Shown here: in pieces, positions 1 to 64,000 of the stretch
Numbering within the stretch: the first letter of the stretch is position 1
Layout: each line of letters opens with the position of its first letter
Assembly: GCA_016871355.1 (NCBI GenBank)
Contig: VFZC01000006.1
Location: forward strand, 1-64,000
Direction of reading: 5' to 3'
DNA length: 64,000 nucleotides
Origin: Actinomycetota bacterium
GTDB taxonomy: Bacteria > Actinomycetota > Acidimicrobiia > Acidimicrobiales > Ilumatobacteraceae
Translations under genes and position numbers: made by a program
The notes under the pieces: model-generated
What the model saw: the letters and a program-made list of their open reading frames with translations, nothing else
Databases searched by the model: none
What the model was told of the DNA's origin: nothing

Positions 1-1
1 C

Positions 2-139
2 GAGATGTTGTACGAGTTCGAGCACGACTTCGTGATCGACCACTCGGCCTACGCCGCGGTGTTCGGCGATCACGCCACGCCGCTCGACGAGTCGCTGGCT
101 GTCACCATCGACTGGTTCCGCCAGCACGCCAAGGGCTGA
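2..139 (+). CDS. C-terminal fragment of a NAD-dependent epimerase/SDR-like protein (truncated by window edge)
   Basis: Open frame from base 2 ending TGA at 137-139: EMLYEFEHDFVIDHSAYAAVFGDHATPLDESLAVTIDWFRQHAKG*; tail resembles extended-SDR epimerases. Confidence 0.5.
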   Translation, partial: EMLYEFEHDFVIDHSAYAAVFGDHATPLDESLAVTIDWFRQHAKG

Positions 140-140
140 G

Positions 141-1130
141 TCAGCGCGCGTTGTCGCCGAATCGATACTCGTACGTGAGCGTGTCGATGCGCGTCTTCAG
201 TTCGGGCTCGATCGGATTCGACACCGCGGCGACCGCGTCGGCCAGTTGCTCGGGCTTGCTCGCTCCGATGATCGGAGATGTGATGATCGGATTGGCCAAC
301 ACCCACTGAACGGCCATCGTCGCGGGACTCACACCCGACTCGGCGGCCATGCCCTTCAGCGTCTCGACGGTCTCGAACATGCGCTCGTGCCAGTAGCGCT
401 CTTGGTAGCGCTCAGCCGAGTAGCCGAGTGTGAAGCGGGTGCCCTGTGTGGGCGCACCCGGCTTGTGCTTACCGGTGAGGAATCCGCCGGCCAACGGGTT
501 GTACGGAATCACGGCCACGTTCTCGTCGCGGCAGAGCGGGAACAGCTCGCGCTCGTTCTCGCGGAACAACGCGTTGTATCGCGGTTGCACCGACTCGAAA
601 CGGCTGACGCCGAGCACTTCGGAGCGACCGATCGATCGGGCCAATTGATACGAGAGGTGGTTCGAACATCCGACGTAACGCACCTTGCCCGACGTGACGA
701 GGTCGTGCAGTGCGAGCATGGTCTCGTCGATGGGTGTGTGATCGTCCCAGAAGTGCACCTGATACAGGTCGACGTAATCGGTCTGCAGTCGGCGTAAAGA
801 CGCTTCGACCGCGCGCATGATGTTCTTGCGCGAGTTGCCTTGATCCCACGGCTTGCGCCCGGTCGGGAAGAAGCACTTGGTGGCCACGATGTAGTCGTCG
901 CGACGGCCCTTCATCCAACGGCCGACGATCTCTTCGGTGCGACCGAACAAATCGGGCGGCCCGCCCACCGGATACACGTCGGCGGTGTCGATGAAGTCGA
1001 TACCGGCCGCGTCGGCGGCGTCCATGATGGCGAACGACGTCTCGTCGTCGCACTGGTAGCCGAAGGTCATGGTGCCCAAGCAGAGTCGCGACACCTTGAG
1101 GCCGGTGCGGCCGAACGGAACGTGATGCAT
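141..1130 (-). CDS. aldo/keto reductase
   Basis: MHHVPFGRTGLKVSRLCLGTMTFG...FIDTADVYP...YVDLYQVHFWD; classic AKR motifs. Confidence 0.93.
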   Translation of the reverse strand: MHHVPFGRTGLKVSRLCLGTMTFGYQCDDETSFAIMDAADAAGIDFIDTADVYPVGGPPDLFGRTEEIVGRWMKGRRDDYIVATKCFFPTGRKPWDQGNSRKNIMRAVEASLRRLQTDYVDLYQVHFWDDHTPIDETMLALHDLVTSGKVRYVGCSNHLSYQLARSIGRSEVLGVSRFESVQPRYNALFRENERELFPLCRDENVAVIPYNPLAGGFLTGKHKPGAPTQGTRFTLGYSAERYQERYWHERMFETVETLKGMAAESGVSPATMAVQWVLANPIITSPIIGASKPEQLADAVAAVSNPIEPELKTRIDTLTYEYRFGDNAR

Positions 1131-1149
1131 GGCTCGACCCTAGACGGGA

Positions 1150-2388
1150 TCAGTCGGCAGCGAGCCAGACCGCGATCTGCTGTCGCATCACGTCGAGGAT
1201 CGACAACGCACCGATCTCCCAGTCGACGGCATGGAGTCCCCAACGATCGTCGAGATCACCACGAATGTCATCGGTGCGCGGATCGGACGAGTCGGGCTTC
1301 ATCGTCACTTGCAGATACGAGAAGTCGCCCTCGCTCACGCATTGCGCCGAGACGAGACCGGGGAAACTCATGAACGGTGTGGTGATCTTCTGAGTTCCCG
1401 TGCCATCGGAGAAACCCCAATCGGCGGTCGAGAACGCCGACAACAGATCACCCGTACCACCGCTCAACGCAGCCGGGTTGGTGCAGCCGGCTTCTTGTGT
1501 GGGGTCGGGTGCCTGACCCATGCCGGCGGCTTTGCCGAAGAACGCATCGGGGCTCGGCGGCTTGGTGTCGCGGAACGTTGCGTAGGTCATGATGCAGCCG
1601 ACCTGCTCGGCGCTGCGGCACAGGGGCAGATTGTCGAATCGACCACCCACGTCGTCGCCGCGCGGCACCGCGATCGAACCGCCCAGGAGCGCGGCCGACA
1701 CGATGAGCGATCGCTGCGCTTCGTCACCGTCGATCACTTCGTCGATCAAACGTGTCATCTGACCCGTGCCCTGTGAATGGCTCAACAAGATGACGCCACG
1801 ACCCTGGTTGTCGTTGGCGAGGTAGTGCTTCCACGCGTCCTGGACGTCTTCGAACGGGAGACTCCAGGCCTGGGCTCGATCACCGGGCAGTGACGGATTG
1901 AAGAGTCCGGCCAACGTGACGCTGCGGTACGTGGGTGCGAACATGCGGCACACACTCGACAAGCGCGCAACCTGTCCGTACGCGGTGATGCGTTCGTTGC
2001 CAGCCGAGTAATCCGAGTTGAGCGTCGCGTCTTCACTGGAGGTGGGGTAGAGGTAGAAGCAGTCGACCGGTGCATCCGGGTCGGGAGCGAACTCGAGCAC
2101 CTCGATGGACCCGTCGGCGTTCACCAACGTGACGCTCGTGTCGTCGTCGCAGGTGTCGGTGGTGTCGGGTCGACAGGTCCAGTTGGCCGGATCGGAGTAC
2201 ACCTCGCTCTCGTACGGCTCGACGGGTGCTTCGGTGGGTGCGGGCGCGTCGGTTGCGGCGGGAGCGTCCGTCGCCGGCGCCATCGTGTCGGGCGCCGCCG
2301 TGTCGGTCGAGTCCGACGAATCGTCGCCTCCGCACGATGCGATCACGAGCGAAGCGAGTACCACCACAGCCAGACGACGTTTGCGCAT
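1150..2388 (-). CDS. DUF3089-type lipoprotein (putative secreted alpha/beta hydrolase)
   Basis: Lipobox VIASCGG; DCFYLYPTSS and LLSHSQGTGQ motifs typical of DUF3089. Confidence 0.75.
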   Translation of the reverse strand: MRKRRLAVVVLASLVIASCGGDDSSDSTDTAAPDTMAPATDAPAATDAPAPTEAPVEPYESEVYSDPANWTCRPDTTDTCDDDTSVTLVNADGSIEVLEFAPDPDAPVDCFYLYPTSSEDATLNSDYSAGNERITAYGQVARLSSVCRMFAPTYRSVTLAGLFNPSLPGDRAQAWSLPFEDVQDAWKHYLANDNQGRGVILLSHSQGTGQMTRLIDEVIDGDEAQRSLIVSAALLGGSIAVPRGDDVGGRFDNLPLCRSAEQVGCIMTYATFRDTKPPSPDAFFGKAAGMGQAPDPTQEAGCTNPAALSGGTGDLLSAFSTADWGFSDGTGTQKITTPFMSFPGLVSAQCVSEGDFSYLQVTMKPDSSDPRTDDIRGDLDDRWGLHAVDWEIGALSILDVMRQQIAVWLAAD

Positions 2389-2443
2389 GTTGCAACGGTA
2401 GGCAAAGAAGCGTCGCGACGCGCTGTCCTGCTATCCATGTGCC

Positions 2444-3283
2444 GTGGAGATTCTTCTCGCGGCGGCGGCCGCGGTGGTGTACGGCTTGGGTGACTACTGC
2501 GGTGGACGCGCGGCCCGTCGTTTTCCGTCGCTTGCCGTCACGTTGGCCGGACAGATCTTCAGCTTGCTCGTTCTCGCCGTGGCCTTGGTCGTGTTGGGCG
2601 ACCCGGTGCCGGGTGCACGCGACTGGGTGTGGGGTGCCGTCGGCGGGGCCGGTGGATTCATCGGATTGACGCTGCTCTACTACGGACTCGCCAACGGATC
2701 GATGACGGTGGTGGCCCCACTCACCGCGGTCGTAAGCACGATCGTGCCGGTGGCGGCCGGACTCGGTTTCGGTGAACGTCCGGGCGGCCTCGCATACGTG
2801 GGCATGGTCGTGGCGTTGGCCGGTGTGGTGCTCGTGACCGATGCTATCCGAACTCCGCGCACGGCCACGCGACCGTTCATCTTGTTGGTGGCCATCGGAT
2901 CCGGCGCCGGGTTCGGTTGGTTGTACGTGTGTCTCGATCGCACCAGTGACGACTCGGGTATGTGGCCGCTGCTCGGGGTGCGCATCGCGTCCATCTCGTT
3001 GGCAGCCGTCGTTCTCTTGGCCACGCGGCCCGCTGGTGCGAGCCCCACACGCGTTCCGCTCCTGGCTTTGGTGGCCGGTGTGTTCGACATGGGTGCCAAC
3101 TTGCTGTTCCTGGCCGCCACGCGCGAGGGATTGCTCTCGCTCGTCGCGGTGATCACCTCGCTCTATCCGGTGAGCACGATCGTTCTGGCCATGCGGATCG
3201 ACCGCGAACGAGTCACCCGCAGTCAGGTGATCGGAATGTTGTTGGCCGGACTCGCATTGGCGTTGGTGTCACTCGGGCGCTGA
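2444..3283 (+). CDS. EamA/DMT-family transporter
   Basis: Ten hydrophobic segments; GLGDYCGGRAARRF start; EamA-like repeats. Confidence 0.8.
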   Translation: MEILLAAAAAVVYGLGDYCGGRAARRFPSLAVTLAGQIFSLLVLAVALVVLGDPVPGARDWVWGAVGGAGGFIGLTLLYYGLANGSMTVVAPLTAVVSTIVPVAAGLGFGERPGGLAYVGMVVALAGVVLVTDAIRTPRTATRPFILLVAIGSGAGFGWLYVCLDRTSDDSGMWPLLGVRIASISLAAVVLLATRPAGASPTRVPLLALVAGVFDMGANLLFLAATREGLLSLVAVITSLYPVSTIVLAMRIDRERVTRSQVIGMLLAGLALALVSLGR

Positions 3284-4618
3284 CGGACGCGACGCTTCCA
3301 CCACGGCTTGCGACTCGCGCGCGGCGCTCAGGAAGATGCCCTTGGCCATGAGCGACGACTCGGCTTTGCGACGGCGAATGTAGAGATCGGCGCGGATCTC
3401 GTGCACGTCCGGATCGTCGGGTGCGGCCCAGCCAGCGAAGTCGACCAGATGCGAAGCCAGTCGGAAGTCGCCCTCGTTGGCCACGGTCTGGGCGTGGTGC
3501 GCCAGCGTGAGGGCGCCACCGGCCAGTTCGGCCAGCGTTCGCGCGAGATGAGCATCGGGTGACGGCTTGAGGCGCGACGGAGCGCCGTCCCACCAACCGC
3601 CGAACTGACGCCAGACGTTGTGGATCACGAACTCGGGCTCGTCGTACAACGGTCGCAAGTATGGCTTGGCGAGGGTGTCGTCGGGAACGCGCACGGTGTG
3701 CACGATCTCGTCGAGCGTGGCTCCGGCGTTCATCATGTCGATGACTTCCTTGACCAGATTCTCGAGAGCCGACGCGATCTCGGTGAGAACACGGGCGATG
3801 CGCTCGCGTCCCGCGATGGGGAGTCCGTGGGCCGGGATCAACAACTCGGGTCCGGCCGCGACCATGTCGCGCAATGCGGCCGCCCAGTCGATGGGGAAGC
3901 GCTGAACTTTCTGCGGATTGCCGGCGTTGGGGAAGTTCCAGATCACGAAGTCGCCCGAGAACAACCACTTCTTCTCGGGAACCCAACCCCACAAATGGTC
4001 GTCGGTTTCTCCCGCCGCGTGTCGCAACGAGAGACCGTTGCCGGCGATGTCGAGATCGAGCGACTCGTCCACGTGAGTGGTGGGGCGTAACACCGAAGCG
4101 GGCAGAAAGCGCCGCGCGTTCGGATTGACGGCCACCGACGCGCCACTCGTCTCGCCGTCGCCGATGGTGAGATTCAGTTCGCCACGCAGTCCGCCGAATT
4201 GACGCGCGTTGATCATGACGTTCCAGCCCGCCATCGACTCGTAACGATCGAGGCGGCGGTCGACGTTGTGATGTCCGATCACCTGCGGTGCTCGTTGACC
4301 GAGTGCTTCGGCGTTAGCGGCGAAGAATCCGCTGCCACCCACGTGATCGCCGTGACCGTGCGTGTACACGAGATGGGTGAACGGTGTGCGCAGACGCCAC
4401 TTCCGGATCGACTCGACCACGGCGGCGCCGGTGTGAGCGCCCGAGGTGTCGAAGGTGACGAGACTCTCGCCCACGTCCCAGACCGCGGCGTGGCTGAAGC
4501 TCTCCACCAGGGCCAGACCCTCGGCGATCTCGGAGAGTTCGTTGGTCACGCGGTTGACGGGCTGGTCGGCCTGACCCGAATCGATGATGCGCGCCGACAG
4601 TTCGAGCAGATCCCCCAT
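3269..4618 (-). CDS. MBL-fold metallo-hydrolase (alkylsulfatase-like)
   Basis: YTHGHGDHVGG metal site; start at MGDLLELSARIID (4618) preferred over the longer ORF start. Confidence 0.85.
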   Translation of the reverse strand: MGDLLELSARIIDSGQADQPVNRVTNELSEIAEGLALVESFSHAAVWDVGESLVTFDTSGAHTGAAVVESIRKWRLRTPFTHLVYTHGHGDHVGGSGFFAANAEALGQRAPQVIGHHNVDRRLDRYESMAGWNVMINARQFGGLRGELNLTIGDGETSGASVAVNPNARRFLPASVLRPTTHVDESLDLDIAGNGLSLRHAAGETDDHLWGWVPEKKWLFSGDFVIWNFPNAGNPQKVQRFPIDWAAALRDMVAAGPELLIPAHGLPIAGRERIARVLTEIASALENLVKEVIDMMNAGATLDEIVHTVRVPDDTLAKPYLRPLYDEPEFVIHNVWRQFGGWWDGAPSRLKPSPDAHLARTLAELAGGALTLAHHAQTVANEGDFRLASHLVDFAGWAAPDDPDVHEIRADLYIRRRKAESSLMAKGIFLSAARESQAVVEASRPSAPE

Positions 4619-4629
4619 GGCCGCGACGC

Positions 4630-4651
4630 TAGTTGCTGGGGTAGTTGCTGG
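4630..4651. repeat. direct repeat TAGTTGCTGG x2, 12-nt period
   Basis: TAGTTGCTGG at 4630-4639 and 4642-4651. Confidence 0.85.
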
Positions 4652-4678
4652 TCGGGGGACGGGACGGGCTAGGGTAAG

Positions 4679-4695
4679 ACAAGTCCAAGACAAGT
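4679..4695 (+). promoter_or_regulatory. ACAAGT-N5-ACAAGT tandem motif upstream of icd
   Basis: aagACAAGTccaagACAAGTggg, 45 bp upstream of icd ATG; same element between acn and the GntR gene at 19916-19932. Confidence 0.6.
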
Positions 4696-4739
4696 GGGGC
4701 CGCTCCGATGGAAGGGCGGCCGACGAGGAGTAGCGCAAC

Positions 4740-5957
4740 ATGGCCAAGATCAAGGTCGACAACCCGGTCGTCGAACTCGACGGCGACGAGATGACCCGCA
4801 TCATTTGGCAGTTCATCAAGGACCGCCTGATCCTTCCGTACCTCGACGTGAACCTCGAGTACTACGACCTCGGCATGGAGTACCGCGATCAGACCGACGA
4901 TCAGGTCACGATCGATGCCGCCAACGCGATCTTGAAGCACGGCGTGGGCGTCAAGTGCGCCACCATCACACCCGACGAAGCGCGTGTCGAAGAGTTCACG
5001 TTGAAGAAGATGTGGAAGTCGCCCAACGGCACCATTCGCAACATTTTGGGTGGCGTCGTGTTCCGCGAGCCGATCATCTGCAACAACATTCCGCGTCTCG
5101 TTCCGGGCTGGACCAAGCCCATCGTGATCGGCCGTCACGCGCACGGCGATCAGTACAAGGCCACCGACTTCAAGGTTCCCGGCGCCGGCACCGTCACCAT
5201 CACCTACACGCCCGACGACGGCAGCGAGCCGATGAAGTTCGATGTCGCCAAGTTCGGCAGGGACGGCGGCGTCACCATGGGCATGTACAACTTCAACGAC
5301 AGCATCCGCGACTTCGCGCGCGCGTCGCTCCGGTACGGATTGGCCCGTCACTATCCGGTGTACATGAGCACCAAGAACACGATCCTCAAGGCCTACGACG
5401 GCCAGTTCAAGGATCTGTTCCAGGAAGTTTTCGAAGCCGAGTTCAAGGCCGACTTCGACAAGGCCGGCCTCACCTACGAACACCGTCTCATCGACGACAT
5501 GGTCGCCTGCGCCATGAAGTGGGAGGGTGGCTACGTGTGGGCCTGCAAGAACTACGACGGTGACGTGCAGTCCGACACCGTGGCCCAGGGTTACGGATCA
5601 CTCGGTCTCATGACCTCGGTGCTCATGACCCCCGACGGAAAGACCGTCGAAGCCGAAGCCGCGCATGGCACCGTCACGCGCCACTACCGCGAGCACCAGA
5701 AGGGCAACAAGACGTCCACCAACCCCATTGCGTCGGTGTACGCGTGGACGGGTGGTCTGAAGCACCGCGGAAAGCTCGACAACAATCCCCAGCTCATCGA
5801 GTTCGCCGAGAACCTCGAGCGTGTGTGCGTCGAGAGCGTCGAAGGTGGCGAGATGACCAAGGACTTGTCCATTCTCATCTCGAAGGATCAGCCCTGGCTC
5901 ACCACCGAGGACTACCTCGCGGCACTCGATCGTCGCTTGCAGCAGAAGATGAAGTGA
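4740..5957 (+). CDS. icd: NADP-dependent isocitrate dehydrogenase (homodimeric, eukaryote-like type)
   Basis: [31 protein letters not shown]; highly characteristic. Confidence 0.97.
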
Positions 5958-5961
5958 TCGC

Positions 5962-6942
5962 GTGCGAGCCGTCGTCCTGCGCGCACACGGTGGCCCGGAG
6001 GTCCTGACCTTCGAACAGGTTCCCGATCCGGTTCCCGGACCGGACGAGGTTCTGGTCGCCATTCGCACGACGGCGCTCAATCGAGCCGATCTTCTGCAAC
6101 GCATGGGTGGCTACCCCGACCCGCGTCGTGGTGTGGCCCTCGAGATCCCAGGCCTCGAGTTCTCTGGTGTGGTGCGGGCCGTGGGAGAGCGCGTGTCGCT
6201 CTGGAAAACAGGCGACGAGGTCATGGCCATCGACGCCGGCGGCGCGTACGCCGAACTCATCTGCACCCACGAGCGTCAACTCATGCGCGTGCCGTCGTCG
6301 GTGGGCGTGCGTGATGCGGCGGCGATCCCCGAAGTCTTCCTGACCGCGTGGGACGCCTTGGTTCTCCAGGGCGGTCTCACGTCGGGTCGCTGGGCCCTCG
6401 TTCATGCCGGTGCGTCCGGTGTGGGCACGGCGGCCATCCAGATCGCCAAGGCCATTGGTGCCCGCATCGCGGTCACGTGCAGTGCCGGCAAGGCCGACGC
6501 GGTTCGTGCTCTCGGGGCCGATGTCGTGCTCGAGCGTTCGCCGCACGATTGGTTGAGCGACGCCATGAAGGCCGTGCCGAGTGGTTTCGACGTGATCCTC
6601 GACGTGGTGGGTGGCGAAGAAGTCGATCGCAACTTGAAGGCGGTCACCACGCGTGGTGTGATCGTTCAGGTTGGTCTCATGGGTGGCGCACAAACTCCGG
6701 TGAACGTCGGCTTGCTCCTGGCCAAGCGAGCGCGCTGGATCGGCACCACTCTGCGCGCACGACCGCTCGAAGAGAAGGTCGCCGTCACGCAACGCTTCGT
6801 CGCCGAGATGTTGCCGTTGTTCGACACCGGTGCGCTGCGACCGATCATCGATCGTCGTTATCCGTTCGACCGGATCGCCGAAGGCCACGAGGCCATGGCG
6901 GCCAACCTCAACACGGGCAAGATCCTCATCGACGTGTCCTGA
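5962..6942 (+). CDS. NAD(P)H-quinone oxidoreductase (zinc-type MDR superfamily)
   Basis: MRAVVLRAHGGPEVLTFEQVPDPVPGPDEVLV; WALVHAGASGVGTAAIQIAKAIGA. Confidence 0.93.
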   Translation: MRAVVLRAHGGPEVLTFEQVPDPVPGPDEVLVAIRTTALNRADLLQRMGGYPDPRRGVALEIPGLEFSGVVRAVGERVSLWKTGDEVMAIDAGGAYAELICTHERQLMRVPSSVGVRDAAAIPEVFLTAWDALVLQGGLTSGRWALVHAGASGVGTAAIQIAKAIGARIAVTCSAGKADAVRALGADVVLERSPHDWLSDAMKAVPSGFDVILDVVGGEEVDRNLKAVTTRGVIVQVGLMGGAQTPVNVGLLLAKRARWIGTTLRARPLEEKVAVTQRFVAEMLPLFDTGALRPIIDRRYPFDRIAEGHEAMAANLNTGKILIDVS

Positions 6943-6945
6943 GCC

Positions 6946-8931
6946 ATGGCCGTCGACGACCGACCACGCGCTTTGGCTCATCACCCCGGACTCGACGGAG
7001 TCCGCGCCGTGGCCGTGTTGGCGGTGCTCGTCTTCCACGCCGAACAGAGTTGGTTGCCGGGTGGATTCCTGGGCGTCTCACTGTTCTTCACGCTGTCGGG
7101 TTACCTCATCGTCAACTTGCTGGTGAGCGAACTCGAACGAAGTGGTGCGGTGTCGTTGCGCGCGTTCTGGGCGCGAAGACTGCGCCGACTGGCTCCGGCC
7201 GCGACCGTCACCATCGTGGCCGTGGTCGGCTTGGCGTCGTGGTTGTCGTCGTCGCTCGAACAGGGTCGCATTCGTGGCGACGCGGTGGCGGCGGCCACGT
7301 ACGTCGCCAACTGGCGAGCGATCGCGGCCGACAACTCGTACGCCGAGATCTTTGCCAACGCCAGCCCGCTGCAACACATGTGGTCGCTGTCGATCGAAGA
7401 GCAGTTGTACCTGTTGGTTCCGATCGCGGTGGTCGTCGCGGCTCGATTCGGGTTGAGGCGCCGAGGAATCGGCGTGATGTTCGCCGTCGGTGCCGCCGCA
7501 TCGTTCGCCATCGCGATCGCATCCGACGGTTTCGACCGCATCTACTACGGAACCGACACCCGGGCGTCCGAACTTTTCGTCGGCGCGGCGTTGGCCTGTT
7601 TGCTCGGCCCACGTCTCGAACGGTGGGCACTCACGATCAATCGACCACGAGCGATCGTCGGTCCGATCGCGCTGGTGGCGTTCGTGTCGTTGTGCCGGTT
7701 CGTCGACCTCGACAGTGCGTGGCTCGTGTCGGGCGGCCTCACCGCGGTGGCGCTGGCGAGCGCGGCGTTGTGTGCCGGCGCAATCGTGCCCGGAGTGCTC
7801 CGCACCGTGTTGTCGTGGCGTCCGCTCGTGTACGTGGGCCGCATCAGTTACGGCCTCTACTTGTTGCACTGGCCGGTGTACGTGTGGCTCGACGGCGATC
7901 GTCTCGATCTCGACCCGGTGCCGTTGTTCGCGGTGCGCTTGGCTGTCACGTTCGCGGTGGCCGCTCTGTCGTATCGCGTCGTCGAGATGCCCATTCGTCA
8001 GCGCACTCGGCTCGTGAATTCGCGCGTGGCCTTCACATCGTTCGTGGCCGGAGTGGCGGCCGCGGTGACGATCCCGTTGGTCGTCCTGGCCGCACCCGGC
8101 ACCGCCACGATCGATGTGGTTCCCAAAGTGCTGTCCACCGTGGCTCCGTCGTCGGAGACGAGTTCGGGGGAGCCGACTTCCGACCAGTCGACTCCCGCTG
8201 CACCAAGTGACCTGAAGAACCTCCTGGTGATCGGCGACTCGAGTGGTGAGAACGTGGCCTTGGCTTTGTCGAACGGCGCCGACGGCCGACTGGGCGTGGT
8301 GTCGGGCGCGGTCATCGGCTGTCCGCTCGTCAACGTGAGTGAAGTGTTCAGGCGTATCGACCAGAACCAGGACACCGAGTACTGCCCCGACAACCTTCTG
8401 ACCGTTGCTGATCACGCCGCCGACATCGACGCGCTCGTGATCGTGGTGAGCGTGGCCAACCAATGGGACTACCGACCGCTCGACTCCGACGAGCGAGTGG
8501 CGGTGGGCACTGAGCGGTATCGGGCCGATCTCGATCGATTCATCGAGAAGGTCAACGACGTTCTGGCGTTCAGAGGTGTGCCGGTGTTGGTCCTCGAGTC
8601 TCCGATCGTGGGCGACAACCCCATGATGAACGGTGACACCGCCGAACCGCGGGCGGCCTGGAACTCGGTGATGCGGGCGTGGGACGAGCGTTGGCATTCG
8701 GTGGCGGTGGTTCCGTACGCCGACTTGCTGGCCGACCCGATATCCGACGAGGGACGTGCTCAACGTCCGGATGGCACGCATCTCGACGCCACGTTCGGCG
8801 AGATGTTGGCCCGCGAGTCGTTGATCCCGCGCATTCGTGAGGTGTACGCCCGAACCATCGACGAGATGCGTACGTCGGGCTGCTTGGTCGATGGCCGCCT
8901 GGCCGTGTCGGCCTGTCGCGTCAGTTCGTGA
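6946..8931 (+). CDS. OafA-type membrane acyltransferase with C-terminal SGNH domain
   Basis: HHPGLDGVRAVAVLAVLVFHAE...SLFFTLSGYLI; LLVIGDSSGEN and DGTHLD SGNH motifs. Confidence 0.92.
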   Translation: MAVDDRPRALAHHPGLDGVRAVAVLAVLVFHAEQSWLPGGFLGVSLFFTLSGYLIVNLLVSELERSGAVSLRAFWARRLRRLAPAATVTIVAVVGLASWLSSSLEQGRIRGDAVAAATYVANWRAIAADNSYAEIFANASPLQHMWSLSIEEQLYLLVPIAVVVAARFGLRRRGIGVMFAVGAAASFAIAIASDGFDRIYYGTDTRASELFVGAALACLLGPRLERWALTINRPRAIVGPIALVAFVSLCRFVDLDSAWLVSGGLTAVALASAALCAGAIVPGVLRTVLSWRPLVYVGRISYGLYLLHWPVYVWLDGDRLDLDPVPLFAVRLAVTFAVAALSYRVVEMPIRQRTRLVNSRVAFTSFVAGVAAAVTIPLVVLAAPGTATIDVVPKVLSTVAPSSETSSGEPTSDQSTPAAPSDLKNLLVIGDSSGENVALALSNGADGRLGVVSGAVIGCPLVNVSEVFRRIDQNQDTEYCPDNLLTVADHAADIDALVIVVSVANQWDYRPLDSDERVAVGTERYRADLDRFIEKVNDVLAFRGVPVLVLESPIVGDNPMMNGDTAEPRAAWNSVMRAWDERWHSVAVVPYADLLADPISDEGRAQRPDGTHLDATFGEMLARESLIPRIREVYARTIDEMRTSGCLVDGRLAVSACRVSS

Positions 8932-10491
8932 CCTCGAACGTTCGCGTGTGCCAACCAGTGGCACCGTCGGGTGCGACGTCTTGCACCACGTCGGTTTGCG
9001 TCTCGCCGTCCTTGTCGGTGGCGCGAACCTGCACCACGTGACGCCCGGGTGTGGCGTCCCATTCGATGATCCATTGCCGCCAGGTGTCGTCACTCACGTC
9101 GTTGCCGAGCTCGGCTTCTCGCCACGGGCCGTCGTCGACACGCACTTCCACTTTCTCGATCCCGGTGTGCTGCGCCCACGCCACACCAGCGATCGTGATG
9201 CGACCGGGGGCCACCTTCTCGCGATGCCGTGGCACGTCGACGCGTGACTGCGTCTTCACCGGACCGAGGCGCGACCAACCGAGCGGAACCCAATAGCCCT
9301 CGCGATCCCAGGTGGCGAGTTCGATGCGCGCCAGCCACTTGGTGGCCGACACGTAGCCATACAACCCAGGCACGACGAGGCGAGCCGGGAAACCGTGTTC
9401 GAGTGGCAATGGTTCGCCGTTCATGCCGATGGCCACCATGCAGTCGCGACCGTCGAGCGCGACCTCCACCGGGAACCCGCACGTCCAGCCGTCGAGGCTC
9501 GTGCTGAACACTTGCTCGGCACCGTCGAGGACACCCACGCGATCGAGCAAATCCTTGAGCAGAACCCCTTGCCACCTGGCGGTGCCGATGAACGGTCCGC
9601 CCACCGGATTCGACACGCAACACAACGTGACCGGTCGCTCGACTTGGGGCAACGCGAGCAAGTCGGCGTAGGTGAGCGTGAGCGGTGTCTCGACCAGACC
9701 GTCGATGGTGAACGACCACGAATCACGATCGACGGTCGGGAACGACATCGCGGTGTCGATGCGGTAGAAGTCGTCGTTGGGTGTGAAGAACGGTTCGGTG
9801 GGGTGGAAGCCGTCGGTGTTCGGCACGTCGACGGTGTCGTCGACGCCCGGTAGCGCCGATGGGCGTTGCGACTCGATACGGCGCACGCGATCGTTCTGGC
9901 GCGAACGTCCGACCAAACCGGAAGCGAGAGCCACCGCGCTCACGGCACCGGCGGCGCCCACGAACTGTCGACGATCGAATCCGAGCGGAGCCACCGACTC
10001 GGTGGGCCGACGGCGCGCGAACCAGTGGCGAGTGCCTGACTGCATGAGCACGACGAACGATGCGATACCGGCCACCGCACCGACGACGGGTCCGACGTAC
10101 GACCACGTGGTGGTGCCGGTCCGCTCGGCCGCACTGGCCAGACCGAGCATCGTGAACAGAATCGTTCCCCACGCGTAGGCCGACCACCGTCGCGTGGTAC
10201 CGAGTGCGGTGGCCACTACGGCCAACACGATCCAGATGCCCACGCGCAACGCGGTCTTGTCGTTGGTACCGAAGAGATCGATAGCCAGGTTCTTGAGCCA
10301 GCGCGGCACGCGATCGATGAACGAACTTCCCACGGTGTCGATGGGCGACGCGGTGTTGCCGAGGGCGGTGACGAGGATGCCCACGCACACCGAGCACAAG
10401 CCAGCGAGAAGGCCGGCGATAGCGCCGACGATTCGTGGTGGGGTGGGAAGTGGCGCGCGGGGCGCCCGAGGATCGACTTCGAGAGTCTCGG

Positions 10492-10495
<4 letters not shown>
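8921..10495 (-). CDS. molybdopterin-dependent oxidoreductase (sulfite-oxidase family) with N-terminal multi-TM domain and internal twin-arginine motif
   Basis: GTG start at 10495 overlapping gltA stop; CCVSNPVGG, RLVVPGLYGYVSATKWLARIEL motifs; DRRQFVG after several TM segments. Confidence 0.88.
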
Positions 10496-11760
<1,265 letters not shown>

Positions 11761-11783
11761 CTTGCTCGTCCCCTTGATCGTGA

Positions 11784-11800
11784 GGTCCGTTGTTCGGACC
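11784..11800. promoter_or_regulatory. inverted repeat GGTCCG-TTGTT-CGGACC in citrate synthase leader
   Basis: Perfect 6-bp arms, 5-nt spacer, 23 nt upstream of the GTG start. Confidence 0.45.
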
Positions 11801-11900
11801 GTGGATATGTGGTGGGGCTTTCTCCCCGAAGGACGAGGATAACCACCGAAGTGGGTTTCGCTCCTAGCCGCACGAGCCGGGACTCACCCTGGGATTCAGC

Positions 11901-11980
11901 CCGAGATTCACGCCGAGTCACGCCGAGTCACGCCGAGTCACGCCGAGTCACCGCGGGTCACCGCGAGTCACCGCGGGTCA
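11901..11980. repeat. 10-bp tandem repeat array (cgccgagtca x4, then ccgcgRgtca x3, plus one degenerate unit)
   Basis: Direct reading in register with 10-nt blocks 11901-11980. Confidence 0.95.
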
Positions 11981-13321
11981 GAGCGGCGTGTTGTCGTGCT
12001 TGCGTCCAGGTAGCCGTTCGCGCTTGTCGATCAGGGCGTCGAGGGCAGCCGAGATCACGGCCCGGGTGTCGGCTGGTTCGATCACGGCATCCACGAACCC
12101 ACGCTCGGCGGCCACGTACGGATTGAGGAGGCGCTCGGTGTAGTCGGCTTCGAACGCGGCGCGTTCGTCGGGGGTGGCGCGACGCTGGAGGATGGCGGCG
12201 GCCTGACCGGCCCCCATGACGGCCAACTCGGCCCACGGCCAGGCCAAGCACAGATCGTTGCCCATCTTCTTGGAGTCCATGACGATGTAGGCGCCGCCGT
12301 AGCTCTTGCGCAAGATCACGCAGATGCGCGGCACGGTGGCTCGGCCGTAGGCGAACACCAACTGCGCGCCGTGGCGGATCATGCCGCGCCATTCGAGGTC
12401 CTTGCCGGGATAGAAGCCGGGTGTGTCCACCAGCGTGACGATCGGAATGTTGAACGCATCGCAGAATGCCACGAACCGGGCCGCCTTCTGAGAAGCCGGG
12501 ATGTCGAGGGTTCCCGCCAACACGATCGGTTGGTTGGCGACGATGCCGACTGGTCGTCCCGACAAGGTTGCGAAGCCGGTCACGACGTTGGCGGCCCAAC
12601 GCGCGCGCAATTCGAAGAATTCGCCATCGTCGAACACGGCCCGAATCACGTTGCGCACGTCGTAACTGCCGGTCGACACGACCGGAATCACCTCGCCGGC
12701 TTCGGGAACCGAACGTTGCGGATCGTCATCGGTCGCGAACGTGGGTGGCTCGTCGTCGCAGTGATCGGGGACGTACGAGAGGAGTTGTTCGGCCAGTGCG
12801 ACCGCGGCGTCGAGGTCGCTCGCCACCAGTGTGGCCGCGCCCGTATGACGTCCGTGGGTGGCCGTGCCGCCGAGTTCGTCGTTGTCGACGGTGACGCCGG
12901 TGAAATCGGCGACCATGGTGGGACCCGACACGAACGCGTACGACGATTCGGTCATGATCACGTGATCGACGATGCCGAGCAGCAGAGCCGGTCCCGACAC
13001 GGCCGGACCGTCGACGATGATGACCGTCGGTACGCGGCCCGAGCAGTCGGTGAGTGCGCGCGCGGCCAGACCCCAGGCGTGCAGCGCCGAGAACCCGTCG
13101 CGAATCTCGGCTCCCGACGATGCGATCACGGCCACGAACGGAAGCAACTGATCAGTGGCGGTGCGCGTAGCCGCTTCGATCACACTCGACGCTTCGTACG
13201 ACAGCGCACCCTTGTGCACTTCGGAGGTGACGTCGACCCACACGACACGTCGATCGCCGAGCGATCGCACCTCGGCGCAAGCGGCTCCGGGTATCCGAGA
13301 GATCAGCGCGACCGGGCCCAC
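11978..13321 (-). CDS. acyl-CoA carboxylase carboxyltransferase-like protein
   Basis: FVAFCDAFNIPIVTLVDTPGFYPGKDLEWRGMIRHGAQLVFAYGRATVPRICVILRKSYGGAYIVM; start near VGPVALISRIPG. Confidence 0.9.
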   Translation of the reverse strand: MGPVALISRIPGAACAEVRSLGDRRVVWVDVTSEVHKGALSYEASSVIEAATRTATDQLLPFVAVIASSGAEIRDGFSALHAWGLAARALTDCSGRVPTVIIVDGPAVSGPALLLGIVDHVIMTESSYAFVSGPTMVADFTGVTVDNDELGGTATHGRHTGAATLVASDLDAAVALAEQLLSYVPDHCDDEPPTFATDDDPQRSVPEAGEVIPVVSTGSYDVRNVIRAVFDDGEFFELRARWAANVVTGFATLSGRPVGIVANQPIVLAGTLDIPASQKAARFVAFCDAFNIPIVTLVDTPGFYPGKDLEWRGMIRHGAQLVFAYGRATVPRICVILRKSYGGAYIVMDSKKMGNDLCLAWPWAELAVMGAGQAAAILQRRATPDERAAFEADYTERLLNPYVAAERGFVDAVIEPADTRAVISAALDALIDKRERLPGRKHDNTPL

Positions 13322-13337
13322 GCCGTGAGCGTAGGTC

Positions 13338-14273
13338 TCAGGTGGGTTTGAGGGGGAACGCGTCGGTACCCACGTATACGCCGGGCTGACGCTTGCCGCG
13401 ACGGGCCACGAGTTCGCGCACGGTGTCGAGCGCGGCTCGAGTGGGTGGTCCGGGACGCGGTCGACGTCGCTGGACCCAACCCACCACGCGGCGGGGGAGT
13501 TCGGGCACCTCGATGCGCTGGAAATCACCCGACAACCACTTGGGTACCGCGGTGGCCGGCACCACGGCGGCACCGAAACCTTCGAAGGCGAGCGACGCCA
13601 TCAGGCGAACACCGTCGATCTCGGCCTGGGCCGAGAGCGTGACAGCGTGCGATTCGGCGGCGCGGTTGATGATGCGACGCAATTGCGACGAACGTGGCGG
13701 AAGCAGGATCGGGTGCTCGGCGAGTTCGACGATGCCCACCGCGTCGCGACCGAAGAGCGAGTGCGTTTTGGGCACCAGGAGAATCAGATCTTCGGCGAAC
13801 AACGGCTCGACGGTGAGTTCGGGATCGTCGACGGGCAAGTGGACGATCGCGGCATCGAGCTGGCCGGCCACGAGGCGAGGAACGAGGGTCGAGGTTCCGC
13901 CGTCGGAAATGGTGGGTCGAACGGCCGGGTACTGAGTACGCAGCGTGGTGAGGAAGGCCGGCATGAGCCAGCGCGCCGTGGTGCCGATCACGCCGATGCG
14001 GGTGGCGCCCGAGATCACGTCGTCGAGGGCGGCCAGGTCGGCCGAGATGTCGTCGACCTCGCGCAGGATGCGCCGGGCCCGTTCGATGACCAGGGCGCCT
14101 TCGTCGGTCACCTGACCCGAGGCCCGGTCGATGAGAGTGACCCCCAATTCACGCTCGAGCCGGGCGATATGGGCCGAGACGTTGGATTGAACGGTGTAGA
14201 GGGCTCGGGCGGCGGCCGAGAACGAACCGTGGTCGGCGATGGCCACGAGGGTGGAGATCTGGCGCAGATCCAT
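13338..14273 (-). CDS. LysR-family transcriptional regulator
   Basis: MDLRQISTLVAIADHGSFSAAARALYTVQSNVSAHIARLERELGVTLIDR HTH. Confidence 0.95.
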   Translation of the reverse strand: MDLRQISTLVAIADHGSFSAAARALYTVQSNVSAHIARLERELGVTLIDRASGQVTDEGALVIERARRILREVDDISADLAALDDVISGATRIGVIGTTARWLMPAFLTTLRTQYPAVRPTISDGGTSTLVPRLVAGQLDAAIVHLPVDDPELTVEPLFAEDLILLVPKTHSLFGRDAVGIVELAEHPILLPPRSSQLRRIINRAAESHAVTLSAQAEIDGVRLMASLAFEGFGAAVVPATAVPKWLSGDFQRIEVPELPRRVVGWVQRRRPRPGPPTRAALDTVRELVARRGKRQPGVYVGTDAFPLKPT

Positions 14274-14282
14274 CTCTAAAAA

Positions 14283-14293
14283 TGATACTATCA
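14283..14293. promoter_or_regulatory. perfect palindrome TGATA-C-TATCA upstream of lysR
   Basis: tgatactatca immediately upstream of the LysR start in an AT-rich divergent intergenic region. Confidence 0.45.
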
Positions 14294-14423
14294 ATCTCAT
14301 CTATCGGCTTGAACGGTCACCTATTCACGTGCATACTATTTCGTACATACGACGTGGATGTCCCCCCATCTACGCGAACGATCCCCCAGTGGCCATCCCC
14401 CAGCGCCACAGGGATCTCAGGTT

Positions 14424-14456
14424 GAGAGGCCCCACGTCCCCCACGTGGGGCCTCTC
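14424..14456. promoter_or_regulatory. perfect 14-bp stem, 5-nt (CCCCC) loop hairpin in leader of HAD-PlsC gene
   Basis: gagaggccccacgt-ccccc-acgtggggcctctc. Confidence 0.85.
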
Positions 14457-14480
14457 CCGTTCAGCGGTACCGTTCGCCTC

Positions 14481-15905
14481 GTGACAGCGGCGGCCATCTT
14501 CGATCTCGATCGCACGCTCATCACGGGCGCGTCCGGAGCGGTGTACTCCGATGCGATGCGGGCGGCCGGTGTCACGTCGCGAGCTCTGCCCGGTGAGAAG
14601 GCGTTGTTCGAAATCTTCAACCGCGTGGGCGAAACGCTGCCGTCGATGGCACTGGCTCGTCAGGCCGCCGCGTTGTCGCGTGGACGCAAGCGCGCCGATG
14701 TGCGCGCGGCCGCCAAGGTGGCGGCGAAGCAATTGCGCGACATGGTTCCGCCGTACGCGTTGAAGGTGATCGAAGAACATCGGGCCGCTGGTCGCAAACT
14801 CGTTATCGCCACCACGACGCCGTACGACTTGGTGAAGCCGTTGGCCGACTTGTTGAAGTTCGACGATCTCGTTGCCACGCGTTACGGAGTGTCGAAGGAC
14901 GGCACCTACGACGGAACCATCGACGGACCGTTCGTGTGGAACAGCGGAAAACTCGAAGCGGTTCGCGAATGGGCCGGCCAGAACGACGTCGATCTCGGCG
15001 AATCGTACGCGTATTCCGACTCGGTGTTCGACGTTCCATTGTTGTCGGCGGTTGCTTTCCCGCACGCGGTGAACCCCGATCCGCGTCTGGCTGTCGTGGC
15101 CGCGGCCCGCCGGTGGCCGGTTCTGCATTTCGATCTGCCCAAGGGTGTGGCCAAGGTTCCCGTGGTCAACATGGAACTGCAGAAGTTGCTCCTCGAGTTG
15201 GCGCGTCCGCAGTTCATTCCGTTCGCCAAGTTCGACATCGAAGGCACCGAGAACATTCCGGCCGACGGTCCGGCCATCATCTGTGGTAACCACCGTTCGT
15301 ACTTCGACATCTTCGCCATGGCCGTCACGGTCGCGCGGGCCGGACGTCCGGTGCGCGCACTGGGCAAGAAAGAAGTGTTCGACGCACCGATCATCGGACA
15401 ACTCGCCACTGCATTGGGCGGTATTCGTGTCGAACGCGGAACCGGCAGCGACGAACCGCTCATGGCTGCGGCCGATGCTCTGCTGGCCGGTGAAGTCGTG
15501 GCGATCATGCCCGAAGGGACCATTCCGCGCGGACCGGCCTTTTTCGATCCGGCGCTGAAGGGCCGTTGGGGTGCGGCGCGGTTGGCCATCCTCACGAAGG
15601 CGCCAGTGGTTCCGGTGGGGTTGTGGGGTACCGAGAAGGTGTGGCCCCGCTCATCGCGCTTGCCCAACTTGTTGAACGTGGTGAATCCGCCGCTCGTCCG
15701 CATTCGTGTGGGCGAACCGTTCAAGATCGGCGGCAAGACGCCGGCGCCGGCCACCAAGAAGATCATGACCGCGATCAGCGGGCTGCTGCCGGCCGAAGCG
15801 CGGATGACGCGCGTTCCGTCGGAGACCGAACTCCGACTCACGTATCCGCCTGGTTACAAGGGCGATCCGGAGAAGGAAACCGCGCGTCGTCCCGGCACCG
15901 ACTGA
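14481..15905 (+). CDS. HAD-IB phosphatase / 1-acyl-sn-glycerol-3-phosphate acyltransferase fusion
   Basis: AAIFDLDRTLITGASG (HAD motif I) then CGNHRSYFDIF and MPEGTIPRG (PlsC NHX4D and EGT). Confidence 0.92.
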   Translation: MTAAAIFDLDRTLITGASGAVYSDAMRAAGVTSRALPGEKALFEIFNRVGETLPSMALARQAAALSRGRKRADVRAAAKVAAKQLRDMVPPYALKVIEEHRAAGRKLVIATTTPYDLVKPLADLLKFDDLVATRYGVSKDGTYDGTIDGPFVWNSGKLEAVREWAGQNDVDLGESYAYSDSVFDVPLLSAVAFPHAVNPDPRLAVVAAARRWPVLHFDLPKGVAKVPVVNMELQKLLLELARPQFIPFAKFDIEGTENIPADGPAIICGNHRSYFDIFAMAVTVARAGRPVRALGKKEVFDAPIIGQLATALGGIRVERGTGSDEPLMAAADALLAGEVVAIMPEGTIPRGPAFFDPALKGRWGAARLAILTKAPVVPVGLWGTEKVWPRSSRLPNLLNVVNPPLVRIRVGEPFKIGGKTPAPATKKIMTAISGLLPAEARMTRVPSETELRLTYPPGYKGDPEKETARRPGTD

Positions 15906-15926
15906 GATCTCCGCAGTGGGCGCGCC

Positions 15927-16979
15927 TCAGGCTGCGCGCAGTGCGGGCAACACGTCGCTGGCCAGAACATCGAACGAATCGCGCAACTCGCGGTCGGGCA
16001 TTCCGCCCATGTCGAGCATGACCAGTTGCGTGTCGAGGTGCAGAGTCTCGCGGGCCACCGCGAATCGCTCGAGAACTTCGGCCGGTGATCCGCAGATGGC
16101 GATCGACGACGTCATCGTGTCGTACGTCGGAATCGGGAACGGGCGCGGTTCGCGACCGGCGCGCTGCGCGCTCTCGCTCGTCCACTTCGAGAGTTCACCC
16201 CAGTACGCCTCGTAACGCGGACGGAATCGCGCGTGGGCTTCCTGTGACGTGCGCGCGACTCCGAAGTGAGAGATCGCACCGATGCGCCGTTGCGACGGAT
16301 CGTGGCCGTACTTCGTCCAGGCCGCTTCGTAGTGCTCGACCGCCGGCTTGAACATCTCCCACACGCCGAACACCGAGGGGAGCATGAGCCAGCAGCCCAG
16401 GCGGGCGGCCAGATCGACGCTGTCGATGCTGAGACCAGCGCCGACCCAGATCGGCGGACGAGGAGTTTGTGTCGGCCGCGGGTGAACGGTGGCGTGATGA
16501 AGGGGTGCACGATATTTGCCGGTCCAGGTGACGTCTTCTTCCGACCACAGCCGCACGATCAATTCGAGGCTCTCGGCGAAACGTTCGGATGCGCAGGCTT
16601 CGTCCTGGCCGAATTCGGAGTACACGTCGGGGAACAACGTGCCGCGGCCGAAACACGGTTCGATGCGTCCGTTGGAGATGGCGTCGACCGTCGCGTAATC
16701 CTCGGCCACACGCACCGGATCGAGATTGGCCGCCAGCGTCACTCCGGTGGAGAGACGCAGAGTGGTGGTGCGTTCGGCCGCCGCCGCGAGCACGACCTGC
16801 GGTGACGACATGATGTAGCGGCTGAAGTGGTGCTCGCCGAAATGAATCGTGTCGAAGCCGGCCGCCTCGGCCCACACCGCCTGATCGACGAGATTGCGGT
16901 GGCGTTGCGCAGGCGTGCGCAGCTCGCCGGTGATCGGATCACGGATCACATCACCGAGGGAGAGCAGACCCGTGCGCAC
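15927..16979 (-). CDS. LLM-class flavin-dependent oxidoreductase
   Basis: WAEAAGFDTIHFGEHHF; LRLSTGVTLAANLDPVRVAEDYATVDAISNGRIEPCFGRG. Confidence 0.93.
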   Translation of the reverse strand: MRTGLLSLGDVIRDPITGELRTPAQRHRNLVDQAVWAEAAGFDTIHFGEHHFSRYIMSSPQVVLAAAAERTTTLRLSTGVTLAANLDPVRVAEDYATVDAISNGRIEPCFGRGTLFPDVYSEFGQDEACASERFAESLELIVRLWSEEDVTWTGKYRAPLHHATVHPRPTQTPRPPIWVGAGLSIDSVDLAARLGCWLMLPSVFGVWEMFKPAVEHYEAAWTKYGHDPSQRRIGAISHFGVARTSQEAHARFRPRYEAYWGELSKWTSESAQRAGREPRPFPIPTYDTMTSSIAICGSPAEVLERFAVARETLHLDTQLVMLDMGGMPDRELRDSFDVLASDVLPALRAA

Positions 16980-16982
16980 GAA

Positions 16983-17645
16983 TCAATCGTACGAGAGCGG
17001 GGGTCCGTCGAAACGATCGACCGTGGCGACCACGGGTGAACGCTTCAACCGGGTGGGTCGCCGCTCGGGATGACCAAGGAAGATCACGGCGGCCAAGGCG
17101 TGATCGGCCGGTAATCCGAGGATCGGACCGGTGATCGGCTCGACACGCGTCGCGAAGGTGGTGATCACGCCGCCGAGGTCGTGCTCACGGGCGGCCAACA
17201 AGATGCTCCAGCAGAACGGATAGATGGAAGCGCCGCCGGCCACGGCCGGGCGGTCGAGGTCCTTGTCCATCATCGCGATGCGTGACAGGTCGGCCGCCAC
17301 GGCCAGCACCACGGGAATGGATTCGATGTTGGTGAGCAGCGGGTTGGGCGCGTGCGGCGGTCGATCGGTGGGCGGTGTGTAACCCGCTGGTGGTACGGCC
17401 GTGAATGGAGTGTGGCCGGCCGCGGTGGCCACCATGTAGTCGTTCCAGACCGGTTGCATGGCGTCGGCGAGTGAGCGACGCACCGCGTGATCTTTCACCA
17501 CTGCGATGCGCCACGGCTGGCGGTTGCCGCCGCTCGGCGCGAAACGAGCGTCATCGAGAACGGCCGCGATCGTCTCGTCGGAGACGGGGCGATCGGTGAA
17601 GGCGCGAATGGCCGCGGTCGACCGCAGTGCTTCGCGCAGATTCAT
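16983..17645 (-). CDS. nitroreductase family protein
   Basis: LREALRSTAAIRAFTDRPVSDETIAAVLDDARFAPSGGNRQPWRIAVV. Confidence 0.93.
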   Translation of the reverse strand: MNLREALRSTAAIRAFTDRPVSDETIAAVLDDARFAPSGGNRQPWRIAVVKDHAVRRSLADAMQPVWNDYMVATAAGHTPFTAVPPAGYTPPTDRPPHAPNPLLTNIESIPVVLAVAADLSRIAMMDKDLDRPAVAGGASIYPFCWSILLAAREHDLGGVITTFATRVEPITGPILGLPADHALAAVIFLGHPERRPTRLKRSPVVATVDRFDGPPLSYD

Positions 17646-19912
17646 CAGCGGCTTCCGGCTACCTTCGCGCGAACGATGTTGAGGGCCGAACCGGCCTTGA
17701 ACCACTCGACTTGTTCGTCACTGAACGTGTGGAGCGCCTCGAAGTCGACGATCGAGCCATCGGGCTTGACGATCTGACACTTCACGTTCCGGCCCGGCAC
17801 CGGCGGAAGGTTCAACACGTTGATGCGGTCGTCCTCGCCGATGAGTTCGTACGTGTTCGGATCGGCGAAGGTGAGCGGCAGGAGCCCCTGCTTCTTCACG
17901 TTGGTCTCGTGGATTCGCGCGAACGAACGAGCGAAGATCACCACACCACCGCGGAAGCGCGGTTCCATGGCCGCGTGTTCGCGCGACGAACCCTCGCCGT
18001 AGTTGCGATCACCGATCGCGCACCACTGAATGCCGGCCTGGCTGTAACGCTTGGCGATGTCGGGGTACGAGCGAGTGCCGCCGTCGGTGATGTCCTTGCC
18101 TTCGCCGACCGCACCCGAGAACGCATTGACCGCGCCGATGAACAAGTTGCCCGAGATGTTCTCGAGGTGACCGCGGTAGGTGAGCCATTTGCCGGCGGCC
18201 GAGATGTGGTCGGTGGTGCACTTGCCCTGCGCCTTCATGAGCACCGGGAGGCCCAGATAGTCCTGACCGTTCCAGGCCGGGAACGGCTCGAGCAACTGCA
18301 AACGATCGCTGGTGGGGCTCACGGCGACCGTGACACCCGAGCCATCGGCCGGCGGAGCGGTGAACGTGTTCGAGCCCGGGTCGTAACCGCGGTTGGGCAG
18401 CACTTCGCCCACCGGCGGGTCGAGCCTCACGTGCGTGCCGTCGGGTGCCGTGATGGTGTCGACCGTCGGATCGAAGTCGAGGCGGCCGGCCAAGGCGATG
18501 GCCATCACGGTGTCGGGAGACGTGACGAAGCTCAGTGTGTTGGCCGAGCCGTCGTTGCGCTTGGGGAAGTTGCGATTGAACGAGTTGACGATGCTGTTGG
18601 GCTTGTCGGTGACCGCCTTGGCGCGCTCCCACTGGCCGATGCACGGGCCGCACGCGTTGGCGAGAACCGTGGCTCCAACCGCTTCGAGGTCGGCCATCAG
18701 GCCGTCACGCTCGATGGTCGCGCGGATCTGTTCGGAGCCTGGGCTGATGAGCAGTTCGCACTGTGCACGCAAACCCTTGGCCGCGGCCTGACGGGCGATC
18801 GACGCGGCGCGGGTGATGTCTTCGTACGACGAATTGGTGCACGAACCGATGAGCGCAGCCGACACGTCGAGCGGCCACTCGTTCTCGCGCGCGGCGTCGC
18901 CGACCGCCTTGCCGATCTTGTGTGCGCGGTCGGGGGAATGCGGACCGTTGATGAGCGGCTTGAGTTGATCGAGATCGATCTCGATGACCTGGTCGTAGTG
19001 CGCGCCGTCATCGGGACGCAGATCGACGGCCACCTCGTCGGCGGCATCGGCGATGTCTTCGCGACCGGTGGCCTTCAAGTACAGAGCCATGTTGTGGTCG
19101 TACGGGAACACCGAACAGGTGGCGCCGATCTCGGCACCCATGTTGCACACCGTGGCCTTGCCGGTGGCCGAGATGCTGTCGGCACCGGGTCCGAAGTATT
19201 CGACGATCGCGCCGGTGCCGCCTTCGACCGTGAGCACGCGCGCGACTTCGAGGATGATGTCCTTGGGTGACGACCATCCCGAGAGAGTTCCGGTGAGCTT
19301 GACACCGATGACCTTGGGCCACTTCACGTTGAAGGGGAAGCCGGTCATCACGTCGACCGCGTCGGCGCCGCCAACACCGATGGCGACCATGCCGAGTCCG
19401 CCGGCGTTGGGTGTGTGGCTGTCGGTGCCGATCATCATGCCGCCCGGGAAGGCGTAGTTCTCGAGCACGACTTGGTGGATGATTCCGCTACCCGGGCCCC
19501 AGAAACCGATGCCGTACTTGGCCGACACCGACTTCAAGAAGTCGTACACCTCGCGGTTGTCGTCGATCGCGACGCCGAGGTCGATCTTGGCGCCCACCTT
19601 GGCGAGGATGAGGTGATCGCAGTGCACGGTGCTCGGCACGAGTGTGCGCGGCAGGCCGGCCGTCATGAACTGCAACAGCGCCATCTGTGCAGTGGCGTCC
19701 TGCATCGCGACGCGATCGGGATTGAAGTCGGCGTAACTCGCACCGCGCTCCATCTCCTGCGTCTTCGGGTCGACGAGGTGGTTGATGAGAATCTTCTCGG
19801 CCAAGGTGAGCGGCCGTCCGAGGCGCTGGCGGCCGATGCCGACGCGCTCGGACAGCGAGGCGTACACGTTGTTGACGAGGTCGATGGGGGTCCCGGCAGT
19901 CACGGCGCTCAT
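17645..19912 (-). CDS. acn: aconitate hydratase, mitochondrial-type
   Basis: [82 protein letters not shown]; closer to mitochondrial aconitase than AcnA/AcnB. Confidence 0.95.
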
Positions 19913-19915
19913 AGG

Positions 19916-19932
19916 ACAAGTATGATACAAGT
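19916..19932. promoter_or_regulatory. ACAAGT-N5-ACAAGT tandem motif in acn/GntR divergent gap, with palindromic TAT-G-ATA core
   Basis: ggACAAGTatgatACAAGTg; fills most of the 20-bp gap. Confidence 0.65.
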
Positions 19933-20664
19933 GTGCGGGAGATCAGGTATCGGACGATCGCCGACGAACTGCGTCGGCGCGTGGTCGACGGCACCTACGC
20001 GGCCGGTCGGCTGCTGCCCTCCGAGGCCGATCTGGGCCATGAATTCGACGCCAGTCGCGTGACGGTTCGGCGCGCCCTCGAGACCCTGCGCGACGAGAAC
20101 CTGTTGGACGCTCGACAGGGTTTCGGCTGGTTCGTGGCCGCGGCACCACTGCAGCAGAGTCTGGGCCGACTGGCCACCATCGAATCGCAACTGGCCGAAG
20201 GTGGCATTCATCCCGAACGACGGGTGCTCGAATTCGCGTTCGAGCGGGCCACGCGTCGCGTGAAGCAGATCCTCGGAACCGACAACGTGTTGCGGGTTCG
20301 CCGACTCAACTTGGCCGACGGCGAACCCTTCGCGTTGGTGACCGTGTGGTGTCGGGCCGATTTGGCGCAGAACCTGTCGCGAGCCGACGTCGAACGTTCG
20401 CCGTTCTACGAACTCTTGAACGTGCCGCTCAAAGGTGCGGTGCAGACGATCGGTGCCGATGCGGCATCCACCGACGATGCCGAACTGTTGCAGATTCCGC
20501 TGGGCTCGCCGGTGTTGCGTTGCTCGCGCACCACCACCGACACATCGGGTCGATCGGTTCTGTTGTCCGAGCACGTCTTCCCGGCTCACCGCACCGAGTT
20601 CGTGGTTGATCTCCCCCAGGCCGAACCCTCGATCGCACCATCGGGTCTGCGTCTGGTCGAGTGA
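19933..20664 (+). CDS. GntR-family transcriptional regulator with UTRA domain
   Basis: [65 protein letters not shown]. Confidence 0.95.
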
Positions 20665-20676
20665 TCGAACGCTTGA

Positions 20677-23004
20677 TCAGGCGAGCGCCGACAGCGCCGC
20701 ATTGACGATCTGCGCCGGTTGCAGATCGAACAATCCGTACACATCGGCGATGGTGCCCGACTGCCCGAAGGCGTCGACGCCCACCGGGAACACTCGGGTA
20801 CCGAAGACTCCGCCCAACCAGGCCAAGTGGTGACTGGCGGCGTCGTGCACGGTCACGATCGGCAGTGAGCGTTCGTCGCTGCGAATGAGTTCGGCCAGGT
20901 GATGTTCGGTCGTCGCGCGACGAGCCGAACGCGCCGAGTCGCGCAATCCACCGCGCCACTCGCGATAGAGGCGATCGGAACTGGTGAGATCGAGAACGAC
21001 CGCTTCCACACCTTCGTCGGCTAACGACTCGGCGGCGCGCAACACTTCGGGCACGACCGGCCCACAGGTCGCGATCACCACATCGGCCGCGTGTCGCGGT
21101 TCGCGCAGGCGGTAGCCGCCGCGCAATACCTGACGACGCAATTCGTCGGCACCCAGACGCGCGCTCGCGTCGGCGAACGGTGATTGATCGATCGGACGGG
21201 TGGACAGACGCAGATACAGGCTGTCGCCGTCGACCTGGGCCAGACGCGCGAGACCGTCGCAGAGCAACCAGTCGAGCGCGGTCGCGTAGGCGGGTTCGGC
21301 GTAGGTGAGTCCGGGCAGTTCGAGGCCGATCGAGGGTGTGATCGAACTCTGGTGCGCGCCGCCCTCGGGTGCGAGTGTCACGCCGGCCGGTGTTCCGACC
21401 ACCACGAAACGCGCACCGTTGTAGAGCGCGTAGATGAGGGCGTCGAGCCCGCGGCACACGAACGGGTCGTACACGGTGCCGATGGGCAAGAGGTGTTGGC
21501 CGTGCAGATCGTGACCGAGCCCGAGCGCGTGCAGCATCAAGAACAGGTTCATCTCGCTGATGCCCAGTTCGATGTGGTGTCCGGCCGCCGTCTGCTTCCA
21601 GCGCAGGAGACGTCCTTCGCCGAGGAAGTCCTGCGGTTCGTCGGGATTGAACACGCCGGTCTTGTTGATCCAGCCGCCCAGGTTGGTGCTCACGCTCACG
21701 TCGGGCGAGGTGGTGATCATTCGTTCGAGCAGTTCGGGTGTTTCACCCAAGCGCACGAGCAGGCGCCCGAAGGTTTCCTGGGTGCTGGCCGTTTTGGTTG
21801 CGCCACCGCCCACTTCGTGCGGAATCGGCAAACGCGGTCGCTCGGCGAGCGGGCGATTGTTGAGTTCGCCACCCGTCGACGCACACATCCGACCTTCGGG
21901 CGAGTTCGGATCGAAGCGGTCCCATTCGATGGTCGCGTCGAGTCCGAGCGAACGGCGGAACTCGTCGATCTGCTCGCGGCTCAGCAGCGCGGCGTGGTTG
22001 AGTGGATCGCCGGCGATGGGCAAACCCCAACCTTTGACGGTGTAGGCGAACACGACACTGGGTCGATCGGTCACGGCATCGCAAGCGCGGAAACTCTCGA
22101 TCAGACACGAGAGGTCGTGGCCGCCGAGGTTCTGCACGAGCGGAGCGACTTCTCCATCGGTGTAGTCGGCCAGGAATCGTTCGACGGTCTGGTCGGCACC
22201 GACGAGGAAGCGTCGCCGGAGTTCGGCTCCGGTGAACTGGAAGAGCGACTGGTACTCCTCGTTCGACATCTGATCGATGTGCGCGCGCAACGCGTCGCCG
22301 CCGGGTCGAGCGAAAGCGGTCCGTAGTCGGTGGCCGTACTTGGCTTCGACCACGTGCCAGCCCGCACCGTCGAAGAACTCCATCAACTTCTTGATCTTCT
22401 GACCCGGGATCACGCGATCGAGGCTTTGACGATTGGTGTCGACGATCCAGGTGACGTTGCCGAGGCCTTGGAGTGCCGGATCCGTGATGGCTTCCCACAC
22501 GTTGCCCTCGTCGAGTTCGGCGTCACCGGCCAAGGCGATGAACCGGGCGCCGGTCGCACTGGTGGGACCGAAGCGCGATTCGACGTAACGCCGCGCGGCG
22601 GCGGCGAAGAGCGGCGCGACGACTCCGAGGCCCACCGAACCAGTGGAGAAGTCGGCGACGTCGGGGTCCTTCGTGCGACTCGGATACGCCTGCAGTCCAC
22701 CGATCTGACGCAGCCGCGTGAGGTACGAACGATCGAGTTCTCCGGTGAGGTACTTGATCGCGTGGTACACCGGCGACGAATGCGGTTTGACGGCCACTTT
22801 GTCTTCACCTGACAAGTGGGCGAACCACAGCGCGGTCATGATCGAGACCATCGACGCCGACGACGCTTGGTGGCCGCCGACCTTGATCTCGTCGGCCGGA
22901 CGATCGTGGTTGGCGTGGTCGATCATGCGCGTGGCCAGCCACAGAATGCGCCGTTGAACCGATTCGAGCGTCGTCAGATCGACGTCGTCTACGTGACCCC
23001 TCAC
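20677..23004 (-). CDS. thiamine-diphosphate-dependent AceE/transketolase-like enzyme (homodimeric PDH E1-like)
   Basis: GGHQASSASM, GDAELDEGNVWEAI, NLGGHDLSCLIESF, AYTVKGWGLPIAGDPLNHAALLS. Confidence 0.75.
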   Translation of the reverse strand: MRGHVDDVDLTTLESVQRRILWLATRMIDHANHDRPADEIKVGGHQASSASMVSIMTALWFAHLSGEDKVAVKPHSSPVYHAIKYLTGELDRSYLTRLRQIGGLQAYPSRTKDPDVADFSTGSVGLGVVAPLFAAAARRYVESRFGPTSATGARFIALAGDAELDEGNVWEAITDPALQGLGNVTWIVDTNRQSLDRVIPGQKIKKLMEFFDGAGWHVVEAKYGHRLRTAFARPGGDALRAHIDQMSNEEYQSLFQFTGAELRRRFLVGADQTVERFLADYTDGEVAPLVQNLGGHDLSCLIESFRACDAVTDRPSVVFAYTVKGWGLPIAGDPLNHAALLSREQIDEFRRSLGLDATIEWDRFDPNSPEGRMCASTGGELNNRPLAERPRLPIPHEVGGGATKTASTQETFGRLLVRLGETPELLERMITTSPDVSVSTNLGGWINKTGVFNPDEPQDFLGEGRLLRWKQTAAGHHIELGISEMNLFLMLHALGLGHDLHGQHLLPIGTVYDPFVCRGLDALIYALYNGARFVVVGTPAGVTLAPEGGAHQSSITPSIGLELPGLTYAEPAYATALDWLLCDGLARLAQVDGDSLYLRLSTRPIDQSPFADASARLGADELRRQVLRGGYRLREPRHAADVVIATCGPVVPEVLRAAESLADEGVEAVVLDLTSSDRLYREWRGGLRDSARSARRATTEHHLAELIRSDERSLPIVTVHDAASHHLAWLGGVFGTRVFPVGVDAFGQSGTIADVYGLFDLQPAQIVNAALSALA

Positions 23005-23074
23005 GTCACGAGTCTGTCACGGAGCGGGGTGCCTCGCGGTCGCTTCCAGCCCCGAGAACTAGCCTCGCCTCGGC

Positions 23075-25171
23075 ATGAATCAGCAGCAGTCGACGGTGCG
23101 GGCCGAGAGTGTGGTGTCCACTCGTCTTGAACACCTGCCCGGTCTGGACGGCTTGCGCGGCATCGCCGTGTTCATCGTTCTGCTGTATCACCACAGCATC
23201 ACGTGGATCACCGGTGGCGAACTCACGGTGTCGATGTTCTTCACGCTGTCGGGTTTTCTCATCACCCGACTCATGGTGGGCGAGTGGGGTCGCACCGGCA
23301 CCGTCTCGTTGACGAGCTTCTACGAGCGACGTGTGCGGCGACTCTTCCCGGCCTCGTTCGTGGTGCTGCTGGCCATCGCGGTTCTATGGACCGCGTTCCC
23401 CGGTTCGGGTCGACGCTTCGCCCCGTGGGAATGGTTGAGCGGACTCTTCTATTTCGAGAACGTGTACTTGCAGGCGGCCGGCAAGGACTACGGCGGATTG
23501 TTCGGTCTGGGCAATCCACTCCAGCACCTGTGGAGCCTGTCGCTCGAAGAGCAGGTGTACCTCGTGTTCCCGGTGCTGGTGCTCTTCATGATGAAGGCGC
23601 GTCACGATCGACGGGCGGTGTGGCGGCTCTTCGCGGTTCTGTCGTCGCTGGCGGCCGTGGGTTTCGCGCTCGGCGCCTACTACAGCGATCACCGGCCGCT
23701 CTGGAACGCGTTGCCGGGCCTCTCGGCACAGTGCGACGGTTCGTCGTGCGCGTACTACGCCACCGAGGTGCGGGTGGCCGAGTTCTTGTTGGGCGCGGCC
23801 TTCGCGGTGCTCTGGTCGGTGTGGAAGATGGCCCCGCGCATCATCGACACCTTGCGCAAGCCGGTGTTCGCGGCGGCGTCGTGGCCGCTCCTGGCCTTCG
23901 CCTATCTGGTGTGGTGGAAGGTCGGCTGGCGCAACGACTGGGCCGATCGCTTCTTCCCGTGGGCCGTGCTGGTGAACGGCCTCATCACTCTCGTTCTCAT
24001 CGCGTACTCCATCGCCAACGTGGGGATGTGCCGCTTCCTGTCGTGGCGGCCGATCGCTCTGGCCGGTCACACCACGTACACCATCTACTTGGTGCACTGG
24101 CCGGTCTTCTTGTGGTGGGAGTCGCTGCGACTCGACTTGTCGTTTCCGCGGTGGCGAGTTCCCGGCACCGATTGGGTGCTCGTCGACCGTTTCTGGTCGT
24201 TCTGCCTGAAGACCGCCATCACACTTCTGATCGTCACCGCGATCTATCGATTCATCGAAGATCCGGTGCGCCGCCGAGTGCGGTGGGTGGGTCGGCGCCT
24301 GTACGTGTGGTTGGCCGTGATCGCCTTGGTGGGTGTGGCGGTCGTGATCGGTGGCCGAGATCGACGCGCCGAGGCCGGCGATCTCTTGTCGAGCCTTGAC
24401 GAGTCGGCCCTGGCGTTGCAGCAAACGATCATCGCCGAACTCCCGGCGGTTCCCGACGACGCGCCGTCCGATTCGGCGGTCGATCCGTCGCTGCCGGCCC
24501 GCGTGCTCCTGGTGGGCGACTCGCAGAGTTGGGTGTTGTCGGCCGGTCTCGAGTCGTGGGCCGCGACCAACGGCGTGAACATGGTGCCGAGCCCGGGTGT
24601 CGGTTGCGGTATCGGCGAGAACACGCCCATCGAGTACCTCGGTGTCGAACAGGACGCGCGCAAGGGTTGCACCGAATGGCGTGACGCGTTGCCCCAGATC
24701 GTCGCCAAGTTCAAACCCAATCTGGTGGTGATCGTCGGAGGAACCGCCGACCTCTCGAATCGCCGCCTCCCGGGATCGGACGGGTGGTCGCACATCGGCG
24801 AGCCCGACTACGACGGGTGGCTCACCGAGCAGATGACGTCGTTCGTCGACGTGGTCGCGTCGACGGGAGCACGAGTCGTGTGGTTTTCGAGTCCGACGGT
24901 GCGCCCCCCGTACGTGGCTGGTGAAACCGGGGTGCCGCCGTTCGACGAATCCGATCGGGTGCGCGTCGATGCGTACAACGCTCTAATCGAGTCGATCGCC
25001 GCCGATGACGATCGGGTGGAGTTCGCCGATTTCGCGGCGGCCGTTCGTGCTCACCCGGGAGGCGAGTTCGAGCCCAAGATGCGACCCGATGGCGCGCACA
25101 TCGATCTGAAGTACGCACCCGAATTGGTCGACTGGATCGACGCCGCGATACGGACCGTTCATGGCAACTGA
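23075..25171 (+). CDS. OafA-type membrane acyltransferase with C-terminal SGNH domain (paralog of 6946-8931)
   Basis: HLPGLDGLRGIAVFIVLLYHH...SMFFTLSGFLITRLM; LLVGDSQSWVLS; DGAHID. Confidence 0.93.
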   Translation: MNQQQSTVRAESVVSTRLEHLPGLDGLRGIAVFIVLLYHHSITWITGGELTVSMFFTLSGFLITRLMVGEWGRTGTVSLTSFYERRVRRLFPASFVVLLAIAVLWTAFPGSGRRFAPWEWLSGLFYFENVYLQAAGKDYGGLFGLGNPLQHLWSLSLEEQVYLVFPVLVLFMMKARHDRRAVWRLFAVLSSLAAVGFALGAYYSDHRPLWNALPGLSAQCDGSSCAYYATEVRVAEFLLGAAFAVLWSVWKMAPRIIDTLRKPVFAAASWPLLAFAYLVWWKVGWRNDWADRFFPWAVLVNGLITLVLIAYSIANVGMCRFLSWRPIALAGHTTYTIYLVHWPVFLWWESLRLDLSFPRWRVPGTDWVLVDRFWSFCLKTAITLLIVTAIYRFIEDPVRRRVRWVGRRLYVWLAVIALVGVAVVIGGRDRRAEAGDLLSSLDESALALQQTIIAELPAVPDDAPSDSAVDPSLPARVLLVGDSQSWVLSAGLESWAATNGVNMVPSPGVGCGIGENTPIEYLGVEQDARKGCTEWRDALPQIVAKFKPNLVVIVGGTADLSNRRLPGSDGWSHIGEPDYDGWLTEQMTSFVDVVASTGARVVWFSSPTVRPPYVAGETGVPPFDESDRVRVDAYNALIESIAADDDRVEFADFAAAVRAHPGGEFEPKMRPDGAHIDLKYAPELVDWIDAAIRTVHGN

Positions 25172-26672
25172 TCGCATCGCGACGTCGGCCCGCCGGTGGT
25201 GGAGTGCGTCGGCGGCCGTGCCGGCTGCCCTCACCTGGCTGGTGGGTTATCTCGTGGTCGCTCTCACCGGCGTGGCGTTCAGCACCGCGTATCTCGGATT
25301 CGGCTGGCAACTCACACCGTGGGACGTGTTGTCGAACGATCCGTTGCGCAGTGCCTGGAACCTGCACGTGCAGCCACCGTTGTGGAATCTCGTTCTCGGC
25401 GTGCCGGCCTGGTTGTCGCCGTGGAGTGATGCGATCACGTTGCAGATCGTGATGCTCGTGATCGGGCTGGCGATGGTCGCGCTGGCCGCGCGATTGGCCG
25501 AGATTCTTGGCGCCGGACGTCGGGCCGCGTGGATCATCGCGGTGGCGGCCACGCTGCACCCCGAAGTGTTGAAGGGTGCCTTCGAACCCAATTACGAACT
25601 CGCGGTGGCCGCGCTGCTGCTCGGAGTTCTGGTCGCGCTGGCCAGCGCACTCAAAGCGGGCACCACGTCGAATCCGGCCCGCCGCATCGGGTGGCTGGCC
25701 GCGGTGCTGACCGTTCTGGTGATGACGCGCAGTCTCTATCACCCGCTGTTCGCCGCGATCGTCCTGGGGGCGATCCTGTGGCGATTCCGTTCGGTCCTCG
25801 TGCGCAGGCAGTTGTTGCTGATCGCACTGGTTCCGGTCATCGTCGTCGGCGGCTGGATCGTGAAGAACCAGATCATGTTCGGAACGCCGAACTTGTCGAG
25901 TTGGTTCGGCATGAACCTCCAGCGCGCGGTGATCCCGGTGCTCGATCGTGACGACCTCGAATCGATGTACGAACGCGGCGAGGTGTCGGACATCGCGATG
26001 GTCGGACCATTCGGTGCCTACGACCTCTACGCCCCGTACGTCGAGCCCTGTGAGCCGGAGCACTCGTTCCGATCGCTGGCCGAACCCACGCGCCGAACCG
26101 ATGCCGCCAGCCCGAACTTCAACTACGAGTGCTACATCCCCGTGTTCGAACGAGCGGGTCGCGACGCGTGGGCCGTCATTCGTGCGCATCCGGATGCGTG
26201 GTGGGAAGGTCGGATGTGGTCGTTGCGAACGACCATCGCGGTGGCCACGTTGCCGAGTGAATCCGATTCGGTCGTGATGCGTGTGCTCGACGACGTGTAC
26301 TCGGTGGCCCGCATCGACTATCGCGGTGTGCTGTCGACCGAGGGATGGGGAACCCCCATCTACGGATCGCTCGCCGCGCCGGCCGACTTCTCGGTGACTC
26401 TCGCGTTCGCGTACATCGGCATCGGTCTCTGGGGACTCGTCTTGCTCGTGACGTGGTTGCGACGCCGTCGCCTCGGGGAGATCGACCTGGTGAATCTGAC
26501 CGGATCGTTCATCGTCGTGTTCACGGTTCTGGTGGGCGCGGTGGCCGAGTTGGGTGAGCAATCACGTTTCCGAACCGTGCTCGATCCGATCGCCACGGTG
26601 ATGATCGCGACGGCCATGACCCGGCTCGTGTCGGTTCGTCGTCAGTCGCAGGCGATCGCGCCGGGCGAGTAG
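25161..26672 (+). CDS. polytopic membrane protein, GT39/ArnT-like glycosyltransferase
   Basis: LHVQPPLWNLVLGVPAWLSP motif plus many TM segments. Confidence 0.6.
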   Translation: MATDRIATSARRWWSASAAVPAALTWLVGYLVVALTGVAFSTAYLGFGWQLTPWDVLSNDPLRSAWNLHVQPPLWNLVLGVPAWLSPWSDAITLQIVMLVIGLAMVALAARLAEILGAGRRAAWIIAVAATLHPEVLKGAFEPNYELAVAALLLGVLVALASALKAGTTSNPARRIGWLAAVLTVLVMTRSLYHPLFAAIVLGAILWRFRSVLVRRQLLLIALVPVIVVGGWIVKNQIMFGTPNLSSWFGMNLQRAVIPVLDRDDLESMYERGEVSDIAMVGPFGAYDLYAPYVEPCEPEHSFRSLAEPTRRTDAASPNFNYECYIPVFERAGRDAWAVIRAHPDAWWEGRMWSLRTTIAVATLPSESDSVVMRVLDDVYSVARIDYRGVLSTEGWGTPIYGSLAAPADFSVTLAFAYIGIGLWGLVLLVTWLRRRRLGEIDLVNLTGSFIVVFTVLVGAVAELGEQSRFRTVLDPIATVMIATAMTRLVSVRRQSQAIAPGE

Positions 26673-28174
26673 ATCGTCGCACCCGGCCGACTGGTCGATT
26701 CGAGGCGACCGGTTTCCACTTCGGCGTCGAGTGCATCCTGATCGGCACTCGAGAATTCGGCGGTGTCGACGATCACGACGATCGCATTGGCCCGATCGAG
26801 CGCACACGGAAGTTCGGCGTAGAGCGGCGCGGTGTCGACTCGCTCACCCGTGAGCGGTTTCGCCGGAGTCGGTGCGTACACCGCGGGGATGCCCGTAGCC
26901 CAGTGCATACCGTCGGCGTCGTTCGACACGATCGCCTCGGGGTCGAAGCCGGCGATCATGGCGTCGTACGGATCGGTGCGCGATGGTTCGGTGAACGGTT
27001 GGTCGAGCCCGCTGGGAGCCGTGGCGACGGCGAACCACCCGAGGGCGATCACGAGTGACGCCGCTGCCCATCGTGTGGTGTTCGGCACGCTCCACACGAG
27101 GGCGCAGATGGTGAGGATGCCGGCTGGCAGCATGAGTCGGTTGTCGGGGACCGCCAACGCATCGAACCCGAGGAAACCGAGTACCAGGCCGGCCGTCACG
27201 ATCGCGGCCGCCGCCAACGCGAACTCGGCTCGGACGTTCAGTCGGCTCCGTCGCCGAATGACACCGGCCAGTGAATAGACGAGGGCACCGATCCACACGA
27301 TCGCGAGTGGCCACGACCACCAGTCGGGTGATCGATCGACGAAGTAGGTGCGCGTGAGATCACCTTGCGACGAATCGAACCAACCGCCGATCGAGCGAAC
27401 GAAGAGTTCGAGGTCGAGCCGTTCGACACCTCGCCAACCGGCATCGTGTCCGCCACCCGCGGTCGAAGCCAGAACGATGTTGAGGAGCGCGGGTGCCATG
27501 AGAGCGATGGTCCAGACGATCGACTCACCTCGTCGGCGTGTGCGCTGAAAACGTTCCCAGCCGGCGAGGAGGGCGAGGGGACCGCCGATGAAACGAAGCA
27601 TCGATGCGACGATCACCAACGTGGCGACCGGCCACCAGCGGCCGTTCGTTCGGTACGAGGCGAGTGCGAGCGCCAGGCCGACGACGGCGGCCGCGAAGAG
27701 TGGTTCGGACAATGCTCCGTGCGTGACCAACCGAGTGGTGGGGAGTGTGACGATTCCGATGGCCACCACGACGAGCGTCGCGGCTCGCAGCGGTTGCCTC
27801 CCGGTGATGCCGCCGCCGCGCACGACCAGAACCACCAGGGCAACGAGCGCGATCACCGTGAGGACGGCCAGGGCGGCCGACGATCCGATCGCCAGAGCGA
27901 TGACACCGGCCACCAACGGATACCCGATCGGGAAGTCGACGAACGGCAGTCGCCCACCCCGCGCCAGGAACTCGATGGCGTCGAAGTTGGAGAACGCCGG
28001 GGCCAAGGTCGTGGAGAAGACGTGGCCGCGGGTGAGGTCGTCGGTGCCGCTCCAGTACGTGACCGTGTCGAGGATCGGGACCACGCCGTCACGCAACTGC
28101 ACGACGGCGATGACGAGCGCTCCGAGGGCGGCCAGTGAACCGGCGATCGTGTCGACGGCTGATCGGACGCGCAC
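26642..28174 (-). CDS. polytopic membrane protein, possible membrane glycosyltransferase
   Basis: Many TM segments; LPFVDFPIGYPLVAG; family uncertain. Confidence 0.55.
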   Translation of the reverse strand: MRVRSAVDTIAGSLAALGALVIAVVQLRDGVVPILDTVTYWSGTDDLTRGHVFSTTLAPAFSNFDAIEFLARGGRLPFVDFPIGYPLVAGVIALAIGSSAALAVLTVIALVALVVLVVRGGGITGRQPLRAATLVVVAIGIVTLPTTRLVTHGALSEPLFAAAVVGLALALASYRTNGRWWPVATLVIVASMLRFIGGPLALLAGWERFQRTRRRGESIVWTIALMAPALLNIVLASTAGGGHDAGWRGVERLDLELFVRSIGGWFDSSQGDLTRTYFVDRSPDWWSWPLAIVWIGALVYSLAGVIRRRSRLNVRAEFALAAAAIVTAGLVLGFLGFDALAVPDNRLMLPAGILTICALVWSVPNTTRWAAASLVIALGWFAVATAPSGLDQPFTEPSRTDPYDAMIAGFDPEAIVSNDADGMHWATGIPAVYAPTPAKPLTGERVDTAPLYAELPCALDRANAIVVIVDTAEFSSADQDALDAEVETGRLESTSRPGATIYSPGAIACD

Positions 28175-28215
28175 ACGATGAGTTTGCCAGCCCGTGAACC
28201 TGCCAACATGATCTC

Positions 28216-29037
28216 ATGGCCGTCGAAAATCGCGTTTCCATCACTCTGTCCGAGGGCATCGCCGATGTCCGTCTCAACCGCGCCGACAAGCGCAATGCGC
28301 TCGACAACGAGATGTTCCTCGCGTTGGCCCGAGCCGGCGAGCGTCTGAAGACCGAGAAGGGTCTGCGTGTCGTCGTGCTGTCGGGTGAAGGTTCGTCGTT
28401 CTGCGCCGGACTCGACTTCGGTTCGTTCCAGCAGATGGCCGGTGGTGGCAAGGACGCGGCGAATGCCGAGGGCAGCCCGGGCACCATGGCCGAAGGTCGC
28501 ATCACCCATCTCGGCCAGCAGGTGTCGTGGGTGTGGCAGGAGGTGCCGGTGCCGGTGATCGCCGCGGTGCACGGACACGCGCTTGGTGGCGGTATCCAGA
28601 TCGCGCTCGGAGCCGATATCCGCATCGTGCATCCCGAGACTCAGATGTCGGTGCGCGAAGTCCATTGGGGTCTGGTTCCCGACATGACCGGAACCCTCGC
28701 CCTGTCGAAGCTGGTGCGGCCCGACGTGGCCAAGGAGCTCGTGTTCACCGCGCGGGTGTTCTCGGGTCGCGAGGCGTTCGACTTGGGTCTGGCCACGCGC
28801 TTGTCGGACACTCCCTACGCCGACGCCATGGCCATGGCCGCCGAAATCGCCGGGCGGAGCCCCGACGCGGTGCGCGGGGCCAAGGTGCTGATCAACCGTT
28901 TGGCCAATCACGACGCGGCCGCTCAGTTCGCCGAGGAACGTCGTGTGATCGGCTCGCTGATCGGTCGACCCAATCAGGCGGAGGCCGTGATGTCGAACTT
29001 CGAGAAGCGGGCGGCCCAGTTCGTCGACGTGTCCTGA
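28216..29037 (+). CDS. enoyl-CoA hydratase/isomerase family protein (crotonase)
   Basis: VRLNRADKRNALDNEMFLAL, GEGSSFCAGLDFGSF, VHGHALGGGIQIALGADIRIV. Confidence 0.94.
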   Translation: MAVENRVSITLSEGIADVRLNRADKRNALDNEMFLALARAGERLKTEKGLRVVVLSGEGSSFCAGLDFGSFQQMAGGGKDAANAEGSPGTMAEGRITHLGQQVSWVWQEVPVPVIAAVHGHALGGGIQIALGADIRIVHPETQMSVREVHWGLVPDMTGTLALSKLVRPDVAKELVFTARVFSGREAFDLGLATRLSDTPYADAMAMAAEIAGRSPDAVRGAKVLINRLANHDAAAQFAEERRVIGSLIGRPNQAEAVMSNFEKRAAQFVDVS

Positions 29038-29072
29038 CGCACGTCACCCCTGATCGGGCCGGAAAAACAGTT

Positions 29073-29087
29073 GGGTCGGCCCGACCC
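29073..29087. promoter_or_regulatory. 15-bp palindrome GGGTCGG-C-CCGACCC upstream of gltB
   Basis: Direct reading; overlaps a second inverted repeat CGGGCCG(29055-29061)/CGGCCCG(29077-29083). Confidence 0.5.
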
Positions 29088-29166
29088 TCCATCTAGTCTT
29101 TGTTTTGCCGTTCGGGCCAGCGTCGTCCCGGGGGCCACATCCAGTGTGTTCGTGGACCCGAGAAAG

Positions 29167-32100
29167 ATGACGATGAACATTCCCCTGAACGAGGCCGGAC
29201 TCCCGGCCAAGTACGGTCTGTACGACCCGCGCTTCGAGCACGACGCCTGTGGTGTGTCGTTCGTGGCCGACATTCATGGTCGCGCGTCGCACGACATCGT
29301 CGCCCGTGGCCTGGGTGCGCTCTGCAATCTCGAACATCGCGGTGCCACTGGTGCCGAGGCCGACACCGGCGACGGGGCGGGCATCCTCATCCAGGTTCCC
29401 GACCGTTTCCTGCGCGGAGTGGTGTCGTTCGAGTTGCCAGCCGCCGGCGCCTACGCGGTGGGCATGGCGTTCTTGCCGGCCGACACGGTGTACGCCGAGA
29501 AAGCTCAGGCGACCATCGAGTCGATCGTGGCCGACGAAGGCCTGCGCGTGATCGGATGGCGTTCGGTTCCCGTCGATCCGACGTGTCTCGGTGCGAGTGC
29601 GCGCCAGGTGATGCCGTCGTTCAAGCAGTTGTTCATCGGTGATGCGGCTGGTTCGAGTGGGATCGCCCTCGATCGCAAGGTGTTCGTGGCGCGTAAGCGG
29701 ATCGAACACGAGTTGCCGGCCGAGCAGAAGACGTACTTCCCGTCGCTGTCGAGTCGCACCATCGTCTACAAGGGCATGTTCACCACACCGCAGTTGGGCG
29801 CGTTCTACCCCGACCTGGCCGACGAGCGCATCGAGAGTGCGGTGGCCCTGGTGCACAGCCGCTTCTCCACCAACACGTTCCCGTCGTGGCCGTTGGCCCA
29901 CCCGTACCGTTTCATCGCGCACAACGGCGAGATCAACACCGTGCAGGGCAACCGCAACTGGATGCGCACGCGCGAAGCGTTGCTGAAGAGCCAGATCATT
30001 CCGGGTCTCGAGCGAGCCTTCCCCATCTGTACACCCGGTGGAAGTGACTCGGCCAGTTTCGACGAGGTCCTCGAACTCCTTCATCTGGGCGGGCGGTCGC
30101 TGCCGCACGCCGTGCTCATGATGATCCCGGAGGCCTGGGAGAACCACGAGACCATGGACGCCGCCAAGCGCGCGTTCTATCGATTCCATTCGTCGCTCAT
30201 GGAGCCGTGGGACGGACCGGCCTCGGTCGCGTTCACCGACGGAACGTTGATCGGAGCGTTGCTCGATCGCAACGGTCTGCGCCCCAGTCGTTACTGGGTG
30301 CTCGACGACGGTTTGGTGGTCATGGCGTCCGAAGTGGGTGTCATCGACATCGATCAGTCGCGCGTGTTGAAGAAGGGTCGTCTGCAGCCGGGTCGCATGT
30401 TCCTCATCGACACGGCCCAGGGTCGCATCATCGACGACGAGGAGATCAAGCAGCAGTTGGCCGCGGCCGAGCCGTATCAGGAGTGGCTCGGCGAGGGGCT
30501 CATCTCGTTCGGCGATCTGCCCGAGCGCGAACACGTCGTGCACAGTCACTCGAGTGTGCTGCGCCGTCAGCAGGTGTTCGGATACACGCACGAGGAACTG
30601 AAGATCATCCTCGCGCCCATGGCCAAGACCGGGGCCGAGCCGATCGGATCGATGGGCACCGACACGCCGATCGCGGTGTTGTCCGATCGTCCGCGTCTGT
30701 TGTTCGACTACTTCCAGCAGTTGTTCGCCCAGGTGACCAATCCGCCGCTCGACGCCATTCGCGAAGAAGTCGTCACGAGCGTCGGATCGACCATCGGTCC
30801 CGAGGCCAACCTGCTCGAGCCCGGTCCGGGAAGTTGTCGCCAATTGGTGCTGCCGTTCCCGATCATCGACAACGACGAATTGGCTCGCATCATCCACGCC
30901 GACGACGAAGGCTCCTTCCCCGAACTGCACGCCCACGTCGTGTCGGGTCTGTATCGCGTCTCGGGTGGCGGTGCGGCGCTGAAGTCGGCGCTCGACGAGA
31001 TTCGCATCGAAGTGTCGTCGGCCATCGAGGCCGGCGCTCGCGTGATCGTGCTGTCCGATCGCAACAGTGACGAAGCGTTGGCGCCCATCCCGTCGTTGTT
31101 GTTGACGGCGACGGTTCACCATCATCTCGTGCGCGAGAAGAAGCGCACGCAGGCCGGACTCGTGGTCGAATGCGGCGACGCGCGCGAAGTCCACCACATG
31201 GCTCTGCTCATCGGATTCGGCGCGGGTGCCGTGAACCCGTACTTGGCCTTCGAGTCGATCGAAGACATGATCCGTGAAGATCTGCACGGTCTGGGCGGAG
31301 TCGATGCGCACGCCGCCGTGAAGAAGTACATCAAGGCCTCGGGCAAGGGTGTGCTGAAGATCATGTCGAAGATGGGCGTGAGCACCGTCGCGTCTTACAC
31401 CGGTGCGCAGATCTTCGAAGCCATCGGTCTGGGCTCCGAACTGGTCGACGAGTACTTCACCGGCACGGTGAGTCGCCTGGGCGGAATCGGTCTCGACGAA
31501 ATCGCGGCCGAAGTGTCGGCTCGTCATGTCACGGCTCATCCGAAGAACCCCGAGCACCGGGCCCATCGCAAACTCGATCTCGGTGGCGAGTACCAGTGGC
31601 GTCGTGAGGGCGAGTTCCACCTCTTCAACCCCGAGACGGTGTATCGCCTGCAGCACGCCACTCGTGCGAAGCGCTACGACATCTTCAAGCAGTACACCAA
31701 GGCCGTCGACGATCAGTCGCGGAATCTCGCCACGTTGCGCGGCCTCTTCGATCTGAAGACGGGTCAGCGGACGCCGGTTCCGATCGACGAGGTCGAACCG
31801 GTGTCGGAGATCGTGAAGCGCTTCTCCACCGGAGCCATGAGCTACGGCTCGATCTCGGCCGAAGCGCACGAGACGCTGGCGATCGCCATGAACTCGATCG
31901 GCGGCAAGAGCAACACCGGTGAGGGTGGCGAAGATCCCGAGCGTCTCTACGATCCGCAGCGTCGTTCGGCCATCAAGCAAGTCGCCTCGGGTCGATTCGG
32001 AGTCACGAGCGAGTACCTCGTGAACGCCGACGATCTGCAGATCAAGATGGCCCAAGGTGCCAAGCCCGGTGAGGGCGGCCAGTTGCCCGGTCACAAGGTG

Positions 32101-33735
32101 TACCCGTGGGTGGCCAAGACGCGTCACTCCACACCTGGTGTGGGCCTCATCAGCCCGCCACCACACCACGACATCTATTCGATCGAGGATCTCAAGCAGC
32201 TCATTCACGACTTGAAGAACTCGAACCCGTCGGCGCGTGTTCACGTGAAGTTGGTGGCCGAAGTGGGCGTCGGGACCGTGGCGGCCGGGGTCAGCAAGGC
32301 CAAGGCCGATGTCGTTCTGATCTCCGGACACGACGGTGGCACCGGCGCGTCGCCGCTCACGTCGCTCAAGCACGCGGGCGCACCGTGGGAACTCGGTCTG
32401 GCCGAAACCCAGCAGACACTCATGCTCAACGGTTTGCGCGACCGCATCGTCGTCCAGGCCGACGGTCAGATGAAGACCGGTCGTGACGTCGTGATCGCCG
32501 CGTTGCTCGGAGCCGAAGAGTTCGGGTTCGCGACCGCACCCTTGGTGGTGAGTGGTTGCATCATGATGCGCGTCTGCCACCTCGACACCTGCCCGGTGGG
32601 TGTGGCCACGCAGAACCCCGAATTGCGCAAGCGCTTCTCGGGCCAGCCCGAGTTCGTCGTGAACTTCTTCGAGTTCGTGGCCGAGGAAGTGCGCGAGATC
32701 ATGGCGCAGCTCGGATTCCGCTCGATCGCCGAGATGGTCGGACACAGTGACGTGATCGACTCGGTGCAGGCCGTCGCGCACTGGAAGGCCAAAGGTCTCG
32801 ACCTGACGCCTATCCTCGCGCCGGCTCAGAACCCGTACGGCCAGTCGAGCCGGCAGACGGTCGCTCAGGATCACGGTCTGTCGGAGGCGCTCGACAACGA
32901 GTTGATCGCTCGCTCGAAGAAGGCGATCGAGAACGGCGAGGCCGTTCGATTCGCGGTCTCGATCCGCAACGTGAACCGCACGGTCGGCACGATGCTCGGC
33001 CATGCGGTCACCCGTCGTTGGAAGGGAGCGGGTCTGCCCGACGACACCGTCCAGATCGACTTCCGCGGTTCGGCTGGTCAGAGTTTCGGTGCGTTCGTGC
33101 CGCGCGGAATCACCATGCGTCTCGAAGGCGACTCCAACGACTACCTCGGCAAGGGTTTGTCGGGCGGTCGACTGGTGGTGCGTCCCGACCGCGACGCCAC
33201 GTTCGAGGCCGAAGACAACGTGATCGCCGGCAACGTAATCGGCTACGGCGCGACCGGTGGCGAGATCTATCTGCGCGGTCTCGTCGGTGAGCGGTTCTGC
33301 GTTCGCAACTCCGGTGCCACGGCAGTCGTCGAGGGCGTCGGTGACCACGGGTGCGAGTACATGACCGGTGGGCGCGTGGTCGTGCTCGGTCCGACCGGCC
33401 GCAACTTCGCGGCCGGAATGTCGGGTGGTATCGCGTACGTGTACGACCCGAACGAAGTGTTCGCGGCCAAGGTCAACTACGAACTGGTCGACCTCGAACC
33501 GCTCGACACGACCGATGTCGACTTCCTGCGCACCACCATCACGGCCCACACCGAAGAGACCGGCAGTGCGGTGGGCGGTCGGATCCTGGGTGCGTGGGAC
33601 GCCGAGGTGTCGCACTTCCGCAAGGTGATGCCGCGTGACTTCAAGCGAGTGCTCGCCGTGATGGACGAGTCACGTCGTCAGGGCCTCTCCGAAGAGCAGA
33701 CGTTGCAGCGAGTGATGGAGAGCAACAATGGGTGA
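29167..33735 (+). CDS. gltB: glutamate synthase large subunit
   Basis: [14 protein letters not shown]-terminal Cys, [35 protein letters not shown]-rich gltB C-terminal domain. Confidence 0.97.
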
Positions 33736-35179
33736 GACGACCGGCTTTCTCAAGTGGAACCGCGAGGCGCCGTCGCGTCGTCCGGTTCCGGTGCGTTTGC
33801 GCGACTGGAAAGAGGTCTACGAGCCGTTCGATCGTGATGCTCTGAAGCGTCAGGCCGGTCGGTGCATGGACTGCGGTATTCCGTTCTGCAACAACGGGTG
33901 TCCGCTCGGGAATCTCATTCCCGACTGGAACGACCTCGTGTACCGCGAGCACTGGCAGGACGCGATCGACCGTCTGCACGCCACCAACAACTTCCCCGAG
34001 TTCACCGGCCGCCTGTGTCCGGCCCCGTGCGAATCGGCCTGTGTGCTCGGCATCAACGCCGATCCGGTGGCCATCAAGCAGGTGGAAGTGGAGATCATCG
34101 ACCGGGCCTGGGACGAAGGCTGGGTCGTGCCGCAGATGCCGAGTGTGAAGACAGGTAAGCGAGTCGCCGTGATCGGTTCGGGTCCGGCCGGATTGGCGGT
34201 GGCGCAGCAACTCACGCGCGCGGGCCACGAGGTCGTGGTGCTCGAGCGCGCCGATCGCATCGGTGGCCTGCTTCGTTACGGCATTCCCGAGTTCAAGATG
34301 GAGAAACGTCATCTCGATCGCCGTCTCGCGCAGATGGAAGCCGAAGGCACTGAGTTCCGGACCAACGCGATCGTCGGCCAGAACGTCGACATCGGAGTCC
34401 TCACCGCCACCTACGACGCGGTGGTGTTGGCCTGTGGCGCGACGGCCTGGCGTGATCTGCCGGTGCCCGGTCGCGAATTGCAGGGCGTTCATCAGGCGAT
34501 GGAGTACCTGCCCTTCGCCAACAAGGTGCAAGAAGGCGATCTCGGTGCGTCACCCATCGACGTGAACGGCAAGCACGTGGTGATCATCGGCGGCGGCGAC
34601 ACGGGCGCCGACTGTCTCGGTACGGCGCATCGTCAAGGTGCCGCATCGGTGACGCAGATCGAAATCATGCCTCGTCCGCCCGAAGAGCGGGCCGGCGCCA
34701 ACCCGTGGCCCCAGTACGCGATGGTGTACCGCGTGTCGTCAGCCCACGAAGAAGGTGGCGATCGCGTCTACAGCGTCAACACCGAACGCTTCGTCGACGA
34801 TGGCAACGGGCGTGTGCGGGCTCTGCTCGTGCACGAAGTCGAGATGCGCGACGGACGATTCGTGAAAGTCGAAGGCTCCGATCGCGAGATTCCGGCCGAC
34901 TTCGTGTTCCTCGCCATGGGTTTCGTCGGACCCGAGAAGGGCGGCTGGCTCGACGAGCTGGGTGTGGCGCTCGACGAGCGAGGCAACGTGACCCGCAACG
35001 ACGCTTACATGAGCAGCATGCCCGGTGTGTTCGTGGCCGGCGACATGGGACGTGGCCAGAGTCTCATCGTGTGGGCGATCGCCGAAGGGCGTGCGTGCGC
35101 GGCGGGTGTGGATGCGTATCTGATGGGTGAAACGACGCTGCCGGCGCCGGTGCTGCCCACTGATCGCCCCATGGTCTGA
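33728..35179 (+). CDS. gltD: glutamate synthase small subunit
   Basis: [40 protein letters not shown]; overlaps gltB by 8 nt. Confidence 0.97.
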
Positions 35180-35194
35180 ACTAGATTGTCGGCC

Positions 35195-35770
35195 GTGCGT
35201 CGACCCCTCGTGAGCGCCATCGTGATCGCGTCTGCATCGTTCGGTGTGGTCGCTTGTGGCAGCGATCCCAACGCTTCATCCACCACGTTGCGCCCGCTCA
35301 CGTCCACCAACTACGCCACCACGCCACCGTCAGTGGTCGTCACGGTCGATCCGGCCAACACGTTGCCGCCGCCGCTCACCTACACCGTGGTCGCGGGAGA
35401 CTCGATGTACGCCATCGCGTCGCGATTCGGTGTGAAGGCCGAAGACATCGCCAGTTACAACGCCTGGGCCGACGGCATCTTGCATCCGCTGTCACCCGGA
35501 CAAGTGATCCTCATCCCGCCCGGCGCCGCCAACGTCACCACGACCCTGCCCGGTATGCCCATTCCGGTCGACACCACCGCACCCGGTCCGCAACCCGGTC
35601 AGGGCAAGTACGTGGTGGAAGCCGGCGACTCGCTGTCGCGCATCGCCGACAAGTGGGGTGTGGAGGTGTCGGCGTTGCTCGCCGCCAACGGATGGGTCGA
35701 CTCGAGTGTCGTGATCCTGCCCGGTGACGAGATCAAAATCCCGGCTCGCACCAAGAACCCTCAGCCGTAG
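35195..35770 (+). CDS. LysM-domain lipoprotein (two LysM repeats)
   Basis: Lipobox FGVVACGS; YTVVAGDSMYAIASRFGVKAEDI and YVVEAGDSLSRIADKWGVEVSAL. Confidence 0.9.
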   Translation: MRRPLVSAIVIASASFGVVACGSDPNASSTTLRPLTSTNYATTPPSVVVTVDPANTLPPPLTYTVVAGDSMYAIASRFGVKAEDIASYNAWADGILHPLSPGQVILIPPGAANVTTTLPGMPIPVDTTAPGPQPGQGKYVVEAGDSLSRIADKWGVEVSALLAANGWVDSSVVILPGDEIKIPARTKNPQP

Positions 35771-35785
35771 CGCGGTCGCGAGTGG

Positions 35786-36805
35786 TCAGCCCAGATCGGG
35801 CCAGCGTCGCTTCTGTCGACGTCGTTGGCCGGCGGTGCCGAGGGCGCGTCGTTCCGACAGTGCCCACTGACGTCGCCAGCCGGTGTAATCGGGACCAGTG
35901 AGCGTGGGGTTCTCGTTGCGCGCCGCGCGTTGGCGCGCGCTCCAGTAGTCGGTGAGCGATTCGTCACCCAGTGCGGTGACGGCCTTTTCGATTCGGGCTG
36001 CGAACCGACGTGTGTTCTCGCCGTCGAGACCAGACATCGGATGACCGAACACCACTTTGGTGGTGCCGGGTCGTGGACGCTTCATTCCCTTGCCGAAGAT
36101 CGAGCCGGTTCCGTCGATGAACACCGGAACCACGGCGGCTCCGGTGCGACTCGACAGGTAGGCGGCTCCACCCTTGAACTCTTGACCCCACCCGTCGGGC
36201 GAGCGTCCGCCCTCTGGATAGATCACGAGACTCCAGCCGTCTTCCACGAGAGCTTTGATCAGGTCGGACGACTTGCGCCCGGTCACTTCGCGGTCGATCG
36301 GAATCGCGTTCAGCGACAGTGCGGCCATGGCGGCTTTCCAACGCTTGTCGAAGAAGTAGTCGGCGGCCGCGGCGACGACGATCTTCGAACGCCAGGGTTC
36401 GGGAACGACCGACGCCATGATCGCGGTGTCGAGATGCGAATGGTGGTTGGGGGTGAAGATCAACGGGGGAGCGTCGTCGAGTCGAGCCAGATCGGAGAGT
36501 CGATCGGTTCCGAACACACTCGGGCTGGCGACACCGCGCACCAGGAGACGAACCGGACCGTTGACGATGAGGCGGCGGGCGGCCCGCGCCGGTGCCCGTC
36601 GGGCCCACTGGGTGTCGTAGTCGGCGCCGAGGCTCGGCTCGTCGGCCGGGACCTCCACTCCTCGCGGTGTGGTGGGAGCGGTGTACGGAAAGCCGCGCTT
36701 CTTCACACGCTTCACGATCGGCGTCGCGAGTCGCTCGACCACGTCACCGGCTCGCGCCGCCTTGGCCAGATTGCTCGGCCGCCACGGAGCGTCATCGCGT
36801 GCCAT
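35786..36805 (-). CDS. PlsC-like lysophospholipid acyltransferase
   Basis: FTPNHHSHLDTAI, VIYPEGGRSPDGWG. Confidence 0.9.
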   Translation of the reverse strand: MARDDAPWRPSNLAKAARAGDVVERLATPIVKRVKKRGFPYTAPTTPRGVEVPADEPSLGADYDTQWARRAPARAARRLIVNGPVRLLVRGVASPSVFGTDRLSDLARLDDAPPLIFTPNHHSHLDTAIMASVVPEPWRSKIVVAAAADYFFDKRWKAAMAALSLNAIPIDREVTGRKSSDLIKALVEDGWSLVIYPEGGRSPDGWGQEFKGGAAYLSSRTGAAVVPVFIDGTGSIFGKGMKRPRPGTTKVVFGHPMSGLDGENTRRFAARIEKAVTALGDESLTDYWSARQRAARNENPTLTGPDYTGWRRQWALSERRALGTAGQRRRQKRRWPDLG

Positions 36806-38394
36806 CAGAGGCTCACGTCCGCGACCATGAGCGGTGGCGTGTGCAAGTGGGTGATGGTCGGCGTGCGACCGACCACGTCGCTGGCGATCTCGAGCGCATC
36901 GTCCATCGTGCTGGCCGGTACGAAGCCGAGACGACGCACGGTCTTCTGATCGCCGCCCACCACGATGACCCGACTGCAGTGCTGCATGCCGTGGGTGCCC
37001 CAGTACCACATGTAGAACGGATGCACGCCGTGATACGCGTAGCCCGTGCGATAGAGGTGGCGGTACCACTCGTCCTCGGCGTACTGCTTCTCCCACTTCT
37101 TCGACATGACGTGCGGATCGGTGGTGTCGGCCAGCACCTGTTCGAAGAAGTCGATGTAACTCGGATGGTGCACCGGGTTGAACTCGGGTCGGCAGGGGTG
37201 GGTCATGATGATCACGCCGCCCTCACGCACCAGCGGCATGCCGCGGTACATGTTGAAGTAGTAACCCATCGCCATCACTTGCACCAGGATCGGGTTGAGG
37301 ATCGAGTGCACGTTGTACGGGCTGATGTACGGAATGCCCATGGTGAGAATGTCGGTCTGACCCTTCACCTCCACGAGCTGCTGCTTGTACACGTGCTCGG
37401 TGGTGATGCGATGCACGGCCTCCACTTCACCCGCCTGAACACTGGTCATCTGGTGCGGGGCCTCGATCGAGTGGAAGATGTCGCGGGCCAGACGATGCGG
37501 GGTGCGGTTGAGCGCCTTGGTAGTGGCGAGGAAGGTCATGCGGTCGCGCGCGGTCCATTCCCATTCACGCTTCGACAGGAAGTCGAAGGGCTTGGGGAAC
37601 GTGTCGGTGTTGAGCGTGGTCTCCACTTGGAACACCTTGACGCCGCTGTCGAGCAGGACCTTGCCCATGCGCCAGTTGCTCTTGTGCAACTCGCTGCGGT
37701 GTTGGTCCATGAAACTGCGCGAGTGGGTCATGGTGTCGGGGTTGTGGTGATGGCGCAGTGAGCGATACGACGCGAGGCCGGTGGCCGTGCTCTTCCAGCC
37801 GCCGTCCATGGCGACCAGGTTGATGTTCACGTACACCAGCAGGTCGCTCTCGGCGGCCCGTTTGTTGATCTCCACCTCTTCGCCTTGCGGAGTGGTGCCC
37901 AGGAACTCCAACTTCGCGGGATCTTCGGCGTCGTGTTGGTACAGGTAGCCGCGCGGCGCGAACGCGTCGTACACGCGGTCGCCCACGGCGTGACGCAACT
38001 CGGCTTCGGTCATACGACGGTGCAGCGCGAGAGCCGCGATGATGTGCACGTCGTCCACACCGGCTTCGGCGGCCAGGTCGAGCACGGCTTCGATCACGCG
38101 TTGGCGGATGTCGGGCCGCTGCATTTTGGGCAGCGGCAGACTCACGTCGTCGAAAGCGATCGTCAGACGCATGCCGGGGAAGAGCTGTGACGGCAGTGGA
38201 TCCTGGTCGATCGGGTTGAGCAACGCGTGGCGAATCGCGCCGTCGACGTCGTCGATCGCCGGCAGCGGCTCGGGCGGGTAGATCACACGGCTACGACCGG
38301 CCGGCAACTTCTCGAGTGAGAAGTTCTCACCGCGCCAGAACAGGATCGGCGGAGTGGAGCGGTCGACGTCGAGAACGAATCCGGGACGGGGCAT
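36805..38394 (-). CDS. LarA-like (lactate racemase domain, DUF2088) protein, divergent
   Basis: RLTIAFDDVSLPLPKMQRPDIRQRVIEAVLDLAAEAGVDDVHIIAALALHRRMTEAELRHAVGDRVYDAF; GGWKS. Confidence 0.8.
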   Translation of the reverse strand: MPRPGFVLDVDRSTPPILFWRGENFSLEKLPAGRSRVIYPPEPLPAIDDVDGAIRHALLNPIDQDPLPSQLFPGMRLTIAFDDVSLPLPKMQRPDIRQRVIEAVLDLAAEAGVDDVHIIAALALHRRMTEAELRHAVGDRVYDAFAPRGYLYQHDAEDPAKLEFLGTTPQGEEVEINKRAAESDLLVYVNINLVAMDGGWKSTATGLASYRSLRHHHNPDTMTHSRSFMDQHRSELHKSNWRMGKVLLDSGVKVFQVETTLNTDTFPKPFDFLSKREWEWTARDRMTFLATTKALNRTPHRLARDIFHSIEAPHQMTSVQAGEVEAVHRITTEHVYKQQLVEVKGQTDILTMGIPYISPYNVHSILNPILVQVMAMGYYFNMYRGMPLVREGGVIIMTHPCRPEFNPVHHPSYIDFFEQVLADTTDPHVMSKKWEKQYAEDEWYRHLYRTGYAYHGVHPFYMWYWGTHGMQHCSRVIVVGGDQKTVRRLGFVPASTMDDALEIASDVVGRTPTITHLHTPPLMVADVSL

Positions 38395-39605
38395 CAGCGT
38401 GTCTCCTGGTGTGGGGGACGGAGGTCGAAGGCGATCTTCACGGCACCGCGCCGGCCAGCGGCGGCGGCGTGCGCGATGGCCTGCTCGTACTCGTCGAGGC
38501 GATAGGTCGCCGACAGCAGGCGGTCCAACTGCGCGGTCCGGGCGAGCTCGATCGCGAGGTCGAATGTGTGGCGGCGTGAACCATCAGCGAGAGTTTCGGT
38601 TCCATAGGTATAGGCGCCCACGAGTTGGGTCTCGCGGTGCCACAAACCAGTGAGGTCGACGGTGACCTCGGCCGGCATGCCGAGTAACACGACTCGTCCG
38701 CGCGGTCGCGTGAACTTGATGCTCGCGGCGATCGACGACGAATCGCCAACGGCATCGATGGTGGCGTGCGACCCACCCGACAAGTGATCGCCGACGACGT
38801 GGCAACCGACTTCGCGACGAACCGCGCGCGACAATTCGTCGCTCGGCACGGCCACGTCGGCACCGAACGCACGAGCCAAGGCCTGTTGATGCGGATAACG
38901 AGCACCGACCACGATGCGTACTCCGGGCGCGAACGCCCGCAGTCCGGCCACCGCGCACAGCCCCATCGTTCCGGCGCCGAGCACGGCGACCACGGGTGTC
39001 TCCCCACGATCGAGGGCGGCCTGCACGGCCGGCCAGGTGGCGAGAGCGGCGTGAATTCCGCCGGCCGCCGGTTCGACCAACACGGCGCACTCGTCGCTCA
39101 TGTCGTCGGGGATGGCGTGCAGTTGACTCTCGTGGGCGATCAGTTCGGTGGACCAACCTCCGCCCGTCGACGAACAGAATCCGGTTTGGATACCGGGTTC
39201 GAGGCAGCCCCCCACCAGATGTGCGTAGTTGTCGCCGTCGCCGGGAGCCGCTCCGTCGAACGGAAGGGCCAGTCCGCGCGCGGCATGACCGAGCACTGGT
39301 TCGAGCACCACGCGTCGGCCGTCGTCGCAATCGGCCACGACTTCGTGGCCGGGTACGAACGGGAACGAGACCCAATCGTCGAAGTACGTGGACGCGTGCC
39401 CTTCGACGAGCGACAAATCGGAACCGCAGATTCCGGTGAGTCGTGGTGTGATGCGATGCCACCCCTCGCCGGTCGGCAACGCCGGCGCGCTCTCGTTCAC
39501 GAGGTCGAGCGGTCCGTACTTGGCGGCACCCGATGCACTGATCGGACTCACCAGACGAGCCACCGCGAACTTCGCGGGCTTGCGCGAGATCTTGAGTGCG
39601 CGCAT
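38394..39605 (-). CDS. zinc-type alcohol dehydrogenase superfamily protein
   Basis: ICGSDLSLVEGH, FPFVPGHEVVADC, VAVLGAGTMGLCAVAGLRAFAPG. Confidence 0.88.
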   Translation of the reverse strand: MRALKISRKPAKFAVARLVSPISASGAAKYGPLDLVNESAPALPTGEGWHRITPRLTGICGSDLSLVEGHASTYFDDWVSFPFVPGHEVVADCDDGRRVVLEPVLGHAARGLALPFDGAAPGDGDNYAHLVGGCLEPGIQTGFCSSTGGGWSTELIAHESQLHAIPDDMSDECAVLVEPAAGGIHAALATWPAVQAALDRGETPVVAVLGAGTMGLCAVAGLRAFAPGVRIVVGARYPHQQALARAFGADVAVPSDELSRAVRREVGCHVVGDHLSGGSHATIDAVGDSSSIAASIKFTRPRGRVVLLGMPAEVTVDLTGLWHRETQLVGAYTYGTETLADGSRRHTFDLAIELARTAQLDRLLSATYRLDEYEQAIAHAAAAGRRGAVKIAFDLRPPHQETR

Positions 39606-41974
39606 CAGAAGAGCCTCCGCGAACGCACGGCGAAACGCTTCTGTTCGGATTCGGACACCAGTGGACCGATGGGCAGCAACCGGCGCGGCGCGCCTTCGGC
39701 CTTCTCCCAGTCCTCGACGAGCCAACCACGTTTGCGTGCGATGGCCGCGAGACGAGTCTCGGGATTGACGGCCACGGGGAAGCCCACTGCTTCGAGGAGC
39801 GGGAGATCACTGGTGGAGTCGGCGTACGCCACGCACTCTTCGAGGCGGAAACCTTCGGCCCGGCAGTAGTCGGCCAGGATCTGCGCGCGGGTCTCACCGG
39901 TCGGCGGCACCACCGCCAACTCGCCGGAGTACGTGCCGTCGGGGCGCTTGGTCATGTCGGCCGCGACGATCTCGTCGAACAGCGGTCGCAAACCTTCGAC
40001 GGCGAAACTCAGAGCGCCGGTGATGAGCACCGTGCGGTGTCCGAGAGCGCGGTGCTCGCGAACACGCCGCAACCCGGCCGGGAACGACTTGGTCATGATC
40101 AACTGCGACAGCAGTTCGGCGGCATCGGCTTCGATCTGCTCGACCGGCGCGTCTTCGTAGCGGCGGTAGAAGTAGCGCAGGAAGTCGGCGCGGTCCTTGC
40201 GATCCATCGCGAGAAGACCGGGGGCCTCACGCAAGGTGCGCGCAACGTAACGAATGCGTTCGGGGGTGTTGAGACGGCGAGTCGCGAGCCACGAGTAGGC
40301 CTCGACCACGTTGGAGGCGATCAGAGTGTTCTCGAGATCGAATGCGGCCACCTGACGCGACGGGTCGAGCACTTGTTTGCGCAGGCGATCACGACGGTCG
40401 ACCGTGGTCTTGCCGGGAGCGGTCTTCACGCGGGCGTGTTGAACCACCGAGGGCAGGTGAATCGTCGAGATGTAGAGCGGCCAGTCGACCGAATTCGGAT
40501 CGAGGTTGAACGTGGCGCGGTCGGCCGCATCGAAGCCCTCGTGGATACGCATCAAGTTGTCGACCTGGTAGATCGCTTCGCATTCGGTGTAGAGGCCGTA
40601 GAGCTCGACGTATTCGAGCGCGCGTTCGATGTTGCCGCGGCGCTCTTCCAAACGGGCCGACCACGACGCCTGCACGCCGCGCAAGGGGAGTGACTGCAAG
40701 GTGCGTTCGGCGCGGGTGACCACGGTCTTGGCCCGCGACAACTGCTTCTGCACCCGACCGCGTCCGGGGAAGTTCCAGTCGGGGACCACGATCGGTTGGC
40801 CGTGCGAGTCGTAGATCGGATGCTCGGTGAACCAGTCGCGCACGTTGTCGACCAAGGTGCGGTACTTCAACGGATTGGTGGAGCCCGATGCGACCTGAGT
40901 GATCGGCGGTGCCGATTCGGGGCCGAGAGCGGCCACCGCGATGATCGCGGCAACCACGATGTCGACCGGGATGACGTCGATGGTTCCTTCGGGAACGCCA
41001 GGGAATTCCTTCAGAAGACCGCGCGCGTACGAGATGATTACGGGCTCGGCCATACGGAAGCCGCGAATCCAGCCCGGGAACGGTTCGGCCAACGCCGACT
41101 CGATGATGGAAGGCCGCACGATGCTCACCGGCACCGACCCCTTGGTTTCGTGCAACGCTTGTTCGCCCAACGCCTTGGTGAACGCGTAGGCATCGGGCCA
41201 ACCCACACTCGCCGCGCGCGAACGTCCGGCGGCGACGAGTTGATCCTTCACCCAGCGCTCACGACACTGTTCGGTCTTCTCGGCGAGAGCCGGTGCGCCG
41301 GCGGCACCGAGTTCACGACGCGCATCGGCCCGGAATCCGGCCAATCGCTCGGGTGTGCGGCTGGCCGCTTCGGTGTCACCGCGCAGACGACGTGCCGCTG
41401 CCACTTCGGCGCGCCACGACAATCCGATGTCGAAGGGTCCGGCACTCACGAGTTCTTCGGGCGCGCTGCCGCGCCGATTGCCGGCCACGTAACAGGTGGA
41501 CACGGCCACGAGGTGGGCGAGTCGTCCCGAGGGACCCGGACCGACGTCGTTGAGCAGTTGCGCGATGCGCATGGGGCCGAGAAGGTTGATCTCGATCGCG
41601 CTGTCGAGCGGTGAATCGAACGCGACACTCGCCGCTGAGTGAATGATGATGTCGCACGACGCGAAGGCTCGACGATCGTCGGGGGAGAGCCCGAGCCCGT
41701 CGGTGCCGACGTCGCCACTCACGACGCTCACGCGCGACGCGATGCGGGCATCGAACTGGTCGCCCCATTCGGATCGCAGTCGATCGAACGCGTTGTTCCT
41801 CATGATCTCGCGGCGCACTCGCTCGGCGGCCGAGGTTCGTTTGCCGTCGCGAACGAGCAACACGAGTGAGCAATCGGGGACCGCGCGGAGCAATCGTTCG
41901 ACGAGGGCCGTACCCACGAAGCCGGTTGCACCGGTGACGCCGATGCGCCGGCCGGCCAGGGCGGAGGAGATCAC
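39605..41974 (-). CDS. SDR (fatty-acyl-CoA-reductase-like) / HAD-IB domain fusion protein
   Basis: GVTGATGFVGTALVERLLR, WPDAYAFTKALGEQ (YxxxK), C-terminal HAD domain AAFDLENTLIASN...YADSTSDLPLLEAVGFPVAVNP. Confidence 0.88.
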   Translation of the reverse strand: MISSALAGRRIGVTGATGFVGTALVERLLRAVPDCSLVLLVRDGKRTSAAERVRREIMRNNAFDRLRSEWGDQFDARIASRVSVVSGDVGTDGLGLSPDDRRAFASCDIIIHSAASVAFDSPLDSAIEINLLGPMRIAQLLNDVGPGPSGRLAHLVAVSTCYVAGNRRGSAPEELVSAGPFDIGLSWRAEVAAARRLRGDTEAASRTPERLAGFRADARRELGAAGAPALAEKTEQCRERWVKDQLVAAGRSRAASVGWPDAYAFTKALGEQALHETKGSVPVSIVRPSIIESALAEPFPGWIRGFRMAEPVIISYARGLLKEFPGVPEGTIDVIPVDIVVAAIIAVAALGPESAPPITQVASGSTNPLKYRTLVDNVRDWFTEHPIYDSHGQPIVVPDWNFPGRGRVQKQLSRAKTVVTRAERTLQSLPLRGVQASWSARLEERRGNIERALEYVELYGLYTECEAIYQVDNLMRIHEGFDAADRATFNLDPNSVDWPLYISTIHLPSVVQHARVKTAPGKTTVDRRDRLRKQVLDPSRQVAAFDLENTLIASNVVEAYSWLATRRLNTPERIRYVARTLREAPGLLAMDRKDRADFLRYFYRRYEDAPVEQIEADAAELLSQLIMTKSFPAGLRRVREHRALGHRTVLITGALSFAVEGLRPLFDEIVAADMTKRPDGTYSGELAVVPPTGETRAQILADYCRAEGFRLEECVAYADSTSDLPLLEAVGFPVAVNPETRLAAIARKRGWLVEDWEKAEGAPRRLLPIGPLVSESEQKRFAVRSRRLF

Positions 41975-41993
41975 GATACGGTTCTAGCACCGC

Positions 41994-42013
41994 TCTCTAC
42001 CAAATGGTAGAGA
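41994..42013. promoter_or_regulatory. TetR-type operator candidate TCTCTACCA-AA-TGGTAGAGA
   Basis: Perfect 9-bp arms; extra half-site TGGTAGA at 42028-42034; between divergent SDR-HAD and TetR genes. Confidence 0.75.
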
Positions 42014-42042
42014 AGAGCCGGTTTTTCTGGTAGACACCCGTC

Positions 42043-42639
42043 GTGGCCCGTCGGACCGGAACCCGAGACCTGATCCTCGAGCGGGCTACCGACCTGTTCG
42101 GACGCTGGGGTTTCGAGGCCGTGAGCCTCGACCAGATCGCGGCCGAGGTGGGGGTGGCCAAGCAGACGGTTCTCTATTGGTTCCCGTCCAAGGACGACCT
42201 GGTTCAGCAGGTTCTGGCCCGCACGGCGGCCGACCTGGCCGTGGTGGTGGAAGCGGCCATTCGCACCGCACCCGACGACCCACTCGACCGTCTGGAGGCC
42301 GTCGTGAAGGCGGTGTTCCGCCCGGCCGTGCGTCGCCCAGCGTTGCTCGGACTCGTGCGTGAGATCAGCCGTCTTCCGGCCGATGCATCCGAACGTTTCA
42401 CCGACACTCTGCGCCCGCTCGTCGATCGGGCGGTGCGGTGGATGGAGGTGGAGATGCGCGCGGGTCGCTTGCGCCGTGGCGATCCGTCACTCGTGATCGC
42501 CTTGGCCTACGCCACCGTCACCGGAATCGCGACCGAACCCGAAGCGTTGCGCGTGGTGGGTTGGAACGCCGACATCGCGGGTCTGCGGCGATTGCGCGAC
42601 GAGTTGGTGGCGTTCTTACGCGCTGCTCTCGAGACGTGA
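42043..42639 (+). CDS. TetR-family transcriptional regulator
   Basis: TRDLILERATDLFGRWGFEAVSLDQIAAEVGVAKQTVLYWFPSKDDLVQQVL. Confidence 0.95.
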   Translation: MARRTGTRDLILERATDLFGRWGFEAVSLDQIAAEVGVAKQTVLYWFPSKDDLVQQVLARTAADLAVVVEAAIRTAPDDPLDRLEAVVKAVFRPAVRRPALLGLVREISRLPADASERFTDTLRPLVDRAVRWMEVEMRAGRLRRGDPSLVIALAYATVTGIATEPEALRVVGWNADIAGLRRLRDELVAFLRAALET

Positions 42640-42653
42640 TGTTCGAGACGTGA
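42629..42653. repeat. direct repeat TCGAGACGTGA x2 at TetR stop codon
   Basis: 42629-42639 and 42643-42653; first copy contains the TGA stop. Confidence 0.8.
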
Positions 42654-42659
42654 GTCCGG

Positions 42660-43721
42660 TCAGCGAGCGGTATTGCGTCGACGTCGGGCGTGACGCTCGA
42701 AAGCCAACTCGATCAACTCGTCGATGAGTTCGGCGTACGACACTCCCGAGGCCTGCCACAGCTTCGGGTACATCGAGATCGGCGTGAAGCCGGGCATCGT
42801 GTTGACCTCGTTGCACAGGAATCCACGGCCACCCTCGTCGTAGAAGAAGTCGACACGGGCCAATCCGTCGCAGCGCAGGATGCGGAAGATGTCGAGCGCC
42901 AACTGCTGAATTTCGGCCGCTGCACCGGCGTCAAGCGGGGCGGGCACGAGCAACTGGGCGCCGTCGGTGACGTACTTGTCGTCGTAGTCGTAGAACTCGT
43001 TGCCGGGCACGATCTCGCCCGGAACGCTGGCCCGCGGTGAGCGGTTGCCGAGCACCGCGACTTCGATCTCGCGACCGGGCACACCTTCTTCCACGATCAA
43101 CATCTCGTCGTACGACGAGGCGAAGGCGATGGCGGCCGACAACTCGTCGCGGTTGCGAGCCTTGCTCACGCCGATCGACGAGCCCATGTTCGCGGGCTTG
43201 ACGAACATCGGATATCCGAGATCGCGCGCGATGGCGTCGAGACGTGATGGCGATACTTGGTCCACCGGCAATCCGACGTAGCGCGGTTGTGGAACTCCGT
43301 GGCGGGCGAGCACGTCCTTGGCCATCACCTTGTCCATGGCCACGGCCGAGGCCAACACACCCGAACCCACGTACGGAAGATCGAGGAGTTCGCAGAGCCC
43401 TTGCACGGTTCCGTCTTCACCGAGCGGGCCGTGCAGGAGGGGCAGAATCACCGCGCGGCCACGGGAGGCGGCGGCCTGCAGAACCGGCGCCGACGACACC
43501 GGCAGTCCGTCGGTGGCCAGTCGATCGGGCACGCGGCCCGCCTCAATTTCGCGCATCGCGGCCTCGGCCAATTGCCATTGTCCGGCACGATCGATCCCGA
43601 CCGCGGTGACCGAGTAACGGGTGCGATCGATCGCGCGCAGAACATGGGCCGCCGTCACGCAACTCACGTCGTGTTCGGCCGAACGGCCACCGAAGAGGAC
43701 GACCACATTGATCGGGGCCAC
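42660..43721 (-). CDS. ddl: D-alanine--D-alanine ligase
   Basis: VVLFGGRSAEHDVSCVTA, LPLLHGPLGEDGTVQGLCELLDLPYVGSGVLASAVAMDK, CNEVNTMPGFTPISMYPKLW. Confidence 0.97.
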   Translation of the reverse strand: MAPINVVVLFGGRSAEHDVSCVTAAHVLRAIDRTRYSVTAVGIDRAGQWQLAEAAMREIEAGRVPDRLATDGLPVSSAPVLQAAASRGRAVILPLLHGPLGEDGTVQGLCELLDLPYVGSGVLASAVAMDKVMAKDVLARHGVPQPRYVGLPVDQVSPSRLDAIARDLGYPMFVKPANMGSSIGVSKARNRDELSAAIAFASSYDEMLIVEEGVPGREIEVAVLGNRSPRASVPGEIVPGNEFYDYDDKYVTDGAQLLVPAPLDAGAAAEIQQLALDIFRILRCDGLARVDFFYDEGGRGFLCNEVNTMPGFTPISMYPKLWQASGVSYAELIDELIELAFERHARRRRNTAR

Positions 43722-43792
43722 GGCGAGACCCTACCGGAGGGGGCCGAAGCGGGTCGGGAACTCACCGAGGGGGCGCACTACGATCGGCGTTC

Positions 43793-44416
43793 ATGTCGAG
43801 TTCACGTGGTTCCGATCCTCGATTCCTCACGCATCACGCCCTGCGCATCAAAGGCTTCGCCAAAGTCGACACCCTCGCCGACATGACGGCCCTCGACGGT
43901 GCCGAGATCGAGTCGCATCTGGGTCAGATGGCGGCGGCCGAGTTGGCGATGTTCCGCGAGGCCCGAGCGTTGTGGCAACTCACGCCGCAGGGCAAGGCCG
44001 CCCACCCCGAACTGCTCGCCGCCGACCTCGGCGGCGTCGATCTGGACGGACTGCAGAGCCTCTATCACGGGTTCCTCGAACTCAACACCGCGTTCAAGAC
44101 GTTGTGTGGCGACTGGCAGTTGCGCGACGGTGCACCGAACGATCATTCCGACGCCGCGTACGACAAGAAGGTCATCGGCCTTCTGGTCGATCTCAACGCC
44201 GAGGCGCAGCCGGTGGTGTCGGCCATGTCGGCGGTGCTCGGCCGACTGTCGCCGTACGCACCGCGGCTCGATGCCACCTGTCGCCTGGTGCAAGTAGGTC
44301 AGCAGAACATGTTCACAGGTGTGATGTGCGGGTCGTTCCACGACGTGTGGATGGAACTGCACGAAGACCTCATTCTCACGCAGGGCGTCGATCGCTCGGC
44401 GGAAGGGAGTTTCTGA
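43793..44416 (+). CDS. conserved hypothetical protein, possible N-terminal winged helix
   Basis: FLTHHALRIKGFAKVDTLADMTALDGAEIESHLGQMAAAELAMF; 1-nt overlap with dapA. Confidence 0.6.
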   Translation: MSSSRGSDPRFLTHHALRIKGFAKVDTLADMTALDGAEIESHLGQMAAAELAMFREARALWQLTPQGKAAHPELLAADLGGVDLDGLQSLYHGFLELNTAFKTLCGDWQLRDGAPNDHSDAAYDKKVIGLLVDLNAEAQPVVSAMSAVLGRLSPYAPRLDATCRLVQVGQQNMFTGVMCGSFHDVWMELHEDLILTQGVDRSAEGSF

Positions 44417-45315
44417 TGGCTCGCTTCGGCCAGGTCATCACCGCGATGGTCACCCCGTTCGACGCGGCGGGCCGTCTCGATCTCGACGGCGCGCGCCGTC
44501 TGGCTCGTTGGTTGCAGGACAACGGCAATGACGGACTCGTGATCGCTGGAACCACGGGTGAGGCTCCCGTCCTCACCGATGACGAACGGTTGTCACTGTT
44601 CGCCGCCGTCATCGAAGCCGTGACCATTCCGGTGATCGCCGGATCGGGTACCAACGACACGTTGCACTCGATTCACATGACCAAGGAAGCCACCAAGTTG
44701 GGTGCCGCGGGCGTGCTCGTGGTCGCTCCCTATTACAACCGCCCTCCGCAATCGGGTATCGACGCGCACATTCGAGCGGTGGCCGGTGCGACCGATCTGC
44801 CCGTGGTCGTCTACGACATTCCGGTGCGCACGGGCCGCAAGATCGCCACCAGCACGCTGCTCACTCTCGCGCGTGAAGTTCCCAACGTTCTGGCCCTCAA
44901 GGACGCCGCGGGCAATCCGGGTGAAACCGCCAACGTGATCGCTCAGGCGCCGTCGTCGTTCGAGGTGTACAGCGGCGACGACGGGCTCACTCTTCCGTTG
45001 CTGTCGGTGGGTGCCGTCGGGGTGATCGGTGTGGCCACGCACTGGTCGGCGCCCGAACACCAAGAGATGTTCCGGGCCTGGGCCGCCGGCGACGTGGCCG
45101 GTGCGCGCGCCGTCAATCAAGCACTGCTCGAGAGCTTCTCGTACGAGACCGGTGACGATTCGCCGAATCCGATTCCGTCCAAGGTGATGATGAATCATCT
45201 CGGCGTGCCGGTCGGGCAGTGTCGCCTGCCCATGGGACCGCCGGCCGACTTCGTGCTCGAGCGGGCCAAGAAGGTGTGGGCCAACCTCGAGGCCCGTCGA
45301 AACAAGGTGGCCTGA
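44416..45315 (+). CDS. dapA: 4-hydroxy-tetrahydrodipicolinate synthase
   Basis: ITAMVTPFDAAGRLD, GTTGEAPVLTDDERL, VVAPYYNRPPQSGI, VYDIPVRTGRKI. Confidence 0.96.
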   Translation: MARFGQVITAMVTPFDAAGRLDLDGARRLARWLQDNGNDGLVIAGTTGEAPVLTDDERLSLFAAVIEAVTIPVIAGSGTNDTLHSIHMTKEATKLGAAGVLVVAPYYNRPPQSGIDAHIRAVAGATDLPVVVYDIPVRTGRKIATSTLLTLAREVPNVLALKDAAGNPGETANVIAQAPSSFEVYSGDDGLTLPLLSVGAVGVIGVATHWSAPEHQEMFRAWAAGDVAGARAVNQALLESFSYETGDDSPNPIPSKVMMNHLGVPVGQCRLPMGPPADFVLERAKKVWANLEARRNKVA

Positions 45316-46976
45316 TGCCGGCACCGATCCGCGTCGTCTTCCTCGGAGGGTTGGGGGAGATCGGCCGGAACTGCATGGCCATCGAACAAGACGACCGCAT
45401 CTTGTTGATCGATTGCGGCTTGATGTTCCCCGATGCCGACATGCACGGCATCGACTTGGTTCTGCCCGACTTCACGTGGCTGCGCGAGAACGCCGATCGC
45501 ATCGTCGGTTGCGTCGCCACCCACGGTCACGAAGACCACGTGGGTGGATTGCAATTCCTCCTGCGCGACGTGTCGTTTCCGGTGTTCGGTTCGGCCGTCA
45601 CGCTCGGACTGGCTCGCGGTCGAATCGAAGAGGCCGGATTGCTCGGTGCCACCGAATTCGTCACGGTGGCCGACAACGAGCGACGCCACATCGGTCCGTT
45701 CGACGTCGAGTTCATCCCGGTCACGCACTCGGTTCCGCACGCGTTCGCGGTGGCGGTACACACACCGCAGGGCGTCATCTTGCATTCGGGCGACTTCAAG
45801 CTCGACCTCACTCCGGTCGACGGTCGGCGAACCGACCTGGCGCGTATCGGCGCCATCGCGGCCGGACCGGGTGTTCGTTTGCTGATGTGCGATTCGACCA
45901 ACGCCGAAGAACGCGGTCACGCACCGAGCGAGAAGACCATCGGCGCGGTGCTGCGCGCGCTGTTCCACGAACATCGCGACCGGCGTATCATCACGGCGTC
46001 GTTCGCCAGCCACATCCACCGGGTTCAGCAGATCATCGACGCTGCGGTCGAGACCAATCGCAAGGTGGCCACGCTCGGACGTTCGCTGCAGAAGAACGTT
46101 CGTATGGCGCGCGACCTCGGTGTGCTCACGGTTCCCGACGAGTCGTTGATCGACATCGAACAGATCGACGACTATCCGCCCGGGCGGGTGTGCGTGATCT
46201 CCACCGGCAGCCAGGGTGAACCCATGTCGGCGCTGTCATTGCTGGCCCGCGGCGACAACAAGTGGCTGAAGGTCGGTGACCAGGACACGGTCATCTTGTC
46301 GAGCCACGCGATTCCGGGTAACGAATTCAACGTCACACGGGTGATCGATGGCTTGTTGCGGGCCGGTGCCGACGTGGTGCACTCCGGACTGGTCGACGTG
46401 CACGCCACCGGTCACGCGCAGGCTGACGAACTGAAGACGTATTACTCGATCGTCAAGCCCGAGTGGTTCGTGCCGGTGCACGGCGAGTATCGACATCTGG
46501 TGGCCAATGCGCGTCTGGGCGAATTGATGGGCGTTCCGCGCTCGAATGTTCTGATGTGCGAAGACGGTGACGTGATCGAGTTGTCGGATGAAGGCTTGAA
46601 TCTGGCCGGACGCGTGCCGGCCGGTTATCTGTACGTCGACGGAATCGTGGGCGACGTGAGCCATGGTGTGCTGCGCGATCGACGAGTGCTCGCCGAAGAA
46701 GGTGTGGTGGTGGTCGTGGTGACCGTCGACATCGAAAGCGGCAAGGTGCTCACCGGCCCGGAGATCATCACGCGCGGATGGGTGTACGCACCGGAAGCCG
46801 AAGATCTGCTCGATGAAGCCTGCGACACCGTGGCGGCCGCCGTGGAAAGGGCGCTCGCCGAAGGTGTTCGCGACCCCGAAGGACTCGAACGAGATGTTCG
46901 ACGCGCGGCTGGTCGATTCGTGAACGAACGAACCAAGCGTCGTCCGATGATCGTGCCGGTGGTGATGGAAGCCTGA
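45315..46976 (+). CDS. rnj: ribonuclease J
   Basis: RVVFLGGLGEIGRNCMAIE, THGHEDHVGG, STGSQGEPMSALSLLA, PVHGEYRHL. Confidence 0.96.
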   Translation: MPAPIRVVFLGGLGEIGRNCMAIEQDDRILLIDCGLMFPDADMHGIDLVLPDFTWLRENADRIVGCVATHGHEDHVGGLQFLLRDVSFPVFGSAVTLGLARGRIEEAGLLGATEFVTVADNERRHIGPFDVEFIPVTHSVPHAFAVAVHTPQGVILHSGDFKLDLTPVDGRRTDLARIGAIAAGPGVRLLMCDSTNAEERGHAPSEKTIGAVLRALFHEHRDRRIITASFASHIHRVQQIIDAAVETNRKVATLGRSLQKNVRMARDLGVLTVPDESLIDIEQIDDYPPGRVCVISTGSQGEPMSALSLLARGDNKWLKVGDQDTVILSSHAIPGNEFNVTRVIDGLLRAGADVVHSGLVDVHATGHAQADELKTYYSIVKPEWFVPVHGEYRHLVANARLGELMGVPRSNVLMCEDGDVIELSDEGLNLAGRVPAGYLYVDGIVGDVSHGVLRDRRVLAEEGVVVVVVTVDIESGKVLTGPEIITRGWVYAPEAEDLLDEACDTVAAAVERALAEGVRDPEGLERDVRRAAGRFVNERTKRRPMIVPVVMEA

Positions 46977-46983
46977 CATTCCC

Positions 46984-47000
46984 GGGGCGCGACGCGCCCC
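46984..47000. terminator. GC-rich hairpin after rnj (GGGGCGC-GAC-GCGCCCC), no clear T-tract
   Basis: 7-bp stem between rnj stop and ftsK start. Confidence 0.45.
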
Positions 47001-47017
47001 GTTGGTAGCGTTCGGGT

Positions 47018-49438
47018 GTGGCTGCGAAGAAACAGAGCGCTGGTCGAGCCTCGTCTCGATCCGGGAAAGCTCCTGGTCGCACGCCATCGACCGACAACCC
47101 CACGTCAGCGTCGCCGCGACCCAAGCGCAGTTCGGGTGAAGTGCGCACGGCCATCTCGGGGCGCGAGAACGAGTTGGGGGCCATCGCCGCCTTTGCGGTC
47201 GGCTTGTTGATCGCTCTGGCCGTGTACTTCAAGTTGGCCGGCCCGGTGGGTCGTGGCGCCGATGATGCACTCGGCGCCGTCATGGGCTGGGGTCGATATC
47301 TGTTGACGTTCGTGGCGGCCGCGATCGGTGTTGCCCTGCTGCGCGGCGATTCCACTCCGAGCGGCACGAAGTTCGCTCTCGGTTGGGGCGGGGTCGGCAT
47401 CGCCGCTCTCGGCCTCCTGCACGTGTTCCGCGGCCCTGACGGTTACACCGGTCTCGACGAATTGTCACGCGCGGGCGGCTGGATCGGTGCGTTATTCGGC
47501 CAAACCCTCGATTCGTTGCTCGGCACGATCGGCGCGACGCTCGTGCTGGTGGCCGTCGGATTGGGTGGAGCACTGCTCATCACCACGTTGTCGATCGTGG
47601 GGGCCTACGGAAGTGTGCGCGACATCATGGGCCGACTCCTCGCGCGGCTGCGCGCGGGGGTGCGGGCCGCCGCCGATGATCTCGGTTCACTGCGTTCCGA
47701 TCGCGAGGACGATGCGGTTGGCTCCACCGCGTCCGGAGTGGTGATCGAACCCGGATTCGCACCGCTCATTCCGGCCCCGGCCGACGACGATCATGACGAC
47801 AACGATCACGACGACGAAGAAGACGATGTCGATACCGACGACGAACGCGACCCGACGCCGATCCCGGCGGCCACGGGTGTGCGTAAGCCGTCGTTGCCGC
47901 CCATCGATCCGTCGATTCCGGTGAAGCAAGGCGAACTCGACGTGAAGGTTGCTCAGCCGCGCGGCGACTGGGAGTTGCCGCCGTCGTCGTTCCTGGTTCG
48001 AACCGGTGCACAGTCGATCGACGAAGCCGAGATCGATCGCCGCGGACGCATTCTCGAAGACTCGTTGTCGTCGCACGGCGTCGAAGTGAGGTTGGTCGGC
48101 CGCACCGTGGGCCCCACCGTCACGCGATACGAACTCGAACTCGGACCGGGTGTGAAGGTTGCGCGCGTCACCAGCCTGCAAAAGGACATCGCCTACTCGT
48201 TGGCGGCGGTCGACGTGCGCATCCTGGCTCCGATCCCGGGTCGTTCGGCCATCGGTATCGAAGTGCCCAATTCGTCTCGCCAACTCGTCGCGCTGGGCGA
48301 CCTGATGAACTCGGCCGAAGCCAAAGCGGCCAGCCATCCGCTCGACGTGGCCATCGGCAAGGACATCTCGGGTCGTTCGGTGTTCTTGAACCTCTCCACC
48401 ACGCCGCACCTGCTCATCGCCGGTGCAACCGGGGCCGGTAAGTCGAGCGGTATCAACTGCATCATCACGTCGTTGCTCATGCGCACCACGCCCGATCAGG
48501 TGAAACTCATCTTGGTCGACCCCAAACAGGTGGAGATGGGCCAGTACGCGCGACTTCCGCATCTGCTCACGCAGCCGGTCGACAACCCGCGCAAGGCGGC
48601 CAACGCGCTGTCGTGGGCCGTGCGCGAGATGGAAAAGCGTTACGACATCCTCTACGAGATGGGCTACCGCGACATCACGGGCTACAACGCGGCCTTCGAT
48701 CGCGGCGAGATCACACCCGCCCCCGGTTCCGATCGGGTGCTCGAGCGCATGAAGTACATCGTGGTCGTGGTCGACGAGTTGAACGACCTCATGATGGTGG
48801 CGGCGCGCGACGTGGAGGAGAGCATCACGCGTATCGCCCAGAAGGCGCGGGCGGTCGGTATCCACCTCATCGTCGCGACGCAGCGCCCGTCGGTCAACGT
48901 GATCACCGGTGTGATCAAGGCCAACATTCCGGCCCGTATGGCCTTCGCGGTGTCGAGTCAGATGGACAGTCGCGTGATTCTCGACCAGATCGGCGCCGAG
49001 AAACTGGTGGGTCGCGGCGACATGTTACTGCTCCCCGGTAACACATCGGTCGCGCAACGTATTCAGGGTTGCTGGGTCACCGAAGACGAAGTGCGCAAAG
49101 TGGTGACGCACTGGCGTAAGCAGGCCCCCGAGGTCGAATACGTGAAGGGCGTCGAAGGTGATGAACCGTCGACGGGGAGTGCTGCCGGTTCGGCCATCAC
49201 CGATTCGTACGGTGGCGGCGATGACGACGACGAGGCCCTGTTGCGTCAGGCCATCGAACTGGTGGTCCGATCACAGCTCGGTTCCACCTCGATGCTCCAG
49301 CGCAAACTCAAGGTCGGCTTCGCCCGAGCCGGGCGCATCATGGATCTCCTCGAAGAACGCGGTGTGGTGGGCCCGAGTTCCGGGAGCAAGGCCCGCGAGG
49401 TCCTCATGTCCGTCGAGGAACTCGAAGCCCAGGGCTGA
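47018..49438 (+). CDS. ftsK: DNA translocase FtsK/SpoIIIE
   Basis: Four TM N-terminus, HLLIAGATGAGKSSGINCIITSLLMR Walker A, C-terminal gamma winged helix. Confidence 0.96.
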   Translation: MAAKKQSAGRASSRSGKAPGRTPSTDNPTSASPRPKRSSGEVRTAISGRENELGAIAAFAVGLLIALAVYFKLAGPVGRGADDALGAVMGWGRYLLTFVAAAIGVALLRGDSTPSGTKFALGWGGVGIAALGLLHVFRGPDGYTGLDELSRAGGWIGALFGQTLDSLLGTIGATLVLVAVGLGGALLITTLSIVGAYGSVRDIMGRLLARLRAGVRAAADDLGSLRSDREDDAVGSTASGVVIEPGFAPLIPAPADDDHDDNDHDDEEDDVDTDDERDPTPIPAATGVRKPSLPPIDPSIPVKQGELDVKVAQPRGDWELPPSSFLVRTGAQSIDEAEIDRRGRILEDSLSSHGVEVRLVGRTVGPTVTRYELELGPGVKVARVTSLQKDIAYSLAAVDVRILAPIPGRSAIGIEVPNSSRQLVALGDLMNSAEAKAASHPLDVAIGKDISGRSVFLNLSTTPHLLIAGATGAGKSSGINCIITSLLMRTTPDQVKLILVDPKQVEMGQYARLPHLLTQPVDNPRKAANALSWAVREMEKRYDILYEMGYRDITGYNAAFDRGEITPAPGSDRVLERMKYIVVVVDELNDLMMVAARDVEESITRIAQKARAVGIHLIVATQRPSVNVITGVIKANIPARMAFAVSSQMDSRVILDQIGAEKLVGRGDMLLLPGNTSVAQRIQGCWVTEDEVRKVVTHWRKQAPEVEYVKGVEGDEPSTGSAAGSAITDSYGGGDDDDEALLRQAIELVVRSQLGSTSMLQRKLKVGFARAGRIMDLLEERGVVGPSSGSKAREVLMSVEELEAQG

Positions 49439-49471
49439 CGTCCGGGTTCCCGGTCGTGGCATGATCTCGCC

Positions 49472-50407
49472 ATGACCACTGCACCGTCGTTCACCGAAGT
49501 CACCGCGGGCCTCAAGTTCCCCGAAGGTCCGATCGCCATGAAGGACGGCAGCGTCGTCCTGGTGGAGATGTTCGGACCGCGCATCACACGCGTGTGGCCC
49601 GATGGTCGCAAGGAGACCGTGGCCGAGATCGCCGGTGGCCCCAACGGCGCCGCCATCGGACCCGACGGCGCGTTGTATCTGTGCAACAACGGTGGCTGCT
49701 TCACCGAAGTCGACTTCGGTGGCTTGTGCTTCCCCGGCCCGTTCGATCCGAAGAAGTACATCGGCGGCCGCATTCAGCGTGTCGATCTCGCGACCGGTGC
49801 AGTGACCGATCTCTACACGTCGTGCGGCGGTCGCGCGTTGCGCGCACCCAACGACCTCGTGTTCGACGGTCTGGGTGGCTTCTATTTCACCGATCACGGT
49901 ATTCGCGACAACGAAGCGCGCACCGCCGACCTCACCGCGCTGTACTACGCCCAGGCCGACGGTTCGTCGATCAAGGAAGTCGCTTTCCCGGTGGAAGGTC
50001 CGAACGGCATCGGTTTGTCGCCTGATGGCAAGACGCTCTACTACGCCGAAACGCACACCGGCCGCGTGTTCAAGCGCGCGATCGTTGCCCCGGGCGAACT
50101 GGCACCCACCGCACCCGGTGACACGTCGTCGTTGCTATGCGGTCTGCCCGGACTGCAGTTGCTCGACTCGCTCGGCGTCGACGGTGCTGGCAACGTGTGC
50201 GTGGCAACGCTCGTGAACGGTGGCGTCACCGTCATCGCGCCGAACGGCGACGTCCTGCAGCACATCCCCACCGGCGATCTGCTCACCACCAACATCTGCT
50301 TCGCGGCCGATGGTTCGTCGACCGCGTGGATCACGCTGTCGGGCACCGGTCGATTGGTGAAGATGGACTGGTCGTATCCGGGGCTGCGTTTGGCTCATTC
50401 GGCCTAA
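49472..50407 (+). CDS. SMP-30/gluconolactonase/LRE family protein
   Basis: LKFPEGPIAMKDGSVVLVEMF, APNDLVFDGLGGFYFTDHG, GPNGIGLSPDGKTLYYAET. Confidence 0.92.
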   Translation: MTTAPSFTEVTAGLKFPEGPIAMKDGSVVLVEMFGPRITRVWPDGRKETVAEIAGGPNGAAIGPDGALYLCNNGGCFTEVDFGGLCFPGPFDPKKYIGGRIQRVDLATGAVTDLYTSCGGRALRAPNDLVFDGLGGFYFTDHGIRDNEARTADLTALYYAQADGSSIKEVAFPVEGPNGIGLSPDGKTLYYAETHTGRVFKRAIVAPGELAPTAPGDTSSLLCGLPGLQLLDSLGVDGAGNVCVATLVNGGVTVIAPNGDVLQHIPTGDLLTTNICFAADGSSTAWITLSGTGRLVKMDWSYPGLRLAHSA

Positions 50408-50434
50408 CCCACCCCGGGGGTAGCATCGGGGGTC

Positions 50435-51703
50435 GTGGCTCAGCAGCGCTTCTATGTCGAGACGCTCGGCTGCCCGAAGAACCAGGTCGACTCCGACAAA
50501 CTCATCGGCACGTTGTTGGCCGATGGCATGGTGCCCACCGACTCGGCCGAAGGGGCCGATCTGGTCGTGGTCAACACCTGCGCATTCATCGAAGACGCGC
50601 GGCGCGAATCGATCGACACCATCTTGGCGCTCGACGAACGGCGCAAGGCTTCGGCGCGCCTGGTGGTCACCGGCTGCATGGCCGAGCGCTACGGCGACGA
50701 ACTGGCCACGGCGCTGCCCGAAGTCGATCTGGTGGCCGGTTTCGGTGTTCCGGTCGCACCGGCGGCCAAGAAACTCATTCCGGTCTCGTCGAGTCCGGTG
50801 CCATCGCTCGATCTGCTGAATCTTCCGCGCCCGAAGTCGGTGTCGCCGTGGGCCTACGTCAAGATCGCCGAAGGCTGCGACCGCACGTGCGGCTTCTGCG
50901 CCATTCCGTCGTTCCGCGGACCGCAGCGCAGTCGCGACGTCGCGTCGATTCTGGCCGAGGTCGAACAACTCGAAGCTCGTGAGATCGTGTTGGTCGCCCA
51001 AGACCTCGCGAGTTACGGCAAGGATCGCCCCGGCGAGTTGGGGGCCGGCAGCATCGTGCCGCTCGTGAAGTCGGTGTCGGCGCTCGTCGATCGCACTCGC
51101 TTGTTGTATCTCTACCCGAGCGATCTGAGCGACGAACTCATCGATGCCATCCTCGCGTCGGGTGTTCCGTACTTCGATCTCTCGCTCCAGCACGTGAGCA
51201 AGCCGCTGTTGCGTCGCATGCGCCGTTGGGGAGACGGTCAGCGATTCCTCGACCGCATCGCCGACATCCGCGCCCGCGAGGCGGCCGCGGCGTTCCGGAG
51301 CAACTTCATCGTCGGCTACCCGGGGGAGATCGAGGCCGATCACGATCAGTTGCTCGCCTTCGTGGAAGCGGCCCAACTCGACTGGTGCGGTTTCTTCGCG
51401 TACTCGCCCGAGGAAGGCACCTACGCCTACGACCTCGACGGCGCCGTGCCCGAATCGCTGGTGCGCGAACGACTCTCCGAACTCTCCGAGTTGCAAGACG
51501 CGATCACCGCACGCAAGCGCGACGAGTTGATCGGGAGCACCATCGAGGTGTTGGTCGACACACCCGGAGTCGGTCGCAGTCATCGTGAGGCTCCCGAGAT
51601 CGACGGAATCGTCGAACTGCCCGAATCGCTCGCGGTGGGCCAGTTCCACACGGTTCACGTCACCGACGCGTTGGGACCCGACTTGATCGCCGAGGCGATC
51701 TGA
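50435..51703 (+). CDS. rimO: ribosomal protein S12 methylthiotransferase
   Basis: FYVETLGCPKNQVDSDKL; KIAEGCDRTCGFCAIPSFRGPQRSR radical-SAM motif; C-terminal TRAM. Confidence 0.96.
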   Translation: MAQQRFYVETLGCPKNQVDSDKLIGTLLADGMVPTDSAEGADLVVVNTCAFIEDARRESIDTILALDERRKASARLVVTGCMAERYGDELATALPEVDLVAGFGVPVAPAAKKLIPVSSSPVPSLDLLNLPRPKSVSPWAYVKIAEGCDRTCGFCAIPSFRGPQRSRDVASILAEVEQLEAREIVLVAQDLASYGKDRPGELGAGSIVPLVKSVSALVDRTRLLYLYPSDLSDELIDAILASGVPYFDLSLQHVSKPLLRRMRRWGDGQRFLDRIADIRAREAAAAFRSNFIVGYPGEIEADHDQLLAFVEAAQLDWCGFFAYSPEEGTYAYDLDGAVPESLVRERLSELSELQDAITARKRDELIGSTIEVLVDTPGVGRSHREAPEIDGIVELPESLAVGQFHTVHVTDALGPDLIAEAI

Positions 51704-52248
51704 TGCCGGTCGATCCGAACGCCATCGCCACCTGGGCCAACGCCGTCACGGTTGGGCGCATCTTGTCGGCTCCCCTCATGTTCCTGGTGGTCCCCGACGG
51801 AACCAGTGGTTCCTGGGTCGCCTTGGCCGTGTGGTTCGTGCTGTGTGTGAGCGATGGTTTCGACGGCTACCTGGCCCGTCGCCACGGAACCACCCGAGCC
51901 GGTGCGTTCCTCGATCCCTTGGCCGACAAGATCCTCGTTCTCATCGCCATGTTCACGTTGGTGAGCAACGACATCTACTGGATCGTCCCGGTTCTCATCA
52001 TCGCCGTGCGTGAAGTGGCCATCAGCATGTACCGCGTGGTGGTGGGTGCCCGCGGGGTGAGCATGCCAGCCAGTCGACTGGCCAAGTACAAGACGACCAT
52101 TCAGCAGTTCAGCGTGGCCTTCGCCATCGCTCCGGTCACGGCCGAGAACGCCACCTGGCTCTGGAAGTGGTTGCTCTGGATCGCGGTGGTCCTCACCGTC
52201 ACGAGTGGCTTGCAGTACTTGTGGCGAGCCCAGCGCCGGAGGACCTGA
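51703..52248 (+). CDS. pgsA: CDP-diacylglycerol--glycerol-3-phosphate 3-phosphatidyltransferase
   Basis: SDGFDGYLARRHGTTRAGAFLDPLADKIL CDP-alcohol phosphatidyltransferase motif. Confidence 0.95.
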   Translation: MPVDPNAIATWANAVTVGRILSAPLMFLVVPDGTSGSWVALAVWFVLCVSDGFDGYLARRHGTTRAGAFLDPLADKILVLIAMFTLVSNDIYWIVPVLIIAVREVAISMYRVVVGARGVSMPASRLAKYKTTIQQFSVAFAIAPVTAENATWLWKWLLWIAVVLTVTSGLQYLWRAQRRRT

Positions 52249-52249
52249 C

Positions 52250-53491
52250 GTGCGTTGTTCGGTGATCGCCGTCGGAACCGAGTTGCTTCTCGGTCAGATC
52301 GTCGACACGAATTCGTCCTGGATCGGCGAACGCCTGGCCGCCAACGGCATCGACTCGCACGTGCAGTTCAAGGTGGGCGACAACCATCGGCGCATCGTGT
52401 CCTTGCTGCGTGGCGCCCTCGACGAAGCCGATGCGGTGATCATGTGCGGCGGGCTCGGACCCACCCACGACGATCTCACGCGCGAGGCGATCGCCGAGGT
52501 AATGGGTGTCGAGCTCGAGATGAATGATCGCGTGGCCGACGTGATCCGCGAGATCTTCTCGTCACGGGGTCGGCGCATGGCCGACAACAACTTGCGTCAG
52601 GCGATGGTGCCGCGCGCGGCCACGGTCATTCCGCAAACGCGCGGTACGGCCCCCGGACTCATCTGCCCGATCGGACCGAATGGTGACAAGGTCGTGTACG
52701 CGGTGCCGGGTGTGCCGCACGAGATGTACGACATGATGGAGCGCGCGGTGCTGCCCGATCTGCGACGACGCATGGGTGACGTGAGTGTGATCGCCAGCAA
52801 AGTCGTGCGCACCTGGGGCGAGAGCGAGAGCGGTCTCAACGAACGCTTGGCCCCGCTCATCGAACGACTCGACGTCGAAGGAAATCCGACCTTGGCGTTC
52901 CTCGCCAGCGGCTGGGAGGGCATCAAGGTGCGTCTCACCGCCAAGGGCGCCGACGCCGCGCGGGCCCAGGCGATCATCGATCGCTGGCTGCCCGAAGTGC
53001 ATCGTCACGTGGGTGAGTTCGTGTTCGGTTACGACACCGACACGATGGAATCGGTCGTGCTCGATCTGCTCGACGCACGCGGCTGGTCGTTGGGCCTCGC
53101 CGAGTCGGTCACCGGGGGATTGGTGGCTGGTCGTATCACCGCGGTGCCGGGAGCCAGTCGCACGTTCAAGGGATCGATCGTGTCGTACGCGAGCGACGTG
53201 AAATTCGACGTGTTGTCGGTGCCGCACGGTCCGGTGGTGAGCGCGGAAGCCGCGGTCGCGATGGCCGATGGTGCGCGCCGCGTGCTCGGAGCCGATGTCG
53301 GGCTCGCGCTCACCGGAGTGGCGGGACCATCCGAGCAGGACGACCAACCGGTCGGAACGTTGTGGGTCGGGCTGGCGTTGCCGAATCAGGCGACCACCGC
53401 CACACTGTTACGCATGCCGGGAACACGCGATCAGATGCGCCAGATGTCGGTCATCTCGGCCCTCGATCTTCTGCGAAGACGTCTCGCCTGA
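52250..53491 (+). CDS. cinA: CinA family protein (nicotinamide-nucleotide amidohydrolase)
   Basis: CSVIAVGTELLLGQIVDTNSSWI; LAESVTGGLVAGRITAVPGASRTFKGSIVSY. Confidence 0.95.
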   Translation: MRCSVIAVGTELLLGQIVDTNSSWIGERLAANGIDSHVQFKVGDNHRRIVSLLRGALDEADAVIMCGGLGPTHDDLTREAIAEVMGVELEMNDRVADVIREIFSSRGRRMADNNLRQAMVPRAATVIPQTRGTAPGLICPIGPNGDKVVYAVPGVPHEMYDMMERAVLPDLRRRMGDVSVIASKVVRTWGESESGLNERLAPLIERLDVEGNPTLAFLASGWEGIKVRLTAKGADAARAQAIIDRWLPEVHRHVGEFVFGYDTDTMESVVLDLLDARGWSLGLAESVTGGLVAGRITAVPGASRTFKGSIVSYASDVKFDVLSVPHGPVVSAEAAVAMADGARRVLGADVGLALTGVAGPSEQDDQPVGTLWVGLALPNQATTATLLRMPGTRDQMRQMSVISALDLLRRRLA

Positions 53492-53521
53492 GTACGCCTG
53501 AGTTCGTACCCTGTCTCATCG

Positions 53522-53595
53522 GCCCTCGTAGCTCAGTTGGATAGAGCAACGGCCTTCTAATCCGTAGCGCGCACGTTCGAATCGTGCCGAGGGCG
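53522..53595 (+). tRNA. tRNA-Arg (anticodon TCT)
   Basis: Acceptor GCCCTCG/CGAGGGC, D-stem GCTC/GAGC, anticodon loop CTTCTAA, T-stem GCACG-TTCGAAT-CGTGC; CCA not encoded; C-U mismatch at 31:39. Confidence 0.95.
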
Positions 53596-53661
53596 CCCAA
53601 ATCGGCCAGTCGGGTCTAGAATCTCACGTCGGCCTGCGTACCCCCAACGATCGAGGTTTTC

Positions 53662-54447
53662 GTGAAGTTCAAGAAGGGTGACACCATCATCTATCCCCAG
53701 CACGGGGCCTGCAAAGTGGTGGCGACCCGCAAGGAAGACCCGTTCGGTAGCGGCAAGCAGATCGAGTACTTGGTGCTCAGCACGGTCATCGGCGAGATGA
53801 TGCTCAAGGTCCCGATGGCGAAGGTCGACGACGTGGGTGTGCGTCCGCCGGTGTCGCCCGACGAGTTGGCCGACTTGGTCGCAGTGTTGGCCAAGCCCGA
53901 TCCGCGCGTGCCGAGCAACTGGAGCCGCCGCTTCAAGAATCACCAGGAGAAGTTGAAGAGCGGTGACGTGTACCAGGTCGCCGAAGTGGTGCGAAACCTG
54001 TCGGCGCGTAATCGCGACGCCAGCCTGTCGGCCGCCGAGCGCACCATGTACGAGCGCGCTCGCGTCAACTTGATCTCCGAAATCGCACCGGCGCTCAAGG
54101 TGTCGCCCGAGGAGGCCGAGCGCTATCTCGACGATGCGTTGGCCAAGGGAGTCTTGAAGGCCATCAAGGCCGCACCCAAGAAGACTGAAGCCGCGGCCCC
54201 GGCCGCTGCTGCCGAGCCGGCCAAGAAGTCAGACGCGAAGCCTGAGCCGGCCAAGAAGACAGAAGCGAAAGCCGAGCCGGCCAAGAAGTCAGAAGTAAAG
54301 AAGGCTGCTCCGGCCAAGAAGCCCGAAGCGAAGAAAGCCGCTCCGGCCAAGAAGCCAGCCGAGAAACCCGCAGCCAAGAAAGCAGAGCCGGCCAAGAAGG
54401 CTGTCGCGAAGAAAGCCGCTCCGGCCAAGAAGCCCGCCAAGAAGTAG
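53662..54447 (+). CDS. carD: CarD-family transcription factor with lysine/alanine/proline-rich C-terminal tail
   Basis: KFKKGDTIIYPQHGACKVVATRKEDPFGSGKQIEYLVL; tail with eight PAKK repeats. Confidence 0.95.
   Translation: MKFKKGDTIIYPQHGACKVVATRKEDPFGSGKQIEYLVLSTVIGEMMLKVPMAKVDDVGVRPPVSPDELADLVAVLAKPDPRVPSNWSRRFKNHQEKLKSGDVYQVAEVVRNLSARNRDASLSAAERTMYERARVNLISEIAPALKVSPEEAERYLDDALAKGVLKAIKAAPKKTEAAAPAAAAEPAKKSDAKPEPAKKTEAKAEPAKKSEVKKAAPAKKPEAKKAAPAKKPAEKPAAKKAEPAKKAVAKKAAPAKKPAKK
54210..54444 (+). repeat. imperfect repeats of CCGGCCAAGAAG coding for PAKK in carD 3' end
   Basis: Seven CCGGCCAAGAAG copies plus CCCGCCAAGAAG. Confidence 0.85.
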
Positions 54448-54488
54448 TCGCTCGCCGAGGCCACGAGGTGGCTCGGTAGGGTGCGCAC

Positions 54489-55874
54489 ATGGTGAAGTCC
54501 ATGTTGAACAGGGTGTCGATCACGCGCGACGACCTGATGTCGAAGATCGCTCACGGCGAGATCGACACGGTCATCATGGGCTTCCCCGATCGCTACGGGC
54601 GTCTGACCGGGAAGCGAACCGGGGCCCCGTTCTTCGTCGAGCACGTGGCCGACCACGGCACCGAGAACTGCGACTACCTGCTCACGTGCGATCTCGATTA
54701 TCAACCGCAGCCCGGATTCCGTTTTTCGAGTTTCGACAAGGGATACGGCGACATGGTGGCGCTGGCCGATTGGTCGACGGTGCGCATCTTGCCCTGGGTT
54801 CCGAAAACCGCTCTGGTGGTGTGCGACTTGCGCACACCCGACGGCCAGCCGGTCGATGTCGCTCCACGCACGATCCTGGCTCGCCAAGAAGAGGCCGCCC
54901 GCACGCTCGGTTTCGCGCCCATGGTGGGCAGCGAGATCGAGTTCTTCCTGTTTCACGAGTCGTACGAGGAAGCGCACAGCCGCGGCTATCAGCACCTGCG
55001 TCCGCACTCGGCGTTCGCCGAGGACTACAACATCCTCGCCACGACACGTGACGAAGAAGTGATCGGCCGTATTCGACGTGCGCTGGTCGAAGCCGGCTGT
55101 CCGGTCGAGTTCTCGAAGGGTGAAGCCGGTGCGGGTCAGCACGAGATCAACATCGGCTACGCCTCGCCGCTCGAGATGGCCGATCGCAATCTCGTGTACA
55201 AGACGGCGGCCAAGGAGATTGCGGCCGCGGCCGGCAAGTCGATCACGTTCATGGCCAAGCCCGGTTTCCACGACGTGGGCTCGTCGTGTCATCTGCACGT
55301 GAGCCTCTGGAGTCTCGACGGCAAGACACCGGTGTTCCCCGATGACGATGGCCACTGGGGGATGAGCGACACCTTCCGACACTTCCTCGCCGGACAAATC
55401 GCCACCGCGCGCGAGTTCTCGTTGCTCTGGGCCCCCACGGTCAACAGTTACAAACGCTTCCAGCCCGAATCGTGGGCGCCCACCGGAGTCGGTTGGGGTG
55501 TCGACAATCGGACGCTCGGTTTCCGCAAGGTCGGCCACGGAGCGTCCGCGCGCGTCGAGAGTCGTATTCCCGGGGCCGACGCCATCAGCTATCTCGCGTT
55601 CGCCGGAGCCATTGCCGGCGGCTTGTACGGCATTCGCCATCGCCTCGAACTCTCGGCGCCGTACGAAGGCAACGGATACACCGCGCCCGACGTGGGTCGT
55701 ATCCCGTGGAACCTGCCCGATGCGATCGAACTCTGGAGAACGAGCGACATCGCGCGCGAATGTTTCGGTGACGACGTGCACCACTGGATCCTGCGCTGTG
55801 CCGAATCCGAGTGGGAAGCGTTCAATCGCTCGGTCACCGACTGGGAACTCCGCCGCTACTTCGAGCGGATCTGA
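54489..55874 (+). CDS. glutamine synthetase family protein
   Basis: VGSEIEFFLFHE, GAGQHEINIGYASPLEMADRNLVYK, MAKPGFHDVGSSCHLHVSLW. Confidence 0.92.
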   Translation: MVKSMLNRVSITRDDLMSKIAHGEIDTVIMGFPDRYGRLTGKRTGAPFFVEHVADHGTENCDYLLTCDLDYQPQPGFRFSSFDKGYGDMVALADWSTVRILPWVPKTALVVCDLRTPDGQPVDVAPRTILARQEEAARTLGFAPMVGSEIEFFLFHESYEEAHSRGYQHLRPHSAFAEDYNILATTRDEEVIGRIRRALVEAGCPVEFSKGEAGAGQHEINIGYASPLEMADRNLVYKTAAKEIAAAAGKSITFMAKPGFHDVGSSCHLHVSLWSLDGKTPVFPDDDGHWGMSDTFRHFLAGQIATAREFSLLWAPTVNSYKRFQPESWAPTGVGWGVDNRTLGFRKVGHGASARVESRIPGADAISYLAFAGAIAGGLYGIRHRLELSAPYEGNGYTAPDVGRIPWNLPDAIELWRTSDIARECFGDDVHHWILRCAESEWEAFNRSVTDWELRRYFERI

Positions 55875-55887
55875 CGAAAGGTTGTCC

Positions 55888-56658
55888 ATGGGTCGTCTCG
55901 ACGGCAAGGTCGCTTTCATCACTGGTGCATCGTCGGGCCTCGGCCGGGTGGCCGCCGAACTCTTCGCTCGCGAGGGTGCCGCGGTGGTGGTTGCCGATGT
56001 GGTCGATGGTGACGAGGTCGTGTCGGCGATCGACGAAGCCGGCGGCGGCGCCACCTTCGTGAGTTGCGACGTGACCGACGACGAGTCGGTGAAGAATGCG
56101 GTCGATCATGCCGTGGCGACGTTCGGCGGTCTTCACGTGCTCTACAACAACGCCGGTGTGATGTTGGGTGACGACGACAATCCTGAGACCACGTCGATCG
56201 CGACCTACGACAAGACGATGGACATCAACGTCAAGGGTGTTCTGCTCGGTTGTAAGCACGCCATCCCGGCCCTGCGCGCTTCGGGTGGCGGATCGATCGT
56301 GAACGTTGCGAGTTTCGTGGCCCACATGGGAGCGGCCACGCCCCAGGTCGCGTACACCGCGTCGAAGGGCGCGGTTCTGGCCTTGACTCGCGAGATCGCC
56401 GTGATCTATGCCCGGCAAGGAATTCGCGCCAATGCCTTGTGTCCGGGGCCGGTGATGACCCCGCTCTTGGCCAAGTTCTTGAGTGACGACGCCAAGCGCA
56501 ACCGTCGCCTGGTTCACATCCCGATGGGGCGTTTCGGCGAACCGCACGAAATCGCCCAGGGTGCGCTGTTCCTCGCGAGCGACGAAAGCAGTTGGATGAC
56601 GGGACAGTCGCTCGTCATCGACGGCGGCATCACGGCCGCCTACGTGACACCTGAGTGA
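55888..56658 (+). CDS. SDR-family oxidoreductase
   Basis: GKVAFITGASSGLGRVAAELFAREGA; LYNNAGV; YTASKGAV. Confidence 0.95.
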   Translation: MGRLDGKVAFITGASSGLGRVAAELFAREGAAVVVADVVDGDEVVSAIDEAGGGATFVSCDVTDDESVKNAVDHAVATFGGLHVLYNNAGVMLGDDDNPETTSIATYDKTMDINVKGVLLGCKHAIPALRASGGGSIVNVASFVAHMGAATPQVAYTASKGAVLALTREIAVIYARQGIRANALCPGPVMTPLLAKFLSDDAKRNRRLVHIPMGRFGEPHEIAQGALFLASDESSWMTGQSLVIDGGITAAYVTPE

Positions 56659-56659
56659 C

Positions 56660-57325
56660 TCAGTCGAGCACGACGGTTCCGCGCGCGGTCTGAATTCGCG
56701 CCGCCAGCGTCGGTCGGTCGGCGAAGTTGACGGCGATGCGGGCCGGTTCGTCTCCCAATGTGGTGTCGTCGCTCACGGCCGACAGCATCAGATCGATCGT
56801 GCGCGGTTCGGGATGGAAGATCTCGAGGTCGATCAACAGACCGGCCACCGGTAGACCGCTCGACGGATGAGGCGAGTGACCCCAGTCGATGAAGAAGGGC
56901 AGAACACTCGACGTGTCGGTCGGTCGAGGTGCGACGGTCAGTGACCACTCGAGAATCACGCCGTCCGGTCGTTGACGTGACATCGACACGATCGATCCCG
57001 GATCGAATCCGGACTCGCGAGCCAACGCCACCACATCGACGAGGGAGCGGCGCGACGACGAACACCACGCGGCGAGTCGCGGTTCGTCGAGATCGTCGAT
57101 GCCGAAAGGTCGAGGTGCTGTCGGTTCGGGTTGGGCCGGGTCGGGGCCGATGACTTCGAGATAGGTGGAGCCACCCAGTCCGACCAATGCGTTGTACGTA
57201 CCCCAACCGAGATGAGCTCCGCCCGGTACGGGTGCAACTCCGAGTAGCTCTTCGACGTGGCGAACGCTCTGCCCGAGGTCGGGTGTCGCGTACACGAGGT
57301 GGTCGATCGTCAAGTGAGTACCCAT
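56660..57325 (-). CDS. VOC/glyoxalase-like domain protein
   Basis: LTIDHLVYATPDLGQSVRHVEELLGVAPVPGGAHLGWGTYNALVGLGGSTYLEVIGPDP. Confidence 0.85.
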   Translation of the reverse strand: MGTHLTIDHLVYATPDLGQSVRHVEELLGVAPVPGGAHLGWGTYNALVGLGGSTYLEVIGPDPAQPEPTAPRPFGIDDLDEPRLAAWCSSSRRSLVDVVALARESGFDPGSIVSMSRQRPDGVILEWSLTVAPRPTDTSSVLPFFIDWGHSPHPSSGLPVAGLLIDLEIFHPEPRTIDLMLSAVSDDTTLGDEPARIAVNFADRPTLAARIQTARGTVVLD

Positions 57326-57356
57326 GGGCTCCCTCGAGCCTGCCAAACTCGACGTC

Positions 57357-58238
57357 ATGTCAGAAACTTCTCGCGTTGCCTTTCTCGGTTTGGGAGTGAT
57401 GGGCGGGCCCATGGCCGGACATCTCGCCAAAGCCGGTCACGACGTCACCGTGTACAACCGCACCGCGCCCAAGAGCGATCAGTGGGTGAAAGACAACGGT
57501 GGCCGCAGTGCGGCCACACCAGCCGCGGCTGCTTCTGGTGTCGATTTCGTGATGATGTGCGTCGGTAACGATGCCGATGTTCGTTCGGTTGCACTCGGCC
57601 CCGATGGTGCGTTGTCCGGTATGGCGCCGGGATCCGTTCTCATCGATCACACCACCGCGTCGGCCGATGTGGCGCGCGAACTCGCGGCGGCCTGTGCGGC
57701 CAAGGGGGTGGGTTTCGTGGATGCGCCGGTGTCGGGCGGACAAGCCGGCGCCGTGAACGGTGCGTTGACCATCATGTGCGGTTGCGACGACGCCGCCGTG
57801 TTCGCACGGGCCCGCGCGGCGGTGGCGCCATACGCACGAGCGTGCGCTCTGCTCGGTTCGGCCGGAGCCGGTCAGCTCACCAAGATGGTCAACCAGATCT
57901 GTATCGCCGGTGTGGTGCAAGGTTTGTCGGAGGGCGTGAACTTCGCGCAGAAGGCCGGTCTCGACGTGGAGGCCGTGGTCGAAGTGATCGGCAAAGGCGC
58001 GGCCCAGAGTTGGCAGATGGACAACCGGGCCAGCACCATGGCCAAAGGTGAATTCGAGTTCGGGTTCGCCGTCGAGTGGATGCGCAAGGATCTGGCCATC
58101 TGTCTGGCCGAGGCCAATCGCAACGGTGCGCGTCTTCCGCTCACGGCCTTGGTCGATCAGTTCTACGCCCAGGTTCTGGCTCGGGGTGGTCGACGTTGGG
58201 ACACCAGCAGCCTCGTTCATCTGCTTCAGAACGACTGA
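57357..58238 (+). CDS. NAD(P)-dependent beta-hydroxyacid dehydrogenase (HIBADH/tartronate-semialdehyde reductase-like)
   Basis: VAFLGLGVMGGPMAGHLAKAGHDVTVYNRT; FVDAPVSGGQAGAVNGALTIM. Confidence 0.94.
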   Translation: MSETSRVAFLGLGVMGGPMAGHLAKAGHDVTVYNRTAPKSDQWVKDNGGRSAATPAAAASGVDFVMMCVGNDADVRSVALGPDGALSGMAPGSVLIDHTTASADVARELAAACAAKGVGFVDAPVSGGQAGAVNGALTIMCGCDDAAVFARARAAVAPYARACALLGSAGAGQLTKMVNQICIAGVVQGLSEGVNFAQKAGLDVEAVVEVIGKGAAQSWQMDNRASTMAKGEFEFGFAVEWMRKDLAICLAEANRNGARLPLTALVDQFYAQVLARGGRRWDTSSLVHLLQND

Positions 58239-58257
58239 GCGGGCGTAAGGTACGGGC

Positions 58258-59478
58258 ATGGGGGAGAAAGACGTTCGTCGCACACTGCTGGCCCAGGCCG
58301 AGCGAACCCTGGCTCACAACCAGGCCGGGACCACCGATCTCACCGAGTCGGTCACGCGAATTCCGGCTGCCAATTATTTCGATCCCGAACGGTGGCAGCG
58401 TGAAGTCGACTTGATCTTCAAGCGGGTTCCGCTCTTGTTGGCCACCTCGGCCGAAATCAAGGAGCCGAACTCGTACAAGGCCATCGAAGTGTGCGGTATG
58501 CCGGTGTTGGTGGTGCGCGACTCCGACGGTGTGGTGCGCGCGTTCGTCAACATGTGCAGCCATCGCGGTGCGATGCTCGTCGACGAGGGTGTCGGCTCCA
58601 CCCGCCGCTTCACGTGTCCATATCACGCCTGGAGCTACAACCAGCAGGGCGATCTGGTGGGCATCTTCAAGCAGAGCGACTTCGGCGAGATCGACTTCTC
58701 GTGCATGAGCCTCACGAGCCTCCCGGTCACCGAACGGGCCGGACTCGTCTGGGTGATCTTGTCACCCACGTCGACTCTCGATCTCGACGCGTTCTTCGCG
58801 GGTTACGACGAGCTGCTCGGATTCTGCAACTTCGCCGAGATGAACCACTTCGGTTCACGTCGACTGGTCGGCCCCAACTGGAAGGTGTCGTTCGACGGTT
58901 ACGTCGACTTCTACCACTTGCCGATTCTTCACAAGAACACTTTCGGCGCCAACTTCCCGGCCGATGCGCTGTTCCACCGCGTGGGTCCGCATCAGCGCGT
59001 CACCGGTCCGCGCGGCTCCTGGTCGAAACTCGAAGGTGTTCCGAAGGACGAATGGCCCGACAGTGTTCTGACCGGCGGCGTCTGGAGCGTGTTCCCGCAC
59101 GCGTCCATCGCCGGTTTCGACATCGGCGAACACAAGATCTACCAAGTGGCCCGCATCTTCCCGGGTGCCAACGCCGACGAGTCGATCTCGTATCTCGACT
59201 TCATCTCCACTGCTCCGCTCACCGACGAGTTCATCGCGACGGCCAATCAGCAGATCGACTTCCTCGAGCACGTGGTGCGTGACGAGGACTACGCCACCGG
59301 CCTCAAGATCCAGCGCACCGTCAAGACCGGCGCCAAGAAAGAACTTGTGTTCGGTCGCAACGAAGGCGGCGCGCAGTACGTGCACGGCTGGCTCGATGCG
59401 ATTCTCGAGACTCCCGACAGCGAACTATCGGACTTGTTCCGCCGCGGCATCTCGGCCGGGCGACTCGTCACCGACTGA
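58258..59478 (+). CDS. Rieske-type ring-hydroxylating oxygenase alpha subunit
   Basis: CSHRGAMLVDEG...CPYHAWSYNQQGDLVG; iron site GYVDFYHLPILHK. Confidence 0.93.
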   Translation: MGEKDVRRTLLAQAERTLAHNQAGTTDLTESVTRIPAANYFDPERWQREVDLIFKRVPLLLATSAEIKEPNSYKAIEVCGMPVLVVRDSDGVVRAFVNMCSHRGAMLVDEGVGSTRRFTCPYHAWSYNQQGDLVGIFKQSDFGEIDFSCMSLTSLPVTERAGLVWVILSPTSTLDLDAFFAGYDELLGFCNFAEMNHFGSRRLVGPNWKVSFDGYVDFYHLPILHKNTFGANFPADALFHRVGPHQRVTGPRGSWSKLEGVPKDEWPDSVLTGGVWSVFPHASIAGFDIGEHKIYQVARIFPGANADESISYLDFISTAPLTDEFIATANQQIDFLEHVVRDEDYATGLKIQRTVKTGAKKELVFGRNEGGAQYVHGWLDAILETPDSELSDLFRRGISAGRLVTD

Positions 59479-60910
59479 CGGCGTCCAGGGCCTTCGGGTC
59501 GTTCAGCAATTCGACGATCGTCTGCGCGAACTGCGCGGCCGGCGCTCCGTCGAACACACGATGATCCCAGGTGAGGCTCAGCGTGAGTCGCTTGGTGGTG
59601 CTCACCTTGCCCTTGGCGCCGAGCACCAGATCCTCGCGCAGGCGACCAACACCGAGAATCGCCGCGTTGGGCGGATTGATCACGGGGGTGAAGGCATCGA
59701 CACCGAACATGCCGAGAGCGCTCACTGAGAACGTTCCGCCTTCGAGGTCGTTGAGCGCCAGACTTCCACCGCGCGCGGCCGTGGCCAGTCGCTTGGTTTC
59801 GGCCGCGAGGGCCGTGAGGTCGAGTCGTTCGGCGTGACGTACCACTGGAACCACCAAACCTTCGTCGAGCGCCACGGCAATACCGACGTGCACATCGGGA
59901 AGCAGAGCGATGCCGTCGGACGTGACCTGGCTGTTCACGATGGGGTGGGCCCGCAGTGCGCGCGCGGCGGCCGCGATCACGTAGTCGGTGAAGCCGGGTT
60001 TGTTCTCGCGCGCGTCGCGATCGGCGATCACCGCGTCGAGATCGGCATCCATCGTGAGGGTGAGTTGTGCCATCTGCTGGAGTGACGCATGCATGCGCTT
60101 GGCGATCGTGCCGCGCATGCCCGACATCTTCTTCATCGACGTGGGTGTCTGGCTGGCCGGCGGTAGCGCCTCGGACGGAGCAGCGACTGCGGACGTGGCG
60201 GACGTGGCGGTCGGTGAGCCCGTGGTTGTCGCCGCCAGGCGTCGACGAACGTGGGCGGCCACTGCATCGCGCGTGACGCGGCCGTCGTGTGCGTCGTAGG
60301 GAACCGAGGCCAGATCGATGCCGAGCAGTTCGGCCAGTTGACGCGCGGCCGCCGTGGCCAACACCTCACCCGACGCCGACACGATGGGAGCGACGGCGAC
60401 AACCGGTGCTGCGGCCGGTGCCGCGGCACGGGGACGAGTGGCCGCGAGTTCAACGTCCTCGGACACGATGCGACCCTCGGGTCCGGTGCCGACGACCGTG
60501 TTCAGATCGACGCCCAGTTCGGCGGCTCGACGACGCGCGTTGGGTGACACGAACAAACGACCGTCACGACGGGCCGGTGCGGCCGGCGCCGCCGAAGCGA
60601 CAGCCGAAACAGAGGCCGCTGCTGTTGCTGTCTGGGCGGCCGCGGCCGGAGAGTTCGCCGCCGGTGGCCGTTCACCGTCGGCGAGCAGCAGCGCGATCAC
60701 CGCACCGCAGGGGTGCGTGGAGCCGACGTCGGCGATGTGGTGCAAGATGCCTTCGCCAGCGGCCTCCACGTCACTCTCGACCTTGTCGGTTTCGATGCGC
60801 AACACCGCCATGCCGGGTGTGATCTTCTGGCCCGACGGCACGAGCCATTCGAGAATGGTGCCTTCTTCCATGGTCAGGCCGAGTTTGGGCATCAAGAAAT
60901 CAGTGGCCAT
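59468..60910 (-). CDS. 2-oxo acid dehydrogenase E2 acyltransferase (AcoC-like), two predicted subunit-binding domains
   Basis: Lipoyl domain RIETDKVESDVEAAGEG; PSBD-like SPNARRRAAELGVDLNTVVGTGPEGRIVSEDV and ATAAARQLAELLGIDLASVPYDAHDGRVTRDAV; DHRVFDG active site. Confidence 0.92.
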   Translation of the reverse strand: MATDFLMPKLGLTMEEGTILEWLVPSGQKITPGMAVLRIETDKVESDVEAAGEGILHHIADVGSTHPCGAVIALLLADGERPPAANSPAAAAQTATAAASVSAVASAAPAAPARRDGRLFVSPNARRRAAELGVDLNTVVGTGPEGRIVSEDVELAATRPRAAAPAAAPVVAVAPIVSASGEVLATAAARQLAELLGIDLASVPYDAHDGRVTRDAVAAHVRRRLAATTTGSPTATSATSAVAAPSEALPPASQTPTSMKKMSGMRGTIAKRMHASLQQMAQLTLTMDADLDAVIADRDARENKPGFTDYVIAAAARALRAHPIVNSQVTSDGIALLPDVHVGIAVALDEGLVVPVVRHAERLDLTALAAETKRLATAARGGSLALNDLEGGTFSVSALGMFGVDAFTPVINPPNAAILGVGRLREDLVLGAKGKVSTTKRLTLSLTWDHRVFDGAPAAQFAQTIVELLNDPKALDAVSR

Positions 60911-61904
60911 GGGAATCCTCCGCGGGGAGATCGAACGAGAATGTCGACGCTGCTCGAACGAGCGTGCGCTCGACGTCGATGACGAGTGGTCCGGACGACT
61001 CGACGCGCACCGTGACCACGCCATCGGGGCTCACGGCCCGATCGCGTTCGCCGTCGAAAGCGAGAATGGTGCGACCGCGCAAGGTGATCGACTCACCTTC
61101 GACGAGTGGACGAACTTCGGCCACGTCGATCGTGGTGAACGATCCCGGGGCGAGCGGAACACGCACCCGCCGTCCGCCGGCGCCCAGGCGCACGAACACG
61201 CCACCGGACTCCCAGCGATCGATCGGATGAATTCGACCAGCGATCGACGACAGGCCGGTGCTAGCCGGAGTTGCGACCGCGGCCACGACCGCAGTGATGG
61301 TGCTCGGGTCGCGAACGGCGCGGGCACCGATGAAGTCGGCGTCGATGAAAGCCAAATCGACCAGAGCGACGTCGTCGACCGATGAGTCGCGGTCGTCCAC
61401 GCGCACGACGATCTTCTTCGAACGGCGAGCCACCTCGGCCACCGACACGACGCCGGCGGCGATGAGGCCCGCCGCCGCTCCAGCCGACGTGCCGTCGACG
61501 GCAACGGGATACACATTGTTGGTGCCGGTGGAGATGGCGATGAGCGGAGCATCGGGCCAACCCAGTGCGATGTCACGCGAGGTGCCGTCACCACCCAGAG
61601 CGATCACCGCTCCCGCCTGCTCTTTCCAGAAGCGCCGGGCCGCACCGATCGTGTCGTAACGCGACCCTGTGACGGGCTCGTCGACGATCTCGACCGGAGT
61701 ATCGAGTCCGTCGGCGGCGCGTCGACCCAAATGATGCGTGTCGGGAGCGATCAGGATGCGCTCGGCACCCGCTTCAGCCGCGGCCACGATCGCTCGCCGC
61801 ACGATGCCGACCTTGGTGACATCGCTCGTGTGCGTCGCCGGCGTCACGAGACGCCGGATGTCCTTTCCCGCGTTGGGGTTGACGATGATGCCGACGGTCG
61901 ACAC
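60900..61904 (-). CDS. ATP-NAD kinase-fold protein, AcoX family
   Basis: STVGIIVNPNAGKDIRRLV, ALGGDGTSRDIALGWPDAPLIAISTGTNNVYP; position inside E1/E2 operon. Confidence 0.87.
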   Translation of the reverse strand: MSTVGIIVNPNAGKDIRRLVTPATHTSDVTKVGIVRRAIVAAAEAGAERILIAPDTHHLGRRAADGLDTPVEIVDEPVTGSRYDTIGAARRFWKEQAGAVIALGGDGTSRDIALGWPDAPLIAISTGTNNVYPVAVDGTSAGAAAGLIAAGVVSVAEVARRSKKIVVRVDDRDSSVDDVALVDLAFIDADFIGARAVRDPSTITAVVAAVATPASTGLSSIAGRIHPIDRWESGGVFVRLGAGGRRVRVPLAPGSFTTIDVAEVRPLVEGESITLRGRTILAFDGERDRAVSPDGVVTVRVESSGPLVIDVERTLVRAASTFSFDLPAEDSHGH

Positions 61905-61911
61905 GTGTCGT

Positions 61912-62913
61912 TCAGGCTCCGACCGGTGTCCGGAAGAGAACGCTGCGGATTCCGGCTTCGATGCGCGCGGCATCGGGGATGTAGTGCTGCTCGAGAGCCG
62001 GTGAGAAAGGCACGGGTGAGAACGGAGCCGCGATGCGGCCGACCGGAGCATCGAGATAGTCGAACGCGTGCTCCTGGATCTGCGCGGCCACTTCGGCGCC
62101 CAGTCCTCCGAAGCGCACCGCTTCGTGCACCACGACCACACGATTGGTCTTCTTGGCCGACGCCACGATCGTGTCGATGTCGAGCGGCTGCAGTGTGCGC
62201 GGATCGATGACCTCGCACTGGATTCCTTCACCGGCCAACTTCTCGGCCGCGGCAGTTACTTCGTGGACCATGCGTCCCCACGCCACGATCGTCACGTCGT
62301 TGCCGGAGCGCACCACATTGGCCACGCCGAGCGGCACGATGTAACGCTCTTCGGGCACCGGACCCTGGATGCCGAGCAGACGCTTGTGCTTGATCATCAC
62401 GGTCGGGTTGTCTTCGCGAATGCAGGCCGCCATGAGACCCTTCATGTCGTAGGGCGTGGCGGGATGGACGACCTTGAGGCCGGGGATGTGGCAGAGCAGA
62501 GCTTCGAGTGACTGACTGTGCTGTGCGGCGGCCGAGAGTCCACCACCACCAGCAGTGGTGATCGTGAGTGGAATACGGGCCTCGCCGCCGAACATGTACT
62601 TCAACTTCGCGGCCTGGTTGACGATCTGGTCCATGGCCACGCACATGAAGTCCATGAACATCAAGTCGACGATGGGACGCAAGCCGGTGACGGCCGCGCC
62701 GACGCCCAGACCGATGATCGCCTGTTCGCTGATGGGAGTGTCGACCACGCGCTCGACACCGAACTTGGCCTGCAGGCCGCCGAACGTGCCGAACACGCCA
62801 CCGAAGGCGCCGATGTCTTCGCCGGCGCAGAACACGTTCGGGTCGTCTTCCAATGCCTGACTGACGGCCTCGTTGAAGGCCATCACGTACGGGAGTTTGC
62901 GCTCGTCGCTCAT
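61912..62913 (-). CDS. 2-oxo acid/acetoin dehydrogenase E1 beta subunit
   Basis: YVMAFNEAVSQALEDDPNVFCAGEDIGAFGGVFGTFGGL; HSQSLEALLCHIPGLKVVHPATPYDMKGLM. Confidence 0.95.
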   Translation of the reverse strand: MSDERKLPYVMAFNEAVSQALEDDPNVFCAGEDIGAFGGVFGTFGGLQAKFGVERVVDTPISEQAIIGLGVGAAVTGLRPIVDLMFMDFMCVAMDQIVNQAAKLKYMFGGEARIPLTITTAGGGGLSAAAQHSQSLEALLCHIPGLKVVHPATPYDMKGLMAACIREDNPTVMIKHKRLLGIQGPVPEERYIVPLGVANVVRSGNDVTIVAWGRMVHEVTAAAEKLAGEGIQCEVIDPRTLQPLDIDTIVASAKKTNRVVVVHEAVRFGGLGAEVAAQIQEHAFDYLDAPVGRIAAPFSPVPFSPALEQHYIPDAARIEAGIRSVLFRTPVGA

Positions 62914-63893
62914 CAGTTGCCTCCATTGGCCGAGTAGACGTCGACCAGCACTTGATCGGACGTGGGCAGTGGGCTGTCTTCGGCGAACTTGATCGCCACC
63001 TCGATGTCGTTGCGCAGTTCGGCCCAGATGTCGTCGAACTGTTGACGCGTTGCGACCTTGTTCTCGATCATGCGGTCTTCGAGGGTGAAGATCGGATCGC
63101 GTTCCTTCCACTGCGCGACCTCGTCGTCGGAGCGGTACTTCAGGCCGAGGTTCTGCACACCGTGGTGGTTGTAGAAGCGGTAGGTCTTGGCTTCGATCAG
63201 CGACGGTCCGCCACCGGCTCGCGCCTTGGCCACGGCTTCGAGGGCCGCTTCGTGCACCGCGATCACGTCCATGCCGTCGACGATCACGCCCGGCATGCCG
63301 TAACCGGCCGCGCGGTCGACGATGTCGGTGATCGCCATGGTCTTGTCACGCGGAGTGAACTCGCCGTACTCGTTGTTCTCGCAGGCGAACACGATGGGCA
63401 GGTGCAGTGCGCAGGCCATGTTGGCAGCTTCGTGGAACGCGCCGATGTTGGTGGCGCCGTCACCGAAGAACGCCACCGCCACTTGGCCGCGACCGCGGTA
63501 CTTGTTGGCGAAGGCCGCGCCCACTGCGATGGGGGAGCCCGCACCCACGATGCCGTTGGCGCCGAGCATGCCGAGCGAGAGGTCGGAGATGTGCATCGAA
63601 CCGCCCTTGCCCTTGCAATAGCCGGTCGACTTGCCCATCAGTTCGGCCATCATTCGGTTGAAGTCGCCACCCTTGGCCACCAAGTGACCGTGACCGCGGT
63701 GGGTCGACGTGATGTGGTCGTCGTCGTTGAGCGCACCGCAGATTCCGGAGGCCACGGCCTCTTCGCCCACGTACAAGTGGAGAAAGCCCGGCAGTTTGGC
63801 GGCTTCGGCCAGACGACCGGCTGCTTCTTCGAACAGGCGGATGCGAACCATGCGCCGGTGCAGGTCGAACTGAACGGCGGGTGTGATGCTCAT
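62913..63893 (-). CDS. 2-oxo acid/acetoin dehydrogenase E1 alpha subunit
   Basis: GFLHLYVGEEAVASGICGALNDDDHITSTHRGHGHLVAKG; FFGDGATNIGAFHEAANMA. Confidence 0.95.
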   Translation of the reverse strand: MSITPAVQFDLHRRMVRIRLFEEAAGRLAEAAKLPGFLHLYVGEEAVASGICGALNDDDHITSTHRGHGHLVAKGGDFNRMMAELMGKSTGYCKGKGGSMHISDLSLGMLGANGIVGAGSPIAVGAAFANKYRGRGQVAVAFFGDGATNIGAFHEAANMACALHLPIVFACENNEYGEFTPRDKTMAITDIVDRAAGYGMPGVIVDGMDVIAVHEAALEAVAKARAGGGPSLIEAKTYRFYNHHGVQNLGLKYRSDDEVAQWKERDPIFTLEDRMIENKVATRQQFDDIWAELRNDIEVAIKFAEDSPLPTSDQVLVDVYSANGGN

Positions 63894-63900
63894 GAGGCTC

Positions 63901-64000
63901 CTAGGCGTCGAGGCCGCGCGCCCAGCGGAGCGAGCGACGCAGCAATTCGTAGTAGGCGGGCTTCTCCCACGAGCACCGTTCGATGCGCGGGTAGTAGTCG
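63901..64000 (-). CDS. C-terminal fragment of unidentified protein (truncated by window edge)
   Basis: DYYPRIERCSWEKPAYYELLRRSLRWARGLDA* on the minus strand, same direction as E1 alpha. Confidence 0.5.
   Translation of the reverse strand, partial: DYYPRIERCSWEKPAYYELLRRSLRWARGLDA

Follow-up and report, generated by a model that had tools for sequence, protein, structure and literature searches.

A conserved actinobacterial operon of a FAR-like reductase, a LarAH14-group enzyme and a glycerolipid acyltransferase, with a possible role in making an unusual membrane lipid

Introduction

Why should a relative of nickel-dependent lactate racemase be encoded among genes for a fatty acyl-CoA reductase (FAR)-like protein, an alcohol dehydrogenase and an acyltransferase? 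The initial annotation of the window (the whole stretch of 64,000 nucleotides analysed here, from a member of the Ilumatobacteraceae) had raised this question for an SDR-HAD/ADH/LarA-like/PlsC gene run, proposing that the reductase, dehydrogenase and acyltransferase might make or incorporate a fatty alcohol, an aldehyde or an unusual glycerolipid, and leaving the LarA-like member unexplained. To our knowledge, the enzymes described to date that use the nickel-pincer nucleotide (NPN) are all racemases or epimerases of 2-hydroxyacids, and we know of no activity for any protein of the LarAH14 group.

Results and discussion

Organization and local control of the operon

On the minus strand, an SDR-HAD fusion gene (39605–41974; GTG start, 789 aa), which encodes a FAR-like domain and a C-terminal HAD-IB phosphatase domain, is followed by the genes for a Zn-dependent medium-chain alcohol dehydrogenase (ADH; 38394–39605; ATG start, 403 aa), a LarA-like protein (36805–38394; ATG start, 529 aa) and a PlsC-family acyltransferase (35786–36805; ATG start, 339 aa). 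Inspection of the sequence bore out the reading frames and their coupling as first annotated, all three junctions (at 39605, 38394 and 36805) being TGATG with a 1-nt overlap. A TetR-family regulator (PF00440; 42043–42639, plus strand, 198 aa) diverges from the palindrome TCTCTACCA-AA-TGGTAGAGA (41994–42013), for which the term perfect is valid as regards the arms, since these match exactly over 9 bp around the 2-bp spacer AA. All five genes have a dN/dS of 0.03–0.05 relative to the sister genome, indicating strong purifying selection.

The palindrome core, TCTACCA-NN-TGGTAGA, has one perfect match in its own genome, at this site, and its perfect match in the sister genome is the orthologous site only (searches allowing two mismatches); with no second perfect operator in the own genome, the idea of a wider TetR regulon was rejected. 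A perfect or near-perfect palindrome also stands just before the SDR-HAD gene in 16/16 loci with a divergent TetR gene, drawn from six families, and the putative operator is thus a feature beyond chance. Of 47 sampled loci, 16 have the regulator in divergent orientation, as do 53 of 80 Acidimicrobiia loci; in 7 others it is encoded downstream, on the strand of the operon. The candidate −10 hexamer TAGAAC (41981–41986, minus strand), identified from the sequence, is placed only 6 nt ahead of the GTG start of the SDR-HAD gene, a distance that suggests a leaderless transcript; several relatives have a similar hexamer (TAGAAC, TATAAC or TAGACC) 6–9 nt ahead of the start.

Conservation across the Actinobacteria

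In a sample of 398 actinobacterial genomes, counted by protein-to-DNA searches, SDR-HAD and LarAH14 occur together in 91 genomes, one without the other in 3 and 5, and neither in 299. The eight one-gene genomes are assembly breaks, as the gene is cut off by a contig edge or its locus falls on a contig that is short or broken. The possibility that the homologues never co-occur outside close relatives can thus be set aside, co-occurrence being essentially complete phylum-wide. The order SDR–ADH–LarA is found in 37 of the 41 loci having enough upstream sequence and PlsC is downstream in 35 of 46; of the Acidimicrobiia loci, 64/64 have SDR upstream and 71/71 have PlsC downstream, and such a gene order is found in none of 13 other LarA loci. 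Overall, gene order is conserved over about 20 families. Plasmid spread of the operon was rejected on the lack of a PLSDB match to the LarA-like protein.

SDR-HAD matches the Pfam families PF07993 (NAD_binding_4, 200 bits) and PF12710 (83 bits), its best PDB match is the fatty acyl-CoA reductase 7eoz (2e-60, residues 3–515), and GxTGFxG, Y263xxxK267 and the HAD residues D546, T550, D719 and D723 are invariant among 19 homologues. NAD_binding_4, GxTGFxG and YxxxK, the marks of fatty acyl-CoA reductases, are therefore all present. We nevertheless use the term FAR-like instead of FAR, because the C-terminal Sterile domain scores below the curated cut-off (26.7 vs 35.4 bits), although the 7eoz alignment reaches residue 515. 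PlsC (PF01553, 61 bits) has both acyltransferase motifs, HX4D and EGxR, as H121x4D126 and P197-E-G-x-R201, neither of which varies among 17 homologues. In ADH (PF00107/PF08240), Cys60, His87 and Glu88 are invariant, and yet the gene is missing from its usual place beside LarA in eight loci (L045, L128, L130, L135, L136, L137, L140 and L157), which excludes it as a core member; on this distribution ADH is dispensable and accessory. Of the lipid set first proposed, the FAR-like and PlsC members are hence conserved, but the dehydrogenase does not belong to the core.

These partners would also fit a route to fatty alcohols, wax esters or reduced neutral lipids in which the LarA-like enzyme isomerises a small alcohol or polyol carried by the lipid: FAR and PlsC are present and conserved, and ADH could interconvert alcohol and aldehyde. 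We regard such a route as quite improbable, since the annotated stretches show no wax-ester synthase next to the operon, LarA stays with FAR where ADH is lost, and LarA in some loci adjoins PlsY, a phospholipid enzyme.

The latter arrangement is found in eight Rubrobacter-like loci, where PlsY (185 bits vs a cut-off of 137) is encoded directly upstream in place of the downstream PlsC. It is the sole PlsY in 3 of 4 Rubrobacter-like genomes tested. Together with the gene order kept in about 20 families and the invariant FAR catalytic residues, this PlsY strengthens the originally proposed link to lipids. The loci presumably come from the same organisms as the ether-lipid Rubrobacterales, and work on the ether lipids of this order by Sinninghe Damste in 2023 reportedly refers to a putative ether-lipid operon, possibly the present one. 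We know of no ether-lipid report for relatives of Ilumatobacter or Solirubrobacter. Three of the four Rubrobacter-like genomes contain another strong FAR gene, which in one genome proved to be AMP-binding/carrier/FAR, and it could be this gene, not the operon, that serves ether lipids. In favour of an ether-lipid product, mixed ether/ester lipids are dominant in Rubrobacterales, as cited in PMC11150832.

The divergent TetR gene and single operator are typical of inducible local control, and might indicate a catabolic or detoxification operon whose lipid-like families act on a foreign substrate. This we consider improbable: a core biosynthetic role fits better with the near-complete co-inheritance over about 20 families, the strong purifying selection, the operon PlsY as sole genomic copy in three of the four Rubrobacter-like genomes tested, and a gene neighbourhood in which no transporter is conserved from family to family.

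Family and active site of the LarA-like protein

With 902.6 bits against NCBIfam NF052592 (LarAH14/15/16; cut-off 740, positions 1–519 of 520), the LarA-like protein is by its profile score a strong member of an already known group. K201, H217 and D83 are invariant in 20 homologues and align with Lys184 (cofactor link), His200 (nickel) and Asp72 (ribose) of lactate racemase. The genes for cofactor synthesis are likewise at hand: larC is present in 83 of 94 LarAH14 genomes and in the own genome, and larE above cut-off plus a larB-like AIRC match in 10/10 genomes tested, again including the own genome. In six loci from three families, larE (290 bits vs a cut-off of 150), larB and larC adjoin the operon. 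Both marks of an NPN-binding protein, cofactor residues and biosynthesis genes in the genome, are thus found, and from the larB/C/E linkage and the conserved residues we conclude that the protein uses the nickel-pincer nucleotide.

The catalytic residues point away from lactate racemase. H125, matching the catalytic His108, is invariant, but the position of His174 is occupied by Asn192, with an invariant Asn190 close by, and that of the carboxylate-binding Arg75 by Leu86 (Leu, Ile or Cys across the 20 homologues). Neither the histidine pair 108/174 nor Arg75, which define LarA-type hydroxyacid racemases, is therefore retained; this rules out lactate racemase as the function of the gene, and with both His174 and Arg75 missing the protein is probably no hydroxyacid racemase at all. 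The assignment of this member to the LarA group holds, and NPN use is supported, but the lactate-racemase type is not. The main text of Desguin 2020 reports LarA groups 14 and 15 to be without His174, and seven conversions assayed with the LarAH14 of Frankia to give no activity. The structure model (pLDDT 92) has its best fold matches in 9q3k and 9q3j, single-histidine LarA structures.

The changed residues also bear on a route to 1,2-diol or 2-hydroxyacyl lipids, in which the LarA-like protein would epimerise a 2-hydroxy fatty acid or ester, the FAR-like domain reduce 2-hydroxyacyl-CoA to a 1,2-diol and PlsC acylate the product. Alkane-1,2-diols occur in some Thermoleophilia, the FAR-like domain is intact, and 2-hydroxy acids are the substrates of LarA enzymes (PMC7583248). 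The two residues that are missing, however, both serve 2-hydroxy acid racemisation, and the PlsY of the Rubrobacter-like operon points to glycerol-3-phosphate, which makes this route rather improbable.

Alternatively, the NPN enzyme might change the C2 configuration of glycerol-phosphate or of a phosphorylated polyol before acylation by PlsY/PlsC, so that the backbone or head group of the glycerolipid would have an unusual stereochemistry. Inversion at C2 is a reaction of NPN enzymes, the related LarA of Streptococcus plurextorum was modelled with a phosphorylated polyol of 316 Da (PMC12611868), and a 2026 paper reports both stereo-forms of glycerol-phosphate to be substrates of PlsY and PlsC (PMC13400652). 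Inversion normally takes two general bases, though, and only one histidine is available here; moreover, the obligatory FAR-like partner would be left unexplained. On balance, we judge this reading improbable.

Proposed pathway

By comparison of loci and genomes, the core genes occur together, the NPN site is intact, three families have lar genes joined to the operon, and the operator is conserved. Since many distant families of Actinobacteria have preserved the linkage of these genes, it is probable that operon-bearing members make an unusual membrane lipid, perhaps an ether-linked one, with the help of an organometallic enzyme. The explanation we favour, if tentatively, is a conserved, locally autoregulated glycerolipid operon of FAR-HAD, the LarAH14 NPN enzyme and PlsC/PlsY, with an alkyl-ether or related reduced-chain glycerolipid as its most likely product. 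The FAR-like reductase would convert acyl-CoA to a fatty alcohol or aldehyde, PlsY/PlsC would supply acyl- and diacyl-glycerol-phosphates, the HAD domain may dephosphorylate a lipid phosphate, and the optional ADH may handle aldehyde or alcohol.

How LarAH14 might act in such a pathway is more speculative. The NPN enzyme could remove the C2 hydride of 1-acyl-glycerol-3-phosphate, giving a transient C2 ketone as found in acyl-DHAP, the substrate of alkyl-DHAP synthase; the C1 acyl group could then be exchanged for a fatty alcohol and the hydride be returned on the same face. A single histidine would fit this hidden redox step, since retention needs one catalytic histidine and a racemase two. 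That LarAH14 forms an ether bond by such a swap is an unlikely proposal, but if true it would add a third independent ether-lipid route beside AGPS/ElbD and Ger/PlsA, in aerobic Actinobacteria and by way of an organometallic nickel-pincer enzyme. More generally, a widespread and near-complete linkage between one NPN group and enzymes of glycerolipid synthesis would bring the nickel-pincer cofactor into lipid chemistry and give the LarAH14 group a testable substrate class. The operon would also be a candidate source of alkylglycerol lipids in aerobic bacteria, the makers of which are poorly known, and would provide a simple genomic marker for cultured relatives of Ilumatobacter, Solirubrobacter and Rubrobacter.

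Relation to known systems

The closest solved structures of the LarA-like protein (profile E-value 8.8e-53; top fold matches) are the LarA proteins of Blautia wexlerae and S. plurextorum (9q2u, 9q3j, 9q3k), which share with it one catalytic histidine, the NPN lysine and the nickel histidine, but only about 20% identity. They have Lys at the Arg75 position, where the present group has Leu, Ile or Cys, and their neighbourhood is one of carbohydrate instead of lipid genes. Such related single-histidine LarA proteins are tied to carbohydrate metabolism (PMC12611868), which counts against the lipid reading. The Frankia LarAH14 belongs to the same protein family (NF052592), but appears in the main text of Desguin 2020 as a protein without a pathway, whereas we report the operon partners and lar linkage.

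Among ether-lipid systems, the myxobacterial elb operon (elbA-E; PMC9131029) has FAR-like, HAD and acyltransferase parts in common with the present operon. ElbD, however, is a multidomain FAR/ligase/carrier/acyltransferase protein with additional acyl-CoA ligase and carrier domains, whereas SDR-HAD is composed only of FAR and HAD, and no LarA-like gene is named in the description of the elb operon. Among the papers searched, none joins LarA with FAR/PlsC and, as the elb, AGPS and Ger systems all differ, the earlier statement that no characterised pathway has this combination stands.

Neither known ether-forming enzyme accounts for the gene set. The Ger/PlsA marker PF09989, present in four control genomes, was found in none of 10 operon genomes, and that route was rejected. 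The eukaryotic-type route (FAR, GNPAT, AGPS) shares the FAR step and a glycerolipid acyltransferase with the operon, which itself has no AGPS. Of 99 operon genomes, only 27 gave a match to an AGPS-like protein, and AGPS as an ether synthase acting in trans was rejected on the 72/99 with no match at 1e-70. The own genome carries an unlinked AGPS-like gene, located between GlpD-like and FGGY-kinase genes.

Conservation and composition of the operon

The four minus-strand genes, encoding an SDR-HAD fusion (41974–39605), an ADH (39605–38394), a LarA-like protein (38394–36805) and PlsC (36805–35786), are joined by TGATG junctions at 39605, 38394 and 36805, as the initial annotation described, and the divergent TetR gene (42043–42639) and the palindrome (41994–42013) that it reported are also present. 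The source genome (2.2 Mb, 59 contigs, ~86% complete) has its closest relatives in the Acidimicrobiia, for the most part Ilumatobacteraceae, and dN/dS values of 0.03–0.05 for all five genes against a sister genome indicate purifying selection. A convergent gene at 35186–35770 encodes a putative lipoprotein with two LysM-like repeats, judged by eye.

The gene-neighbourhood and co-occurrence survey proposed in the initial annotation, carried out on 398 genomes of the phylum, found the SDR-HAD fusion in 96 genomes and a LarA-like protein of the already known LarAH14/15/16 group (NF052592, hereafter LarAH14) in 94 (87 over the cut-off, 7 fragments). Both occur together in 91 genomes and are absent from 299 (Fisher p ~2e-79, a statistic that ignores the relatedness of the genomes). 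In the eight apparent exceptions, a gene meets a contig end or the contig is short or broken; in G066, the two genes lie on separate contigs. Among 47 sampled loci, the order SDR-ADH-LarA is found in 37 of the 41 with sufficient upstream sequence and a downstream PlsC in 35 of 46, and 80 named Acidimicrobiia loci gave 57/64 and 71/71, respectively. None of 13 other LarA loci shows this order or a downstream PlsC. Since the ADH is missing from its usual place in eight loci (L045, L128, L130, L135, L136, L137, L140, and L157), the core comprises the SDR-HAD, LarA, and an acyltransferase. The phylum also has a second LarA group, ~40% identical, that is not accompanied by the operon (L073–L077, L079, L080).

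Eight Rubrobacter-like loci (family f25, which we take to be Rubrobacter) lack the downstream PlsC and carry a PlsY (185 vs. 137 bits) immediately 5' of the SDR-HAD, the sole PlsY of the genome in three of four such genomes tested. A protoglobin and a MOSC/YiiM protein lie between ADH and LarA in Rubrobacter-like loci (L057, 11304–11894; L056, 7448–8122).

No operon-level assignment turned up in the literature searched, in keeping with the initial annotation, which knew of no characterised pathway with this combination; two possible sources, Table S1 of Desguin 2020 and a 2023 Rubrobacterales lipid paper, lay outside that search.

Catalytic sites and the nickel-pincer cofactor

The LarA-like protein scores 903 bits against the LarAH14 cut-off of 740. 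Aligned to solved LarA chains, it retains Asp72, His108, Lys184, and His200 as D83, H125, K201, and H217, with Asn at the His174 position and Leu/Ile/Cys at that of Arg75. The nearest structures to its confident AlphaFold model (pLDDT 92) are 9q3k and 9q3j, both of single-histidine LarA proteins. LarA groups 14 and 15 are counted among those without His174 (PMC12611868), and a Frankia LarAH14 was inactive on seven conversions tested (PMC7583248).

The nickel-pincer nucleotide (NPN) biosynthesis genes larE, larB, and larC adjoin the operon in six loci, lying 3' of PlsC on the same strand in four of family f23 (L059, L063, L069, L091); the others belong to f71 (L072) and f52 (L092). The operon-linked larE is an equivalog match (290 vs. 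150 bits). larC is present in 83/94 LarAH14 genomes vs. 167/304 remaining genomes, and all 10 genomes tested, including the source genome, have larE over the cut-off and a larB-like AIRC match. In a family-f1 genome, larC, larB, and larE cluster at a distance from the operon (L223, 3910–6553).

The SDR-HAD protein fuses a fatty acyl-CoA reductase (FAR)-like reductase to a HAD-IB phosphatase domain, and the ADH is a Zn-MDR; the remaining two are a PlsC-like protein and a TetR. Across homologues as distant as ~40% identity, the FAR motifs GxTGFxG and YxxxK, the Zn ligands C60/H87/E88, and the PlsC motifs HX4D and EGxR are invariant, and the HAD D/T/D/D residues are kept throughout, with D or E as the second motif-I acid.

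Proposed product and known ether-lipid routes

Together, these comparisons show that the genes are co-inherited, that the NPN site is intact and the operator conserved, and that in some loci the operon is linked to lar genes or has exchanged its acyltransferase. The FAR-like domain would yield a fatty alcohol or aldehyde and the operon product would be a glycerolipid, in which an ether bond would be the most likely novelty. For the single-histidine active site, we hypothesise that hidden redox with retention fits better than racemisation; a transient C2 ketone would resemble acyl-DHAP, the substrate of AGPS. Known ether routes do not explain the operon, because the Ger/PlsA marker was not found in 10 genomes, an AGPS-like gene was found in just 27 of the 99 genomes with the operon, and no ElbD-type protein is present in this operon.

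The AGPS-like gene of the source genome, whose best PDB match is the alkyl-DHAP synthase 2uuu (1.3e-51), is flanked by GlpD-like and FGGY-kinase genes and unlinked to the operon (L210, contig C14, 5536–10396). One Rubrobacter-like genome encodes a carboxylic-acid-reductase-like protein with AMP-binding/carrier/FAR domains, coupled to an SDR (L207, 7067–11092), and this separate gene pair is an alternative ether-lipid candidate there. Similar strong FAR matches occur in G011 and G196, and none of this type was found in G041, presumably R. xylanophilus DSM 9941.

Regulation

Perfect or near-perfect T(C/T)TACCA-NN-TGGTA-type sites lie 5' of the SDR-HAD in all 16 divergent-TetR loci examined, drawn from families f1, f3, f4, f6, f9, and f20. 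As neither the source nor the sister genome has a second perfect site, control is local. A -10-like hexamer, TAGAAC (41981–41986), stops 6 nt short of the GTG start codon and is repeated in relatives, which suggests a leaderless transcript.
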